A stretch of 49,930 bases of DNA, taken from the NCBI GenBank assembly GCA_017399145.1, contig JAFQEG010000024.1, positions 1 to 49,930 of the forward strand. Direction: 5' to 3'. Numbering within the stretch: position 1 is the stretch's first letter; each line of letters starts with the position of its first letter. The stretch comes from Clostridia bacterium (GTDB lineage Bacteria > Bacillota > Clostridia > Oscillospirales > CAG-272). Of this stretch, positions 1 to 49,930 are shown one piece after another. A program made the position numbers and the translations under genes. Below the pieces are notes generated by a model. The model was not told the origin of the DNA, did not search any database, and saw only the letters and a program-made list of their open reading frames with translations.

Positions 1-99
1 AAGCGAATATTAAAGTTGTATGCAAAAGGTATGTCGATAAGACAAATAAGCAGATTGACAGGTGAAACAAAAGGAATGGTGGAAAAATGGTTGAAATGA
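1..99 (+). pseudogene. C-terminal end of a REP-associated (Y1/RAYT-type) transposase, cut by the window edge
   Basis: Frame 1 is open from the first base to a TGA at 97-99 and encodes 32 residues that include SIRQISRLTGETKGMVEKW, a helix-turn-helix-like tail. Tails of this kind end many Firmicutes Y1-type REP-associated transposases; that family call rests on memory of the family, not on a search. Whether an intact transposase lies upstream of base 1 cannot be seen. Copies of the same tail without the catalytic part occur at 140-237 and 1751-1873, so this copy could also be a remnant. Confidence 0.5.
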
Positions 100-237
100 A
101 ACTTGGAACAATTGAAGACACACCACCGTCCCCTGTCTTCAAATAAGCAGATTGACAGGTGAAACAAAAGGAATGGTGGAAAAATGGTTGAAATGAAACT
201 TGGAACAATTGAAGACACACCACCGTCCCCTGTCTTC
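43..237 (+). repeat. Tandem duplication of a 97-bp transposase-tail/palindrome unit
   Basis: Bases 43-140 and 140-237 are two essentially identical copies with a period of 97 bp. Each holds the last about 18 codons of the transposase tail, its stop codon, a short spacer, and a palindrome with arms GAAGACA and TGTCTTC (114-140 and 211-237). The interior of the palindrome reads CACCACCGTCCCC, which is the complement of the GGGGACGGT core seen in other elements of this island. The arrangement looks like a REP-type element moved together with the 3' end of its transposase. Confidence 0.85.
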
Positions 238-356
238 ATATACAAAGAAGGCGGAAAATATGATTTTTTAGGCTTCCTTTTTTTGGTAATTTGCTTTATC
301 TTGATTGGTGTGTTTACGATATATTGCATATTACGATAATTTCCGAGAGGTGTACA

Positions 357-893
357 GTGAAAATAAAAAACTATGTGAAAGTGGCTGTATTTGTGCTGTG
401 TATATTGTGTTTTTTTAGTTTAATATCGTGCAACTTTGCAAGATTTAATTATTACATATTTGACGATATAAGCGAGTGTGAAAATATTACAAAAACCGAA
501 TACACAAACGCAAAATTATCAAGATATGATACACCAATAAATGATAATAATTTGGGAAATCTTGAGTATTTAGAATTTTTTGGTGGTTGTTTTTCTTCTG
601 ATGAAATAGAGTTTGAAATTTTTGCGTATGAGTTTCAATGTATCAATGATGCACAGAAGTATTTTAAAAATGTTACAGATATGGATTCAGATTCCAATTC
701 TGCTGTTTCTATATATTCTCACAACTTCAAAACAAGGATAATAGTGACTCACTTTGAATGTGCATATTTAGTAAAAACACCAAGCTCTGACGCAAATGCA
801 GTTTTGGATTTATTAAATGATACATTTTCAGTACATGTGAATTTTACGGAGACAGCGGAGACAGGAGACACTTCCTCGTCTCCAAAGAATTGA
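357..893 (+). CDS. Small lipoprotein of unknown function
   Basis: An upstream in-frame ATG exists at 291, but the GTG at 357 is the better start: it has a GAGAGG ribosome site at 345-350 and gives a protein that begins directly with a lipoprotein signal peptide. That peptide has a basic N-terminus, a hydrophobic stretch, then the lipobox LISC followed by N. The mature part (about 155 residues) is acidic, rich in Asn, Phe and Tyr, and I do not recognise a family. It is probably anchored on the outer face of the membrane. The last residues (around TAETGDTSSSPKN) are encoded by a copy of a dispersed repeat that starts near 848, so the natural C-terminus may have been replaced when the repeat inserted. 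Confidence 0.7.
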   Translation: MKIKNYVKVAVFVLCILCFFSLISCNFARFNYYIFDDISECENITKTEYTNAKLSRYDTPINDNNLGNLEYLEFFGGCFSSDEIEFEIFAYEFQCINDAQKYFKNVTDMDSDSNSAVSIYSHNFKTRIIVTHFECAYLVKTPSSDANAVLDLLNDTFSVHVNFTETAETGDTSSSPKN

Positions 894-938
894 CATTTGA
901 TTAACTCAAAAAGGGGCAAGGGTGCCTTTTGGCACCCT
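848..938 (+). repeat. Dispersed repeat, family 2, copy A (palindrome, TTGACA, hairpin)
   Basis: The copy starts in GAGACAG..CGTCTCC, continues with a spacer containing TTGACA (890-895) and an ATTAACT motif, and ends in a hairpin with stem AGGGTGCC/GGCACCCT (919-926, 931-938) and a TTTT loop. The same layout occurs at 1669-1733 and 3038-3126, and a partial one at 995-1032. The first part overlaps the end of the preceding lipoprotein gene. Confidence 0.75.
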
Positions 939-956
939 CGGTTTCCAACAATAAAG

Positions 957-984
957 AAAAAGCCGACACTTAGTCGGCTTTTTT
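957..984 (+). terminator. Rho-independent terminator
   Basis: Stem AGCCGAC (961-967) pairs with GTCGGCT (973-979) around a 5-base loop and is followed by a run of six T. It lies 64 bases after the lipoprotein stop at 893 and would end that transcript. Confidence 0.85.
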
Positions 985-994
985 ATGTAATTAT

Positions 995-1032
995 GAAGAC
1001 AGAAAATAGTTCATTGTCTCCAAATCTTGACA
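995..1032 (+). repeat. Partial family 2 repeat, copy D
   Basis: Arms GAAGACA (995-1001) and TGTCTCC (1015-1021) are followed by CAAATC and TTGACA, matching the first half of the family 2 repeats. The terminal TTGACA is the -35 box of the promoter at 1027-1056. Confidence 0.55.
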
Positions 1033-1056
1033 GCGAATAGAAAACTGTTGTATAAT
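1027..1056 (+). promoter_or_regulatory. Sigma-A type promoter for the lipoprotein gene at 1131
   Basis: TTGACA (1027-1032), an 18-base spacer and TATAAT (1051-1056) match consensus in both boxes. The -35 box lies inside a dispersed repeat. The predicted transcript would carry the short palindrome at 1081-1103 in its leader. Confidence 0.75.
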
Positions 1057-1080
1057 AAAATAAAGAGATATAAACGACAG

Positions 1081-1103
1081 AGACAGAGAATCGTCCCCTG
1101 TCT
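1081..1103 (+). repeat. REP-like palindrome in the leader of the lipoprotein gene
   Basis: AGACAG (1081-1086) and CTGTCT (1098-1103) flank GAGAATCGTCCC. This is a diverged copy of the palindrome that ends the transposase-tail repeats at 114-140 and 1847-1873. Confidence 0.6.
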
Positions 1104-1130
1104 ATATAAATTTAATTAGGAGAAAATGCC

Positions 1131-1667
1131 ATGAAAAAAGTAGTAATATCTATCGTGTTAGCTTTGATAATGTTGTCTATCAGTAGTTGTGGTCCGTTGC
1201 GCATAAATCCAATGGAACTGAAAGCTGAAAGAGAAACAGCTAATTCAAGATTTGAAAATCTACTTGATAAGCTTGAATCAAAGGACTTTGAGGAAGTAAA
1301 AGCCTTATTTGCTGAAAGTGCAAAGCAAACAGAGGATTTTGACGAAAAGTTATCAATACTGATAAACTATTACAAGGGCGAAAGCTATAATTATGACGAT
1401 CATGGGACGGGACCTAGTACCTCTGAAACTATAAAAAGCGGAAGAAAAAGAGTTGATTTTATTAAAAGCTATGACATTTATACAACAGAGGAAACATATA
1501 GAATGTTTTTAGTTGATATAGTACGCAACGATTTCGACAAGAGTGAAGTGGGAATTAAATCTTTGTATATCATAAAGTATAAAAATGACACAGCACAAGA
1601 ATATATTTACAGAGGTGACGGAAAAGAAACACCAGGGATTCATATAGCGATAACAGGAGATAATTAA
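1131..1667 (+). CDS. Lipoprotein, probably DUF5104 family
   Basis: 178 residues beginning with a typical lipoprotein signal peptide; the lipobox is SISSC, with the Cys near residue 20. The mature protein starts with a helical segment about residue turnover (FENLLDKLESKDFEEVKALF) and continues as a mixed alpha/beta domain. This layout resembles the DUF5104 family of Firmicutes lipoproteins, which has no known function; the family call is from memory. A ribosome site TTAGGAG precedes the ATG, and a consensus promoter lies at 1027-1056. Repeats flank it on both sides, and the 3' repeat begins within two bases of its stop codon, so it sits in the repeat island as a cassette-like unit. Confidence 0.75.
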   Translation: MKKVVISIVLALIMLSISSCGPLRINPMELKAERETANSRFENLLDKLESKDFEEVKALFAESAKQTEDFDEKLSILINYYKGESYNYDDHGTGPSTSETIKSGRKRVDFIKSYDIYTTEETYRMFLVDIVRNDFDKSEVGIKSLYIIKYKNDTAQEYIYRGDGKETPGIHIAITGDN

Positions 1668-1668
1668 C

Positions 1669-1733
1669 GGAGACAGGCGAACTTTCTCTAATTAATTAAC
1701 TAAAAAAGGGACAAGGGTGCCTTTTGGCACCCA
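1669..1733 (+). repeat. Dispersed repeat, family 2, copy B
   Basis: Starts GGAGACAGG directly after the lipoprotein stop and passes through TAATTAACTAAAAAAGGG. It ends in the same GGGTGCC/GGCACCC hairpin with a TTTT loop as copy A. Compared with copies A and C, the ATTGACATTT segment is missing, so this copy does not offer a -35 box. Confidence 0.7.
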
Positions 1734-1750
1734 GTGTTTCTACAAATAGC

Positions 1751-1873
1751 TATACGAAAAGGTATGTCGATAAGACAAATAGGCAGATTGACAGGTGAAA
1801 CAAAAGGAATGGTGGAAAAATGGTTGAAATGAAATTTGGAACAATTGAAGACACACCACCGTCCCCTGTCTTC
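1751..1873 (+). repeat. Transposase-tail plus palindrome repeat, third copy
   Basis: This repeats bases 21-140 with a few changes, including AAGCAG to AGGCAG and AACTTGG to AATTTGG. The reading frame of the tail up to its TGA is kept. It ends in the GAAGACA/TGTCTTC palindrome at 1847-1873, five bases before the ribosome site of the next gene. Confidence 0.85.
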
Positions 1874-1892
1874 CTTTCTAGGAGGATAAACT

Positions 1893-2375
1893 ATGTTAGA
1901 TAACATTTTGATAGTATTGATTTTGCTTTCAATAGTATTAAGTTTCTTTATAGTGAAGATTTGGAAGAAAAAATATTTTGTCAAAGAATTATATATTGGT
2001 GAAGGAGTATCAATCGCACTCTATGTTATTACAATTGCAATTACGATTGGCTTATTAACTATATATTGTATATTATCAAAAGGAGTAGCATATAGCTGGT
2101 TGTATTTGGTTATTGTGTTAATATTAGATTGGTTGCTATTGTTTGCATATTGCATTGGTGCTACCACTTGCATTTATTTAAAAGATAAAGCATTGATCAA
2201 AAAGAATATAGTCAATTCTAAACAAATTTTACTTGATGAAAAAACAAAAATAATTGAAAAAATTGATAAAAGAATTATTAAATCTAGTGGAAAATCAATT
2301 TCTATTAGTTCAAGATATCTAACTGGAAATATAAATAATTTAATGAATAATGTTAAATTAGTAATTAATAAATAA
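1893..2375 (+). CDS. Hypothetical membrane protein
   Basis: 160 residues with an AGGAGG ribosome site (1879-1884) and an ATG start. Three hydrophobic segments are visible, near residues 3-22, 38-61 and 68-93. After them comes a Lys/Ile-rich, probably cytoplasmic or helical tail of about 65 residues. I do not recognise the family. The base composition is very AT-rich, like the next gene, and unlike the housekeeping genes further on. The gene lies between repeat copies at 1751-1873 and 2431-2457 and has no close promoter of its own that I can see. Confidence 0.6.
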   Translation: MLDNILIVLILLSIVLSFFIVKIWKKKYFVKELYIGEGVSIALYVITIAITIGLLTIYCILSKGVAYSWLYLVIVLILDWLLLFAYCIGATTCIYLKDKALIKKNIVNSKQILLDEKTKIIEKIDKRIIKSSGKSISISSRYLTGNINNLMNNVKLVINK

Positions 2376-2430
2376 ATGGACTTTTGACAAAACTTATTCA
2401 TTTTATAATTTGGCGAATCTGCTTTATAGT

Positions 2431-2457
2431 GAAGGCACACCACCGTCCCCTGTCTTC
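2431..2457 (+). repeat. REP-like palindrome without the transposase tail
   Basis: GAAGGCA and TGTCTTC flank CACCACCGTCCCC. Only the palindrome portion of the larger repeat is present; the preceding bases (TTTTATAATTTGGCGAATCT) do not match the transposase tail. It lies just upstream of the YcxB-like gene. Confidence 0.75.
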
Positions 2458-2481
2458 ATAGATAATTGAAAGGAACAAAAT

Positions 2482-2943
2482 ATGATAAATTACAATATTA
2501 GTAAAAAAGATCTAAAAACTTATATAAAAGAGATAGGATTTTCACAAAGTAAAATTCCGTTTATTTTGTCTATAATATCTGTTCCTTTTGCTATTTATTT
2601 TATGGTTATAGGAGTCCTTGTGGATTCAGAAGCATTATTATTTGGATACAGCTTAGCATTTCTTACAGTTTTTATGACAATAGTTGGAATTGTAAATTAT
2701 TACAAATTAAAAAAAGATATTGTAAACATTTTCAAAAGTGAAGAAATGATACAGTATAAACTTGAATTTGTGGAAGAACAGTATACAATAAATAATACTA
2801 TGAATCAACAAATTGCTTTTAAATCAACCGATATAGCAAATGTTTTATGCAAAAAAAATACTATAATAGTGAAATTAAAAAATAGAAAAATTGTGTTTTT
2901 CCCTAATATAGATGAAATTAAAGCAATGCTATGTAGAAACTAA
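2482..2943 (+). CDS. YcxB-like membrane protein
   Basis: 153 residues. Two adjacent transmembrane segments lie near residues 27-49 and 53-75. A C-terminal soluble domain of the pattern 'FVEEQYTINNTMNQQIAFKS..I' and 'IIVKLKNRKIVFFPN' follows. Two membrane helices followed by a small beta-rich domain is the layout of YcxB-like proteins, whose function is unknown. The ribosome site GAAAGGA precedes the ATG. A strong terminator follows at 2974-3016. It is the last gene of the repeat island. Confidence 0.65.
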   Translation: MINYNISKKDLKTYIKEIGFSQSKIPFILSIISVPFAIYFMVIGVLVDSEALLFGYSLAFLTVFMTIVGIVNYYKLKKDIVNIFKSEEMIQYKLEFVEEQYTINNTMNQQIAFKSTDIANVLCKKNTIIVKLKNRKIVFFPNIDEIKAMLCRN

Positions 2944-2973
2944 TAACGAATCTAAATTTTGAGCAAAATTTAG

Positions 2974-3016
2974 GCCACCATATTATCTTGTTTCAGATAA
3001 TATGGTGGCTTTTGTT
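2974..3016 (+). terminator. Rho-independent terminator
   Basis: A 14-bp stem (2974-2987 with 2996-3009, GCCACCATATTATC and its complement) closes an 8-base loop and is followed by TTTTGTTT. It ends the transcript of the YcxB-like gene. Confidence 0.9.
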
Positions 3017-3037
3017 TAGGGACAACAATGTTTTTTT

Positions 3038-3126
3038 AGAGACAGGGGACGGTTTCTCGTCTTCCAAGGATTGACATTTAATTAACTAAAAAAGACACAG
3101 GATAGGCAATTTTGCCTATCCTGTGT
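3038..3126 (+). repeat. Dispersed repeat, family 2, copy C
   Basis: GAGACAGGGGACGG and CTCGTCTTCC are followed by AAGGA, TTGACA (3071-3076), TTTAATTAACTAAAAAAG and a hairpin. The hairpin sequence differs from copies A and B, so only the position of a hairpin is conserved here, not its sequence. Confidence 0.7.
3087..3126 (-). terminator. Terminator of the GH4 gene
   Basis: A 14-bp stem (3095-3108 with 3113-3126, ACACAGGATAGGCA and its complement) closes a 4-base loop. Read on the minus strand it is followed by a T run (AAAAAA at 3087-3093 on the plus strand), just after the glycosidase stop at 3132. The terminator doubles as the last part of a family 2 repeat. Confidence 0.85.
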
Positions 3127-3131
3127 TTGAT

Positions 3132-4514
3132 TTATATATCGTAGTCAGTTAAATAAGCTTTTGTGTTTTCAACCATTTCGTCAAACATCTTTCTTGCATT
3201 GTCAAGACCACAGGTAACAAGTGGGTCAGAGGCAAATGCGTTAAAGATTGCTTCAATATCACGCTTTGCGATAGCATCGGAAACAGCCTCTTGCTCGGAG
3301 CAGATTTTAGAAACTAGTGGATAAATTTCTGTTGGGATATCACCTGCTAAAACAGGGGTGAGCTCGTCGGAACGGAAGATAGCATTTGTTTCAACAACTG
3401 CGCCAAGAGGAAGATTTGGAATTTGACCTCTGTTAGGAATATTAACGTTTGTAATAAGGTCGGCAAGACCAAGGAGCGCACGCATTTGGTTGACGCCCTC
3501 CTCGCCTGTTTTACAGAGCTTGATTTCGTCACCGTCAAGAAGCTTACGACTTTTTTCAAGACGATTCTTAAGGTCTTGTTTTCTCCAAGAAACAGGAGTT
3601 AGTCCAAATTTCATTTCCTTAACTCTTTCGGGGCTTTCAAGATACCACTTGCCAGGGCAGAATTCTGCTAAGTGTCTATCACCCGCTGCGGAGATGTAAC
3701 CAAACCTATTGAATAGGTCGAAGGTTACCTTGCCGGCACATGCAAAATAGTTATTCATCCAGTTGTTATCAGGCTTTGCAGGAAGTCCGTCTTCATACTT
3801 TTTACAGTATTGAGCGTAGTATGGGAATAGGTCAATTCCCTTATATTTAGCACTTGTCAACCAAGTAAAGTGGTTTACGGCAACAGGGTTTACGTTAATA
3901 TCCTCTCTTGTAGCCTTTTCACCAAGGTATTCCTCGACTACCCAAGTAAGAAGCTTTTGAGTACCAAAAACCTCGTGACAACAACCAAATGCCTTAATTT
4001 CAGGGAACACTCTGTAAAGAGTCTTAACGCAAAGTGTCATTGGGTTAGTGTAGTTAATTACCCAAGCGTTTGGGCAGTATTCCTTAACGTAATTTGCAAT
4101 TACCTCAAACATAGGAATAGTTCTCATAGCACGAACAATTCCACCAGGACCTGTTGTATCACCAACAGATTGATAAATGCCGTACTTTTCTGGAACGTGA
4201 ACGTCGCTTTCCATTTCATCAAAGGTGCCAGGAAGAATGGAAATAACCACAAAGTCAGCGCCTGTCATTGCTTCCTTGGGTGTTTTAACTGCCTTGTAGG
4301 TCCATTTTGATTTTGCACCCTCACAATCGTTATATCTATTACCGATAATCTCGTTTGCCTGTGCTGCCTCAAAATCTATATCGTATAAGTAAACGTCACC
4401 ACTCATATCCTCGTTTGCGACAAGGTCACTCATAAGTCCCCAAGCCCAACCACGAGAACCACCACCAACGTAGGCGATTTTCACATTTTCTGCTTTTTTG
4501 TTTGAGATTTTCAT
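3132..4514 (-). CDS. lplD: Glycoside hydrolase family 4, probable alpha-galacturonidase
   Basis: 460 residues from the ATG at 4512-4514. This start has an AAGGAG ribosome site, whereas the longer reading frame to 4580 runs through the promoter. The N-terminus has a Rossmann NAD-binding loop (VGGGSRGWAWG, residues 16-26), as expected for GH4, which uses NAD+ and a divalent metal for a redox-assisted glycoside cleavage. The signature around the metal-binding Cys is CHEV (residues 179-182). In GH4, CHEV marks alpha-galacturonidases (LplD type), as distinct from CHSV galactosidases and CDMP/CNVP phosphoglycosidases. The enzyme would release galacturonic acid in the cytoplasm from short pectin-derived oligomers. 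No transporter lies beside it. The start was chosen over the upstream one on ribosome site and promoter position. Confidence 0.85.
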   Translation of the reverse strand: MKISNKKAENVKIAYVGGGSRGWAWGLMSDLVANEDMSGDVYLYDIDFEAAQANEIIGNRYNDCEGAKSKWTYKAVKTPKEAMTGADFVVISILPGTFDEMESDVHVPEKYGIYQSVGDTTGPGGIVRAMRTIPMFEVIANYVKEYCPNAWVINYTNPMTLCVKTLYRVFPEIKAFGCCHEVFGTQKLLTWVVEEYLGEKATREDINVNPVAVNHFTWLTSAKYKGIDLFPYYAQYCKKYEDGLPAKPDNNWMNNYFACAGKVTFDLFNRFGYISAAGDRHLAEFCPGKWYLESPERVKEMKFGLTPVSWRKQDLKNRLEKSRKLLDGDEIKLCKTGEEGVNQMRALLGLADLITNVNIPNRGQIPNLPLGAVVETNAIFRSDELTPVLAGDIPTEIYPLVSKICSEQEAVSDAIAKRDIEAIFNAFASDPLVTCGLDNARKMFDEMVENTKAYLTDYDI

Positions 4515-4545
4515 AACAACTCTCCTTGAATTTGCTGATAAGTTG

Positions 4546-4574
4546 ATTATATACCTTAAAGAAAACTTTGTCAA
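4546..4574 (-). promoter_or_regulatory. Promoter of the GH4 gene
   Basis: On the minus strand TTGACA (4569-4574), a 17-base spacer and TATAAT (4546-4551) are both perfect consensus boxes. The distance to the start codon is about 30 bases. Confidence 0.85.
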
Positions 4575-4619
4575 TAACAAAAAAGTATTTAATGAGATAA
4601 AGATATTTCAGATTAGCAC

Positions 4620-4648
4620 TTGAAATATATATCATCTTGTGATAAAAT
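4620..4648 (+). promoter_or_regulatory. Promoter of the 26-codon ORF / LRR protein unit
   Basis: TTGAAA (4620-4625), a 17-base spacer and TAAAAT (4643-4648). It diverges from the GH4 promoter, with about 45 bases between the two -35 boxes. Confidence 0.7.
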
Positions 4649-4688
4649 AAAACTAATTAGAAAATTTATACAAAAGAGGTTGACAAAT

Positions 4689-4769
4689 ATGAAGAATAAT
4701 GCGATAATCTCTTACAGGGCAGATAGACAGACAGAGGCTAACTCTGTATTTTTGCGTACAAGAAAATAG
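4689..4769 (+). CDS. Putative 26-residue peptide (leader or small protein)
   Basis: ATG at 4689 is preceded by AAAGAGG at a good distance and follows a well-formed promoter. The peptide begins MKNNAIISYRADRQ and ends FLRTRK; it is hydrophilic and basic, with no membrane segment. A strong terminator follows after eight bases, before the secreted LRR protein gene. The arrangement (promoter, short ORF, terminator, gene) is what an attenuation leader would look like, but it would equally fit a separate small gene. There is no run of one regulatory codon such as His or Trp. I do not recognise the peptide. Confidence 0.45.
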   Translation: MKNNAIISYRADRQTEANSVFLRTRK

Positions 4770-4777
4770 TTAAATTT

Positions 4778-4827
4778 GCCATTTGATAAAGGGATTTCTT
4801 CACCCTTTTTGTCAAGTGGCTTTTTTT
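4778..4827 (+). terminator. Strong terminator between the 26-codon ORF and the LRR gene
   Basis: GCCATTTGATAAAGGG (4778-4793) pairs with CCCTTTTTGTCAAGTGGC (4803-4820), with a few G-T pairs and a small bulge, followed by seven T. Transcription from 4620 would have to read through it to reach the gene at 4857; no second promoter is obvious in the 29 bases left. Confidence 0.85.
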
Positions 4828-4856
4828 ATACAAAATAATTCAAAAGGGAGAAAAAG

Positions 4857-6575
4857 ATGAAAAAGAAAATTCTTTTGGCACTGACTCTTGCATTTGTGTT
4901 GTCACTTTTGCTTATTGGTTCCGTTAATGCGGAAGTAACAATTTATGATGACTTCGATGTAACGGCACTTGAAAACATTGAATACAGAGCAGATGACATC
5001 ATTGTTTTCGATGACGGCTTCAGCTGCCCTTCTGTTTATGTGTTCAAGGACACTAAAACAGTTAGTAAAGGAAATTGGGGAGAGTCAGATGGACTTAAAA
5101 ACACTCTTGATTTTGCCTATATTAATTCCAAGGTTGCACCTGATAAGGAATACGGCTTTGACGATATTGACTCCATTGATATCCCACAAGGCGTTACATC
5201 AATAGGCAATTATGCGTGCAACGGAATGGCAACTATCAGAAAAATCTCGATACCTGACACGGTAACAGCCATTGGTTCGGGAACTTTTCAAAATGCTTCG
5301 GGACTTGAGTTTTGTATTATGGAGCACAAGGAAACCTCAGGTCTTACAACCCTTTCCGGCTCATTGTTCAGAGATTCAGGACTCAAGGCGTTTTCTATGC
5401 CTGACTGTATTACAACATTAGATTCCGGATACGAATTCGAAGGATGCACGAGCCTGACAGCAGTATATCTTTCCAAAAATTTAACATCTATCGACAGCGA
5501 CAATAAGGCTTGCTTTGATGGTTGTGGAAAGCTATACCTTGTAAACGAACCCTTTGTGGCTACAAGTGAAAGCCAAATCCCTGCAGAGCCATCGATATAC
5601 TATTTTCCAAGCAATTTGACCACAATTGGTACCGAAGGTGTTTTCAGAGGCTCAAAGAGCATTAACGATGTTTTAGTGTTTGGTGCAAAATTCACTGCTA
5701 TTAATAGTAGGGTTGCATTTCAAAACTGTCCTGCGAACACAGTTGTTTTTCTTGGCGACATGACAGAGGTTGTTGCATATGATACATATTATTGGGGAAC
5801 CAAAAACTTTATTTTTGCTAACCCTAACGACAAATCTGCAAGCGACCTAAGTAATCTTGCCTTGAAATCAAGCTCAACGGCATATTTCTGCTATGGTGAC
5901 AATCCATCCCACTTATTTGAAAAGCAGCTTTCAACCGAGGCAAGCTGTACAATGCCTGCAATGACAGCAGACTACTGCTTCTGTGGTCAACTCATTCCTA
6001 ACACAGAAGCAACTGTTGGCGATGCCCTCGGACACAGCCACACAATCTATCTTGGTACGGTTTACGAAAGCTATATGGCAGAAGGCTATAAGGAATATGA
6101 GTGCGACAGGTGTGGAAATGTGAACGTTGACGAAAAAGCACCAGCTCTCTTCACCTGCCTTGGCTATGCAACCTTTGAAATTGGCAATGGTGGAATCACA
6201 ATAGGCTTTTCTGCAAACAACGTAGCTATTGCCGAATACGAGGAATTAATGGGCAAGGACCTAAAATATGGTGTCTTTGCAGTATTACAAAATAGACTTG
6301 GCGAAAACGATATATTCGCAGATGATGGCACTGCATCTGCTGGTGTAATTAATGCCGATTTCACAAGTCGTAACGTTGACTTGTTTGAATTGAGAATATT
6401 AGGCTTTGAAGAAGAATATAGAGATATGAAGCTTGCTATGGGAGCATATGTGGCAACAACAGACGCAGAAGCAACAGAATATTCCTATTTACAACCAGGT
6501 ACACCTGAGGAAAATGAGAAATATTGCTTTGTTTCATATAGCAGTGTTGCAGGAAATTCTTCAACAATTGAATAA
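4857..6575 (+). CDS. Secreted leucine-rich-repeat (BspA-like, LRR_5) surface protein
   Basis: 572 residues with a signal peptide (basic start, LALTLAFVLSLLLIGSVNA, cleavage likely after A25). Residues about 95-300 hold LRR_5-type repeats of the pattern 'IPxGVTSIGxxAFxG' (for example IPQGVTSIGNYACNG, ISIPDTVTAIGSGTFQNAS, YFPSNLTTIGTEGVFRGS). The 385-430 region carries GHSHTIYLG and ECDRCGN, a Cys-pair stretch often seen in Clostridia cell-surface proteins. A beta-rich C-terminal domain follows. No LPXTG motif, cell-wall repeat or terminal membrane anchor is visible, so it is probably released or held non-covalently. Proteins of this type often take part in adhesion; the ligand here is unknown. 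The ribosome site GGGAG precedes the ATG. Confidence 0.8.
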   Translation: MKKKILLALTLAFVLSLLLIGSVNAEVTIYDDFDVTALENIEYRADDIIVFDDGFSCPSVYVFKDTKTVSKGNWGESDGLKNTLDFAYINSKVAPDKEYGFDDIDSIDIPQGVTSIGNYACNGMATIRKISIPDTVTAIGSGTFQNASGLEFCIMEHKETSGLTTLSGSLFRDSGLKAFSMPDCITTLDSGYEFEGCTSLTAVYLSKNLTSIDSDNKACFDGCGKLYLVNEPFVATSESQIPAEPSIYYFPSNLTTIGTEGVFRGSKSINDVLVFGAKFTAINSRVAFQNCPANTVVFLGDMTEVVAYDTYYWGTKNFIFANPNDKSASDLSNLALKSSSTAYFCYGDNPSHLFEKQLSTEASCTMPAMTADYCFCGQLIPNTEATVGDALGHSHTIYLGTVYESYMAEGYKEYECDRCGNVNVDEKAPALFTCLGYATFEIGNGGITIGFSANNVAIAEYEELMGKDLKYGVFAVLQNRLGENDIFADDGTASAGVINADFTSRNVDLFELRILGFEEEYRDMKLAMGAYVATTDAEATEYSYLQPGTPEENEKYCFVSYSSVAGNSSTIE

Positions 6576-6589
6576 AAATATTGTATAGC

Positions 6590-6626
6590 AAAAAGACACA
6601 GGGGAGCTACCCTGTGTCTTTTTTTA
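6590..6626. terminator. Bidirectional terminator between the LRR gene and uvrA
   Basis: AGACACAGGG (6594-6603) pairs with CCCTGTGTCT (6610-6619) with A and T runs on the two sides. It serves the LRR gene on the plus strand and overlaps the last codon of uvrA on the other strand. Confidence 0.85.
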
Positions 6627-9458
6627 ATCCTTATAGCCGTTTAAAGCCTTTTTTACGTATATGCCTGTATATGAGTTAGGATTTTTTGCAACCTCCTCGG
6701 GGGTACCCTTAGCGACTATTGTGCCACCACCATCGCCACCCTCAGGACCCATATCAATGATATAGTCTGCGGTTTTGATAACGTCAAGGTTATGCTCAAT
6801 AACGACAACACTATTTCCTGCATCGACAAGTCTTTGAAGCACGGAAATAAGCTTCTTTACGTCCTCGGTGTGCAAGCCTGTTGTAGGCTCGTCAAGAATG
6901 TAAATAGTCTTACCCGTTGACCTTTTTGCAAGCTCAGTTGCAAGCTTAACTCTTTGCGCCTCACCACCTGAAAGGGTAGTAGAGGATTGTCCTATTTTAA
7001 CGTAGCCTAAGCCAACGTCACAAATTGTTTGTAGCTTTTTGGAAATAGATGGAATTTCACTAAAGAAGGTAGCACCCTCCTCAGCAGTCATTTCTAGCAC
7101 GTCGGAAATATTCTTACCCTTGAATTTTACCTCAAGAGTGTCCTTGTTATATCTTTTGCCTTTACATACGTCACATTTAACGTAAACGTCAGGTAAGAAG
7201 TGCATTTCTATCTTCTTAACACCGTCACCCTCACAGCTTTCGCAACGTCCACCCTTTACGTTAAATGAAAAGCGACCAGGACCGAAGGAACGCATTTTTG
7301 CATCAGGTGTTTTTGCAAATAAATCTCTTATTTCAGAGAAAAGACCGGTATACGTGGCTGGATTTGACCTAGGTGTCCTACCGATTGGGGACTGGTCAAT
7401 GGCAATAACCTTATCAAGAGATTCATAGCCCTCAATTCTGTCGCACTTACCTGGATAGGTAATAGCACGATTAAGCTTTTTTGCAAGGCTTTGCAAAAGT
7501 ATCTTGTTTACAAGAGAGGATTTACCCGATCCCGAAACACCGGTAACTGCCACAAAGCAACCTAGAGGAATTTCAACGTCAATGGACTTTAGGTTGTTTT
7601 CTCTTGCACCAAATACCTTTAAGTAATTTCCGTTACCCTTGCGTCTTTTCTTAGGAATTTCAATTGATTTTCTGCCTGATAGGTAAGCGCCTGTTATTGA
7701 GTCCTTACATTCCATAATTTCTTTAGGTGTGCCACAAGCAACCACCTTACCACCATGGACACCTGCGTGTGGTCCTATATCGATAATATAGTCGGATTCT
7801 AGCATAGTTTCCTCATCATGCTCAACAACTATAACAGTATTACCCACGTCTCTTAATTTCTTAAGGGTGTTAATTAGCTTTGAGTTGTCACGTTGATGCA
7901 AGCCAATGCTAGGCTCGTCAAGAATATAAAGCACACCAACAAGGGATGAGCCAATTTGTGTAGCAAGTCTGATTCTTTGTGCCTCGCCACCTGAAAGGGT
8001 AGCTGACTTTCTTGCAAGAGTAAGATATTCAAGACCTACACTCTTTAAAAATCCAAGCCTTGCCTTGATTTCCTTTAAAATCTCCTTAGCAATCTTTTCT
8101 TGACCACCCTCGTATTTTAAGGAGCTTACAAAATCAAGTGCGTTTGTAATTGACATTTTACAAAACTCGTCAATGTTTTTGCCACCAACCTTAACGGAAA
8201 GTGCTTGCTTGTTAAGTCTTTGTCCGTTACAAACAGGACAGGGCACCTCCTCGATAAATTGCTCATAATAGTCAGAGTCAAACATTGTCATTCTTGCTTC
8301 AATGGTTTTTATAATACCCTCAAATTTGACCGTTTGTCTTTTGTGTTGCTTAGCAAAGTATCTGTCAATTGTGTAATATTCGTCCCCTGTACCGTAAAGA
8401 AGTGCATTTAATTGCTCTTCGGTAAAATCCTTTATCGGTGTATCAAGTGAAAAGCCAACTCGTTCACCAACTGCAATTAGAAGAGGACCACTCCAGCTTT
8501 CCTCGTCAATAGTCTTAAAGCCGTTCACCTGTACAGCACCCTCCTTTAGTGAAAGAGAGGTGTCGGGAATAATTTTGTCAGGAGAAATATTTCTCATTTC
8601 GCCAATGCCAAGACAATGAGGACAAGCACCAAAGGGGTTATTAAAGGAGAAGGACCTAGGCTCAAGCTCGCCAAAGCTAATTCCGTGCTCCTCACAGGCA
8701 TAGTTTGTAGAAAACTCGTACTCAACGCCCTCACCCTCACGAGGCACAGTTAAAATATTTACTCGTCCGTCAGTTACCTTAAGTGCGTTTTCAACAGAGT
8801 CAGCAAGACGAGGACGAATATCGCTTTTCATAACTAAACGGTCGATCACAATATCAATTGAGTGCTTTTTAGTCAATTCAAGCTCAATATCCTCGTTTAG
8901 GTCGTAAATTGTGCCGTCAATTCTAAGCCTTGCATAGCCATTCTTACGTGCATCGGCAATAACCTTTTCGTGACGACCCTTTTTACCCTTAACCACAGGG
9001 GCTAGGACTAAAAATCTTTCACCCTCCTCAAAGTCAAGGATACGGTCGATTATTTGGTCAACGCTTTGTTGCTTAATTTCTTTATTACATACAGGACAAT
9101 GCACAACGCCGAGCCTTGCATATAAAAGTCTTAGGTAGTCGTAAATTTCAGTAACAGTACCAACCGTTGACCTTGGATTTTTAGAGGTAGTTTTTTGGTC
9201 GATTGAAATAGCAGGGGAAAGACCCTCAATAGAGTCAACGTCTGGCTTATCAAGCTGACCTAAAAACTGTCTTGCATAAGAGGACAAGGACTCAACAAAG
9301 CGCCTGTGTCCCTCAGCATATATAGTATCGAAGGCAAGAGAGGACTTACCGGACCCGGAAAGACCTGTCAAGATAACAAGCTTGTCTCTAGGGATAGTAA
9401 CGTCAATATTCTTGAGGTTGTTTACTCTTGCACCTCTTATTTCGATTTTATCCTTCAT
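6624..9458 (-). CDS. uvrA: UvrA, excinuclease ABC subunit A
   Basis: 944 residues, full length for the family. UvrA is the damage-sensing ATPase of nucleotide excision repair and loads UvrB onto lesions. Two ABC ATPase modules are present: the first Walker A is GLSGSGKSS (residues 32-40), and a second, GVSGSGKSS, lies near residue 645. Signature sequences TLSGGEAQR occur twice. Zinc-binding Cys pairs are seen in [22 protein letters not shown] and the CESCEGDG...CDVC module. It follows uvrB by 10 bases in the same direction, so the two are translated from one transcript and are probably coupled. Confidence 0.97.
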
Positions 9459-9468
9459 TTTTTGTTCC

Positions 9469-11430
9469 TTATTTCTTTATTGAAGCACGTAGCTCCTTAA
9501 TTTTATCACGTAGGAAGGCAGCCTTCTCAAAGTCAAGCTTGGAGGAGGCAGAGCGCATTTCCCTTGTGTATTCCTCAATAAGACTTTCCTTGTCAGCCTT
9601 AGATAGCTTAGCCTTCTTTTTCTCGTCGGATTTTTTACCAAGGTCGATAATATCGTGCACACCCTTGATAATAGTTTTTGGAACTATACCGTTTTCCTCG
9701 TTATATTCCATTTGTACACGGCGACGACGATTTGTTTCGTCAATTGCACTCTTCATAGACCTTGTTATCTTGTCTGCATACATAATAACTTGACCGTTTG
9801 CGTTTCTTGCAGCACGACCGATTGTCTGTATAAGTGAGGTTTCGGAACGGAAAAGACCCTCTTTATCAGCATCGAGAATAGCAACTAGGGAAACCTCGGG
9901 AATATCAAGTCCCTCACGAAGTAGGTTAATACCTACTAGCACGTCAAACTCCCCTGTGCGAAGTCCACGGATAATTTCCATTCTTTCCATAGTGTCAACG
10001 TTGTGGTGAATGTACTTTGCACTAACACCATTACCACGAATAAACTCGGTTAGGTCCTCTGCCATTTTGGTGGTAAGAGTAGTTACAAGGACCTTGTCGC
10101 CCTTTTCAACTCTTAGCTTGATTTCGCCTAAAACGTCGTCAACCTGTGTTGAAATTGGACGTACAATAATTTCAGGGTCAACAAGACCCGTTGGACGAAT
10201 TAATTGCTCGGCAATTCTTGTGGATTGCTCCCTTTCGTAGTCCGATGGGGTAGCAGACACATAAACCACCTGATTTAGCTTGCTTGTAAATTCCTCGAAA
10301 TTCAAGGGTCTGTTATCGTAAGCCGATGGAAGCCTAAAGCCGTACTCAACAAGGTTAGTTTTTCTTGCTAAATCCCCACCACTCATACCTCTTATTTGAG
10401 GCACACTTACGTGGCTTTCGTCGATAAACATTATATAATCCTTAGGGAAGTAGTCAAGCAAGGTGTAGGGAGTTGACCCAGGTGCACGACCTGACAAAAT
10501 ACGTGAGTAGTTTTCAACACCTGAGCAAAAGCCGATTTCCTTTAGCATTTCAATATCGTATTTTGTTCTTTCCTCAATACGTTGTGCCTCAATTAGCTTG
10601 TTACGAGACTTAAAATATTCAACCCTTTCCTTCATTTCTTGATAAATTTGGTCAAGGGCGGAGTCCTTTTTATCTTGTGAAACAACATAGTGATTTGCAG
10701 GAAAAATTACTGTATATTTTAGGTTGCGCAAAACCTCGCCGGTTAGCACGTTGATTTCGCAAAGCCTTTCGATTTCGTCACCAAAAAACTCAACTCGAAT
10801 AGCCTTATCCCCTGAGGATGCAGGTAGAATTTCAACCACGTCACCCCTAATTCTAAACTTATTACGGACAAAGTTAATATCGTTTCTTTCATAGGACATT
10901 GAGATAAGCTGCTTTACAAGGGTATCTCTTGACATAGCGCTACCTTCTCTTATGCCGATTTGCATATTTTGGTATTCCTGTGGGTCACCAAGAGAATAAA
11001 TACAGGATACACTAGCAACTATGATTACGTCACGACGCTCAAATAAAGCACTTGTTGCACTGTGTCTTAGCTTATCAATTTCGTCGTTAATCATTGCGTC
11101 CTTTTCAATGTACATATCCTTACCTGGGATATATGCCTCAGGCTGATAATAATCATAATAGGACACGAAATATTCAACCGAGGCATCAGGGAAAAGCTCA
11201 CGCATTTCAGAGCAAACCTGCGCTGCAAGGGTTTTGTTTGGCTCGAAAATAATAGTAGGGCGATTGACGTTTGCAATTACGTTTGCCATAGTAAAGGTTT
11301 TGCCTGAGCCGGTTACACCTAATAGTGTTTGTGCACGCTCACCCTTTAAAATTCCGTCAGTTAACAGCTCAATTGCCTGTGGCTGGTCGCCTGTTGGCTT
11401 ATATGAGCTTTTTAGAACAAATTTATCCAT
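9469..11430 (-). CDS. uvrB: UvrB, excinuclease ABC subunit B
   Basis: 653 residues from the ATG at 11428-11430. A longer frame to 11451 has an upstream ATG, but the ribosome site (AGGGGG) lies inside it, so the downstream ATG is preferred. UvrB is the helicase-like core of nucleotide excision repair; it verifies the lesion and recruits UvrC. Walker A is GVTGSGKT (38-45), the beta-hairpin region [10 protein letters not shown] is present, and the C-terminus ends in a UVR motif ([16 protein letters not shown]) that binds UvrC. I saw no LexA-type GAAC-N4-GTTC box upstream. Confidence 0.97.
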
Positions 11431-11466
11431 AAAAAACGCCCCCTTAATCAAAATTTCCTAAAGGAT

Positions 11467-11495
11467 ATTTTAACATATATCATTTTAAAAGTAAA
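11467..11495 (-). promoter_or_regulatory. Promoter of uvrB-uvrA
   Basis: On the minus strand TTTACT (11490-11495), a 17-base spacer and TAAAAT (11467-11472). No SOS-box-like palindrome overlaps it. Confidence 0.65.
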
Positions 11496-11534
11496 TAGAA
11501 TATAAAACAAAAATTCAAAGAAAATATTTGGAAG

Positions 11535-11568
11535 AAAAAGAGGGCTACCCACAAAAAATGGGTAGCCT
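11535..11568 (-). terminator. Terminator after hslO
   Basis: GGCTACCC (11543-11550) pairs with GGGTAGCC (11560-11567); on the minus strand the hairpin is followed by CTCTTTTTCTTCC. It lies directly after the hslO stop at 11574. Confidence 0.8.
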
Positions 11569-11573
11569 AAAAT

Positions 11574-12464
11574 TTATTTCTTATCGAAAAGCGCAAGGGA
11601 TTGCTCCTTTGTAAATTCGTACTTCTTATTACAGAAGTGACAGTCAAGAGTGATTTTTTCCTCCTCGCCATTTTCCCTTTGCTCGGAAAGGATTTGCAAA
11701 ACCTCTTTTTTGCCAATGCTAAATAGTGCCCTTTCGGTGCGTTCACGTGTACAATCACACTTGTATTCAACGGTTAATTCATCAAAAAGGTCATACTCAA
11801 TTCCATCAAGGGCAATTTTTAAAACATCCACGTTTGAAAGACCCTTATCAAATAGTGTAGACACATTAGTAAGCTTTTTTGCATTTTCTTCAAGCTTAGC
11901 AATTACCTCTTCATCAGGAAAGGGTAGCAATTGTACGAAAACACCACCGGCAGATTGACATCTGTAATCCTTGCCAACTAAAACACCAAGGGCGCAAAGG
12001 GTAGGTGTTTGCTCACTAGTTGCGTAATATTGTGCAATATCCTCGGCAACCTCACCAGAAACAAGCTCAATATTTCCGTTGTAGGGCACCTCGTCACCTA
12101 CATCCTTAGATACGGAAAGAATACCACCACCTACAATGCCAGAAACGTCAAGCTTTCCATTTGGCTTAAGTGGCTTGTCGGCACAAGGGTTAGAAACGTA
12201 GCCCTTTACATTTCCATAGTAGTCACTAACGCAAAGAGTAGTACCGGCAATTCCATTGCCACGAATGGCAACTGTCATTGTGCATTCAGGCTCAGGTAGC
12301 ATTGTGCCCATAACAGATGAAGCAGTTAAAAGCCTACCTAAAAGGGCAGTTGCAGTAGGTGATGTGTTGTGATGCGAGATAGCCTCGTTTACAATATCGG
12401 TTGAGTTTATAACGTAGGCACGAGCACTTCCATCTCGTGTCATTGCACGTAAAATAGTTGACAT
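11574..12464 (-). CDS. hslO: Hsp33, redox-regulated chaperone
   Basis: 296 residues, the usual length. Hsp33 is a cytoplasmic holdase that becomes active when oxidative stress releases zinc from its C-terminal switch. The four switch cysteines are present as C-X-C (236, 238) and C-X-X-C (275, 278). The N-terminal domain carries the family motif region NPxADxPLKPNGKLDV. It is the second gene of a two-gene unit, 12 bases after a methyltransferase gene, with a terminator right behind it. The start ATG has a ribosome site AAAGGAG. Confidence 0.95.
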   Translation of the reverse strand: MSTILRAMTRDGSARAYVINSTDIVNEAISHHNTSPTATALLGRLLTASSVMGTMLPEPECTMTVAIRGNGIAGTTLCVSDYYGNVKGYVSNPCADKPLKPNGKLDVSGIVGGGILSVSKDVGDEVPYNGNIELVSGEVAEDIAQYYATSEQTPTLCALGVLVGKDYRCQSAGGVFVQLLPFPDEEVIAKLEENAKKLTNVSTLFDKGLSNVDVLKIALDGIEYDLFDELTVEYKCDCTRERTERALFSIGKKEVLQILSEQRENGEEEKITLDCHFCNKKYEFTKEQSLALFDKK

Positions 12465-12476
12465 TTTGTTCTCCTT

Positions 12477-13235
12477 TTATTTTTTACATCTTACGGTAAA
12501 GCACCATTTTTCGTTGTCGTCGTTTGCAGGATTTTCACTAAAATCCCCCTTGACGTGTATGATTTCAAAGCCACACTCTAAAAGTGCACCTTCAATTTGC
12601 TTTCTCGAATAGCATTTTTCTGTTTGGATTTCCTTATATCTTTCATAGCTACCATTTGGTTGCCTTTCAAATATGCTTAGGTAAAATCTACAAAGCTTAC
12701 TTTTTTCGTTGTAGTCGTTTTGCCATGCTAAGAGGGTGTCCTTGTCCTCAATAACATAATCGTTTTGACCATAAAATTCCTTAAATCTTTTAGGGGTATT
12801 TATATCAAAAACAAACACTCCGTCGGGAATTAAGTAGTTGTGCACTAGTGAAAAGCACTTTTTCACCTGACTTAGCTTGGTTAAGTAATTTATGCTATCA
12901 AGAGTACAAACACAAGCATCTACTGTGCCATAAAGCTCAAAATCGGTCATATCCTGACATAGCCATAGAATATCGTTAATGCCCTTGTCGTAGCATATGT
13001 CCTTAGCCTGTGATAGCATTTCCTCGCTTAAGTCGATGCCAGTCATATCAAAGCCCTTGTCACGTAGCAAAAAGGTAAGCTTACCCGTGCCACAGGCAAG
13101 GTCTAGGACTAGATTAGTTTTTGTAAGCTGGTTTTCACGAATTTCCTTAGTTAAATAATCTGCAATAGCTAGGTAATCACAGCCATAATTTAAGCTATCG
13201 TACACTGAGGCAAGTGAAGAATATTGCTTATCCAT
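12477..13235 (-). CDS. Class I SAM-dependent methyltransferase
   Basis: 252 residues. Motif I, VLDLACGTGKLTFLL (about 43-57), binds S-adenosylmethionine. Post-I acidic residue GIDLSEEML and the region CTLDSINYL follow. The overall layout matches the Methyltransf_11/25 type with a small insertion domain (FERQPNGSYERYKEIQTEKCYS), common in Firmicutes. The substrate cannot be told from sequence. It is co-transcribed with hslO downstream. A consensus-like promoter lies at 13268-13296, and the ribosome site AAGGAAAGG precedes the ATG. Confidence 0.85.
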   Translation of the reverse strand: MDKQYSSLASVYDSLNYGCDYLAIADYLTKEIRENQLTKTNLVLDLACGTGKLTFLLRDKGFDMTGIDLSEEMLSQAKDICYDKGINDILWLCQDMTDFELYGTVDACVCTLDSINYLTKLSQVKKCFSLVHNYLIPDGVFVFDINTPKRFKEFYGQNDYVIEDKDTLLAWQNDYNEKSKLCRFYLSIFERQPNGSYERYKEIQTEKCYSRKQIEGALLECGFEIIHVKGDFSENPANDDNEKWCFTVRCKK

Positions 13236-13267
13236 TCCAAAAAGCCACCTTTCCTTAAGTTCATATT

Positions 13268-13296
13268 ATTTTAGCACAAAACTTTTATAAAGTAAA
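13268..13296 (-). promoter_or_regulatory. Promoter of the methyltransferase-hslO unit
   Basis: On the minus strand TTTACT (13291-13296), a 17-base spacer and TAAAAT (13268-13273) with TGC just before the -10 box. Both boxes are the same as those of the uvrB promoter. Confidence 0.7.
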
Positions 13297-13310
13297 GATA
13301 TTTAAGGAAA

Positions 13311-14666
13311 TTATTCCTTGAAAAGTAGTTGCTTAATTCCACAAAGGTCACCAGCCCCCATTAAAAGCACAAGGTCGCAATCGGTTGATTTGATTTTATC
13401 TACTACCTCGCTTCTATCTTTTATAAGTGTTCCACCACAGTCACGGGCAAATTTCTCTTCGTCTAAGCCGTATATATTTTCCTCTCTTGCACTAAAGGTA
13501 GGAAGAATAATAAGGCTACTAGCAACTCTTAGTGACTTGCAAAATTCGTCATACAAGGAAACTGTCCTTGAGTAGGTATGAGGCTGAAAAACGCAAAGGA
13601 TTTTCTTCTTACCATTGTCAATAGCCGAGTCAAGAGTACATTTAATTTCGCTAGGGTGGTGGGCATAATCCTCAAAAATATCTACCCCTGTGTCTGTTTT
13701 TCCTAAAAAGTCCATTCGCCTTTTAAGCCCTCTGTATTCAAAAAGAGCACTTGAAATAATAGAGGGTGCAATACCAAAATTGTGTGCAATTGAAAAAGCG
13801 CAAAGACTATCGTAAATATAGTGGGTGCCACTCTGTGATAAATAACACCTTGCAATCTCCGTACCCTTATAAATGACAATATAGCTACTAGGCGACAAAA
13901 GCTTAGCCATATAGTCTGCATTATTTTGTATTCCATAGGTAATTATATTGTTATGATTTATGCCTTGGGATAGCTTGTCGTCAACGTTAATATAGACACT
14001 CTGTGCGTAATTTGCGAATTTTTGAAAGGATTTTACTATATCCTCAACCGAATTGAAATAGTCTAAATGCTCACTATCTATATTGAGTATTCCTGCATCA
14101 GTTGGCGACTGACATAAAAAAGAATCTAGATACTCGCATGCTTCAAAAATACACACGTCCTTCTTGTCGATTATACTACACGACCCTGTTGATTTCATTT
14201 CGGCACCACAAAAGACAGTAGGGTGTCTGTGAGCCTTTGTAAATATACATTCAAGCATTGCAGTCGTAGTGCTTTTTCCGTGCATTCCACACACGCCTAT
14301 GCGTTTTTTATAGTTAGATACCACGTACCCAAGAAAATTTGCACGGGAAATTAATGGTATATGCTTCTTTTTTGCTTGCTTATACTCAAAATTATCCTCG
14401 TCAATAGCCCCGGTGTAAACTACTAGGTCCATACCCTCAACGTTGTCGGGGGTTGACTTGTAGGTTATTTTACATAGGTGCTCTAGCTTCTTAGTTATAT
14501 TTGTTCTTTTGCTGTCATATCCATACACGTCCTTGCCCATATATCGACAATATGTAGCAAGCGAGGACATGCTAACACCACCTATTCCTATGAAAAATAG
14601 CTGTCTTGCCTCTGTAAACAAATTATGAATTTCACTAGCTGATAAATTGGTGTTTTGAATTGCCAT
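13311..14666 (-). CDS. murC: MurC, UDP-N-acetylmuramate-L-alanine ligase
   Basis: 451 residues from the ATG at 14664-14666, which follows a GGGGG ribosome site; a longer in-frame start at 14711 has no such site. MurC adds L-alanine to UDP-MurNAc in peptidoglycan synthesis, using ATP. The N-terminal UDP-binding region FFIGIGGVSMSSLA (24-37) is typical. The ATP loop is GMHGKST (127-133). The conserved EDYAHHPSEI, with the His pair specific to Mur ligases, is near residue 330. It stands alone, divergent from spoVG and with no other cell-wall gene nearby. Confidence 0.95.
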   Translation of the reverse strand: MAIQNTNLSASEIHNLFTEARQLFFIGIGGVSMSSLATYCRYMGKDVYGYDSKRTNITKKLEHLCKITYKSTPDNVEGMDLVVYTGAIDEDNFEYKQAKKKHIPLISRANFLGYVVSNYKKRIGVCGMHGKSTTTAMLECIFTKAHRHPTVFCGAEMKSTGSCSIIDKKDVCIFEACEYLDSFLCQSPTDAGILNIDSEHLDYFNSVEDIVKSFQKFANYAQSVYINVDDKLSQGINHNNIITYGIQNNADYMAKLLSPSSYIVIYKGTEIARCYLSQSGTHYIYDSLCAFSIAHNFGIAPSIISSALFEYRGLKRRMDFLGKTDTGVDIFEDYAHHPSEIKCTLDSAIDNGKKKILCVFQPHTYSRTVSLYDEFCKSLRVASSLIILPTFSAREENIYGLDEEKFARDCGGTLIKDRSEVVDKIKSTDCDLVLLMGAGDLCGIKQLLFKE

Positions 14667-14753
14667 AACAGAAAACCCCCGTAAATTTGATAAAAAGCGA
14701 CACTTCGTCACAAAAAATACTAGACCATTTCACAAAATCATTTCACATTATAC

Positions 14754-14782
14754 TTATTTTATTCACATTCCCTTGCTATAAT
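14754..14782 (+). promoter_or_regulatory. Probable promoter of spoVG
   Basis: An extended -10 box TGCTATAAT (TATAAT at 14777-14782) with a weak -35 TTATTT (14754-14759) and a 17-base spacer. In Bacillus spoVG is driven by sigma-H, but no clear sigma-H motif is visible here. A transcript from this site would have a leader of about 80 bases. Confidence 0.6.
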
Positions 14783-14868
14783 TATTATGTCAAATAAAAA
14801 CTTGCTCTTGATATGTTCTCAAACTCTAAAAGGACAGGCACGGGCAGACTGAAAGTGAGGAAATAAAA

Positions 14869-15156
14869 ATGACTATTACCGACATCAAAATCAGAAAGTT
14901 TTTCAACGAGGGACCAATGAAGGCAGTTGTATCCGTAACATTTGACGGTGCACTTGCAGTACACGACGTAAAGGTTATCAATGCAAAGGACAAGTATTTC
15001 ATCGTTATGCCTAGCCGTAAGAATCCAGATGGCACATACAGAGATATTGTTCATCCAATCAACGCAGAGTTTAGAGCAGAGCTTGAGGGTGCTGTAATTA
15101 AGGCTTACTTCGAGGGACTAGCTGATGCAGAGTTTGAGGAGCCTCAGGGTGTATAA
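14869..15156 (+). CDS. spoVG: SpoVG, septation/sporulation regulator and RNA-binding protein
   Basis: 95 residues, the usual length. The family signature is clear: TDIKIRKF near the start, KAVVSVTFDGALAVHDVKVI, and FIVMPSRK with HPINAEFRAELE. SpoVG is a small global regulator that binds RNA or DNA and, in spore formers, affects asymmetric septation; it also occurs in non-sporulating Firmicutes, so its presence alone does not show sporulation. It has a ribosome site GTGAGG and its own terminator, so it forms a one-gene unit. Confidence 0.96.
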   Translation: MTITDIKIRKFFNEGPMKAVVSVTFDGALAVHDVKVINAKDKYFIVMPSRKNPDGTYRDIVHPINAEFRAELEGAVIKAYFEGLADAEFEEPQGV

Positions 15157-15163
15157 TTAAATG

Positions 15164-15193
15164 AATTCTCGGTGAAATGCCGAGAATTTTTTT
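15164..15193 (+). terminator. Terminator after spoVG
   Basis: AATTCTCGG (15164-15172) pairs with CCGAGAATT (15180-15188) around a 7-base loop, followed by a T run. Confidence 0.9.
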
Positions 15194-15204
15194 ATTTTCT
15201 CATA

Positions 15205-15232
15205 TTGACATACGAAATAAAGGTGCTATAAT
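15205..15232 (+). promoter_or_regulatory. Promoter of hisS-aspS
   Basis: TTGACA (15205-15210), a 16-base spacer and TATAAT (15227-15232), both perfect. The leader is short (about 50 bases), and no T-box structure is present, so the synthetases are not under tRNA-sensing attenuation here. Confidence 0.85.
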
Positions 15233-15288
15233 ATATTAAAGACTTTTAAATAATTTATACGTTATAGTATATGCATAAAGGAGCTAAT

Positions 15289-16548
15289 ATGGCAGTTAAA
15301 ATTCAAAAGCCAAGAGGCACAATGGATATTTTTCCAAGTGATGCACTTGTTTGGCAAAAAATAGAAAGCAAGGCAACCGAGGTTGCAGCTAGGTTTGGCT
15401 TTGGCGAGATTCGTACACCTACCTTTGAGGACCTTTCCTTATTCAAGCGTGGCGTTGGTGAGGTAACTGACGTTGTGCAAAAGGAAATGTACGTTTTTCA
15501 AGATAAGGAGGACCGTACCTTTGCATTAAGACCGGAGGGTACTGCATCTGTTGTACGTGCTATTATTGAAAACGGCAAGGCATCTGACGTTATGCCACTA
15601 AGATATTTCTATCTTATAAATTGCTTTAGATACGAAAAGCCACAGGCAGGCAGAAGTCGTGAGTTTTTCCAATTTGGTACTGAAATGTTTGGTACAAAGG
15701 ACGCAAGTGCAGATGCAACTGTTATTGCTCTTGCAAATACCCTTTTCAAGGAGCTTGAAATTAAGGACGTTGAATTGCACATAAATTCAATCGGCTGTCC
15801 CGAGTGCAGACCTAAGTATAGAGAGGCACTAGTTAATTATTTTAAATCTCACGAGGACAAGCTTTGCGATACCTGTCGCGAAAGATTAAAGACTAACCCC
15901 TTACGTGTGCTTGACTGTAAGAGTCCTATTTGCTCAGAGATTGCAAAGGACGCACCTAACACAATTGACTACCTTTGCCCTGAGTGCGACGAGCACTTTA
16001 ACGATTTGAAGTCATACCTAAACGCACAAGGCATTGATTATAAGGTTGACACAAGAATTGTTCGTGGACTTGACTACTACACAAAGACTGTCTTTGAGTT
16101 TATCTGTAACAAAATAGGCGCTCAAAGCACAATTTGTGGTGGTGGACGCTATGACGGACTTATGGAACAGCTAGGTGGCCCTTCATTGCCTGGTATAGGC
16201 TTTGGTATGGGACTTACCCGTCTAATTCTTGCAATGGAAGCAAGCGGTGCATCAGCAATTGACGTACCTAAGCCTCTTGTATATATTGCACCTATGGGCA
16301 AGGATGCAAGAGTTAAGGCACTTTCCCTAGTAGCTCAATTGAGAAATAAGGGCATTTACGCAGAATGTGACATAAGTGCAAGAAGCCTAAAGGCACAGAT
16401 GAAGTATGCTGACAAAATCGGCGCACACTACACCTTGATTATAGGCGATAGTGAGCTTGAATGTGGTAAGGCACAGCTTAAGGATATGACAAATAGCACT
16501 CAAAAGGAAATTGAAATTGATAGTCTTATTAAGGAATTATTAGACTAA
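15289..16548 (+). CDS. hisS: Histidyl-tRNA synthetase
   Basis: 419 residues from the ATG at 15289, which has AAAGGAG at 15277-15283; the in-frame ATG at 15271 has no such site. A class II synthetase that charges tRNA-His. Visible signatures are the N-terminal KPRGTMDIFP, motif 2 around FRYEKPQAGRSREFFQFG, the histidine loop RGLDYYTKTVFEF, and GGGRYDGLMEQLGG. The C-terminal anticodon-binding domain starts near residue 330. It is followed after 11 bases by aspS, the common Firmicutes order. Confidence 0.96.
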   Translation: MAVKIQKPRGTMDIFPSDALVWQKIESKATEVAARFGFGEIRTPTFEDLSLFKRGVGEVTDVVQKEMYVFQDKEDRTFALRPEGTASVVRAIIENGKASDVMPLRYFYLINCFRYEKPQAGRSREFFQFGTEMFGTKDASADATVIALANTLFKELEIKDVELHINSIGCPECRPKYREALVNYFKSHEDKLCDTCRERLKTNPLRVLDCKSPICSEIAKDAPNTIDYLCPECDEHFNDLKSYLNAQGIDYKVDTRIVRGLDYYTKTVFEFICNKIGAQSTICGGGRYDGLMEQLGGPSLPGIGFGMGLTRLILAMEASGASAIDVPKPLVYIAPMGKDARVKALSLVAQLRNKGIYAECDISARSLKAQMKYADKIGAHYTLIIGDSELECGKAQLKDMTNSTQKEIEIDSLIKELLD

Positions 16549-16559
16549 CGGAGGAAAAT

Positions 16560-18344
16560 ATGGACATTTTTGAAAAGAACGACAAGCGTACCCACTACTG
16601 TGGTACTCTAACAAGTGAAAATATCGGTCAAAGAGTTTGCGTTTTAGGTTGGGCACAAAAGCAAAGAGACCTAGGTAGCCTTATCTTTATTGACCTAAGA
16701 GACAGAACAGGCATTGTTCAGCTTGCCTTTGACGAAAATACAGACAGAGAAATTTTTGACAAGGCATTTTCCGTTCGTGCAGAGTTTGTGCTTTGCGCAA
16801 AGGGTGTAATTAGAGAAAGAGCAACAAAGAATAAGAATATTCCAACAGGTGATATTGAGGTTGTTGTTGACGAGCTTAAGGTGCTTAACAAGGCTCAAAC
16901 ACCACCATTTGACATAGCAGATGGTGGCGACGTAAAGGCTGAGCTTAGAATGAAGCACAGATACCTTGACCTTCGTCGTCCTGAAATGCAAAGAAACATT
17001 ATTGCAAGGTCTCAAATTACTAATCTTACAAGAAATTACTTTAACGAAAACGGCTTTATCGACATAGAAACACCTAACCTTATAAGACCTACACCAGAGG
17101 GAGCAAGAGACTATCTTGTACCTAGCCGTGTACATAAGGGCAACTTCTATGCGCTTCCACAGTCCCCTCAAATTTACAAGCAATTACTTATGTATTCAGG
17201 CTTTGACCGTTACATTCAAATTGCTCGTTGCTTCAGAGACGAGGACCTGCGTGCAGACCGTCAGCCTGAGTTTACTCAAATTGATATGGAGGTTTCCTTC
17301 ACAACTGAGGATGAGCTTATGGAAATCAACGAGGGCTTCATGAAGTACATTTTCAAGAACTTTATGAAGAAGGAGCTTGAAACACCATTCCCACGTATGA
17401 CATGGCACGAGGCTATGGAAAGATTCGGCTCAGATAAGCCTGATATCCGTTTTGGCTTTGAATTAAATAACATTTCCGATATTGTTGCAGGCTCTGAATT
17501 TAAGGTGTTTGCAGGTGCCGTTCAAAATGGTGGCTCTGTGCGTGCTATCAACGTTAAGGGTGGCGCTAAATTCTCAAGAAAGGAAATTGACTCTCTTACT
17601 GAAAAGGCTAAGCACTATCACGCAAAGGGTCTTGCTTGGCTAAAGAAATCAAATGGTGAGATTTCCTCATCCTATGCAAAGTTCCTAACTGAGGAAGAAA
17701 ATAACAAGATTAACGAGCGCCTCGGCCTTGAGGACGGAGACTTAATTTTGGTAGTTGCAGATAAAAACAAGGTTGTATTTGATACTCTTGGAGCACTTCG
17801 TTGCGAGTGTGCAAAGCGTCTTGGACTTCTTGATCCAATGGACTTCAAGTTCTTGTGGGTAACTGAATTCCCACTATTTGAGTACAGCGAAGAGGACCAA
17901 AGATTTTATGCAATGCACCATCCATTCACAGCTCCTATGGTTGAGGACTACCAATATATTGAAAGCGACCCTGCAAGAGTAAGAGCAAGAGCTTACGATA
18001 TCGTTCTTAACGGTACCGAGCTTGGTGGTGGCTCAATTAGAATTAACACAACGGAAATGCAAGAGAATATGTTCCGTGTGCTTGGTATTTCCAAGGAGGA
18101 TGCAAACGAGAAGTTTGGCTTCTTGCTTGAGGCATTCAAGTACGGCGTACCACCTCACGGTGGACTTGCATTCGGTCTTGATAGACTTGTTACCTTGCTT
18201 CTCGGACACGAGGACATAAGAGACGTAATTGCATTCCCTAAGGCGCAAAACGCATCTGAGGTTATGTCTAAGTGTCCATCTTATGCAAATCCTGCTGATT
18301 TGGCAGAGCTTGGTATTGCAATAATTCCACAAGACGAGGAATAA
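16560..18344 (+). CDS. aspS: Aspartyl-tRNA synthetase
   Basis: 594 residues, typical for the bacterial form. The N-terminal OB-fold anticodon domain holds GWAQKQRDLGSLIFIDLRDRTG (given in part: WAQKQRDLGSLIF). Class II motifs are seen: motif 2 in IARCFRDEDLRADRQPEFTQ (catalytic Arg) and motif 3 in GLAFGLDRLVTLL. The bacterial insertion (GAD-type) domain lies near residues 290-420. It is the second gene of the hisS operon and has AACGGAGG as ribosome site. Whether it is Asp-specific or also charges tRNA-Asn cannot be judged from this window. Confidence 0.96.
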   Translation: MDIFEKNDKRTHYCGTLTSENIGQRVCVLGWAQKQRDLGSLIFIDLRDRTGIVQLAFDENTDREIFDKAFSVRAEFVLCAKGVIRERATKNKNIPTGDIEVVVDELKVLNKAQTPPFDIADGGDVKAELRMKHRYLDLRRPEMQRNIIARSQITNLTRNYFNENGFIDIETPNLIRPTPEGARDYLVPSRVHKGNFYALPQSPQIYKQLLMYSGFDRYIQIARCFRDEDLRADRQPEFTQIDMEVSFTTEDELMEINEGFMKYIFKNFMKKELETPFPRMTWHEAMERFGSDKPDIRFGFELNNISDIVAGSEFKVFAGAVQNGGSVRAINVKGGAKFSRKEIDSLTEKAKHYHAKGLAWLKKSNGEISSSYAKFLTEEENNKINERLGLEDGDLILVVADKNKVVFDTLGALRCECAKRLGLLDPMDFKFLWVTEFPLFEYSEEDQRFYAMHHPFTAPMVEDYQYIESDPARVRARAYDIVLNGTELGGGSIRINTTEMQENMFRVLGISKEDANEKFGFLLEAFKYGVPPHGGLAFGLDRLVTLLLGHEDIRDVIAFPKAQNASEVMSKCPSYANPADLAELGIAIIPQDEE

Positions 18345-18350
18345 TAAACA

Positions 18351-18378
18351 AAAAGCCCCAGTTTTTTCTGGGGCTTTA
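18351..18378 (+). terminator. Terminator after aspS
   Basis: AAAGCCCCAG pairs with CTGGGGCTTT around a TTTTTT loop. It lies six bases after the aspS stop. The following gene starts 15 bases later, so that gene may be reached only by read-through. Confidence 0.85.
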
Positions 18379-18392
18379 TTAAAAGGATTGTT

Positions 18393-18746
18393 ATGACGAT
18401 AAATCAAGCACTAGACAAGCTAAAGAGGTCAAGGTTTCGTTCCTCGTTTCATCTAAGCAAAGAGGATATAGCTTACGTAAGGCAAAAAGGAATAGAAACA
18501 ATAAAGACTCACGCACGTGATTTTGTAAGAAAGCGACTTGCCCCTGCCTACATAGAAAACGATGGGAGTCAAACACCAACTAAGGGTCACCCCGTCTTTG
18601 TAGCACAGCATGCCTGTGCTTGCTGTTGTAGGTCCTGCCTAAATAAGTGGTACAAGGTGCCAAAGGGGATTGCGCTTACAGAAATTCAACAGGAGAAGAT
18701 AGTTAAGCTTTTGATTTCTTGGATAGAAAAGCAGTGTGAAAAATAA
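18393..18746 (+). CDS. DUF4186 family protein
   Basis: 117 residues. The family is recognised from the N-terminal FRSSFHLSKEDIAYVRQKG, LAPAYIENDG and the strongly conserved HPVFVAQHACACCCRSC followed by NKWYKVPKG. The His/Cys cluster (residues 69-84) looks like a metal site, which is inference. The biochemical role of DUF4186 is unknown. It has a ribosome site AAAGGAT and is followed by a GIY-YIG gene 50 bases downstream, with which it may share a transcript. Confidence 0.85.
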   Translation: MTINQALDKLKRSRFRSSFHLSKEDIAYVRQKGIETIKTHARDFVRKRLAPAYIENDGSQTPTKGHPVFVAQHACACCCRSCLNKWYKVPKGIALTEIQQEKIVKLLISWIEKQCEK

Positions 18747-18796
18747 CAAGTGAACAAATGCAAATTTGTTCATATATTTCAAAAGGTGAGAAAACA

Positions 18797-19045
18797 ATGA
18801 ATTATACCTATATTCTAAGATGTGCAGATGGCACTCTTTACTGTGGTTGGACTAACAACCTTGAAAAAAGGCTTAAGGCACACAATAGTGGCAAGGGCGC
18901 AAAATACACAAGATGCCGTCTTCCTTGTGAGTTAGTCTATTATGAAGAATTTGAAACCTCAATCGAGGCACAAAAACGAGAATATAAAATCAAGACTCTT
19001 TCAAGAGAAGAAAAGCTTGCACTAATTAAAGGCTTCAATAAATAA
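18797..19045 (+). CDS. GIY-YIG nuclease domain protein (UPF0213/YhbQ-YazA type)
   Basis: 82 residues from the ATG at 18797, chosen because it follows AAAAGGTGAG; the upstream ATG at 18758 lacks a site. The protein is a single GIY-YIG domain: YTYIL (GIY position) and LYCGWTNN (YIG position), followed by the catalytic-type Arg of LEKRLKAHNSGKGAKYTR and the family sequence AQKREYKIKTLSREEKLALI. Family members are stand-alone small nucleases with a poorly defined role. No intron or mobile context surrounds it, so it is not a homing enzyme here. Confidence 0.9.
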   Translation: MNYTYILRCADGTLYCGWTNNLEKRLKAHNSGKGAKYTRCRLPCELVYYEEFETSIEAQKREYKIKTLSREEKLALIKGFNK

Positions 19046-19078
19046 AAAATCAAGGACCTCACAGTCCTTGATTTTTTT
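19044..19078. terminator. Bidirectional terminator
   Basis: ATCAAGGAC pairs with GTCCTTGAT around a 6-base loop, with A and T runs at the two ends. It separates the GIY-YIG gene from the convergent ABC transporter gene. Confidence 0.9.
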
Positions 19079-19079
19079 G

Positions 19080-20831
19080 TTATTTAGAGTATAGCTTGTA
19101 AAGCTCGGTGTAAACTCCGTTTTTGGCAATCAACTCGTCGTGAGTGCCTTCCTCCTCGATTCCCTTTTCGGTGAGGACTAGGATTCTATCTGCGTTTTTG
19201 ATAGTTGTTAGTCTGTGGGCAATTGTAAGAGTTGTCCTACCCTTAGCAAGGGTTTCAAGAGATTTTTGCACTATATATTCACTTTCGTTGTCAAGGCTTG
19301 AGGTTGCCTCATCAAGAATAAGAATTGGTGGGTTTTTAAGGAATAGTCTTGCGATTGAAATTCTTTGCTTTTGTCCACCGGATAGCTTAACGCCTCTCTC
19401 TCCTACGTAAGTATCATAGCCATTTGGTAGGCTTGAGATAAATTCGTGTGCACCGGCAAGGATTGATGCCTTTTCGATTTCCTCGTCTGTTGCATCTAGC
19501 TTACCATATCTTATATTTTCCTTAACACTACCAGAGAATAGATAAACGTCCTGTTGTACTGTGCCGATATTTTCACGCAAGGATTTTATTGTAAGGTCAC
19601 TAATACTATTTCCATCAACGGTTATGTCGCCATCAGTAATTTCATAAAACCTTGGAATCAAAGAGCAAAGTGTAGTTTTACCACCGCCAGATGGACCGAC
19701 AATTGCAATGTTTTCTCCTGCGTTGATTTTAATGTTGATATTGCTTAAAACTAGGTCGTTGCCAGCCTCGTATTTAAAGGAAACGTTTTTAAATTCAATG
19801 TCGCCCTTAACGTTTTCAAGGGGAAGCGCATTTTCCTTATCAATGATTTCAGGCTTTAAGCACATAATCTCGTCAAATCTTTCAATACCTGTCATTCCTC
19901 GTTGGAATTGCTCGGTAAATTCAACTATTTTTCTAATTGATGCTATTAGTGTAGTTACGTACAAAAGATAGGCTATGTAGTCGCTTGCTTGAATTTGCTT
20001 ATTTATTAAGAAGATAGCGCCAACAACTACAACCACTATGTAAATAATGCCGTCGAAAAGCCTTGTGCAGGATTGAAAGCCACCCATAGCAAAGTAGGAC
20101 CTCTTTTTGATAGCAAGAAATTCGCAGTTACCCTTGTCAAATTTCTTTTGCTCAACGTCCTCGTTCACAAAAGACTTTACTACTCTAATGCCTAAAAGAC
20201 TATCCTCAACCTGTGAGTTTACCTCGCCAACCTTTACACGATTTTCCTTAAAGGTTTGTCGCATTGCGCGTCTAAACGGAAGAAGTGTAAGTAGGGCAAG
20301 AGGCACGGTTGCAAAAACGATAAGGGTTAAAATTGGGTTAATTGAGCAAAGAATGATAAAGGACGCAACAAGCTTTATGCCTGCAATAAAATATTCCTCG
20401 GGACAGTGATGGGCAAATTCTGTAACGTCAAATAGGTCACTTGTAATTCTTGACATTAAGGTGCCTATTTTTGTGTTATCATAATAGGAAAATGAAAGTC
20501 TTTGATATTGGGCGAATAAATCGTGACGCATATCTGTTTCGATTTTAGTACCCATTATGTGACCGAAGGTAGCCATATAAAAGTTAGCGCCCGTGTCAAT
20601 AATTCTTAATGCAAGATAGAAAAGACCACATTTTAAAACTAGGTCAAGCGTTAGTGAGGCTAAGTCTGTTGTTGCCCTGTTTGTAATTTCTCTTACAATC
20701 ATAGGAAGGACCAACTCACAAACGGTAGTCAATGCAGCACAGAATAAGTCTGCAATTAAAATCCAAATATATTTTTTGTAGTAGGGCAAAAATCTTTTAA
20801 ATAGCCCTAATTTTGTTTTTTTCTTTTCCAT
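19080..20831 (-). CDS. ABC transporter, fused membrane and ATPase domains (exporter type)
   Basis: 583 residues. The N-terminal half (about 1-310) has six hydrophobic segments, forming an exporter-type transmembrane domain. The C-terminal half is an ABC ATPase with Walker A GPSGGGKTT, signature LSGGQKQRISIARL, Walker B ILILDEATSSLD and switch His in IAHRLTT. It would act as a homodimer or with a partner, exporting a lipid, peptide or drug; the substrate cannot be told. An alpha/beta hydrolase gene ends three bases upstream, so both are on one transcript. Confidence 0.92.
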   Translation of the reverse strand: MEKKKTKLGLFKRFLPYYKKYIWILIADLFCAALTTVCELVLPMIVREITNRATTDLASLTLDLVLKCGLFYLALRIIDTGANFYMATFGHIMGTKIETDMRHDLFAQYQRLSFSYYDNTKIGTLMSRITSDLFDVTEFAHHCPEEYFIAGIKLVASFIILCSINPILTLIVFATVPLALLTLLPFRRAMRQTFKENRVKVGEVNSQVEDSLLGIRVVKSFVNEDVEQKKFDKGNCEFLAIKKRSYFAMGGFQSCTRLFDGIIYIVVVVVGAIFLINKQIQASDYIAYLLYVTTLIASIRKIVEFTEQFQRGMTGIERFDEIMCLKPEIIDKENALPLENVKGDIEFKNVSFKYEAGNDLVLSNINIKINAGENIAIVGPSGGGKTTLCSLIPRFYEITDGDITVDGNSISDLTIKSLRENIGTVQQDVYLFSGSVKENIRYGKLDATDEEIEKASILAGAHEFISSLPNGYDTYVGERGVKLSGGQKQRISIARLFLKNPPILILDEATSSLDNESEYIVQKSLETLAKGRTTLTIAHRLTTIKNADRILVLTEKGIEEEGTHDELIAKNGVYTELYKLYSK

Positions 20832-20834
20832 TGT

Positions 20835-21782
20835 TTACTCCATACAGTAGTTTAAAAAATCATAAACGGCTTTTTTATATTTTTCCGGGTTAGCAAGGAA
20901 TGAAATTCCGTGGTCGGCACCCTCAAAGGTGTAAAGAAAGCATTTTGATTTGCATTTTTCATAAATTCGCTTACTCATTTCACAGGGTACAAAGCTATCA
21001 GCCTCGCCGTGTAAAATTAGCATAGGCACCCTTGCATTTTCAACTGCACCCTCACAGCTAAAGCTATCAGGGTTAAAGTGCCCAAACAAAATTGCACCTA
21101 GCTTGATTAAGGGATAAATTAGTGTAGGATTTAATTTCATATCACTACACACCTTCTTTATAATATCACGAGGTGAAGAGAAGGGACAGTCGGCAATAAT
21201 GCCCTTAACATTTTCTGGTAGGTCATAGGCAGAGGCGCCAATAACGGTTGACCCACCCATTGATACACCAACTAGGAAAATAGGCACGTTTCCAAAGCGA
21301 CCCCTTGCGTATTCACACCATGCCTTGGCATCGCGGGCTTCCTTAATACCAAAGGTAATTGATTTGCCATGGCTAAGTCCGTGACTGCGTTGGTCAACTA
21401 AAAGGATATTATGGTTTAATTCTCTTGCAAGGGCATGTCCACCACAAAAATCTCGAAAGGCAGACCCACGGTAGCCGTGAAATTGTATTTGAAGAGGGGC
21501 ACCGTCTTTTGTATGATAGTATCTTGCAAAAAGCTTAGTGCCATCAAAGCTTTTAATAGTAACCTCTTCAAAGGGAATAGTCCTAATCTGTCCTACGAGA
21601 GTAGTCATTAATTCTGAAACAGCTTTGTATGAATCCTTGTCGAGAAAATCAAGAGAATTGGTTTTTCTTTTTTCGATTTTTGGGGAATAAAAGGCTTGAG
21701 AGTAAGCATATAAGGACCCAATAAGTAAGCCTAATATTAACACACCAACAACAGAAATTATAGCAATTACAAAATCTGGCAT
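20835..21782 (-). CDS. Membrane-anchored alpha/beta hydrolase
   Basis: 315 residues. An N-terminal hydrophobic segment (about 5-28) anchors it. The catalytic triad is visible: nucleophile Ser174 in GVSMGGS, Asp262 in HGEADSFVP, and His291 in GADHGIS. The oxyanion region FHGYRGSA is near residue 101. It resembles the BAAT/YqkD-like serine hydrolases of Firmicutes, which have unclear substrates. It precedes the ABC exporter gene in the same transcript, which might link it to processing of the transported compound, but that is speculation. The promoter is at 21809-21837. Confidence 0.85.
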   Translation of the reverse strand: MPDFVIAIISVVGVLILGLLIGSLYAYSQAFYSPKIEKRKTNSLDFLDKDSYKAVSELMTTLVGQIRTIPFEEVTIKSFDGTKLFARYYHTKDGAPLQIQFHGYRGSAFRDFCGGHALARELNHNILLVDQRSHGLSHGKSITFGIKEARDAKAWCEYARGRFGNVPIFLVGVSMGGSTVIGASAYDLPENVKGIIADCPFSSPRDIIKKVCSDMKLNPTLIYPLIKLGAILFGHFNPDSFSCEGAVENARVPMLILHGEADSFVPCEMSKRIYEKCKSKCFLYTFEGADHGISFLANPEKYKKAVYDFLNYCME

Positions 21783-21808
21783 AATATCCCCCTTTTCTTT
21801 TATAAGAT

Positions 21809-21837
21809 ATTATAGACCCAATTTTTTCTAAAATCAA
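21809..21837 (-). promoter_or_regulatory. Promoter of the hydrolase-ABC exporter unit
   Basis: On the minus strand TTGATT (21832-21837), a 17-base spacer and TATAAT (21809-21814). Confidence 0.8.
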
Positions 21838-21868
21838 CAGGGATTAAAAAAATAAATTTAAAATAGGA

Positions 21869-21904
21869 AGAAAAATGCTCTGTAATTTTAAAACAGAGCA
21901 TTTG
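21869..21904 (-). terminator. Terminator of the MBL-fold gene
   Basis: AAATGCTCTGT pairs with ACAGAGCATTT around a 9-base loop; on the minus strand it is followed by TTTTTC. It lies 14 bases after the stop at 21918. Confidence 0.85.
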
Positions 21905-21917
21905 CAAATGATAAAAA

Positions 21918-23195
21918 TTATTCGTCGTCGGGGTTGATTTTAGGCAAGTCCTCGTCCTTTTTGCTGTCGTCATCAACAGGGGCTTCACCATTATCAAAGG
22001 GAGAATCCTCGCCATCGGAATCACCATCAGCAGGCACTTCCTCGTCAACAGGCACTCCCTCGTCAGCAGGTACTTCCTCGTCGGCTGGTGCTTCCTCGTC
22101 AACAGGTACTTCCTCGTCAACAGGAACTTCCTCGTCGGCGGGTGCTTCCTCGTCAGCAGGCACTTCCTCGTCGGCGGGTACTTCCTCGTCGGCTGGCACT
22201 TCCTCGTTAGCAGGTACTTCCTCATCAGCAGGTACTCCCTCGTCAGCAGGCACTCCCTCGTCAGCAGGCACGTCCTCGTCGGCAGGCACTTCCTCGTCAG
22301 CAGGTGCTCCCTCGTCGGCAATCGCCGGTACAGCCTCAGGTGTGTTAGAAGGAGTTTCATTTTCCTCGTCTAGATTGTCAAGGTCGTCAAAATCGTCAAG
22401 GTTAAGCTTCTTCTTATTTTTTTCGTTGAAAAACATATCAAGACCTGAAGAGAAGATAGAATTTACCGGGAACATTGTAAATTGAATAATCTTATAAATC
22501 TTAGGAATAATTCTTCCAGGTACAACAAAATCATCTGCCTTTTGCTTTTTGTCAAACATACCGAAAAGCACAGGAATGCTAAATTGTGCATTCAATCGTC
22601 TTGCAAACCTTGTTGCGTCAATAATATTCATTGAGCCAAACATACCACCGACAGGAATGAATGCAGCAAAGAGGTCGTCGGGCAGCTTGTTGAAAAGCTT
22701 ATCGGAATAAAGTGTGTTAGATGCTATGTAATATTTTTTACCATCGGTAATATCAGTAATAATCAAGCCGAAGGCAGAGGTGTCGTCAGTCTTTGCAGAA
22801 ACACCCTTAATAACTAAATTTCCCACACTCCACTCAAGGTCTGACCCAAACATAACGGGGTTAGCGTTCATTTTAGTCCATGCCTTAGAGTGTGTCTTGA
22901 AAACAGTTTGTGAGCACAAAACGTCAACCTTGTGCTTAACCTTAATAGGGAAGAAAAGGAATTTTCTTTTCTTAACGTATGCAGTAACGGTTTTAGGGTC
23001 GCATCTGTCGGGATGTGAGCTTGTCAAAATAATAGCATCGGGCTTTATTTTCAAAAGCTTTCTTTTAATACCCATTTTTCTTTTGAAGGATGCGTCTGTA
23101 TCACGTAGGGAGTTGGAAAGATAAGGGTCAATAACAACCTTAGTTTTTCCAGAAACAAAGAGAAGACCACCATGTCCTATCCACATAACTTTCAT
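21918..23195 (-). CDS. Metallo-beta-lactamase-fold protein lacking metal ligands, with an acidic repeat tail
   Basis: 425 residues. Residues 1-about 255 follow the UlaG-like MBL pattern: GHGGLLFVSGKTKVVIDPYLS, then IILTSSHPDRCD, YYIASNTLYSD, PVGGMFGSMN and IPVLFGMF. At each canonical metal site the ligand is changed: HxHxDH has become S-S-H-P-D-R (59-64), the GDT position reads SNT, GGH reads GGM (185), and the last His is Leu210. It is therefore probably not a metal hydrolase. Residues about 289-390 are about 17 copies of a hexapeptide like EEVPAD, very acidic and proline-rich, and the chain ends in Asp/Glu. No signal peptide or membrane segment is clear, so it is probably cytoplasmic. The function is unknown. 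Confidence 0.75.
   Translation of the reverse strand: MKVMWIGHGGLLFVSGKTKVVIDPYLSNSLRDTDASFKRKMGIKRKLLKIKPDAIILTSSHPDRCDPKTVTAYVKKRKFLFFPIKVKHKVDVLCSQTVFKTHSKAWTKMNANPVMFGSDLEWSVGNLVIKGVSAKTDDTSAFGLIITDITDGKKYYIASNTLYSDKLFNKLPDDLFAAFIPVGGMFGSMNIIDATRFARRLNAQFSIPVLFGMFDKKQKADDFVVPGRIIPKIYKIIQFTMFPVNSIFSSGLDMFFNEKNKKKLNLDDFDDLDNLDEENETPSNTPEAVPAIADEGAPADEEVPADEDVPADEGVPADEGVPADEEVPANEEVPADEEVPADEEVPADEEAPADEEVPVDEEVPVDEEAPADEEVPADEGVPVDEEVPADGDSDGEDSPFDNGEAPVDDDSKKDEDLPKINPDDE
22026..22331 (-). repeat. 18-bp tandem repeats encoding acidic hexapeptides
   Basis: About 17 head-to-tail units of 18 bp (plus-strand form close to TCAGCAGGCACTTCCTCG) encode E-E-V-P-A-D with variants in which E becomes G or D and V becomes A. 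Neighbouring units differ at third-codon positions, so the array is not freshly expanded. Other frames across it are also open, which creates long false reading frames on both strands. Confidence 0.95.
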
Positions 23196-23298
23196 TAGAA
23201 TATACCTCGCTTTTTACGAATTAGTAAAACATTATACTCTATTGTAGCACAAAAAAACCCAGTTGTGTGAAAAAATCCTAAAATAATATAAAAAAATA

Positions 23299-23327
23299 TG
23301 GAAAGTTATCGTAAGTTGTGATAAAAT
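23299..23327 (+). promoter_or_regulatory. Probable promoter of ribF
   Basis: TGGAAA (23299-23304), a 17-base spacer and an extended -10 box TGATAAAAT (TAAAAT at 23322-23327). The leader would be about 15-20 bases, so no FMN riboswitch is present. Confidence 0.55.
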
Positions 23328-23350
23328 AGTATCCTAAGGGGGGATTAAGA

Positions 23351-24256
23351 TTGAAGGTATATGATTTAAATACAATGCAAATCACACAAATTAGTGAAAA
23401 TACCGTAGTTGCCTTAGGCACCTTCGATGGCTTTCATCTTGGTCATGCCTCGGTATTTAAAAACACCTTTTACGAGGCAAAGAAAAGACGCTTGAAAAGT
23501 GTTGTTTATACATTTTTAGATAATCCTAGGTCGGTTGCAAAAATTCTTACGCTTGAGGAAAAGCTAGGCTTTTTCAAGAGCTTTGGTATAGACTATGTTG
23601 CCCTTGATAGCTTTGACGATATCAAGAATATGAGTGGCGAGGAATTTGTAAAGGACATCCTTATAGGTCAACTTAAGGTGACTTGCGCTTGCTGTGGCTT
23701 TAATTATCGCTATGGTAAGGGTGCCTCATGTGATGCAGAGAATTTGTGCCAAATGCTTGGAAAAGTGGGTGGGAGTGTCGTAATTTCCGAAAGAATCTTT
23801 ATTGAAAACGAGACACTTTCCTCGACAAAGCTAAGAAAAATGATTGAAGACGGCTTAGTCGGTGAAATTCAAGACTATATGCCACCCTATTCGATTTATG
23901 CAAGAGTTGAAGAGGGGAAAAAGCTAGGCAGAAAAATGGGCTTTCCTACCATAAATCAGTACATACCACAGGGTAAGGTTGTGCCTAAAAATGGTGTTTA
24001 CATTACTGAATGCTATATCGGTGAGGACACCTACCCCTCAATAACTAATGTAGGGGTAAGACCGACCGTTGATGGTGTATCCTCACCGGTCAACGTTGAA
24101 ACTCATATAATTGGTTATGACGGAATTTTATATGGGTCATATATTAAGGTTGTCTTTCGTGAGTTTATAAGAGATGAAAGAAAATTTGACTCTATTGAGG
24201 AACTAAAAGTGCAAATTGCCAAGGATACCGACCTTGCTAAGAGGTATTTTATTTAG
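23351..24256 (+). CDS. ribF: Bifunctional riboflavin kinase / FAD synthetase
   Basis: 301 residues from a TTG start with an AAGGGGGG ribosome site. RibF phosphorylates riboflavin to FMN and adenylates it to FAD. The N-terminal nucleotidyltransferase half has GTFDGFHLGH (23-32). The kinase half has GRKMGFPTIN and NGVYITEC, followed by GVRPT. Length and order match the family. It stands alone, with terminator and promoter on either side, and is convergent with no other flavin gene. Rib genes other than this one are not in the window. Confidence 0.95.
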   Translation: MKVYDLNTMQITQISENTVVALGTFDGFHLGHASVFKNTFYEAKKRRLKSVVYTFLDNPRSVAKILTLEEKLGFFKSFGIDYVALDSFDDIKNMSGEEFVKDILIGQLKVTCACCGFNYRYGKGASCDAENLCQMLGKVGGSVVISERIFIENETLSSTKLRKMIEDGLVGEIQDYMPPYSIYARVEEGKKLGRKMGFPTINQYIPQGKVVPKNGVYITECYIGEDTYPSITNVGVRPTVDGVSSPVNVETHIIGYDGILYGSYIKVVFREFIRDERKFDSIEELKVQIAKDTDLAKRYFI

Positions 24257-24273
24257 TCCGCTAAATAATTGAA

Positions 24274-24340
24274 AAAAGGTCTTTTTCCAAATTCTGCCCC
24301 AACGGGGTCGGCAAGAAAATGGATTAAGACCTTTGTTTTA
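24274..24340 (+). terminator. Composite hairpin terminator after ribF
   Basis: AAAGGTCTT (24275-24283) pairs with AAGACCTTT (24326-24334), enclosing a second hairpin CCCCAACGGGG, followed by GTTTTAGTTTT. It is larger than the other terminators in this window. Confidence 0.7.
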
Positions 24341-24407
24341 GTTTTATGCAATTTGCACGAAAATTATACATTTAATATATAAATAATGACAAATTTACAA
24401 AAACACC

Positions 24408-24436
24408 TTGCTTTTTATAATATAATATGGTAAAAT
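24408..24436 (+). promoter_or_regulatory. Promoter of the discoidin-protein gene
   Basis: TTGCTT (24408-24413), a 17-base spacer and TAAAAT (24431-24436). The ATG at 24474 follows, with an AAGGAG ribosome site. Confidence 0.7.
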
Positions 24437-24473
24437 ACAGTAGTAAATAATTTATAGTACAAGGAGTACACTA

Positions 24474-26522
24474 ATGAAAAAGGCATTATCACTAATTTTG
24501 TGCGTGCTTATGCTAGTACCTTGCTTCGCTTGGCAGATAGTTGCTGACGAGGGACAGGCAACTGGCGAGTTGGAAAACATTGCTTTGTATGGTATGACCT
24601 ACCATTCCTCAACGTTTAACAACGACCGTAGCGCAAAATATCTAAACAACGGCTTCCTTTGGAACTCATATCAAATGTGGGAGCCATCATCAACAGGACG
24701 TAATACTGGTCCTTGCGACGATACACTTCAGTATTGTGGTATGAAGTTTAATACATACTACGAGGGCGAGAGCATGACCATTTATATGAAGAAATGGGAT
24801 GCTGTTGACGGTGCATTCTGCGTTGGCTGTAAAACTGAATACACAAATGAACAGCTTAAGGACCTTGAATACAAGACGGATAGCAAGACAGGCCAGCAGG
24901 TTCGTAAATCTGCTAAGTGCCCAACATGTGCAGACGTTACTATCACAAGCTTCTTAACTGACCAACATAACAACATTAAGTACACCATTAAGGCACTTAT
25001 CTATGGTGAGTGGAAGACTCTTGGTGTTGCTTATAACAACGATTTGCAATACTACGTACCAGAGGGAGAAAACTCAGTACAGGGTGGTAACAATGCTGTT
25101 GTTGAGATTCCTTTCTACGAGTACGATGAGGATGGCAATCTTGTGCTTGACGCAAATGGTAATCCAATTCCATTTAAGGCAAACACAAAGAATATAAGAA
25201 TTGAATGTACAGAGTACGGAAGATATGCAAAGTGGTACACAGACCAAGGCTACGACCCTGACAAATCACCACTTTGGGACCACTGGTGGAAGATGCCTGT
25301 AATGCACGAGGTTATCATTATGGGTAGAAAGGGCTACAAGCCTGACTTCGACGTGCCAGAGGGTGCTATGCTTTCTACAAACGCAGCACTCGGTGGCTTT
25401 GCCGGTGCTACGTCATCAACCACTGCAAGATACCCAGGCCTTGGTAATGATAATATTTCTACAACCTCTTGGAAGGGTAACAACGTTGGTGGTGTTGACG
25501 AATTCTGGATTGATTTTGATACAGCTTATGCAATTTCTAACATATCACTTAACTTTGGTGGTATGAATGAAATTGACTCAGGCATTGACCTTGAATATAC
25601 CATAAGTATTAAGAAGGGCAACAATTGGCAGGTATTAAAGCGTGGCGAAAAGATTACGACTTTGACCGACGTTATTACCGATAAGCTTAATACCGATAAG
25701 CTAAAGACCTATGCAATTAATGATATTGGTATTTCTGGTGTTAAGATTTCATTTACATCATCTAAGAAAAATGGAAGTGACGTTAAGCCTGTAGTTAATG
25801 AGATAATTGCTCAAATCACAAAGGGCACAAAGCCTGATAAGACAATTTTCTATGCTGACTATATGACAGTTGCAAGAAAGGCTTCGACTGCAACAGGTAA
25901 CCTTGCTTGCTACGGTACAGCTTACGCATCATCTTCATTTGAATATTCAAGTATTTCAGACCCAATCTATCTAATTGATGGAAACACATCTGACGATAGC
26001 TTTGCATGGTTTGCTGCAAACTTTGATAAGGGCACATACTGTGGTGTTACTCTTAAGGAAGCACACGAAATTACAAAGGTTGTTCTTTACTTTAACGATG
26101 CTGTAACTGAGGGCAAGCCACAAGATCACGTAATGCAGTTTGAAATTCAAGCTAAGGTAAACAACAAGTACGTAACTATTGGCGCAGGTACGTCATACGA
26201 TACAAATAAAAAGTCTCCAATAGTTTCAGTAGCAGTTACTCCAACTGTGACAGACGACATTCGTGTTGTATATATTTCAAACGGTATGGTATTCCCATTC
26301 TTGAAGGAGCTTGAGGTTTACTCATCAGAGTACATTTATAGCCCATACGTTGGCTATGGTCTTGACTCATCAAGAACACTTCATGGTCGTGCATTAACAT
26401 CAGCTGAAAGCTTTGCAAGAAGGTCTGCTGTTAAGCGTGCTGACTATCTCGACGTTATCTCCCCAATTCAATACTTTAACGTTCTTGCAAAGTTCGGTAT
26501 CAGTGTTGAAAAGTGGATTTAA
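24474..26522 (+). CDS. Large secreted protein with discoidin-like (F5/8 type C) modules
   Basis: 682 residues with a signal peptide (LSLILCVLMLVPCFAW). At least three beta-sandwich modules are suggested, near residues 32-295, 298-455 and 468-628, each starting with a 'N(I/L)A..G..A.SS' type strand and containing 'FWIDFD' or 'AWFAANFDKGTYCGVTL'. This is the pattern of F5/8 C carbohydrate-binding domains. The first module carries an insertion with two Cys pairs (116/119 and 149/152, CVGC and CPTC) that looks like a zinc ribbon. The last about 55 residues form a separate segment, with no LPXTG or membrane anchor. A cell-surface or secreted binding function, possibly for glycans, is likely; no catalytic domain was recognised. 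Confidence 0.7.
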   Translation: MKKALSLILCVLMLVPCFAWQIVADEGQATGELENIALYGMTYHSSTFNNDRSAKYLNNGFLWNSYQMWEPSSTGRNTGPCDDTLQYCGMKFNTYYEGESMTIYMKKWDAVDGAFCVGCKTEYTNEQLKDLEYKTDSKTGQQVRKSAKCPTCADVTITSFLTDQHNNIKYTIKALIYGEWKTLGVAYNNDLQYYVPEGENSVQGGNNAVVEIPFYEYDEDGNLVLDANGNPIPFKANTKNIRIECTEYGRYAKWYTDQGYDPDKSPLWDHWWKMPVMHEVIIMGRKGYKPDFDVPEGAMLSTNAALGGFAGATSSTTARYPGLGNDNISTTSWKGNNVGGVDEFWIDFDTAYAISNISLNFGGMNEIDSGIDLEYTISIKKGNNWQVLKRGEKITTLTDVITDKLNTDKLKTYAINDIGISGVKISFTSSKKNGSDVKPVVNEIIAQITKGTKPDKTIFYADYMTVARKASTATGNLACYGTAYASSSFEYSSISDPIYLIDGNTSDDSFAWFAANFDKGTYCGVTLKEAHEITKVVLYFNDAVTEGKPQDHVMQFEIQAKVNNKYVTIGAGTSYDTNKKSPIVSVAVTPTVTDDIRVVYISNGMVFPFLKELEVYSSEYIYSPYVGYGLDSSRTLHGRALTSAESFARRSAVKRADYLDVISPIQYFNVLAKFGISVEKWI

Positions 26523-26553
26523 TCAGCCTATAAATTAGTGTAAATTATAAAAC

Positions 26554-26588
26554 AAAAAGACGAAGGTCAAAGCCTTCGTCTTTTTTTG
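26554..26588 (+). terminator. Terminator after the discoidin-protein gene
   Basis: AGACGAAGG pairs with CCTTCGTCT around a 6-base loop, followed by TTTTTTT. Confidence 0.9.
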
Positions 26589-26664
26589 CATATATAACAT
26601 ATGATAGAATAAGGAAAAAGTGGATAAAAAAAGTGCCTAATAATCGTAAAATGTAAAGCCACAT

Positions 26665-26706
26665 AAAAAACTAGACCTCCCCGTATGGGAGGTCTAGCAC
26701 TTTTTT
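26665..26706. terminator. Bidirectional terminator before the oxidoreductase gene end
   Basis: CTAGACCTCCC (26671-26681) pairs with GGGAGGTCTAG (26687-26697) around a 5-base loop, with AAAAAA on one side and CACTTTTTT on the other. It serves the minus-strand oxidoreductase gene, whose stop it touches. Confidence 0.85.
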
Positions 26707-27754
26707 AGTATTCAAATTTAATTGTTTGGTGAAGCCTTGCAGACTTGAAGCAATACTCCATAATCTTCATATCAAGACGCATTTGGTCGTGAGTGATAAG
26801 CTGAGCTTCCTTTCCGTCAATTGCATTAACAAGATTTCTGTAGAAGTTATGCACGTCGGATTTTGGGATTTCAAGCTCATACTCGTCAAGAGTAACACTA
26901 TCTCTTGGTGCCATAGTTTTAGTAAGACCGGCAGCAGTTTGAACTGGTAAAACGTCATTTTCGTGCCAATATTTGCACTTAGCAACCTTGCACTTTTCTC
27001 TCCAGTCGGTAATTAGGGCAGAACCCTTTTCAGCCTTCATATAGAATCTTGGAAGTGGAAGGAAGTTATATGTACCAACCTCAACAAAAGCAACTGCGCC
27101 ACTTTTAAAGGTGATTGTAAGATAAAAGCCGTCGTCAACCTTTTTGTTAGTAATGTTTGTTACCTCGCAGTTGATTGTGTCAATCTCTTCATTTTTATAT
27201 ATAAGCATAAGTTGGTCAATTAAGTGAATACCCCAGTCAAGAATCATACCACCACCATGCTCCTTTTCGCCTCGCCAGTCGGAGGGAATACCACGGGAGC
27301 CATGAATTCTTGATTCAATACGAATAGGCTTGCCAATCTCGCCAGAATCTACAAGAGATTGAATAGCAAGATAGTCAACGTCCCAACGTCTGTTTTGATG
27401 CACTGTAAATATTTTACCAACACGATTTGCTGTGTAAATCATTTTTTCAAGGTCGCCAGAGGAAAGGGCAACAGGCTTTTCGCAAACAACGTTTTTGCCA
27501 CCCTCAAGACACTTAACAACAGTTTCAAGATGAACATCGTTAGGAATAGCAACAGTAACTATTTCAACTGATTCATCAGCAATTAGCTCGTCAAGAGATG
27601 AGTATGCGTAAATACCATTTGATTTTGCTTTTTCTGCCTTTTCTTCATCAATATCGTAGATACCGGCTAATTCTAATACGTCACTTTTAAGGGCGTGGTT
27701 AACGTGCCATGAGCCCATACCACCGTATCCTACTACTGCAATTTTCTTTTTCAT
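26705..27754 (-). CDS. Gfo/Idh/MocA family NAD(P)-dependent oxidoreductase
   Basis: 349 residues. An N-terminal Rossmann fold with VGYGGMGSWHVNH (8-20) is followed by the family motif CEKPVALS near residue 92, with the catalytic-type Lys, and by GGGMILDWGIHLIDQ (catalytic His region). These enzymes oxidise or epimerise sugars, inositols or sugar acids; the exact substrate is unclear. It has its own promoter at 27808-27836 and a terminator, so it is a single-gene unit beside the sugar-ABC ATPase gene. Confidence 0.88.
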   Translation of the reverse strand: MKKKIAVVGYGGMGSWHVNHALKSDVLELAGIYDIDEEKAEKAKSNGIYAYSSLDELIADESVEIVTVAIPNDVHLETVVKCLEGGKNVVCEKPVALSSGDLEKMIYTANRVGKIFTVHQNRRWDVDYLAIQSLVDSGEIGKPIRIESRIHGSRGIPSDWRGEKEHGGGMILDWGIHLIDQLMLIYKNEEIDTINCEVTNITNKKVDDGFYLTITFKSGAVAFVEVGTYNFLPLPRFYMKAEKGSALITDWREKCKVAKCKYWHENDVLPVQTAAGLTKTMAPRDSVTLDEYELEIPKSDVHNFYRNLVNAIDGKEAQLITHDQMRLDMKIMEYCFKSARLHQTIKFEY

Positions 27755-27807
27755 ATATAAAACCTTTCGAAAGCTACTTTAAAAAATTGTATTTTCCATA
27801 CAAAGGT

Positions 27808-27836
27808 AGTATAACAAATTTATGTTAAAAAGTCAA
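27808..27836 (-). promoter_or_regulatory. Promoter of the oxidoreductase gene
   Basis: On the minus strand TTGACT (27831-27836), a 17-base spacer and TATACT (27808-27813). A palindrome ATTCAA-CATA-TTGAAT lies further upstream at 27882-27897. Confidence 0.8.
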
Positions 27837-27920
27837 TAGAAATATGGAAAAATACGACACTTGCTCGGCAAAATTGAGTAAATTCAACATATTGAATTAA
27901 AGAATTATACTAAAAAAGTA

Positions 27921-27949
27921 AAGAAAAAGGCTGTCCAAAGGACAGCCCT
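27921..27949 (-). terminator. Terminator of the sugar-ABC ATPase gene
   Basis: GGCTGTCC (27929-27936) pairs with GGACAGCC around an AAAG-type loop; on the minus strand it is followed by TTTTTCTTT. Confidence 0.85.
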
Positions 27950-27957
27950 TATAAATC

Positions 27958-29070
27958 TTAGTGAATAATGTACTTTTGTGTATCCTTGTCAAACAAGTGA
28001 ATACGACCTGCTTCAACAGCAACCTGAATTGTATCACCAGCTCTAGCTTGTGAACGAGAGGAAACTCTTGCAGTAGCATTTTGCTCACCGATAGAGAGGT
28101 ATAGGTAAATTTCAGCACCCATAAGCTCGGTAACGTCAACGTTAACCTCGATAACGTTTTCAGCCATTGTGCTAAGGTAGATTGGCTCGTCGTGAATGCA
28201 CTCAGGACGGATACCAGCAACAACCTCTTTGCCAATGTAATCTTGAATAGCAGGGTCAGTAGCCTTTTCGTGAGGAAGCTTAAGTGAGTAGCCCTCAAAG
28301 GAAATGTAAACACCGTCGTCCTTCTTTTCAAGCATAGCGTTGATGAAGTTCATTTGTGGTGTACCAATAAAGCCAGCAACGAACATATTAACAGGCTTGT
28401 CGTAAAGGTTTTGTGGTGTGTCAACCTGTTGAATAAAGCCGTCCTTCATAACTACGATACGTGTAGCCATTGTCATAGCCTCAACCTGGTCGTGAGTTAC
28501 GTATACGAAGGTTGTACCAACGCGCTTATGTATCTTTGTAAGCTCAGTTCTCATTGTTGCACGAAGCTTAGCGTCAAGGTTTGAAAGAGGCTCGTCAAGT
28601 AAGAATACCTTAGGATTTCTAACGATAGCACGTCCCAAAGCAACACGTTGCTTCTGACCACCTGACATAGCCTTTGGCTTTCTGTCAAGCAAGTGAGTGA
28701 TGCCAAGGATTTCAGCAGCCTCCTCAACACGTCTCTTGATTTCTTCCTTTGGTGTCTTCTTTAGCTTAAGACCGAATGCCATGTTTTCGTAAACGGTCAT
28801 ATGTGGGTAAAGCGCATAGTTTTGGAAAACCATCGCAATATCTCTATCCTTAGGTGCGATATCATTCATTAGCTTGTCGCCGATGTAAAGCTCACCCTCA
28901 GTGATTTCCTCAAGACCTGCAATCATACGTAGAGTAGTGGACTTACCACATCCTGAAGGGCCAACGAAAATAACGAATTCCTTATCTTGAATTTCTAGAC
29001 AGAAGTCTGAAACCGCTGTAACGCCACCTGGGTATTTTTTGTAAATGTGCTTAAGTGATAAACTAGCCAT
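27958..29070 (-). CDS. ugpC: Carbohydrate ABC transporter ATPase (MsmK/UgpC type)
   Basis: 370 residues. Walker [10 protein letters not shown] (37-45), signature MSGGQKQRVALGRA, Walker B FLLDEPLSNLD and switch-His VTHDQ are all present. The C-terminal OB-type regulatory domain (about 240-370; VAGIRPECIH, VTELMGAEIYLYL) is typical of MsmK/UgpC/MalK ATPases that energise sugar importers. No permease or binding protein gene lies nearby, so it probably serves several importers encoded elsewhere, as MsmK does in streptococci. The ribosome site AAGGAG precedes the ATG. Confidence 0.92.
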   Translation of the reverse strand: MASLSLKHIYKKYPGGVTAVSDFCLEIQDKEFVIFVGPSGCGKSTTLRMIAGLEEITEGELYIGDKLMNDIAPKDRDIAMVFQNYALYPHMTVYENMAFGLKLKKTPKEEIKRRVEEAAEILGITHLLDRKPKAMSGGQKQRVALGRAIVRNPKVFLLDEPLSNLDAKLRATMRTELTKIHKRVGTTFVYVTHDQVEAMTMATRIVVMKDGFIQQVDTPQNLYDKPVNMFVAGFIGTPQMNFINAMLEKKDDGVYISFEGYSLKLPHEKATDPAIQDYIGKEVVAGIRPECIHDEPIYLSTMAENVIEVNVDVTELMGAEIYLYLSIGEQNATARVSSRSQARAGDTIQVAVEAGRIHLFDKDTQKYIIH

Positions 29071-29178
29071 TATTTATTTCTCCTTTTTTGCATCATCGCC
29101 TAGCGCAAGGTCGTCAAAAAATGACGAAAATTCAAAAAATCTCGCATTAAGCCATAATAATTTTACTTTAACATAATT

Positions 29179-29207
29179 ATTATAACAGAAATTTATACAA
29201 ATTGGAA
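29179..29207 (-). promoter_or_regulatory. Probable promoter of the sugar-ABC ATPase gene
   Basis: On the minus strand an extended -10 box TGTTATAAT (TATAAT at 29179-29184) with a weak -35 TTCCAA (29202-29207) 17 bases away. The leader is about 100 bases and contains a short hairpin CGTC-AAAAAAT-GACG (29112-29126). Confidence 0.55.
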
Positions 29208-29293
29208 TATCCTTTTTGCACAAAATTTAAGTCAAGTTATTGTGCAATGTAAACAAAAATCGTCAAATTGCACAGTTAGGTGTAAATTCTTTG

Positions 29294-29330
29294 AAAAAAA
29301 TCCCAAGACAGGTGGACTTGCCACCTGTCT
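29294..29330 (-). terminator. Terminator after tex
   Basis: AGACAGGTGG (29306-29315) pairs with CCACCTGTCT (29321-29330). On the minus strand TGGGA separates the stem from TTTTTTT, so the T run is slightly displaced. Confidence 0.7.
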
Positions 29331-29338
29331 AAAGGCGG

Positions 29339-31504
29339 TTATATTTTCATTGTAAGGCTGATACGCTTCTTATTAAGGTCAACGCCCTTAATCTTTACAG
29401 TTACGATATCACCAACACTAAGTGCCTCAGATGGGTGCTTAATGTACTTTTCAGAAATTTCAGAAACGTGTACTAAGCCGTCCTGATGCACACCGATATC
29501 AACGAATGCACCGAAGTCAATTACGTTACGTACAGTACCTGTCATAATCATACCAGCAGAAAGGTCCTCCATGCCTAAAACGTCATCACGGAGAATAGGC
29601 TGTGGTAGTGAATCACGGACGTCACGACCTGGCTTTTCAAGCTCACCGATAATGTCAAGTAGAGTAGGCTCGCCAATGCCAAGCTCCTCAGCTAGCTTCT
29701 TAGTACCATATTTGTTGCATTGCTGTCTTATATTCTTAAGACCTGTGCCAACACTATCAAGTGTGTAATCAAACTTAGCAAGAAGTGATTTTGCACTATC
29801 ATAAGACTCAGGGTGAACACCTGTGTTATCAAGAATTTCCTTAGAGTCTGGAACTCTTAAGAAGCCGGCGCATTGCTGATATGCCTTAGCGCCAATCTTA
29901 GGTACATTAAGTAGTTGCTCTCTCTTAGTAAATTCGCCGTTTTCCTCACGATATTTTACAATGTTCTTTGCAGAAGCAGTGTTAATACCGGAAATGTAGG
30001 AAAGTAGAGAATATGATGCTGTATTTACGTCAACACCGATACTGTTTACACAGTCCTCAACAACGCCACCTAGTGCCTCGTCAAGTCTTGCAGGCTTCAT
30101 ATCGTGCTGATATTGACCTACGCCGATTGACTTGGGGTCAATCTTAACAAGCTCAGCTAGTGGGTCCTGTAAACGTCTTGCAATTGATATAGCAGAACGT
30201 TGAGTTACGTCAAAGTCAGGAAATTCCTCAGCACCAAGCTTAGATGCAGAGTAAACGGAAGCACCTGCCTCGCTTACCATAATGTACTTAACGTTTGGAT
30301 TGCCCATTCCCTTAAGCACACCGGCAATAAAGATTTCGCTTTCCTTAGATGCAGTACCATTACCGATAGCTACAACGTCAACGCCGTACTTTTTAATAAG
30401 GCGCTCAACCTTCTTTGTAGAGCCCTCAATGTCCTCTCTTGGCTTTGTTGGGTAGATAACGTCCCAGTCAATATATTTACCAGTTTTGTCAACTACTGCA
30501 AGCTTACAACCGGTTCTGTAGCCTGGGTCGTAGCCGAGTACAGTTTTACCCTTAAGAGGTGCACCCATCAAAAGATGCTTTAGGTTATCGGAGAATAGCT
30601 TAATGGCACCCTCGCTAGCCTCATCGAATAGAGCAGTACGAATTTCTCTTTCAACAGATGCTTTAATAAGTCTGTCGTAGCTATCAACGATTGTAGCCTC
30701 AAGATGCTCCTTAGCAGGGCTATTTTGATTCTTGATAATTTGCTTATTTAAGTAATTAATAATTAGCTCAGGACTAACTTGAACATCAACCTTTAAGAAT
30801 TCTTCCTTTTCGCCTCTGTTAATTGCAAGAACACGGTGACCTGGGATTTTCTTAATGCTTTCATTATAATCATAATAAGAGCTGTAAACGGAATCCTCCT
30901 CCTTAGCCTTCTTAGAAACGATTATACCATTATCGTGAGTTAGTGTACGGATACCCTTTCTAAACTCAGCATTGTCGGAAATTTCCTCAGCGATAATATC
31001 CTTAGCGCCGTTTAGTGCGTCCTCGGCAGTTAAAACACTAAGCTTTTCGTCCTTTTCGTTTGTGCAAATATAGTCAGCACAAAGGTCCATAATTGGCTTA
31101 TCATAGGAATCTCTTTGCTCCATAAGAAGCTGTGCAAGTGGCTCAAGACCCTTTTCACGAGCAACAGATGCTCTTGTCTTTTTCTTAGGCTTGAATGGAC
31201 GATAAATGTCCTCAACCTCGGTTAGAATTTGAGCCTTTTCAAGCGCCTCTGTAATTTCAGGGGTAAGCTTGCCCTGTGCCTCGATAAGTGAGGAAACCTC
31301 AGCCTTTCTAGCCTCAAGATTTCTTAGATACTTAAGTCTTTCGTCAAGATCACGAAGAATAGTGTCATCAAGTGAGCCAGTTACCTCTTTTCTGTAACGG
31401 GCAATAAAAGGAATGGTGTTTCCGTCGTCGATAAGTCCAACAGTTGCCTCTACTTGGCTTACCTTTAGGTTGAATTCTTTTGCAAGTTCGTTAATAATGT
31501 TCAT
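29339..31504 (-). CDS. tex: Tex, S1-domain RNA-binding transcription accessory protein
   Basis: 721 residues, the usual length. The N-terminal helical region (TVGLIDDGNTIPFIARYRKE) and the YqgF-like core (VLGYDPGYRTGCKLAVVDKTG) are present. A helix-hairpin-helix region follows (NTASYSLLSYISGINTASA). The C-terminal S1 RNA-binding domain is GMIMTGTVRNVIDFGAFVDI to the end. Tex is thought to affect transcription or RNA handling. It follows the third PHP gene by 52 bases and may be the last gene of an rsuA-PHP-tex unit. The 5' region holds a small 20-bp-spaced duplication of TTTAAATTTTGTTGC. Confidence 0.95.
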   Translation of the reverse strand: MNIINELAKEFNLKVSQVEATVGLIDDGNTIPFIARYRKEVTGSLDDTILRDLDERLKYLRNLEARKAEVSSLIEAQGKLTPEITEALEKAQILTEVEDIYRPFKPKKKTRASVAREKGLEPLAQLLMEQRDSYDKPIMDLCADYICTNEKDEKLSVLTAEDALNGAKDIIAEEISDNAEFRKGIRTLTHDNGIIVSKKAKEEDSVYSSYYDYNESIKKIPGHRVLAINRGEKEEFLKVDVQVSPELIINYLNKQIIKNQNSPAKEHLEATIVDSYDRLIKASVEREIRTALFDEASEGAIKLFSDNLKHLLMGAPLKGKTVLGYDPGYRTGCKLAVVDKTGKYIDWDVIYPTKPREDIEGSTKKVERLIKKYGVDVVAIGNGTASKESEIFIAGVLKGMGNPNVKYIMVSEAGASVYSASKLGAEEFPDFDVTQRSAISIARRLQDPLAELVKIDPKSIGVGQYQHDMKPARLDEALGGVVEDCVNSIGVDVNTASYSLLSYISGINTASAKNIVKYREENGEFTKREQLLNVPKIGAKAYQQCAGFLRVPDSKEILDNTGVHPESYDSAKSLLAKFDYTLDSVGTGLKNIRQQCNKYGTKKLAEELGIGEPTLLDIIGELEKPGRDVRDSLPQPILRDDVLGMEDLSAGMIMTGTVRNVIDFGAFVDIGVHQDGLVHVSEISEKYIKHPSEALSVGDIVTVKIKGVDLNKKRISLTMKI

Positions 31505-31556
31505 TTTTTGGTCCTCTTTAAATTTTGTTGCTTTCTTTTAAATTTTGTTGCATATA

Positions 31557-32600
31557 TTACTTGTTAAGGTAGTCCTTAACGAAATAATTGTGAGTATGTG
31601 CACTGTTTCCATATTTATCTCTTATAGTAACACGGAAGTAAACGTCGCTTTCACGGAGTGGGAACTCTGCGTGAGTAATACCCTCTCCCTCTTGGTTTGT
31701 TAAATGACGGTCAGCACGACCATAGCCGTTGATATATACGCTTTCAACAGGAGTACACTCAATAATAATTTTGTTGTCCTCTACGTAAAGCTCCTTGAAT
31801 TGTGGTGGGTTATCTCTACCGCTTGCACAGTAAATATTACCCTTTTCCATAGCCTCGATAATTTGATCGTACTTTAGCTCCTTAGCACCGATAAAGGTAG
31901 AGCCACCAAAGGACTCACGCAAGCCTGCGTGATTGTGGTTATCATCACCCATAGTACAGCAAAGATTATACATACCGTTTCTTACCATATCATCATAAAT
32001 GTAAGGACAGTATTCAGAGCCTGTTTCAAGCTCGGTTGCGTAGTTGAGAATTTCAAGACCCCAAAGTCCCTCAAGGTCGATATAATCCTCTCTTTCGTTT
32101 AAAGACCAGTAGGGATGGTTAAGCTGAACAAGGAAGCCTGCCTCGTTGCAGAGCCTTATCATTTCGTTGATGTTTTCCTTAGTAAACTCTCTTATAAAGC
32201 CATCACATTTAGTGTCAGGATAGCGATCCTTAAGTCCCCAATGCTGATTGATATTGGTAGCAGGCATAAAGGTATTGTGTGGGTCCTTTGAATATATATT
32301 TAAGTGCATACATTTTTTGCGTACCCAATCGCTTGTTTCCGTATCAAAAATTTTAGGGAAAGTAGGCTTTGATTCGTTTACGGCATATTCGGAGCTTGTA
32401 AGAGCAAGGAAGTCCTCGTCGTTCAAATCGGAGTGATCAAGCAAAATGTCGTGATCGGAATAAGCTACGATAGAGTAGCCGTGATTTTTGTAAGCCTCCT
32501 TAACCTGTGCAGGAGTAAGTGCACCGTCAGAGCATACTGTATGGCAGTGAAAGTTAGCTCTGTACCAATTTACGTTTGATGGTAATAAATCCTTTCTCAT
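31557..32600 (-). CDS. PHP-domain metal-dependent phosphoesterase, paralogue 3
   Basis: 347 residues. The PHP motif HCHTVCSDG near residues 18-26, SDHD around 49, and GDDNHNH near 216 supply likely metal ligands. PHP proteins hydrolyse phosphoesters in the cytoplasm; the substrate is unknown. It is clearly paralogous to the two genes upstream (shared NWYRANxHCH, GYSxVAYxDH, FLAxTSSEY and LNHPxWSLN). It starts nine bases after its neighbour's stop. No signal peptide is present. Confidence 0.85.
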   Translation of the reverse strand: MRKDLLPSNVNWYRANFHCHTVCSDGALTPAQVKEAYKNHGYSIVAYSDHDILLDHSDLNDEDFLALTSSEYAVNESKPTFPKIFDTETSDWVRKKCMHLNIYSKDPHNTFMPATNINQHWGLKDRYPDTKCDGFIREFTKENINEMIRLCNEAGFLVQLNHPYWSLNEREDYIDLEGLWGLEILNYATELETGSEYCPYIYDDMVRNGMYNLCCTMGDDNHNHAGLRESFGGSTFIGAKELKYDQIIEAMEKGNIYCASGRDNPPQFKELYVEDNKIIIECTPVESVYINGYGRADRHLTNQEGEGITHAEFPLRESDVYFRVTIRDKYGNSAHTHNYFVKDYLNK

Positions 32601-32609
32601 ATATACCTC

Positions 32610-33662
32610 TTATTTCTCTAAGTAGTCAGCTACTTTGTAGTAATGTGTATGTGCATTGTTGCCGAATTTATCACGTACGGTTATACGGAACATAACATCC
32701 TGTGGGTCAAGCTTAAATTCTGCGTGGGTTACCTCACCTGCGTCTGTGTTAGCAAAACGGAAGTTTCTGCCCATACCCGTTAGAAAAATGTCTGTTGCGG
32801 GAGTGCAGTCAATCTTAACTATATTGTCCTCAACGTAAAGGTCTAAAATTTTTGGTGGATTTTTACCGCTTGCACAGTAAAACTCTCCCCTTTCAAGGGC
32901 ACTCATAACGGTATCGTACTTCAATTCCTTAGCACCGATAATAGTTGAGCCACCGAAGGAGTGGTCGAATGAGCCACCGCGGTTGTGGTTGTCATCACCC
33001 ATATTGCAGAAAAGGTTAGGATTTTTACCGGCTCTTACCATATGGTCGTAAATATAAGGACAGTATTCAGTGCCTGAAATACGCTCGGTTGCATAGTTTA
33101 AAATCTCAAGTGACCAAAGACCCTCGATGTTAAGATAATCGTTCATATCGTTAAGGGACCAGTTCGGATGGTTCATTGAAACCAAAAATCCCTTTTCGTT
33201 AAGTCTTTTGATAGTTTCGTTTATGCTTTCAATCGTGTATTCACGGCAGTATCCGTCGTATTCAACCTCTCCTACATCCTTGCCCTGACTCTTCCACCAA
33301 TTGAAAATGTCACCGTTTGTTGCAGGGTGAAAAACATTATCCTTGTCCTTGGAATAAATGCCTAAGTGAATAACCTTTTTTGAACGCCAGCCCTCCATAT
33401 AGCTACCCTTTGGTATATCAAAGCAGGGCTTATTGTCGTTGATTGAAAATTCACTTGACGTAATAGCTAAAAATTCGTCGTCTGTTAAGTCGTTGTGGGT
33501 GCGAATAATTTCGTGATCCGTATAGGCAACGATAGAGTAGCCCATATTTTTGTAAGCCTCTTTAATTTCCGCAGGAGAATAGTGTCCGTCGGAAACGGTA
33601 GTGTGGCAGTGCATATTTGCACGATACCAATTAACATCAGCTGGTAAAATGTACTTTTTCAT
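32610..33662 (-). CDS. PHP-domain metal-dependent phosphoesterase, paralogue 2
   Basis: 350 residues. It shares the PHP metal motifs HCHTTVSDG, TDHEI and GDDNHNRGG with its two neighbours, as well as the C-terminal beta domain with 'RITVRDKFGNNAHTH'. Its start codon overlaps the stop of paralogue 1 by four bases (ATGA), which indicates translational coupling. It differs most from the others in the middle section (residues about 75-120), which is where substrate specificity could lie; that is inference. Confidence 0.85.
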   Translation of the reverse strand: MKKYILPADVNWYRANMHCHTTVSDGHYSPAEIKEAYKNMGYSIVAYTDHEIIRTHNDLTDDEFLAITSSEFSINDNKPCFDIPKGSYMEGWRSKKVIHLGIYSKDKDNVFHPATNGDIFNWWKSQGKDVGEVEYDGYCREYTIESINETIKRLNEKGFLVSMNHPNWSLNDMNDYLNIEGLWSLEILNYATERISGTEYCPYIYDHMVRAGKNPNLFCNMGDDNHNRGGSFDHSFGGSTIIGAKELKYDTVMSALERGEFYCASGKNPPKILDLYVEDNIVKIDCTPATDIFLTGMGRNFRFANTDAGEVTHAEFKLDPQDVMFRITVRDKFGNNAHTHYYKVADYLEK

Positions 33663-34711
33663 TGTTTTATTTCCTCGTAAAAATCCTTTACCTTATAATA
33701 ATTTGTATGGGCGTTATTTCCGTACATATCCCTTACAGTAATACGGAAGAAAACGTCGTTTAGTCTTAATGGAAACTCTGCGTGAGTAATGAAGTTTCCT
33801 GTGACATTTTGCCAGCTTCTACCGTAGCCTGTAACAATTATGTCGGTTGCCTCAGTACAATCAATTTTAATCACGTTGTCCTCTACATATAGGGACTTAA
33901 TTCTTGGTGGATTTTTACCACTAGCACAGTAAAACTCACCCTTTTCCAAGGCTGAGATTATTTGGTCGTACTTCAATTCCTTAGCACCGATAAAGGTTGA
34001 CCCACCAAAGGATTGTGTAAGGCTTTTATCTCTGTTGTGGTTGTCGTCGCCCATTGTACAATGTAGCTTGTGCATGCCACAACGGACCATATCGTCGTAA
34101 ATATAAGGACAATATTCAGCACCTGTTAACAATTCCGTTGCATAGTTTAGAATTTCAAGACCCCAAAGACCCTCAAGACCCTCGTAATCTCGTCTGTCAT
34201 TTAAGGACCAGTTAGGGTGATTTAATTGTACTAAAAATCCTGCCTCGTTGCACCTTTTTATTGTTTCGTTTATGCTTTCCTTAGTATATTCTCGGTGGTA
34301 GCCATCGCACTTATTTTTCCCTGTGTGAATGCCACCCTGTACCCACCTAAAGCTATCGTCGTCAGCACCGGGCTGAAACTCGTTGTGTGGGTCCTTAGAA
34401 TATATACATAAATGTACAGTTTTCTTTCTTGACCAAGGATTATTTCCCTTCGACCCTGTTGCACTAGGCACAGATGCCAAGGATTCGGTAATAGAGTATT
34501 CCGAGCTTGTAATAGCTAGAAAATCATCGTCGTTTAGGTCTGAGTGGTCAAGGACAATTTCGTGGTCCGTATAAGCGACGACAGAGTAGCCCTGTGACTT
34601 GTATGCGTCCTTAATTTCCTCAATGGTTAAGGATCCGTCTGATATAGTAGAATGGCAGTGCATATTTGCACGATACCAGTTAACCTCGTTTGGAAGAATG
34701 TACTTTTTCAT
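33659..34711 (-). CDS. PHP-domain metal-dependent phosphoesterase, paralogue 1
   Basis: 350 residues. His18, His20 and Asp25 (HCHSTISDG) plus Asp49/His50 form the typical first part of the PHP metal site; GDDNHNRDK follows later. The gene is first in the series of three and starts 18 bases after rsuA, so it belongs to the same transcript. The three proteins have near-equal length and the same domain layout, which points to duplication followed by divergence. The ribosome site GAAGG is moderate. Confidence 0.85.
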   Translation of the reverse strand: MKKYILPNEVNWYRANMHCHSTISDGSLTIEEIKDAYKSQGYSVVAYTDHEIVLDHSDLNDDDFLAITSSEYSITESLASVPSATGSKGNNPWSRKKTVHLCIYSKDPHNEFQPGADDDSFRWVQGGIHTGKNKCDGYHREYTKESINETIKRCNEAGFLVQLNHPNWSLNDRRDYEGLEGLWGLEILNYATELLTGAEYCPYIYDDMVRCGMHKLHCTMGDDNHNRDKSLTQSFGGSTFIGAKELKYDQIISALEKGEFYCASGKNPPRIKSLYVEDNVIKIDCTEATDIIVTGYGRSWQNVTGNFITHAEFPLRLNDVFFRITVRDMYGNNAHTNYYKVKDFYEEIKQ

Positions 34712-34729
34712 AAAGTAGCCTTCTTTCTG

Positions 34730-35434
34730 CTATTTTCCTGTCCTTAGAAAGATTTTTTCCTCTTCTTTTGTCAAATATCTCCATTGACCTCTTTCAAGAG
34801 AGGGGTCAAGCAAAATATCGCCAAAGGAAATTCTTTCAAGATAGGTAATTTTGTTATCAACTGCCTCAAGCATACGCTTGATTTGGTGATATTTACCCTC
34901 TGTAAGAGTAATAGTGCCTTTTTGTGTCTCTTCCATTTCAATTGTGCAGGGCTTAGTAAAATACCCACCGATATCAACACCCTTTTCAAGACGTGTAATA
35001 TCTTCGCTTGAAAGTGGAAAAATACACTCAAAGCGATAAACCTTTTTTACGTGGTGCTTAGGGGACAAAACATAGTGTGCCCCGTCACCGTCATTAGTCA
35101 AAATAACAAGCCCAAGAGTGTTTTTGTCAAGTCTACCACAAGGGAAAAGTCCCTTGCGTCTGTCCTCGTTGTCAACTAGGTCCAAAACTGTTTTTTCCTT
35201 TGGGTCATCAGTTGCGCTAACGTAGCCCTGTGGCTTATTTAACATAATGTAGGTAAATTTTTTGTAGCAAAGGTCTTCCCCACAAAGTGTAACCGTATCA
35301 GCTAATTCGTCGACCTTGAAATCAGCCTTTTTGACAACAGCGCCATTTACAGTAACCTTGCCAAGACGAATAAGCTTACCTGCCTCACTTCGAGAGGCCT
35401 TGCCACATTCACATAAAAGCTTATCAAGTCGCAT
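34730..35434 (-). CDS. rsuA: RsuA-type rRNA pseudouridine synthase
   Basis: 234 residues. An N-terminal S4 RNA-binding domain (MRLDKLLCECGKASRSEA) precedes the catalytic domain with GRLDKNTLGL; the catalytic Asp is 103. The family converts uridine to pseudouridine in 16S rRNA (position 516 in E. coli) or a related site. Length and motifs fit RsuA rather than RluB. It heads a minus-strand series that continues with three PHP genes and possibly tex. A ribosome site GAGGTGAG precedes the ATG. Confidence 0.92.
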   Translation of the reverse strand: MRLDKLLCECGKASRSEAGKLIRLGKVTVNGAVVKKADFKVDELADTVTLCGEDLCYKKFTYIMLNKPQGYVSATDDPKEKTVLDLVDNEDRRKGLFPCGRLDKNTLGLVILTNDGDGAHYVLSPKHHVKKVYRFECIFPLSSEDITRLEKGVDIGGYFTKPCTIEMEETQKGTITLTEGKYHQIKRMLEAVDNKITYLERISFGDILLDPSLERGQWRYLTKEEEKIFLRTGK

Positions 35435-35559
35435 AACTCACCTCGTAAAAAATGCTATTCCTATTTTAACATATATTATAGTAAAAGTAAATAATTATTT
35501 AATAAAAAATAGGATTTTTTTGTACTTATTTGTAAAAAATATTTTTTTCATTAAATATG

Positions 35560-35588
35560 TTGATTTTGGTGTCGAAATATGATATTAT
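35560..35588 (+). promoter_or_regulatory. Promoter of the NifU-like/GGGtGRT operon
   Basis: TTGATT (35560-35565), a 17-base spacer and TATTAT (35583-35588). The start codon lies about 40 bases further with an AAGGAG site. Confidence 0.75.
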
Positions 35589-35626
35589 AGAAATGCAAAA
35601 AAATAATTTTCTAAGGAGAATTTCAA

Positions 35627-36319
35627 ATGATTTATTCACACGAAGTTGAAAGCATGTGCTCCGTAGCAAAGGGACCAAAGCATGGTCCAGCTCCAATCCC
35701 TGAAGAGGGTAAGTGGGTACAAGCTAAGCAAATCACAGACATTTCAGGCTACACACACGGTATTGGCTGGTGTGCACCACAACAGGGCGCTTGTAAGCTA
35801 TCCCTTAACGTTAAGGACGGCATTATCGAGGAAGCTCTTGTTGAGACAATCGGTTGCTCAGGTATGACACACTCTGCAGCTATGGCAGCAGAAATCCTAC
35901 CAGGCAAAACACTTCTAGAGGCTCTTAATACAGACCTTGTATGCGATGCTATTAACACAGCTATGCGTGAGCTCTTCCTACAAATCGATTATGGTAGAAC
36001 ACAGTCTGCTTTCTCTGAGGGTGGTCTTGTTATCGGTGCAGGTATGGAGGACCTTGGTAAGGGTGCTCGTTCAATGGTTGGTACTATGTATGGTACTAAG
36101 GCAAAGGGTGTTCGTTACCTTGAAATGACAGAGGGCTACTGCACAAGAATGGCTCTTGATGAAAATGATCAGGTTATCGGTTATGAATTCGTTTCTCTCG
36201 GCAAAATGACTGACTTCATTAAGAAGGGCATGGAGCCAAACGAAGCTTACGAAAAGTCCAAGGGTACATACGGTAGATTTGCAGAGGCTGCAAAGTATAT
36301 CGACCCAAGAAAGCAATAA
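35627..36319 (+). CDS. NifU/IscU-like iron-sulfur cluster scaffold protein
   Basis: 230 residues. It aligns by eye with NifU/IscU N-domains in the region ETIGCSGMTHSAAMAAEILPGKTL, with conserved-type cysteines at 11, 49, 56 and 77; IscU-type scaffolds hold a nascent Fe-S cluster on three Cys. The protein is longer than classical IscU and has extra N- and C-terminal parts. It forms a two-gene unit with the GGGtGRT protein 14 bases downstream. This pairing is known from anaerobes, and the job of the pair is not established. I infer a cluster-assembly or cluster-binding role. Confidence 0.75.
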   Translation: MIYSHEVESMCSVAKGPKHGPAPIPEEGKWVQAKQITDISGYTHGIGWCAPQQGACKLSLNVKDGIIEEALVETIGCSGMTHSAAMAAEILPGKTLLEALNTDLVCDAINTAMRELFLQIDYGRTQSAFSEGGLVIGAGMEDLGKGARSMVGTMYGTKAKGVRYLEMTEGYCTRMALDENDQVIGYEFVSLGKMTDFIKKGMEPNEAYEKSKGTYGRFAEAAKYIDPRKQ

Positions 36320-36333
36320 GGAGGTAACGAATA

Positions 36334-37332
36334 ATGGCATTATTTGAAGGATACGAAAGAAGAGAAGCAAAGATTCTTGCTGCTCTTAAGGAATATGGTA
36401 TTAACTCCATTGAGGAGTGTAAGGAAATTACACTTGCTAAGGGTATCGACTGTGATAAGATTGTAAGAGAAACACAGCCAATCTGCTTTGAAAACGCAGT
36501 TTGGGCTTACACAGTAGGTGCTGCTATCGCAATTAAGAAGGGTTGCACAAAGGCTGCTGACGCTGCTGCTGCAATCGGTATCGGTCTACAATCATTCTGT
36601 ATCCCTGGCTCTGTTGCTGAAAACAGAAAGGTTGGTCTCGGCCATGGTAACCTTGGTAAGATGCTTCTTTCCGAGGAAACAGAGTGCTTCTGCTTCCTAG
36701 CAGGACACGAGTCCTTTGCTGCTGCTGAGGGTGCTATTAAGATTGCTCTTAATGCAAACAAGGTAAGAGTAAAGCCACTTAGAGTTATTTTGAACGGTCT
36801 TGGTAAGGACGCAGCTATGATTATTTCAAGAATCAACGGCTTTACTTACGTTGAGACTGAATTTGACCCTTACACAGAGGAGGTAAAGGTTCTCTCTGAA
36901 ACACCTTACTCAAAGGGTCCAAGAGCTGACGTTAAGTGCTATGGTAGTGATAGCGTTCCAGAGGGCGTTGCAATTATGAGACTTGAAAACGTTGGTGTAT
37001 CTATCACAGGTAACTCAACCAACCCAACAAGATTCCAACACCCAGTTGCAGGTACATACAAGAAATGGTGTAACGAAAACGGAGTTAACTACTTCTCAGT
37101 TGCATCAGGTGGTGGTACTGGTAGAACACTTCACCCAGATAATATGGCTGCAGGTCCTGCTTCCTACGGTATGACTGACACAATGGGTAGAATGCACGGC
37201 GATGCTCAATTCGCAGGCTCCTCATCTGTTCCAGCTCACGTAGAAATGATGGGTCTTATCGGCGCAGGTAACAACCCAATGGTTGGTATGACTGTTGCAG
37301 TTGCTGTTGCTGTTGAAGAGGCTTCAAAGTAA
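36334..37332 (+). CDS. GGGtGRT family protein
   Basis: 332 residues, identified by its name-giving motif GGGTGRT (259-265, inside VASGGGTGRTLHPDN). It has many Gly-rich loops (GLGHGNLGKML, VGAAIAIKKGC) and a C-terminal Met/Gly-rich stretch (MMGLIGAGNNPMVGMTVAVA). No catalytic family is known to me. It is cytoplasmic, with no signal peptide, and is co-transcribed with the NifU-like scaffold gene. Codon use looks strongly biased towards common codons, which would fit high expression. The ribosome site AAGGAGG is strong. Confidence 0.85.
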   Translation: MALFEGYERREAKILAALKEYGINSIEECKEITLAKGIDCDKIVRETQPICFENAVWAYTVGAAIAIKKGCTKAADAAAAIGIGLQSFCIPGSVAENRKVGLGHGNLGKMLLSEETECFCFLAGHESFAAAEGAIKIALNANKVRVKPLRVILNGLGKDAAMIISRINGFTYVETEFDPYTEEVKVLSETPYSKGPRADVKCYGSDSVPEGVAIMRLENVGVSITGNSTNPTRFQHPVAGTYKKWCNENGVNYFSVASGGGTGRTLHPDNMAAGPASYGMTDTMGRMHGDAQFAGSSSVPAHVEMMGLIGAGNNPMVGMTVAVAVAVEEASK

Positions 37333-37352
37333 TTTAAAAATTAAGTAAAAAG

Positions 37353-37397
37353 AAGACACACCATTTTGGTAATCCCTAGATGGTGTGTCTTTTTTGT
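37353..37397 (+). terminator. Terminator of the NifU-like/GGGtGRT operon
   Basis: AAGACACACCA (37353-37363) pairs with TGGTGTGTCTT (37381-37391), followed by TTTTTG. Confidence 0.9.
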
Positions 37398-37413
37398 GTT
37401 AAAAAGTATTTGC

Positions 37414-37446
37414 AAAAAATGCTATGCTTTTGACATAGCATTTTTA
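37414..37446. terminator. Bidirectional terminator-like hairpin
   Basis: AAATGCTATG pairs with CATAGCATTT around a 7-base loop, with A and T runs at the ends. It lies about 75 bases beyond the stop of the unknown protein on the minus strand and probably ends that transcript. Confidence 0.75.
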
Positions 37447-37520
37447 TGGTATGCAGAATGGGTGGTGCGAATGCCTTGGTCTGCGTAAGGATTAGCTTTG
37501 ATTTTCGAAAGTAGTTGGAA

Positions 37521-38693
37521 TTATTCTAAAAATTTAGCTTCTATATTTTTAAGTTCTCTTTCTACCTGTTCGAAATATTGTTGAACTGTTTTATATGAAC
37601 CACCAAGATGGGCTTTGATTCTTTTGTACTCGTTTATCTCATCCTTGCAGTTTTTGATTCTAGGAGCAACGATAGAGTACATTGATGAAAATCTACTTAC
37701 ACCAACGAGCTCCTTTTCTATTTTGTGTAAATCCTCGTTCTTTTTTTCAATGCAGGAATCGAGGTAGTCAATATCATTTTTGAGGAAATCTGGACAACGA
37801 TCTATAAGTGCCTTATAGACAGCAAACTTTGAATATGTAAGTAGGTTTTTAATAGATGTAATTATTTCTGCCTTTTGTGAAAAGGAAAAAATACCTAGCT
37901 TCGAGTAACTATCATATAATTCGTCTACCTTTGAAAGCCTGTCAGCTATTAGGGAAAAGCGCTTTGATTCCTCTTCAGTTAGATCTTTGAAATAAAAGTA
38001 TTTGTTTAAATATGTAGTCGTTTTTGTTTTATATTCAGTTCTATATGTAGGAACATTTCTAGATCTATTTTCGTAATCGGTGTATGATCTTTCGCTCATT
38101 ATAGGTGTGGCAATGTAACTGTTAGGGAGGTTTTCTTTTATTTCGAATCCTATAGGTACTTTTTCGGTGCGAGTAACCGCTACCTTTTCAGTTATAGTTC
38201 TTGTTCCATCTTGTACCTTGCCCGAGGCGATTGAGGAGTTTCTATCAGTAAGCGTTCCTTGTCCTGTGCCCATTCTATTATTAGTTTCACATAACATATC
38301 GAAAGCTATTTTGAGCCAAGGACCCTTCCAAATATTTTTAATTAACGAACCAGTAGTGGGTTTAATAAAGTCGTTTGTTTGGAAAAGGGGATAGAACTTA
38401 CCTTTTTTTTCGACTATTCGAACAAACAATACTGGACGTGAATATTGACTGCCGATGCTTGCAACATCCCACCAATGAAAGTAATTTTTATGTCTTGTTC
38501 CTGGCAATAAAATGCCCATTCCCAATTCCATACCGTTTACTTCGGAGAGAACTGCATGCTGAGCCCTTTTCCTCTCGGCTACCTTTTCTGGAGCGGGATC
38601 GTCGCTTGTGAAATACTCAGATCCTTTCCACTCTTCTTGTGCTAAGTGGTACATAATGCTTCCCATAAGATGGTCTAGCTTATTGCTTCTCAT
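37521..38693 (-). CDS. Unknown 390-residue protein downstream of a structured RNA
   Basis: 390 residues from the ATG at 38691-38693, which has AAAGGAG six bases upstream; the longer frame to 38801 runs back through the terminator hairpin and is not supported. No signal peptide or membrane segment is seen. The first half has LLPGTRHKNYFHWWDV and FVRIVEKKGKFYPLFQ, beta-rich in pattern. The second half (about 225-390) is Lys/Glu-rich and helical, with probable coiled coil near the end (LDSCIEKKNEDLHKIEKEL and EQVERELKNIEAKFLE). I do not recognise a family. Its only visible promoter lies before the RNA at 38731-38958, so its expression likely depends on read-through of the RNA's terminator. Confidence 0.6.
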   Translation of the reverse strand: MRSNKLDHLMGSIMYHLAQEEWKGSEYFTSDDPAPEKVAERKRAQHAVLSEVNGMELGMGILLPGTRHKNYFHWWDVASIGSQYSRPVLFVRIVEKKGKFYPLFQTNDFIKPTTGSLIKNIWKGPWLKIAFDMLCETNNRMGTGQGTLTDRNSSIASGKVQDGTRTITEKVAVTRTEKVPIGFEIKENLPNSYIATPIMSERSYTDYENRSRNVPTYRTEYKTKTTTYLNKYFYFKDLTEEESKRFSLIADRLSKVDELYDSYSKLGIFSFSQKAEIITSIKNLLTYSKFAVYKALIDRCPDFLKNDIDYLDSCIEKKNEDLHKIEKELVGVSRFSSMYSIVAPRIKNCKDEINEYKRIKAHLGGSYKTVQQYFEQVERELKNIEAKFLE

Positions 38694-38730
38694 AATGATC
38701 TCCTTTAAAATAAATATGAATATTTTCGGT

Positions 38731-38767
38731 GAAAATAAAAAGTGCGTCCAACCGAGGTCGAACGCAC
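38731..38767 (-). terminator. Terminator of the structured RNA
   Basis: GTGCGTTCGACCTCGG and its partner close with GTGCGT/ACGCAC pairs on the minus strand, followed by TTTTTATTTT. The gene at 38693 begins about 40 bases further. Confidence 0.85.
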
Positions 38768-38958
38768 CGAAAAACGTAAGTCCCCAATTGTCGCCAAACA
38801 AACTCTGAGCAATAATATGGGTTACATACTTATTTCAGACAGGGGATTACATTTTTACCAAATGTAAAATAGGTCTAAAATAAGTATCGACAAAAAAGGG
38901 TATAGTTATCCCAATAAAAAACACCCAAAAATTGCTATATTAAGTTTGTTTGGCAACC
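38731..38958 (-). ncRNA. Large structured RNA of unknown class, with its own promoter and terminator
   Basis: Read on the minus strand, the RNA starts at about 38955-38958. An outer stem of 15 pairs joins 38943-38957 to 38790-38804 (one G-U). A 6-pair stem follows (38931-38936 with 38808-38813), and GGGU/ACCC may extend it. A second 15-pair stem joins 38873-38887 to 38826-38840 and is capped by an 8-pair hairpin (38847-38854 with 38860-38867) with a 5-base loop. UCCCC (38842-38846) could pair with GGGGA (38781-38785) outside the outer stem as a pseudoknot. A terminator hairpin GUGCGU/ACGCAC (38762-38767, 38742-38747) and T run end it. It could be a 6S-like RNA, a riboswitch for the gene at 38693, or a new class. 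The pairing was checked by hand only. Confidence 0.65.
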
Positions 38959-38960
38959 TT

Positions 38961-38989
38961 ATTGTATCACAAAAACATTAAAATGTAAA
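38961..38989 (-). promoter_or_regulatory. Promoter of the structured RNA
   Basis: On the minus strand TTTACA (38984-38989), a 17-base spacer and an extended -10 box TGATACAAT (TACAAT at 38961-38966). The expected start of transcription falls within a few bases of the 5' end of the outer stem. Confidence 0.75.
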
Positions 38990-39042
38990 GGTATTTCGAA
39001 AAAATTGAAAAAAACAGTCAATCTGTGATATTACTTGATAAT

Positions 39043-39086
39043 GAAAAACCTACTGTAAGACTTTACAAGAAAGCCAACAGTAGGTT
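39043..39086 (-). terminator. Terminator after phoR
   Basis: AACCTACTGT (39047-39056) pairs with ACAGTAGGTT (39077-39086); on the minus strand the hairpin is followed by TTTTTC. Confidence 0.8.
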
Positions 39087-39091
39087 AAAGT

Positions 39092-40801
39092 TTATTTATT
39101 ATTTGTAAAAGCGACTGTAACGGTAGTGCCAATACCAAATTCACTTTCAATGGAAAGCTCTGCACCAATAAAAGCACAAATATGCTTGACAATTGCAAGC
39201 CCAAGACCGGTTCCACCAGTACGCTTAGAATGAGACTTATCAACTCGATAAAAGCGTTCGCATAAACGTGGCAAATGCTCTTTATCTATGCCGATTCCCG
39301 TGTCCTTTACCTGCATAATTATTCCACAAGCGGTGTTGGAAAAGGAAACGATAATTGAGCCATTGTCCTTATTGTATTTGATAGCATTCGATACAAGATT
39401 TTCTATAAGCTCAAATATCATATGTTGCTCGGATACTAGACTTGCAGAGCCGATAATTTCAGTTGAAATATTTTTCTTTTTGATTTCCTCTGAAAATTCA
39501 GTAAAAATTTCCTTGGTTGTTTCATCAAGAGAAACAAGTGCAGGTGCATTTTGTGTAGCATCCTTGTTTTCTATTTTTGATAACATGAGCATATCGGAAA
39601 TGAGAGAGCCAAGACGAATGCTCTCCTTATGAATATGTGCTATCTGCTTTTTAGTGCCCTCGTCAATGCCTTCCTTGTTCATAAGAACCTCGGAAAAGCC
39701 TTGCATAACTGTTATTGGTGTTTTAAGCTCGTGAGATGCATTCGCAAAAAAGTCGCTTTTTTGCTTCTCAATCAGCTTTTCCTTTGTGATGTCGGTAACA
39801 ATAATTATAGCGGAAATATTGTCGCATATTACGTCGTTAGTAACATTTGTAATCACTACTGATAGATACATATCATCGTATATACACTCAAAGGCAAAGC
39901 TTTCACCTATATGTTGAATAATTTTTTCATAAACGGGAAGCTTTTCAATTAAGAAAACAAGGTCCCGTCCTATGTCTGAGCTTGAACCATTAAACATATG
40001 AAGTGCTCGCTTGTTAGCAAAAACAATATGCTTTGATTTATCAAGAGCTATAATGCTTTGCGAAACGTTATCAAGCACGGTATTTAGCTTAATACGTTCA
40101 GCATCTGCTATCCGTATATGATTATGAATGTTTGAATTTAATTCGTTTATCTGGCTGAGAACCGAGAAAAGCTCAGGCTCGCTCATATCTGTATTTATAG
40201 GCATATATTTTCCTTCATTCAAGCTCCTTAAGCTATCTCCAATTTCGGTAACCTTGGAGGAAATGTTGCGTGAAAGAATATTTGCAAGCACAAAGGATAG
40301 AATAAGAGAGATAACAAGCACAAGCACAAGCAATGGAATTAACGCAGTAATATAAGGGGTCCCATCACTGCTTCTAACAGCAAGCCTTAAAATTACCTGA
40401 GCACCATTAGAAAACTCTGTTACAGTTGCGTAATATGTCATATCACACTTGAAGGTTTCGGAGTATCTTTTTACTGTATTTGGTACTCCTGCAAGTGCGT
40501 TTTTGATTTCCTCACGGTTAGCATGGTTTTCGAGCTTTGAATTTGTATCACTTTCATAGAGAACGTCACCATTAAGGTCAAAAATTGTAATACGAAGCTC
40601 GGAATTATCCTTATATTTTGCCAAATTAGAAAAATCATCTTCGCTATTTAAAAGAGAAGAGGCAAGCTCGGTTTCTTCCTTCAATCGTTGGTTTATGATG
40701 TTTTTTGTGTTTAAATTAACAGCTATAATTCCGAAAACAAACATTAACAGCACTATAACAATTGAAACTACAAAAAATCTAAAAAATATTTTCTTTTTCA
40801 T
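39092..40801 (-). CDS. phoR: PhoR-type sensor histidine kinase
   Basis: 569 residues. Two membrane segments (about 7-29 and 151-176) flank an extracytoplasmic domain. A HAMP-like linker and a PAS region (about 241-340) follow. The H-box is SHELKTP with His357, and the catalytic domain has ENLVSNAIKYNK (N-box), DTGIGID and GTGLGLAIVKH. In the phosphate system this kinase phosphorylates PhoB when phosphate is low, in contact with PstSCAB and PhoU. It is the last gene of the pst-pho operon and overlaps phoB by four bases. Confidence 0.92.
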   Translation of the reverse strand: MKKKIFFRFFVVSIVIVLLMFVFGIIAVNLNTKNIINQRLKEETELASSLLNSEDDFSNLAKYKDNSELRITIFDLNGDVLYESDTNSKLENHANREEIKNALAGVPNTVKRYSETFKCDMTYYATVTEFSNGAQVILRLAVRSSDGTPYITALIPLLVLVLVISLILSFVLANILSRNISSKVTEIGDSLRSLNEGKYMPINTDMSEPELFSVLSQINELNSNIHNHIRIADAERIKLNTVLDNVSQSIIALDKSKHIVFANKRALHMFNGSSSDIGRDLVFLIEKLPVYEKIIQHIGESFAFECIYDDMYLSVVITNVTNDVICDNISAIIIVTDITKEKLIEKQKSDFFANASHELKTPITVMQGFSEVLMNKEGIDEGTKKQIAHIHKESIRLGSLISDMLMLSKIENKDATQNAPALVSLDETTKEIFTEFSEEIKKKNISTEIIGSASLVSEQHMIFELIENLVSNAIKYNKDNGSIIVSFSNTACGIIMQVKDTGIGIDKEHLPRLCERFYRVDKSHSKRTGGTGLGLAIVKHICAFIGAELSIESEFGIGTTVTVAFTNNK

Positions 40802-41463
40802 TGTGCTTCAAAACGATATCCTATACCGCGTACGGTAACAATTACATCGCCACCCCCACATTCTGTTATTTTATCACGGAGCTGAGAAATATGAATATCA
40901 AGTGTTCTTGTTTCACCCATAAAGCTTTCACCCCAAACCTCGCGGAATAGCTCCTCACGTTCAACTGTAACACCGGTATGCGCTATCAACATTTTTAAAA
41001 GCTTAAATTCCTTCAAGGTAAGCCCCAAATCACGACCTTCAAAAAAGATTTTGTAAACATTGTTGTCAATTACAAAACCCCTTTGGCTTTTAACATAAAG
41101 ATTTGCACGACGAATGTTAGTTTTGATACGAGCAATTAATTCAAGGACGGAGAAGGGCTTAGCGATATAATCATCAGCACCCTTGTTAAGACCTTTAACT
41201 GCACTAATTTCATCAGATTTTGCACTCACAATAAGAACAGGTATTTTTTCGTCAACCTCTCGTATTTTTGTAAGTATGGTGTATCCGTCCATATCGGGAA
41301 GCATTATATCGAGAATAATTAGATCAGGGCGATTTTTCTCAAATTGGCAGAAAAAATCCTTGCCATTTTCAAATAGCATGGTTTTATAAACTCCCTCAAA
41401 AGCACCCTCGTAAAGCTCTCTTAAGCCCTCGTCATCCTCGACAATGTAAATAAGCTCTTCCAT
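40798..41463 (-). CDS. phoB: PhoB/PhoP-type response regulator
   Basis: 221 residues. The receiver domain has the phospho-acceptor Asp52 (LIILDIMLPD), the acidic pair EDDE near residues 9-12, and Lys in AKPFSVLEL. The C-terminal winged-helix DNA-binding domain carries EREELFREVWGE and TRTLDIHISQLRDK. It would bind the repeat at 45617-45633 when phosphorylated. Its start overlaps the phoU stop by one base (TAATG) and its stop overlaps phoR by four, so the three are coupled. Confidence 0.93.
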   Translation of the reverse strand: MEELIYIVEDDEGLRELYEGAFEGVYKTMLFENGKDFFCQFEKNRPDLIILDIMLPDMDGYTILTKIREVDEKIPVLIVSAKSDEISAVKGLNKGADDYIAKPFSVLELIARIKTNIRRANLYVKSQRGFVIDNNVYKIFFEGRDLGLTLKEFKLLKMLIAHTGVTVEREELFREVWGESFMGETRTLDIHISQLRDKITECGGGDVIVTVRGIGYRFEAQ

Positions 41464-42116
41464 TAAAATTTTTGGTGTACCCCCGTTTCGTTATATTTAG
41501 TCCATTCGGCAACGTTTACAGCATGGTCACCGATACGCTCCAAATATTTGGCAACCATCATAAGCTCAATACCTTGGTCGCCATTGCTTCCATCCTTTTT
41601 TATAAGCTCGATAAGCTCGGTTTTTACTGTATCAAAAAGCTCGTCCATCTGGTCGTCAAGTGCAATAACCTCATCAGCAAGCTTAGCATCATTGTTTATG
41701 AATGAATTTACGCTTTCTCTTACCATTTTTATAGCTAGATTTCCCATCTCTTTGGTATGGGTTAATTCCTTGATGTATTTTTCACCCGGCATTGAATAAA
41801 CAAGCTCACCAATGTCTGCAGCCTGGTCTCCAAAGCGTTCAATATCTGTAATCATCTTAAGAGCAGTTGAAACCTCACGAAAATCCTTTGCAACAGGCTG
41901 TTGCTTAAGTAAGATTCGCATGCATCTTTTTTCGATAGCCATTTCGTATTCGTCCACTCTTTTGTCCACAACTCCGATGCTCTTTCCAAGCTCACGGTCT
42001 TTGTTTACAAGAGCAGTAATAGCATCGCTAATCATTTGCTCGGTGAGTCTGCACATTTCTACTAGCTGTTTTTTTAATTCGGCAAGCTCGTCCTCAAATA
42101 TTTTTCTAATAGACAT
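41463..42116 (-). CDS. phoU: PhoU, phosphate signalling protein
   Basis: 217 residues from the ATG at 42114-42116, which has AAAGGAG; a longer frame to 42158 has no such site. PhoU is a cytoplasmic helical protein that links PstSCAB activity to PhoR and keeps the response off when phosphate is plentiful. The protein shows the two tandem three-helix PhoU repeats with the metal-binding E-x3-D-x-x-x-D-like pattern (for example TDIERFGDQAADIGE and KYLERIGDHAVNVAEW). It follows pstB by 38 bases. Confidence 0.95.
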   Translation of the reverse strand: MSIRKIFEDELAELKKQLVEMCRLTEQMISDAITALVNKDRELGKSIGVVDKRVDEYEMAIEKRCMRILLKQQPVAKDFREVSTALKMITDIERFGDQAADIGELVYSMPGEKYIKELTHTKEMGNLAIKMVRESVNSFINNDAKLADEVIALDDQMDELFDTVKTELIELIKKDGSNGDQGIELMMVAKYLERIGDHAVNVAEWTKYNETGVHQKF

Positions 42117-42154
42117 TCTTATCTCCTTTATTATATCATAAAATTTCTGCAAAA

Positions 42155-42925
42155 TCAACCGAATCTTCCTGTAATATAGCGCTCGGTACGTTCATCTCTA
42201 GGTGAAGTAAAGATATCGTCTGTGTTTCCGTATTCAACAAGCTCACCAAGAAGGAAAAATGCTGTTTTATCAGCAATTCGTGTTGCCTGTTGCATATTGT
42301 GGGTAACGATAACAATAGTAATATCCTTTTTTAATTCCTCCATTAGCTCCTCAATTTTTCCTGTGGAAATAGGGTCAAGAGCAGAGGTTGGCTCGTCCAT
42401 TAGTAAAACCTTTGGACTTGCTGCAAGAGAACGTGCAATGCAAAGCCTTTGCTGTTGTCCTCCACTCATGCCGAGGGCGTTTTTGCGAAGCCTGTCCTTT
42501 ACCTCATCCCAAATACTGGCACGACGTAATGACTGCTCAACTATCTCGTCAAGCTCACTTTTTTTAGTAATACCAAAGGTTCTTGGAGCAAAGGCGATGT
42601 TGTCGTATATGCTCATTGGAAAGGGATTAGGCTTTTGGAAAACCATACCTACGTTTTTTCTTAAAAGATTTACGTCTGTTTCCTTATCGTAAATGTCAAC
42701 ACCACCTATTCTAAAATCTCCCTCAATGCGACAACCTTCAACTAAGTCATTCATTCGGTTGAATATTTTTAGAAAGGTTGACTTTCCGCAACCCGATGGA
42801 CCAATAAAAGCAGTTACTTGCTTTTCTGGAATTTCAATATTTATATTTTTTAATGCTTGAAAATCACCATAAAAAAGATTGCAGTTTTTTGCGATGATAT
42901 CCATATTACCTATAAATTCGTTCAT
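42155..42925 (-). CDS. pstB: PstB, phosphate transport ATPase
   Basis: 256 residues. Walker [10 protein letters not shown] (42-50), signature [16 protein letters not shown], Walker [13 protein letters not shown] and switch His (VTHNMQQA) are all intact. The sequence [17 protein letters not shown] is typical of PstB. It energises phosphate import through PstC and PstA. Its start codon overlaps the pstA stop by four bases. Confidence 0.97.
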
Positions 42926-43752
42926 TTTGTATCTCCATAAGTAGATTTTTTAATCATTTTACCAACAAAGCTCGCCAACAGATTGAGGAATATAACGAAA
43001 ACGAGAAGGACAACTGCGGTTGCCGAGGCTTCGGCTGGATATCCGTGACTTGCAAAATAGTAAATGTCAAGTGCTAGGCTTGCGCCCGGTGACATAAGTG
43101 ACTCGGGAACCTTATTTACAACCATTCCAATGGTTAGTATCAAAACTGCACTTTCAGAAACAACACGACCAATAGCCAAAATAATTGATGTAACTATGCC
43201 ACCTGCACAAGAGGGAAGAACGATTTTAAAAATAGTTCTTACTTTACTTGCTCCAAGCGCATATGAGCCCTCACGAAGACCGTTCTGCACGGATAGTAAG
43301 CTTTCTTGCGTAGACCTTACAATGGTTGGCAATATCATAATTGCAAGTGTTATTCCTCCACCGAGTATTGAGTATCCCCAGCCAAAGGCAACGACGAATA
43401 TTAAATATCCAAACAATCCATAAACGATGCTTGGAATACCAGCAAGAGTTTCGGTTGCAACCTGAACGATTTTAACAAATCTTCCCTTGTTGCCTGTATA
43501 TTCTACAAGGAATATAGCACTTGCAATTCCAATAGGTACAGCAATGATAGATGCAATTCCTACAAGCTGAAGTGTGCCTATGAATGCGGGAAATATAGAT
43601 GGCGAGTCTGTATAATCTCCAAACAAAAGGTCAAAGGAAAGCTTATCAACACCATTTATTAGAACGTAAGCTACAACAGCTAAAAGAGAAATTAGAGAAA
43701 TAACAAGAGCAATTATGCAAATATATTTTAAGATGGAATATAACCTTTTCAT
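42922..43752 (-). CDS. pstA: PstA, phosphate transporter permease
   Basis: 276 residues with about six membrane helices. The ABC-permease cytoplasmic loop is seen as [21 protein letters not shown], given in part: [14 protein letters not shown]. The order within the operon (after pstC, before pstB) and the [11 protein letters not shown] stretch are typical. It overlaps pstC by four bases and pstB by four bases, so the three are tightly coupled. Confidence 0.95.
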
Positions 43753-44657
43753 TTACTTGCACCTCGCTTTTCTTTCTTTTCGGATTTATCCTTCTTCAAC
43801 AATGAAAAGCTTACGTTCAAAATAAGCGTAAAGACAAACAATACAACACCTGTCGCAATTAGTGCCGAAAGAGCATCACCTTGTAGCTCAAGAGCTCCCA
43901 TTGCAATATTGGCAGTTAGAGTTCTCACGCTTTGAAATATACTCTCTGGCATTTCAGGGCTTCCGCCAATTACCATAATAACTGCCATAGTTTCGCCAAT
44001 AGAACGCCCTATTGCAAGAACCACTCCTGCAAGAATACCACTTTTCGCAGAGGGCACCATAACCTTGAAGGTCGCTTGCTCCTTTGTTGCACCAAGAGCC
44101 AATGCACCTTCGTAATAGGATGAGGGAACGCTATTCAAGGAATCGAGGCTTACACTAACAATAGTTGGTAAAATCATTATTCCAAGAACAAGGGATGCTG
44201 AAAGAATACCATAACCGACACCTGTGGGCGAAATGTAATCCCTAACAAAAGGAACGATAATAGTCATTCCAAAAAGTCCGAAAATAACAGAGGGAATACC
44301 TGCAAGCAAATTTATCATTTGTCTTATTGGGGATATAAGCCTTTTTGGACAAAACTTATATAATGCGATTGAAGTAAGAAGACCTATTCCTACCCCGATA
44401 ATTACCGAAAGGGCTGTAACATATAAGGTGGCTACAATCATTGGAAAAATTCCATAGCTTGGATTATCAGCAACAGGCGCCCAATCACTGCCAAATAAAA
44501 ATTTAGCAAATCCTGTTTTTGCCATAAATGGTATACCACTCACAAAAAGAAAGATTGTAATTGTTGCAAGCGCGAGAATAGAAAAGATAGCACTGAAAAG
44601 GAACAGTCCGCGCATTAGCTTTTCTCGTGTATTTATAAATTTGTAAAGGCTGTTCAT
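43749..44657 (-). CDS. pstC: PstC, phosphate transporter permease
   Basis: 302 residues with about six membrane helices. The permease loop appears as YEGALALGATKEQATFKVMVP, given in part: LGATKEQATFKVMVP. The sequence AGIPSVIFGLFGM parallels the PstA motif, as usual for this pair. It follows pstS after one base. The C-terminal end is Lys/Glu-rich and short. Confidence 0.95.
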   Translation of the reverse strand: MNSLYKFINTREKLMRGLFLFSAIFSILALATITIFLFVSGIPFMAKTGFAKFLFGSDWAPVADNPSYGIFPMIVATLYVTALSVIIGVGIGLLTSIALYKFCPKRLISPIRQMINLLAGIPSVIFGLFGMTIIVPFVRDYISPTGVGYGILSASLVLGIMILPTIVSVSLDSLNSVPSSYYEGALALGATKEQATFKVMVPSAKSGILAGVVLAIGRSIGETMAVIMVIGGSPEMPESIFQSVRTLTANIAMGALELQGDALSALIATGVVLFVFTLILNVSFSLLKKDKSEKKEKRGASK

Positions 44658-44658
44658 A

Positions 44659-45534
44659 TTATTTTGAAACGTCTGCCCAGGTCTTGATAGCGGAGTCGCC
44701 TGCGTCCTTGTTATAAATATTTTTTAGGTCCTCTAAGGAAATGCTGTCAAAGGTGTTTTCTTTATTAACAATTACCGCAATTCCGTCCTTTGCAACCTCG
44801 TAATATGTGCAATTATCTGCCTTTGATGGATTGAAGTCTTCTGAAATCATTCCAAAGTCTGATACACCATTTTTAGCGTTGTTATAGCCTGTTCCACTAC
44901 CACCACCGGCAACAGTGATTTTTACACCACCTTGAATACTTTCAAATCTAGTAGCAAGCTTTTCCATAAGAGGAAGGAGCGAGGTTGAACCGGAAATATC
45001 AATTTCGCCTGTTAAGCCGGGGATTACTGTATATGATGTAGTAGTGTCGTTTGTTGAAACGTATCCGTTATCTGTAATAATTGCTTGTGCGTCTGAGCTT
45101 TGAAGGAATGAGTAGAATGCTTTGTTTACCTCGTCAGTAATGGTGCTTTCTTGATAAACAATATTTAGCGGTCTTGAAATTTTGTAAGAGCCATTTTTGA
45201 TATTTTCAATTGTAGCTTCAACACCATCTACCTTAAGCATTTTAACATCATTGGTAATGTAACCAAGGCTATCGTAGCCAATTGCAAGAGGGTTGCCTTT
45301 TACTTCCACCAGAACAGAGGCTGTATTTGAAGCAACGATTACTCCTGAAACATCAGTTTTACCCTTAAGACCGATAATTTCCATAAATGCTGATTTTGTT
45401 CCACTTCCGTCCTCACGAGTGACAACACTAATGTTTTTATTCTCGTCAAATCTTGCGCCACCACAGGAGGTGAGTGCCCCAAGAGAGCAGGTGATGATTG
45501 CGAATGTAAGAATAAGTGCAAAAAATTTTTTCAT
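44659..45534 (-). CDS. pstS: PstS, phosphate-binding lipoprotein
   Basis: 291 residues from the ATG at 45532-45534, preceded by AAGGAG; the longer frames to 45597 would place this site inside the coding region. The lipoprotein signal peptide ends in LGALTSC. The mature protein holds the phosphate-binding Ser/Thr loops: REDGSGTKSAF and, in the second lobe, DISGSTSLLPLMEKLA with VAGGGSGTGYNN. PstS captures phosphate outside the cell and passes it to PstC/PstA. It is the first gene of the operon. Confidence 0.95.
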   Translation of the reverse strand: MKKFFALILTFAIITCSLGALTSCGGARFDENKNISVVTREDGSGTKSAFMEIIGLKGKTDVSGVIVASNTASVLVEVKGNPLAIGYDSLGYITNDVKMLKVDGVEATIENIKNGSYKISRPLNIVYQESTITDEVNKAFYSFLQSSDAQAIITDNGYVSTNDTTTSYTVIPGLTGEIDISGSTSLLPLMEKLATRFESIQGGVKITVAGGGSGTGYNNAKNGVSDFGMISEDFNPSKADNCTYYEVAKDGIAVIVNKENTFDSISLEDLKNIYNKDAGDSAIKTWADVSK

Positions 45535-45568
45535 TTTCAAAATCTCCTTTTTCATATTTTGCACTATT

Positions 45569-45597
45569 ATTGTATCTCGATACAAATATTTCAGCAA
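45569..45597 (-). promoter_or_regulatory. Promoter of the pst-pho operon
   Basis: On the minus strand TTGCTG (45592-45597), a 17-base spacer and TACAAT (45569-45574). Confidence 0.7.
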
Positions 45598-45616
45598 TCA
45601 TATTTTGGTTAGGTGA

Positions 45617-45633
45617 ATGTAATGTTTATGTAA
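45617..45633 (-). promoter_or_regulatory. Pho box, direct repeats for PhoB/PhoP
   Basis: On the minus strand TTACAT (45628-45633), five bases, then TTACAT (45617-45622), an 11-base period. This matches the PhoP box TT(A/T/C)ACA-N5-TT(A/T/C)ACA described for Bacillus. It lies about 20 bases upstream of the -35 box, which fits an activator site. Confidence 0.65.
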
Positions 45634-45667
45634 GGTGCTATATACAGATGCAACACCCTTTTAAAGG

Positions 45668-45696
45668 TTGAAAAAAAGAGATAAGTGTGGTATAAT
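45668..45696 (+). promoter_or_regulatory. Promoter of the ComEC-like lipoprotein gene
   Basis: TTGAAA (45668-45673), a 17-base spacer and TATAAT (45691-45696). It diverges from the pst promoter, so the Pho box at 45617-45633 lies between the two transcription units. Confidence 0.8.
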
Positions 45697-45727
45697 GTAT
45701 ATACATTAAGAAAAGAGAGGAAAGAAA

Positions 45728-46555
45728 ATGAATAAACGAATAGCTTGTATATTTGCATTTTGCTTACTTGCCATATGCTTAATTTTTCTTTTCTCTTGTA
45801 ACAAGGAAGAAATTGTACCTGCAAGTGTCGATATTTTGAAAATAGGCAAGGCGGACTGCATAGTAATTAACACTGGCACAAAAATCGTAATGATAGACAC
45901 GGGTGAGGTGGAAAACCTAGACGATATTCATTTTTATATGAATAAAAAGGGATATACATCAATAGACACTCTAATTCTTACCCACTACGACAAGGATCAT
46001 ATCGGCGGGGCAAGTGATATTATTTCTACCTACAACGTAAAAGAGGTTGTTGAAACAAAAATAACAGACAATAGCTTTGAATATTTGGACTATCATAACA
46101 CAATGGCAAATCAAGGCATAAGCCCTAAAAAGCTAAATGAAAGCTATTCCTTTGAATATGATAGCTGTAAATTTACAATCGACATACCACAAAGGGACAA
46201 ATATGAGGAAAAGCAAGACAATAATTCCTCACTAATCGTTTCAATGTGGTGTGGGGACACAAGCTTTCTTTTCTGTGGTGATGCTATGGAATTAAGGCTA
46301 AGGGAAATTATTGAAAGGAATATAGGCACCTACGATTTTGTCAAGCTACCATATCACGGAAATTACCTTGAAAATTACGAGGACTTCCTAAAAATGACAA
46401 AGCCACAATATTCTGTAATTACAGACTCTAAGAAAAATACGGCAGACGAAAAAACTCTTGATATCTTAAAAGAATTTGAAGTGGAAAATTACGAAACAAG
46501 ATATGGTACAGTATCCATTACAACAGATGGAAGCACAATAGCAATAAAACAGTAA
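45728..46555 (+). CDS. Lipoprotein with a ComEC-like metallo-beta-lactamase domain
   Basis: 275 residues. A signal peptide ends in the lipobox LFSC (Cys24). The rest is an MBL domain of the ComEC/Rec2 C-terminal type: MIDTGE (56-60), the metal motif HYDKDHIGG (His86, Asp88, Asp90, His91), SFLFCGDA, and LPYHG. The ligands are intact, unlike in the MBL-fold protein at 21918. There is no ComEC membrane channel, so it is a stand-alone extracellular hydrolase; nucleotides or phosphate esters are possible substrates. Its divergence from pstS is suggestive of a phosphate-scavenging role but not proof. The ribosome site is GAGAGGAAAG. Confidence 0.8.
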   Translation: MNKRIACIFAFCLLAICLIFLFSCNKEEIVPASVDILKIGKADCIVINTGTKIVMIDTGEVENLDDIHFYMNKKGYTSIDTLILTHYDKDHIGGASDIISTYNVKEVVETKITDNSFEYLDYHNTMANQGISPKKLNESYSFEYDSCKFTIDIPQRDKYEEKQDNNSSLIVSMWCGDTSFLFCGDAMELRLREIIERNIGTYDFVKLPYHGNYLENYEDFLKMTKPQYSVITDSKKNTADEKTLDILKEFEVENYETRYGTVSITTDGSTIAIKQ

Positions 46556-46577
46556 AAACAGACACTCTCTCGATAAT

Positions 46578-47237
46578 TTAATAACAAATATTAGTAGGGT
46601 CGGCAATTTGCCGACCCTTTTCGTACTCTAAAAGAGAGCACAGTAAATTGTTATCTCGGTGGGCATCAATCTTAGAATATTGCCCTCTTTTACCAATCTT
46701 TAAAAGAGTGCCAACGTGAAAATAGCCAAACAAAAAGGGAGGGACGTGAGTAACTAAATCGTCAAGATTTCTTATAACTGTAAAATCACGCCATCTTGAA
46801 GTGATGCTTTTAAATCTAAGTCCCCATAAAACTCTAGGCGCACCAAAGCCAAATCCAAAAATATTGCCACGCAAATCTTTTCTGTTATACCATACGTACT
46901 CGTAGCAAAGAGTAGCGAGCGCACCCCCGTGAGAATAGCCACAAATATATATTTTTTCAAGGGACGTGTCTGAAATATACCTGCCAATTGACCCCTCCAT
47001 GCTTTTCCAAACCTTCAAAAAGCCTCTGTGACAAAGCCAAACGATTTTACCCATTCTTTTATAGGGCTTAGCAGGGAAGTCAAGATTATTTTTCCAATCA
47101 ATTTTTCCATTGGACCCTTGAAAATAAATGAACAAGGTATTGCCACATCTCCTAATTGCGTAGTCCCCACATTCACCAACAGTTGTATATAAGATATGAG
47201 TACAAATATAGAATAATTTAGATAGCTTTATTTCCAT
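46578..47237 (-). CDS. Class 3 lipase-like serine hydrolase
   Basis: 219 residues from the ATG at 47235-47237, which has AAGGA; a longer frame to 47300 passes through the terminator at 47255-47302. The lipase box is GYSHGG with Ser102; Asp in NLDDLVTHVP and His in a following FHVG or DAHRDN could complete the triad. The N-terminal YFQGSNGKIDW is typical of class 3 lipases. No signal peptide is visible, so it may be cytoplasmic. Its last about 10 codons lie inside the terminator hairpin of the convergent gene. Confidence 0.75.
   Translation of the reverse strand: MEIKLSKLFYICTHILYTTVGECGDYAIRRCGNTLFIYFQGSNGKIDWKNNLDFPAKPYKRMGKIVWLCHRGFLKVWKSMEGSIGRYISDTSLEKIYICGYSHGGALATLCYEYVWYNRKDLRGNIFGFGFGAPRVLWGLRFKSITSRWRDFTVIRNLDDLVTHVPPFLFGYFHVGTLLKIGKRGQYSKIDAHRDNNLLCSLLEYEKGRQIADPTNICY
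46596..46622 (+). terminator. Terminator of the ComEC-like gene, inside the lipase coding region
   Basis: GGGTCGGCAA (46597-46606) pairs with TTGCCGACCC (46608-46617), with TTTT after it on the plus strand. It lies about 40 bases after the stop at 46555 and overlaps the 3' end of the convergent lipase gene. Confidence 0.8.
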
Positions 47238-47254
47238 AAAACAGACACTCCTTA

Positions 47255-47302
47255 AACAAAAAATGCAGAAATTAAGGCAAAAGCCATTTAATTTCTGCAT
47301 TT
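47255..47302 (-). terminator. Terminator of the SPFH gene
   Basis: AAATGCAGAAATTA (47261-47274) pairs with TAATTTCTGCATTT (47289-47302); on the minus strand it is followed by TTTGTTTAA. It sits between the SPFH gene and the lipase start. Confidence 0.85.
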
Positions 47303-47360
47303 TATTTCTTTTATTTTAGTACAGTATATTTTATGCTGAAAGGGTCCTATTGCTACACAA

Positions 47361-48461
47361 TCATGGAGTAGGAGTTGGCACAACGATTGTACCACCGTTG
47401 TCAGTCATAACGCTAGGTAGCTTACCGTCCCACTTGTTAAGGTATTCAAGATACTTTAGGTATTCAGAAATTAGCTTAATTTCGTCAGCACTCTTGCCCT
47501 CAAAGTTAATTTCATATTCCTTTGCGCTTGTGCCGTCCTCAAGAGTAATATCGTTTTCATCAATCTTAAAGCCAAGTGAACGTGCAACCTCGATTGACTT
47601 TAGCTTTATAGCCTCAGCCTCTGCCTCGGCAATCTTAATTTGTGCCTCTGCGTCAGCCTCTGCTTGTGCTAGCTTAGCCTGTGCGTTTAGCTTAGCAACC
47701 TCAAGCTCCTTTTCTGCGTTTACAATAGCAGTTTCCTTTTCGTACTCAGCCTTTAGCTTTTCCTGCTCGGCTATCATTTTGTTTTCAACTGTTGCCTCAA
47801 AGGCATCAGAGAAGTCAATGTTTACAAGCACAACTGCAACAATATCAACGTAATAGTTTTCGTCAATAGCTTCCTTGATTTTTATCTCAACCTCTGGTGA
47901 AATCGAGGAACGAGTTTCAATAATAGACATAGCAGAGTAATTAGAAAGAACACTCTTTGCCTTTTCAATAGAAACGCTTTGAATTCTGTTTCCTAGGGTT
48001 GAAAGGTTTCCGTATTTGTTTGCAATTTCAACAGCCTTTGATGAATCAATTTGCCATTGTATTGTCATAACAACGTCCATAGTTTGCGCATCCTTTGAGT
48101 AAGCAGCGGTTGTAATTTCAGAGTTTTGCACTCTTGCATCATAAATTTCGTAGGTTTCAGTTAGCCAAAAATCAAAATATGTACCAGAGGTCCTAACTCC
48201 CTTAGCCTCGCCAAGATGCTTAACTACTGCAATTTCACCAGTGTCAACCGTGTGAAAGCTTGGTGGGACGAGAAACAAAGCAATCAAAAGCACACAGCCT
48301 ATAATTAGTGCAACTCTTTCCCCAATTCCTAAAGGAATAGAAATACCCTTAGCACTCTTGCCAAGCCCTTGTCTTGCCTTAGCCTGCTTAAATACAACGA
48401 AGCCTAAACAAAATGCTACTGCTAAAACAAGTAAAAATCCAATAATAAATCCAATTTGCAT
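47361..48461 (-). CDS. SPFH/band 7 (prohibitin-like) membrane protein
   Basis: 366 residues. Two hydrophobic segments (about 3-25 and 50-72) precede the SPFH domain (about 73-235; VDTGEIAVVKHLGEAKGVRTSG, given in part: VDTGEIAVVKHLGEAK). A long Ala/Glu/Lys coiled coil follows (about 235-295). The C-terminus ends in VPTPTP. SPFH proteins form membrane-associated oligomers and organise proteases or lipid domains; no specific partner gene such as NfeD is adjacent. The ribosome site AAGGAGG is strong, and the promoter is at 48504-48532. Confidence 0.88.
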   Translation of the reverse strand: MQIGFIIGFLLVLAVAFCLGFVVFKQAKARQGLGKSAKGISIPLGIGERVALIIGCVLLIALFLVPPSFHTVDTGEIAVVKHLGEAKGVRTSGTYFDFWLTETYEIYDARVQNSEITTAAYSKDAQTMDVVMTIQWQIDSSKAVEIANKYGNLSTLGNRIQSVSIEKAKSVLSNYSAMSIIETRSSISPEVEIKIKEAIDENYYVDIVAVVLVNIDFSDAFEATVENKMIAEQEKLKAEYEKETAIVNAEKELEVAKLNAQAKLAQAEADAEAQIKIAEAEAEAIKLKSIEVARSLGFKIDENDITLEDGTSAKEYEINFEGKSADEIKLISEYLKYLEYLNKWDGKLPSVMTDNGGTIVVPTPTP

Positions 48462-48483
48462 AATAAAATCCTCCTTGTAAAAA

Positions 48484-48496
48484 GTATCATTGATAC
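48484..48496 (-). promoter_or_regulatory. Operator-like palindrome before the SPFH gene
   Basis: GTATCA-T-TGATAC lies between the promoter (48504-48532) and the ATG. An odd-length palindrome just downstream of a -10 box is a common repressor site, but the regulator is unknown. Confidence 0.4.
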
Positions 48497-48503
48497 CAAT
48501 AAA

Positions 48504-48532
48504 ATTATACTACTAAATGTAAATAAAGTCAA
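48504..48532 (-). promoter_or_regulatory. Promoter of the SPFH gene
   Basis: On the minus strand TTGACT (48527-48532), a 17-base spacer and TATAAT (48504-48509). Confidence 0.85.
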
Positions 48533-48562
48533 TAATTATCGGTCCTTATTTTGATAAAGCAC

Positions 48563-48591
48563 TTGTATTTTAAACGATTAAATGTTATCAT
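48563..48591 (+). promoter_or_regulatory. Promoter of the serine hydrolase gene
   Basis: TTGTAT (48563-48568), a 17-base spacer and TATCAT (48586-48591). The ATG at 48622 follows with TAGGAG. Confidence 0.6.
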
Positions 48592-48621
48592 ATAAATATA
48601 TAAAATGTAGGAGATTGACAA

Positions 48622-49773
48622 ATGTATACCTTTAAGGATTTAGAAAAATATTTAGACTCAATACTAGTAAGAGAAAAAATTCCCGGCTTTGACTGTAAGA
48701 TTTACCACAAGGGCAAGGAGGTTTTTCGTTACTTCAATGGCTATTCGGACAGAGAAAACCAAATTAAAATGAATGGTGAGGAATACTACTATATTTATTC
48801 TGCCTCAAAGCCAATTACCTGTGCCGTTGCACTTCATGCCTTTGAAGAGGGGGCGTTTCTACTTCACGAGCCTCTTTGGTGGTACTTACCTGAGTTTAGA
48901 AATTGTATGGTTAAGGAGAAGCAACCAGATGGCACAGAAAAGCTAGTGCCCCTTGATAGAGAAATAAGAATACAAGACCTTTTTTCGATGTCTGCAGGAC
49001 TTAACTATAACTGCGAAAGCGAACAAATAAAAGAGGTAATTGCAAAAACTAACGGACGTGCACCTACAAGAGAGGTTATCAAGGGCATTGCAAAAATGCC
49101 ACTCGAATTCCAACCAAGAGAGGATTTTTGTTATAGCCTTTGTCACGACGTTTTAGCTTGTCTTGTTGAGGTAGCAACGAAAACACGTTTTCAGGACTAC
49201 GTTAAAAAGGTAATTTTTGACCCACTAGGAATGGACAAAACTACATATAGAATAAATGATGAAATTCTTTCAAAAATGATGCAACAATATCGCTACAATT
49301 TTGAAACGGGAAAAGCGGACCTAGTTGGAAAGAAAAACGACTACATCTTTGGCACAGAATACGACAGTGGCGGTGCCGGTGTAATAACCACAATGGACGA
49401 CTACTCGAAATTTGCTTATGCAATGGCACATGGTGGAGTCGGCATGAATGGGTCAAGAATCTTGTCAAAATCTACTATTGATTTAATGAGAACGAACGTT
49501 TTAGACGGTAAAAGACTCAAAACCTTTAGGTCATGGAATTCAAACGTTGGCTATGGCTACGGCTTCGGTGTTAGAACAAAAATCGACCAAGGACTTGGTG
49601 GTAGCCTAACCTCAATAGGTGAGTTTGGCTGGGACGGTGCAGCAGGCACACTTATTTCAATCGACCCGGACAGAGAGCTAGCAATAGTATATATGCAACA
49701 AATGCTAAATCCACTTCACGAGGTAACCCACCCAAGAATAAAAAATTTAACTGTATTAGCACTAGGATATTAA
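48622..49773 (+). CDS. Beta-lactamase-family serine hydrolase (class C/EstB-like)
   Basis: 383 residues without a signal peptide, so it is probably cytoplasmic. The nucleophile motif S-x-x-K is SASK (Ser60, Lys63), followed by the class C-like region YSLC near residue 172 and, later, WDGAAGT in place of the usual K/H-x-G. This layout fits the penicillin-binding-protein/esterase (EstB) group rather than a true resistance beta-lactamase. The substrate is unknown. The gene has its own promoter, and about 20 bases after it the left end of an insertion sequence begins. Confidence 0.85.
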   Translation: MYTFKDLEKYLDSILVREKIPGFDCKIYHKGKEVFRYFNGYSDRENQIKMNGEEYYYIYSASKPITCAVALHAFEEGAFLLHEPLWWYLPEFRNCMVKEKQPDGTEKLVPLDREIRIQDLFSMSAGLNYNCESEQIKEVIAKTNGRAPTREVIKGIAKMPLEFQPREDFCYSLCHDVLACLVEVATKTRFQDYVKKVIFDPLGMDKTTYRINDEILSKMMQQYRYNFETGKADLVGKKNDYIFGTEYDSGGAGVITTMDDYSKFAYAMAHGGVGMNGSRILSKSTIDLMRTNVLDGKRLKTFRSWNSNVGYGYGFGVRTKIDQGLGGSLTSIGEFGWDGAAGTLISIDPDRELAIVYMQQMLNPLHEVTHPRIKNLTVLALGY

Positions 49774-49838
49774 TAAAAAAGAGGCAGAAAAGTGAAGTGA
49801 ACCCCAAATAGTTCACAAAAAAATAAAAAGCAGAATAA

Positions 49839-49872
49839 AACCTCTTATGGTATAATAAAGCCATAGGAGGTT
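49839..49872 (+). promoter_or_regulatory. Hairpin covering the transposase ribosome site
   Basis: AACCTCTTATGG (49839-49850) pairs with CCATAGGAGGTT (49861-49872), one G-U, around a 10-base loop. The right arm contains AGGAGG (49865-49870), the ribosome site of the transposase ATG at 49880. TATAAT lies in the loop (49851-49856). Confidence 0.75.
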
Positions 49873-49879
49873 TTTAATT

Positions 49880-49930
49880 ATGGCTAAAAAAGGACAAAAA
49901 TTCAGGAATTATACAAAGGAATTGAAGGAG
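49880..49930 (+). CDS. Transposase N-terminus, IS3-type OrfA (partial)
   Basis: Only 17 codons are inside the window: MAKKGQKFRNYTKELKE. This start is typical of helix-turn-helix transposase subunits of IS3-family elements (basic start, then YTKELKE as the beginning of the first helix). The frame is open to the edge. The ribosome site AGGAGG lies at 49865-49870. Confidence 0.6.
   Translation, partial: MAKKGQKFRNYTKELKE

Follow-up and report, generated by a model that had tools for sequence, protein, structure and literature searches.

What kind of RNA is encoded on the minus strand at positions 38731-38989 of a 49,930-nucleotide stretch of DNA from a Clostridia bacterium (hereafter the window)? 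The original prediction, made from the letters alone, described a large structured RNA with its own promoter and terminator, and offered two roles for it, a standalone RNA or a cis-regulatory one. We have examined this RNA through its fold, its homologues, the genes behind it and its chromosomal surroundings.

Fold and layout of the window RNA

The minus strand of 38731-38989 folds with an energy of -84.2 kcal/mol, compared with -49.1 kcal/mol (sd 4.18) for 200 dinucleotide shuffles (z -8.4), and none of the 200 shuffles folded as well. Homologues and covariation, described below, agree with the presence of a large structured RNA on this strand and show that it is not a chance fold. The element itself is 220 nt long (38735..38954, minus strand, as are all features of the window given below). 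It begins with the first base of the outer stem P1, where transcription is predicted to start, extends into the U-rich tail of the terminator, and scores 169.3 bits with our covariance model R1.

The anatomy proposed originally was recovered. The long outer stem P1 is formed by GCCAAACAAACUU (38942..38954, fold and covariation) and GAGUUUGUUUGGC (38793..38805), with changes on both sides in 12 of the 13 P1 pairs. Within it, the minimum-energy fold contains a 15-bp inner stem, P3 (38873..38887 with 38826..38840), and an 8-bp apical hairpin, P4 (38847..38867), whose pairing was also tested in other orders. A 3-bp side hairpin, GGG-AUAACUAUA-CCC, found in the long subtype, stands on the 5′ strand only (38898..38912; fold and pair counts). 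Conserved stretches of the element are AAUA, GGUAAAAA and ACAAU. The pairing of UCCCC with GGGGA, proposed as a possible pseudoknot, is real and turned out to be one end of a 15-bp helix between an apical strand A, AAAAAUGUAAUCCCC (38856-38842), and a strand B located after P1, GGGGACUUACGUUUUU (38785-38770). Covariation and fold both indicate this helix, with which P4 competes for the A strand. A further helix had escaped the original prediction: the strand following the outer stem, CAAUUGGGG (38790-38782), overlaps the pseudoknot B strand and can pair with CCUCGGUUG (38757-38749), located in the loop and 3′ arm of the terminator. Fold and covariation also indicate this putative antiterminator.

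The intrinsic terminator (38735..38768) consists of a 12-bp stem (38768-38741) and a U tract. The promoter (38961..38989), which scores 10 out of 12, combines a -35 box TTTACA (38989-38984), a spacer of 17 nt and a -10 box TACAAT (38966-38961) preceded by TG (extended -10), with 6 nt between the -10 box and the outer stem. Taken singly, these two signals say little because such matches are found at near-chance frequency (7 promoter-like matches for 5.2 expected, 2 terminator-like for 1.2 expected); their weight rests on a geometry that recurs in the whole family. Promoter scores of at least 9.5 were obtained for 115 of 139 representative elements, compared with 4 when the upstream sequence was shuffled. 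In these 115 promoters, the -10 box ends exactly 6 nt before P1 in 105 cases and the spacer is 17 nt long in 110, and TG precedes the -10 box in 125 of the 139 representatives. With the -10 box so placed, transcription is expected to start on the first nucleotide of P1 or on its immediate neighbour, in line with the original prediction. On the other side of the window element, a ribosome-binding site, AAAGGAG (38700..38706), precedes an orphan ORF of 390 aa, P0001 (37521..38693), which has no match in Pfam, PADLOC or NCBIfam (E 0.001).

Compensatory changes in helices that share strands

RNAalifold applied to 24 elements produced an outer stem with many compensatory changes, together with an unexpected helix in which CAAUYGGAGU, from the strand that follows the outer stem, pairs with RCUUCGGUUG of the terminator. 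Pairs were counted on an alignment of 102 rows (A3) obtained with a model that contains neither the pseudoknot nor the antiterminator; the counts include six weak rows (E 8e-5 or weaker) overlapping another match on the opposite strand. On A3, 95.4% of the pseudoknot cells are paired, with both-side changes in 8 of 15 pairs, and 91.3% of the antiterminator cells, with both-side changes in 6 of 10. The number of antiterminator pairs was reached by 3 of 500 shuffles, whereas the number of pair types was reached by 57 of 500 and is not beyond shuffles, which we count against the attenuator reading proposed below. P1, the side hairpin and the terminator are 97.6% paired, with 24 of 25 pairs changed on both sides, counts that lean towards the model because these helices are present in it; the same holds for an alignment (A6) that keeps eleven weak rows overlapping on the opposite strand. 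When partners were shifted by 1-3 columns, pairing dropped to 27-58% for all three helix sets counted on A3. Compensatory changes, the check proposed with the original prediction, are thus abundant in the outer stem and the pseudoknot.

We also compared the pairing of each strand with its own partner and with partners taken from other elements, using 139 representatives (22 of 210 rows, partial, on the opposite strand or badly cut, had been dropped). The z-scores were -32.9 for P1, -15.9 for the pseudoknot and -12.6 for the antiterminator, each reached by none of 5000 permutations, although shared ancestry remains in these values. For the terminator, z was -21.8 in the 108 elements of the long subtype; this figure alone is used, a strand without duplex having distorted those obtained for short elements and for all elements together. 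The test was repeated outside the window's order but within the class, on 74 elements carried by 18 genomes (13 of 87 rows having been removed). P1 (-21.7), pseudoknot (-13.0), P4 (-11.5), antiterminator (-11.5) and terminator (-16.5) all scored beyond the 5000 permutations, again with shared ancestry remaining. Of five control pairings, four gave values between +0.9 and -1.8, with the P4 strand against the terminator reached by 211 of 5000 permutations; the reversed antiterminator gave -3.6 (2 of 5000), and these last two controls also count against the attenuator reading. Re-paired antiterminators can be seen in other orders, such as UUGGAG with CUCCAA (L343) and AGCAUAGC with GCUAUGCU (L347). 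In the short subtype, the antiterminator looks less perfect by eye.

Columns of the B strand that covary with the apical strand do so with the terminator loop as well. Because they pair with both partners, the pseudoknot and the antiterminator cannot coexist, and the compensatory changes support a set of three helices, pseudoknot, antiterminator and terminator, that are predicted to be mutually exclusive.

A model of transcription attenuation

From these comparisons, we consider it probable that the element is a cis-acting transcription attenuator of riboswitch type, belonging to a family outside Rfam. As in riboswitches, a conserved structured domain is located in the 5′ leader of genes and is followed by a putative expression platform in which exclusive helices would control termination. 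The helices, their predicted mutual exclusion, the geometry of promoter and terminator, and the position before genes are supported by the alignments; that the RNA switches in the cell, and in which direction it responds, we infer.

In the proposed mechanism, transcription would begin where P1 begins. Two states would then be open to the apical A strand: it could remain folded in P4, the local hairpin, or form the pseudoknot with the B strand located after P1. With the pseudoknot formed, B would be occupied, the terminator would fold and transcription would stop, leaving the gene off. With B free, its 5′ half would pair with the terminator loop as the latter emerges, before the 3′ arm of the terminator is complete, and polymerase would read through, turning the gene on. 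This choice would be tilted by a signal shared within the cell, most probably an ion or small molecule bound by the domain made of P1-P4 and the pseudoknot; within the attenuator explanation, direct binding of a ligand seems to us slightly favoured. When the growth of the window RNA was followed with a folding program without pseudoknots, the antiterminator fold (-70.4 kcal/mol) was obtained while the 3′ arm of the terminator was incomplete. For the full-length RNA, the terminator fold reached -76.7 kcal/mol, versus -71.5 kcal/mol when the antiterminator was imposed. The complete RNA, folded as nested helices by a program that cannot combine the pseudoknot with P1, thus favours termination without ligand, a point that we count against the attenuator.

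Size and distribution of the family

BLAST detected the element, whole or partial, in 21 of 57 related genomes, often in several copies, and a DNA pattern scan of named genomes returned at least 118 stretches. The 80 pattern matches listed are, by their record titles, from Clostridia-type MAGs (one titled only as Bacillota), many of which name ruminant or rabbit gut. These 80 loci, out of the 118 or more, were searched with R1, which matched all of them. The same model found 5 copies in the genome of the window, and matched 83 of 245 sampled genomes of its order and 1 of 398 in a sample of the phylum, the latter being the window's own genome. A second covariance model, R2, corresponding to a short subtype of about 160 nt, gave matches in 100 of the 391 class genomes scanned; 97 of these belong to orders other than that of the window. 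Among 388 genomes of the phylum, it matched the own genome alone (at most 7 candidates being scored per genome in both scans). In ten genomes picked as copy-rich, for which 150 candidates were scored, we counted 8, 10, 12, 12, 13, 14, 22, 26, 29 and 30 copies. Tandem copies exist, including one triplet (L036; first copy 46.4 bits).

Viral contigs contained no exact pattern match, and plasmids no match for the window element or for an element of the short subtype. For the latter, matches were obtained on two fecal phage scaffolds, both unverified: judged by its ORFs, one reads as chromosome, and the other carries an integrase-like ORF. The hypothesis of a phage or plasmid element was rejected. 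On the unverified phage scaffold L374 (MT837627.1), an integrase-like ORF is followed by the element and then by zinc-ribbon and lipoprotein-like ORFs.

Genes located behind the element

A ribosome site and an ORF on the same strand follow 125 of the 139 representatives, at a median distance of 25 nt and within 30 nt of the element end in 80 of the 139. For elements of other orders, an ORF follows in 63 of 76 cases, within 30 nt in 29. These counts were made without a random control and with a permissive rule (within 320 nt, a 4-base ribosome-site word and an ORF that either has 50 aa or continues past the locus end); the 14 of 139 and 13 of 76 elements lacking an ORF by this rule are counted against the attenuator reading. 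Inspection by eye suggests that the terminator of one locus (L034) has had its 3′ arm replaced; the L034 and L074 elements both precede TnpV-like genes.

In the window's order, N-terminal hydrophobic segments were found in 56 of 111 downstream proteins, compared with 100 of 483 other ORFs of the same loci, and lipoboxes in 23 of 111 compared with 13 of 483. This test relies on simple hydropathy and motif rules, and its control ORFs, also defined by a simple rule, may include false ones. Pfam was searched with 95 of 101 cluster representatives. Among the 25 families listed, out of 63, zinc ribbons had up to 6 members and the others one each, including leucine-rich repeats, an EcoRI-type methylase, an AMP-binding enzyme, TnpV, a glycosyltransferase, LiaF-TM and MACPF. 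In other orders, mostly in copy-rich genomes, BspA-type leucine-rich repeat proteins account for 22 of 52 scanned genes (from a set of 63, in which two were listed twice and nine short or doubtful ORFs were left out). A cluster of 14 small Cys-rich proteins of the CLGNGEQGFECCCDECDYYLLCFPEF type is found behind elements in the window's order (e.g. L077:6665-7033), some of its loci being perhaps one contig counted twice, and two similar proteins are located behind elements of G714, from another order (L305:1684-1908, L318:1270-1482). These proteins are possibly exported or modified peptides. Short AbrB/MazE/MraZ-like proteins with a Cys-rich tail also recur downstream (L084, L311, L341, L347 and L349, recognized partly by eye) and are possibly regulators within the regulon. 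A defence-gene regulon was rejected, PADLOC matches being scattered single members.

Beyond this enrichment in exported proteins and lipoproteins, the downstream genes are mostly unrelated and share no common pathway, which again counts against the attenuator reading. Of 1877 pairs of elements that reach at least 60% (identity times coverage), 63 have similar downstream sequences, pair numbers being inflated by a few elements present under more than one locus id, versus 31 of 36 pairs for TPP riboswitches (30 loci of the same order). A cell location shared in place of a pathway suits a global factor, and the same switch could respond to a protein acting in trans, bound to the P1-P4 domain or to the hairpins. 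This explanation overlaps with ours and differs in the signal; it also accords with a transcribed unit conserved end to end, terminator included. We found no candidate for such a protein among GGDEF proteins, where one was sought, and we regard this version as rather unlikely.

The persistence of the RNA in front of changing genes is best seen at the locus of the window. In the window, G022 and G001, the element occupies the same place beside a GGGtGRT operon, but each of the three has a different gene, or set of genes, between element and operon. The RNA region of the window is 88% identical to that of each of the two other genomes, while the operon is 95% and 88% identical, respectively. At this locus, G013 has a diverged element and lipoprotein-like genes. 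The region beside the GGGtGRT operon (35627-39000 in the window; loci L257, L258 and L254) is a gene-turnover spot, with different genes in each of the four related genomes.

Three syntenic loci that keep the RNA while the gene behind it differs could be taken to indicate a standalone small RNA acting in trans, in which case the terminator would be its 3′ end and the downstream genes simple neighbours; the predicted start at P1, and copies without an evident gene behind, agree with this possibility. However, a start codon at no more than 30 nt from the end of so many elements leaves little room for another promoter, and the covarying antiterminator, the tandem copies and the enrichment of the genes in exported proteins also speak against it, so that we judge this role improbable. 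Of the two roles offered by the original prediction, the cis-regulatory one is thus supported, by the position before genes, the tandem copies and the covarying antiterminator, and the standalone one is not favoured.

Flanking sequences

Neither flank shows tblastx similarity in 112 of 127 pairs of close but non-identical elements (at least 80% identity over at least 90% of the length), the contexts often being of 1-3 kb, nor in 110 of 123 pairs when wider contexts were used where present. These pair counts are inflated by a few elements that appear under several ids (three for the window element in the set of 127). Of 129 elements, 13 have a tRNA or tmRNA gene in the 500 nt upstream (e.g. L243, L247, L080), whereas none of 131 has one in the 500 nt downstream, suggesting variable integration neighbourhoods. 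These data, together with an integrase gene near one copy, could point to a mobile cassette, that is, a promoter-RNA-terminator unit, or the RNA with its gene, moving as a selfish or accessory unit whose fold serves mobility or insulation. However, identity is only 40-60% across the promoter, reaches background by about 60 nt upstream, and is at most 38% from 6 nt after the element. With so sharp a drop at the RNA ends and so weak a similarity across the promoter, no fixed mobile ends can be seen; moreover, at the locus next to the GGGtGRT operon, synteny of the element is kept and the gene alone has changed. A moving cassette with fixed ends was rejected on these grounds, and since a mobile unit has no need of three exclusive helices, we hold the wider hypothesis of mobility to be very improbable.

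Directly upstream of the window element are genes for pstB, phoU, a response regulator and a histidine kinase (39092-42925); in G022, the stretch upstream of the element matches instead window genes located beyond the pstB/phoU operon. Two elements have a Gut-1 RNA (RF01706) on their upstream side, at distances of about 120 and 250 nt (L089:1168-1239 and L297:1907-1978).

Comparison with known RNA families

At gathering score, no Rfam family (Rfam 15) was detected in the window. The tRNA, tmRNA and Gut-1 matches obtained in 16 related loci were all away from the element positions, where no family was detected either. A permissive search with the window element returned chance-level matches only (best E 3), and a permissive search of eight further loci (E up to 1) returned nothing at the elements. 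Likewise, the models for c-di-GMP-I, c-di-GMP-II, preQ1-I and T-box gave no match at the elements in either gathering or permissive searches. The Rfam search suggested with the original prediction therefore gave no hit at the element, and its statements that the RNA is no common riboswitch and no 6S RNA have held. That an ordinary 6S RNA or an already known riboswitch was overlooked is hardly credible: a long hairpin and a multicopy leader would fit, but there is no Rfam match, the 6S RNA of this genome was found on another contig (G000:C36:13043-13268, 60.4 bits), and GGDEF, not found in the own genome (76% complete), is commoner in genomes of the order without the element (101 of 162) than in those with it (35 of 83; Fisher p 0.003, kinship ignored).

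6S RNA is a long hairpin with its own promoter. The element resembles it (RF00013) in these two features, but differs by its pseudoknot, its antiterminator and the gene behind it, in a genome that has a separate 6S RNA; with no gathering-level match at the element, this identity was rejected. The closest likeness in switching logic that we can cite is the transcriptional class I type II preQ1 riboswitch of Bacillus subtilis, in which, as described in part of the source, a pseudoknot rivals an antiterminator and its formation leads to the intrinsic terminator, the off state (PMC11625349). The putative logic of the element would be the same, with a pseudoknot leading to the terminator. However, its long outer stem encloses a pseudoknot strand, its terminator is conserved in sequence, its genes are of many kinds and it has no match in Rfam. 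Riboswitches for c-di-GMP are often found as tandem leaders and, in the portion of the source available to us, c-di-GMP-II tandems are reported before genes of surface-anchor proteins (PMC9481103). The element resembles c-di-GMP-I and c-di-GMP-II riboswitches by its tandem leaders and surface-protein genes but is without Rfam match, and 48 of the 83 element-bearing genomes of the order have no GGDEF match. We rejected c-di-GMP as the ligand because of the negative association of GGDEF with the element; with no GGDEF found in the own genome (76% complete), and GGDEF commoner in genomes of the order without the element, c-di-GMP is unlikely as the signal.

The candidate motifs of surveys of intergenic regions (PMC11109978) and of the human microbiome (PMC8040213) are, in the parts of these sources at hand, also unassigned structured leaders, some with terminators. 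Those parts contain no motif fitting the description of the element, which could be listed under a number in the supplements. More generally, literature searches, with supplements and most subscription papers outside their scope, returned no publication recognisable as describing it, an earlier numbered listing being possible. We take the element as a new family, absent from Rfam, of a known kind, the structured attenuators. Its unusual traits are the fixed start at the outer stem, the sequence-conserved terminator, the high copy number and the near independence from the identity of the gene.

Discussion

To our knowledge, orphan riboswitch-like families with so many copies per genome are rare. 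In the attenuator that we propose, the complete switch (start site, sensor, antiterminator and terminator) can be read from covariation, so that each helix can be tested at once in vitro.

As a tentative but tenable view, the element may be a global RNA switch of gut Clostridia. A single conserved attenuator, present in up to about 30 copies per genome of 2-3 Mb, would bring much of a variable surface proteome (lipoproteins, BspA-type repeat proteins, small Cys-rich proteins) under the control of a single signal inside the cell, perhaps an ion or second messenger for which no riboswitch is known. The RNA would then serve as a stable regulatory socket, with accessory genes exchanged behind it; its persistence while the gene behind it changes suggests a route by which newly acquired genes could enter existing control. 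If this is true, one switch over up to about 30 genes, many of them for exported proteins, would indicate that largely uncultured gut Clostridia use a shared signal for the remodelling of their surface.
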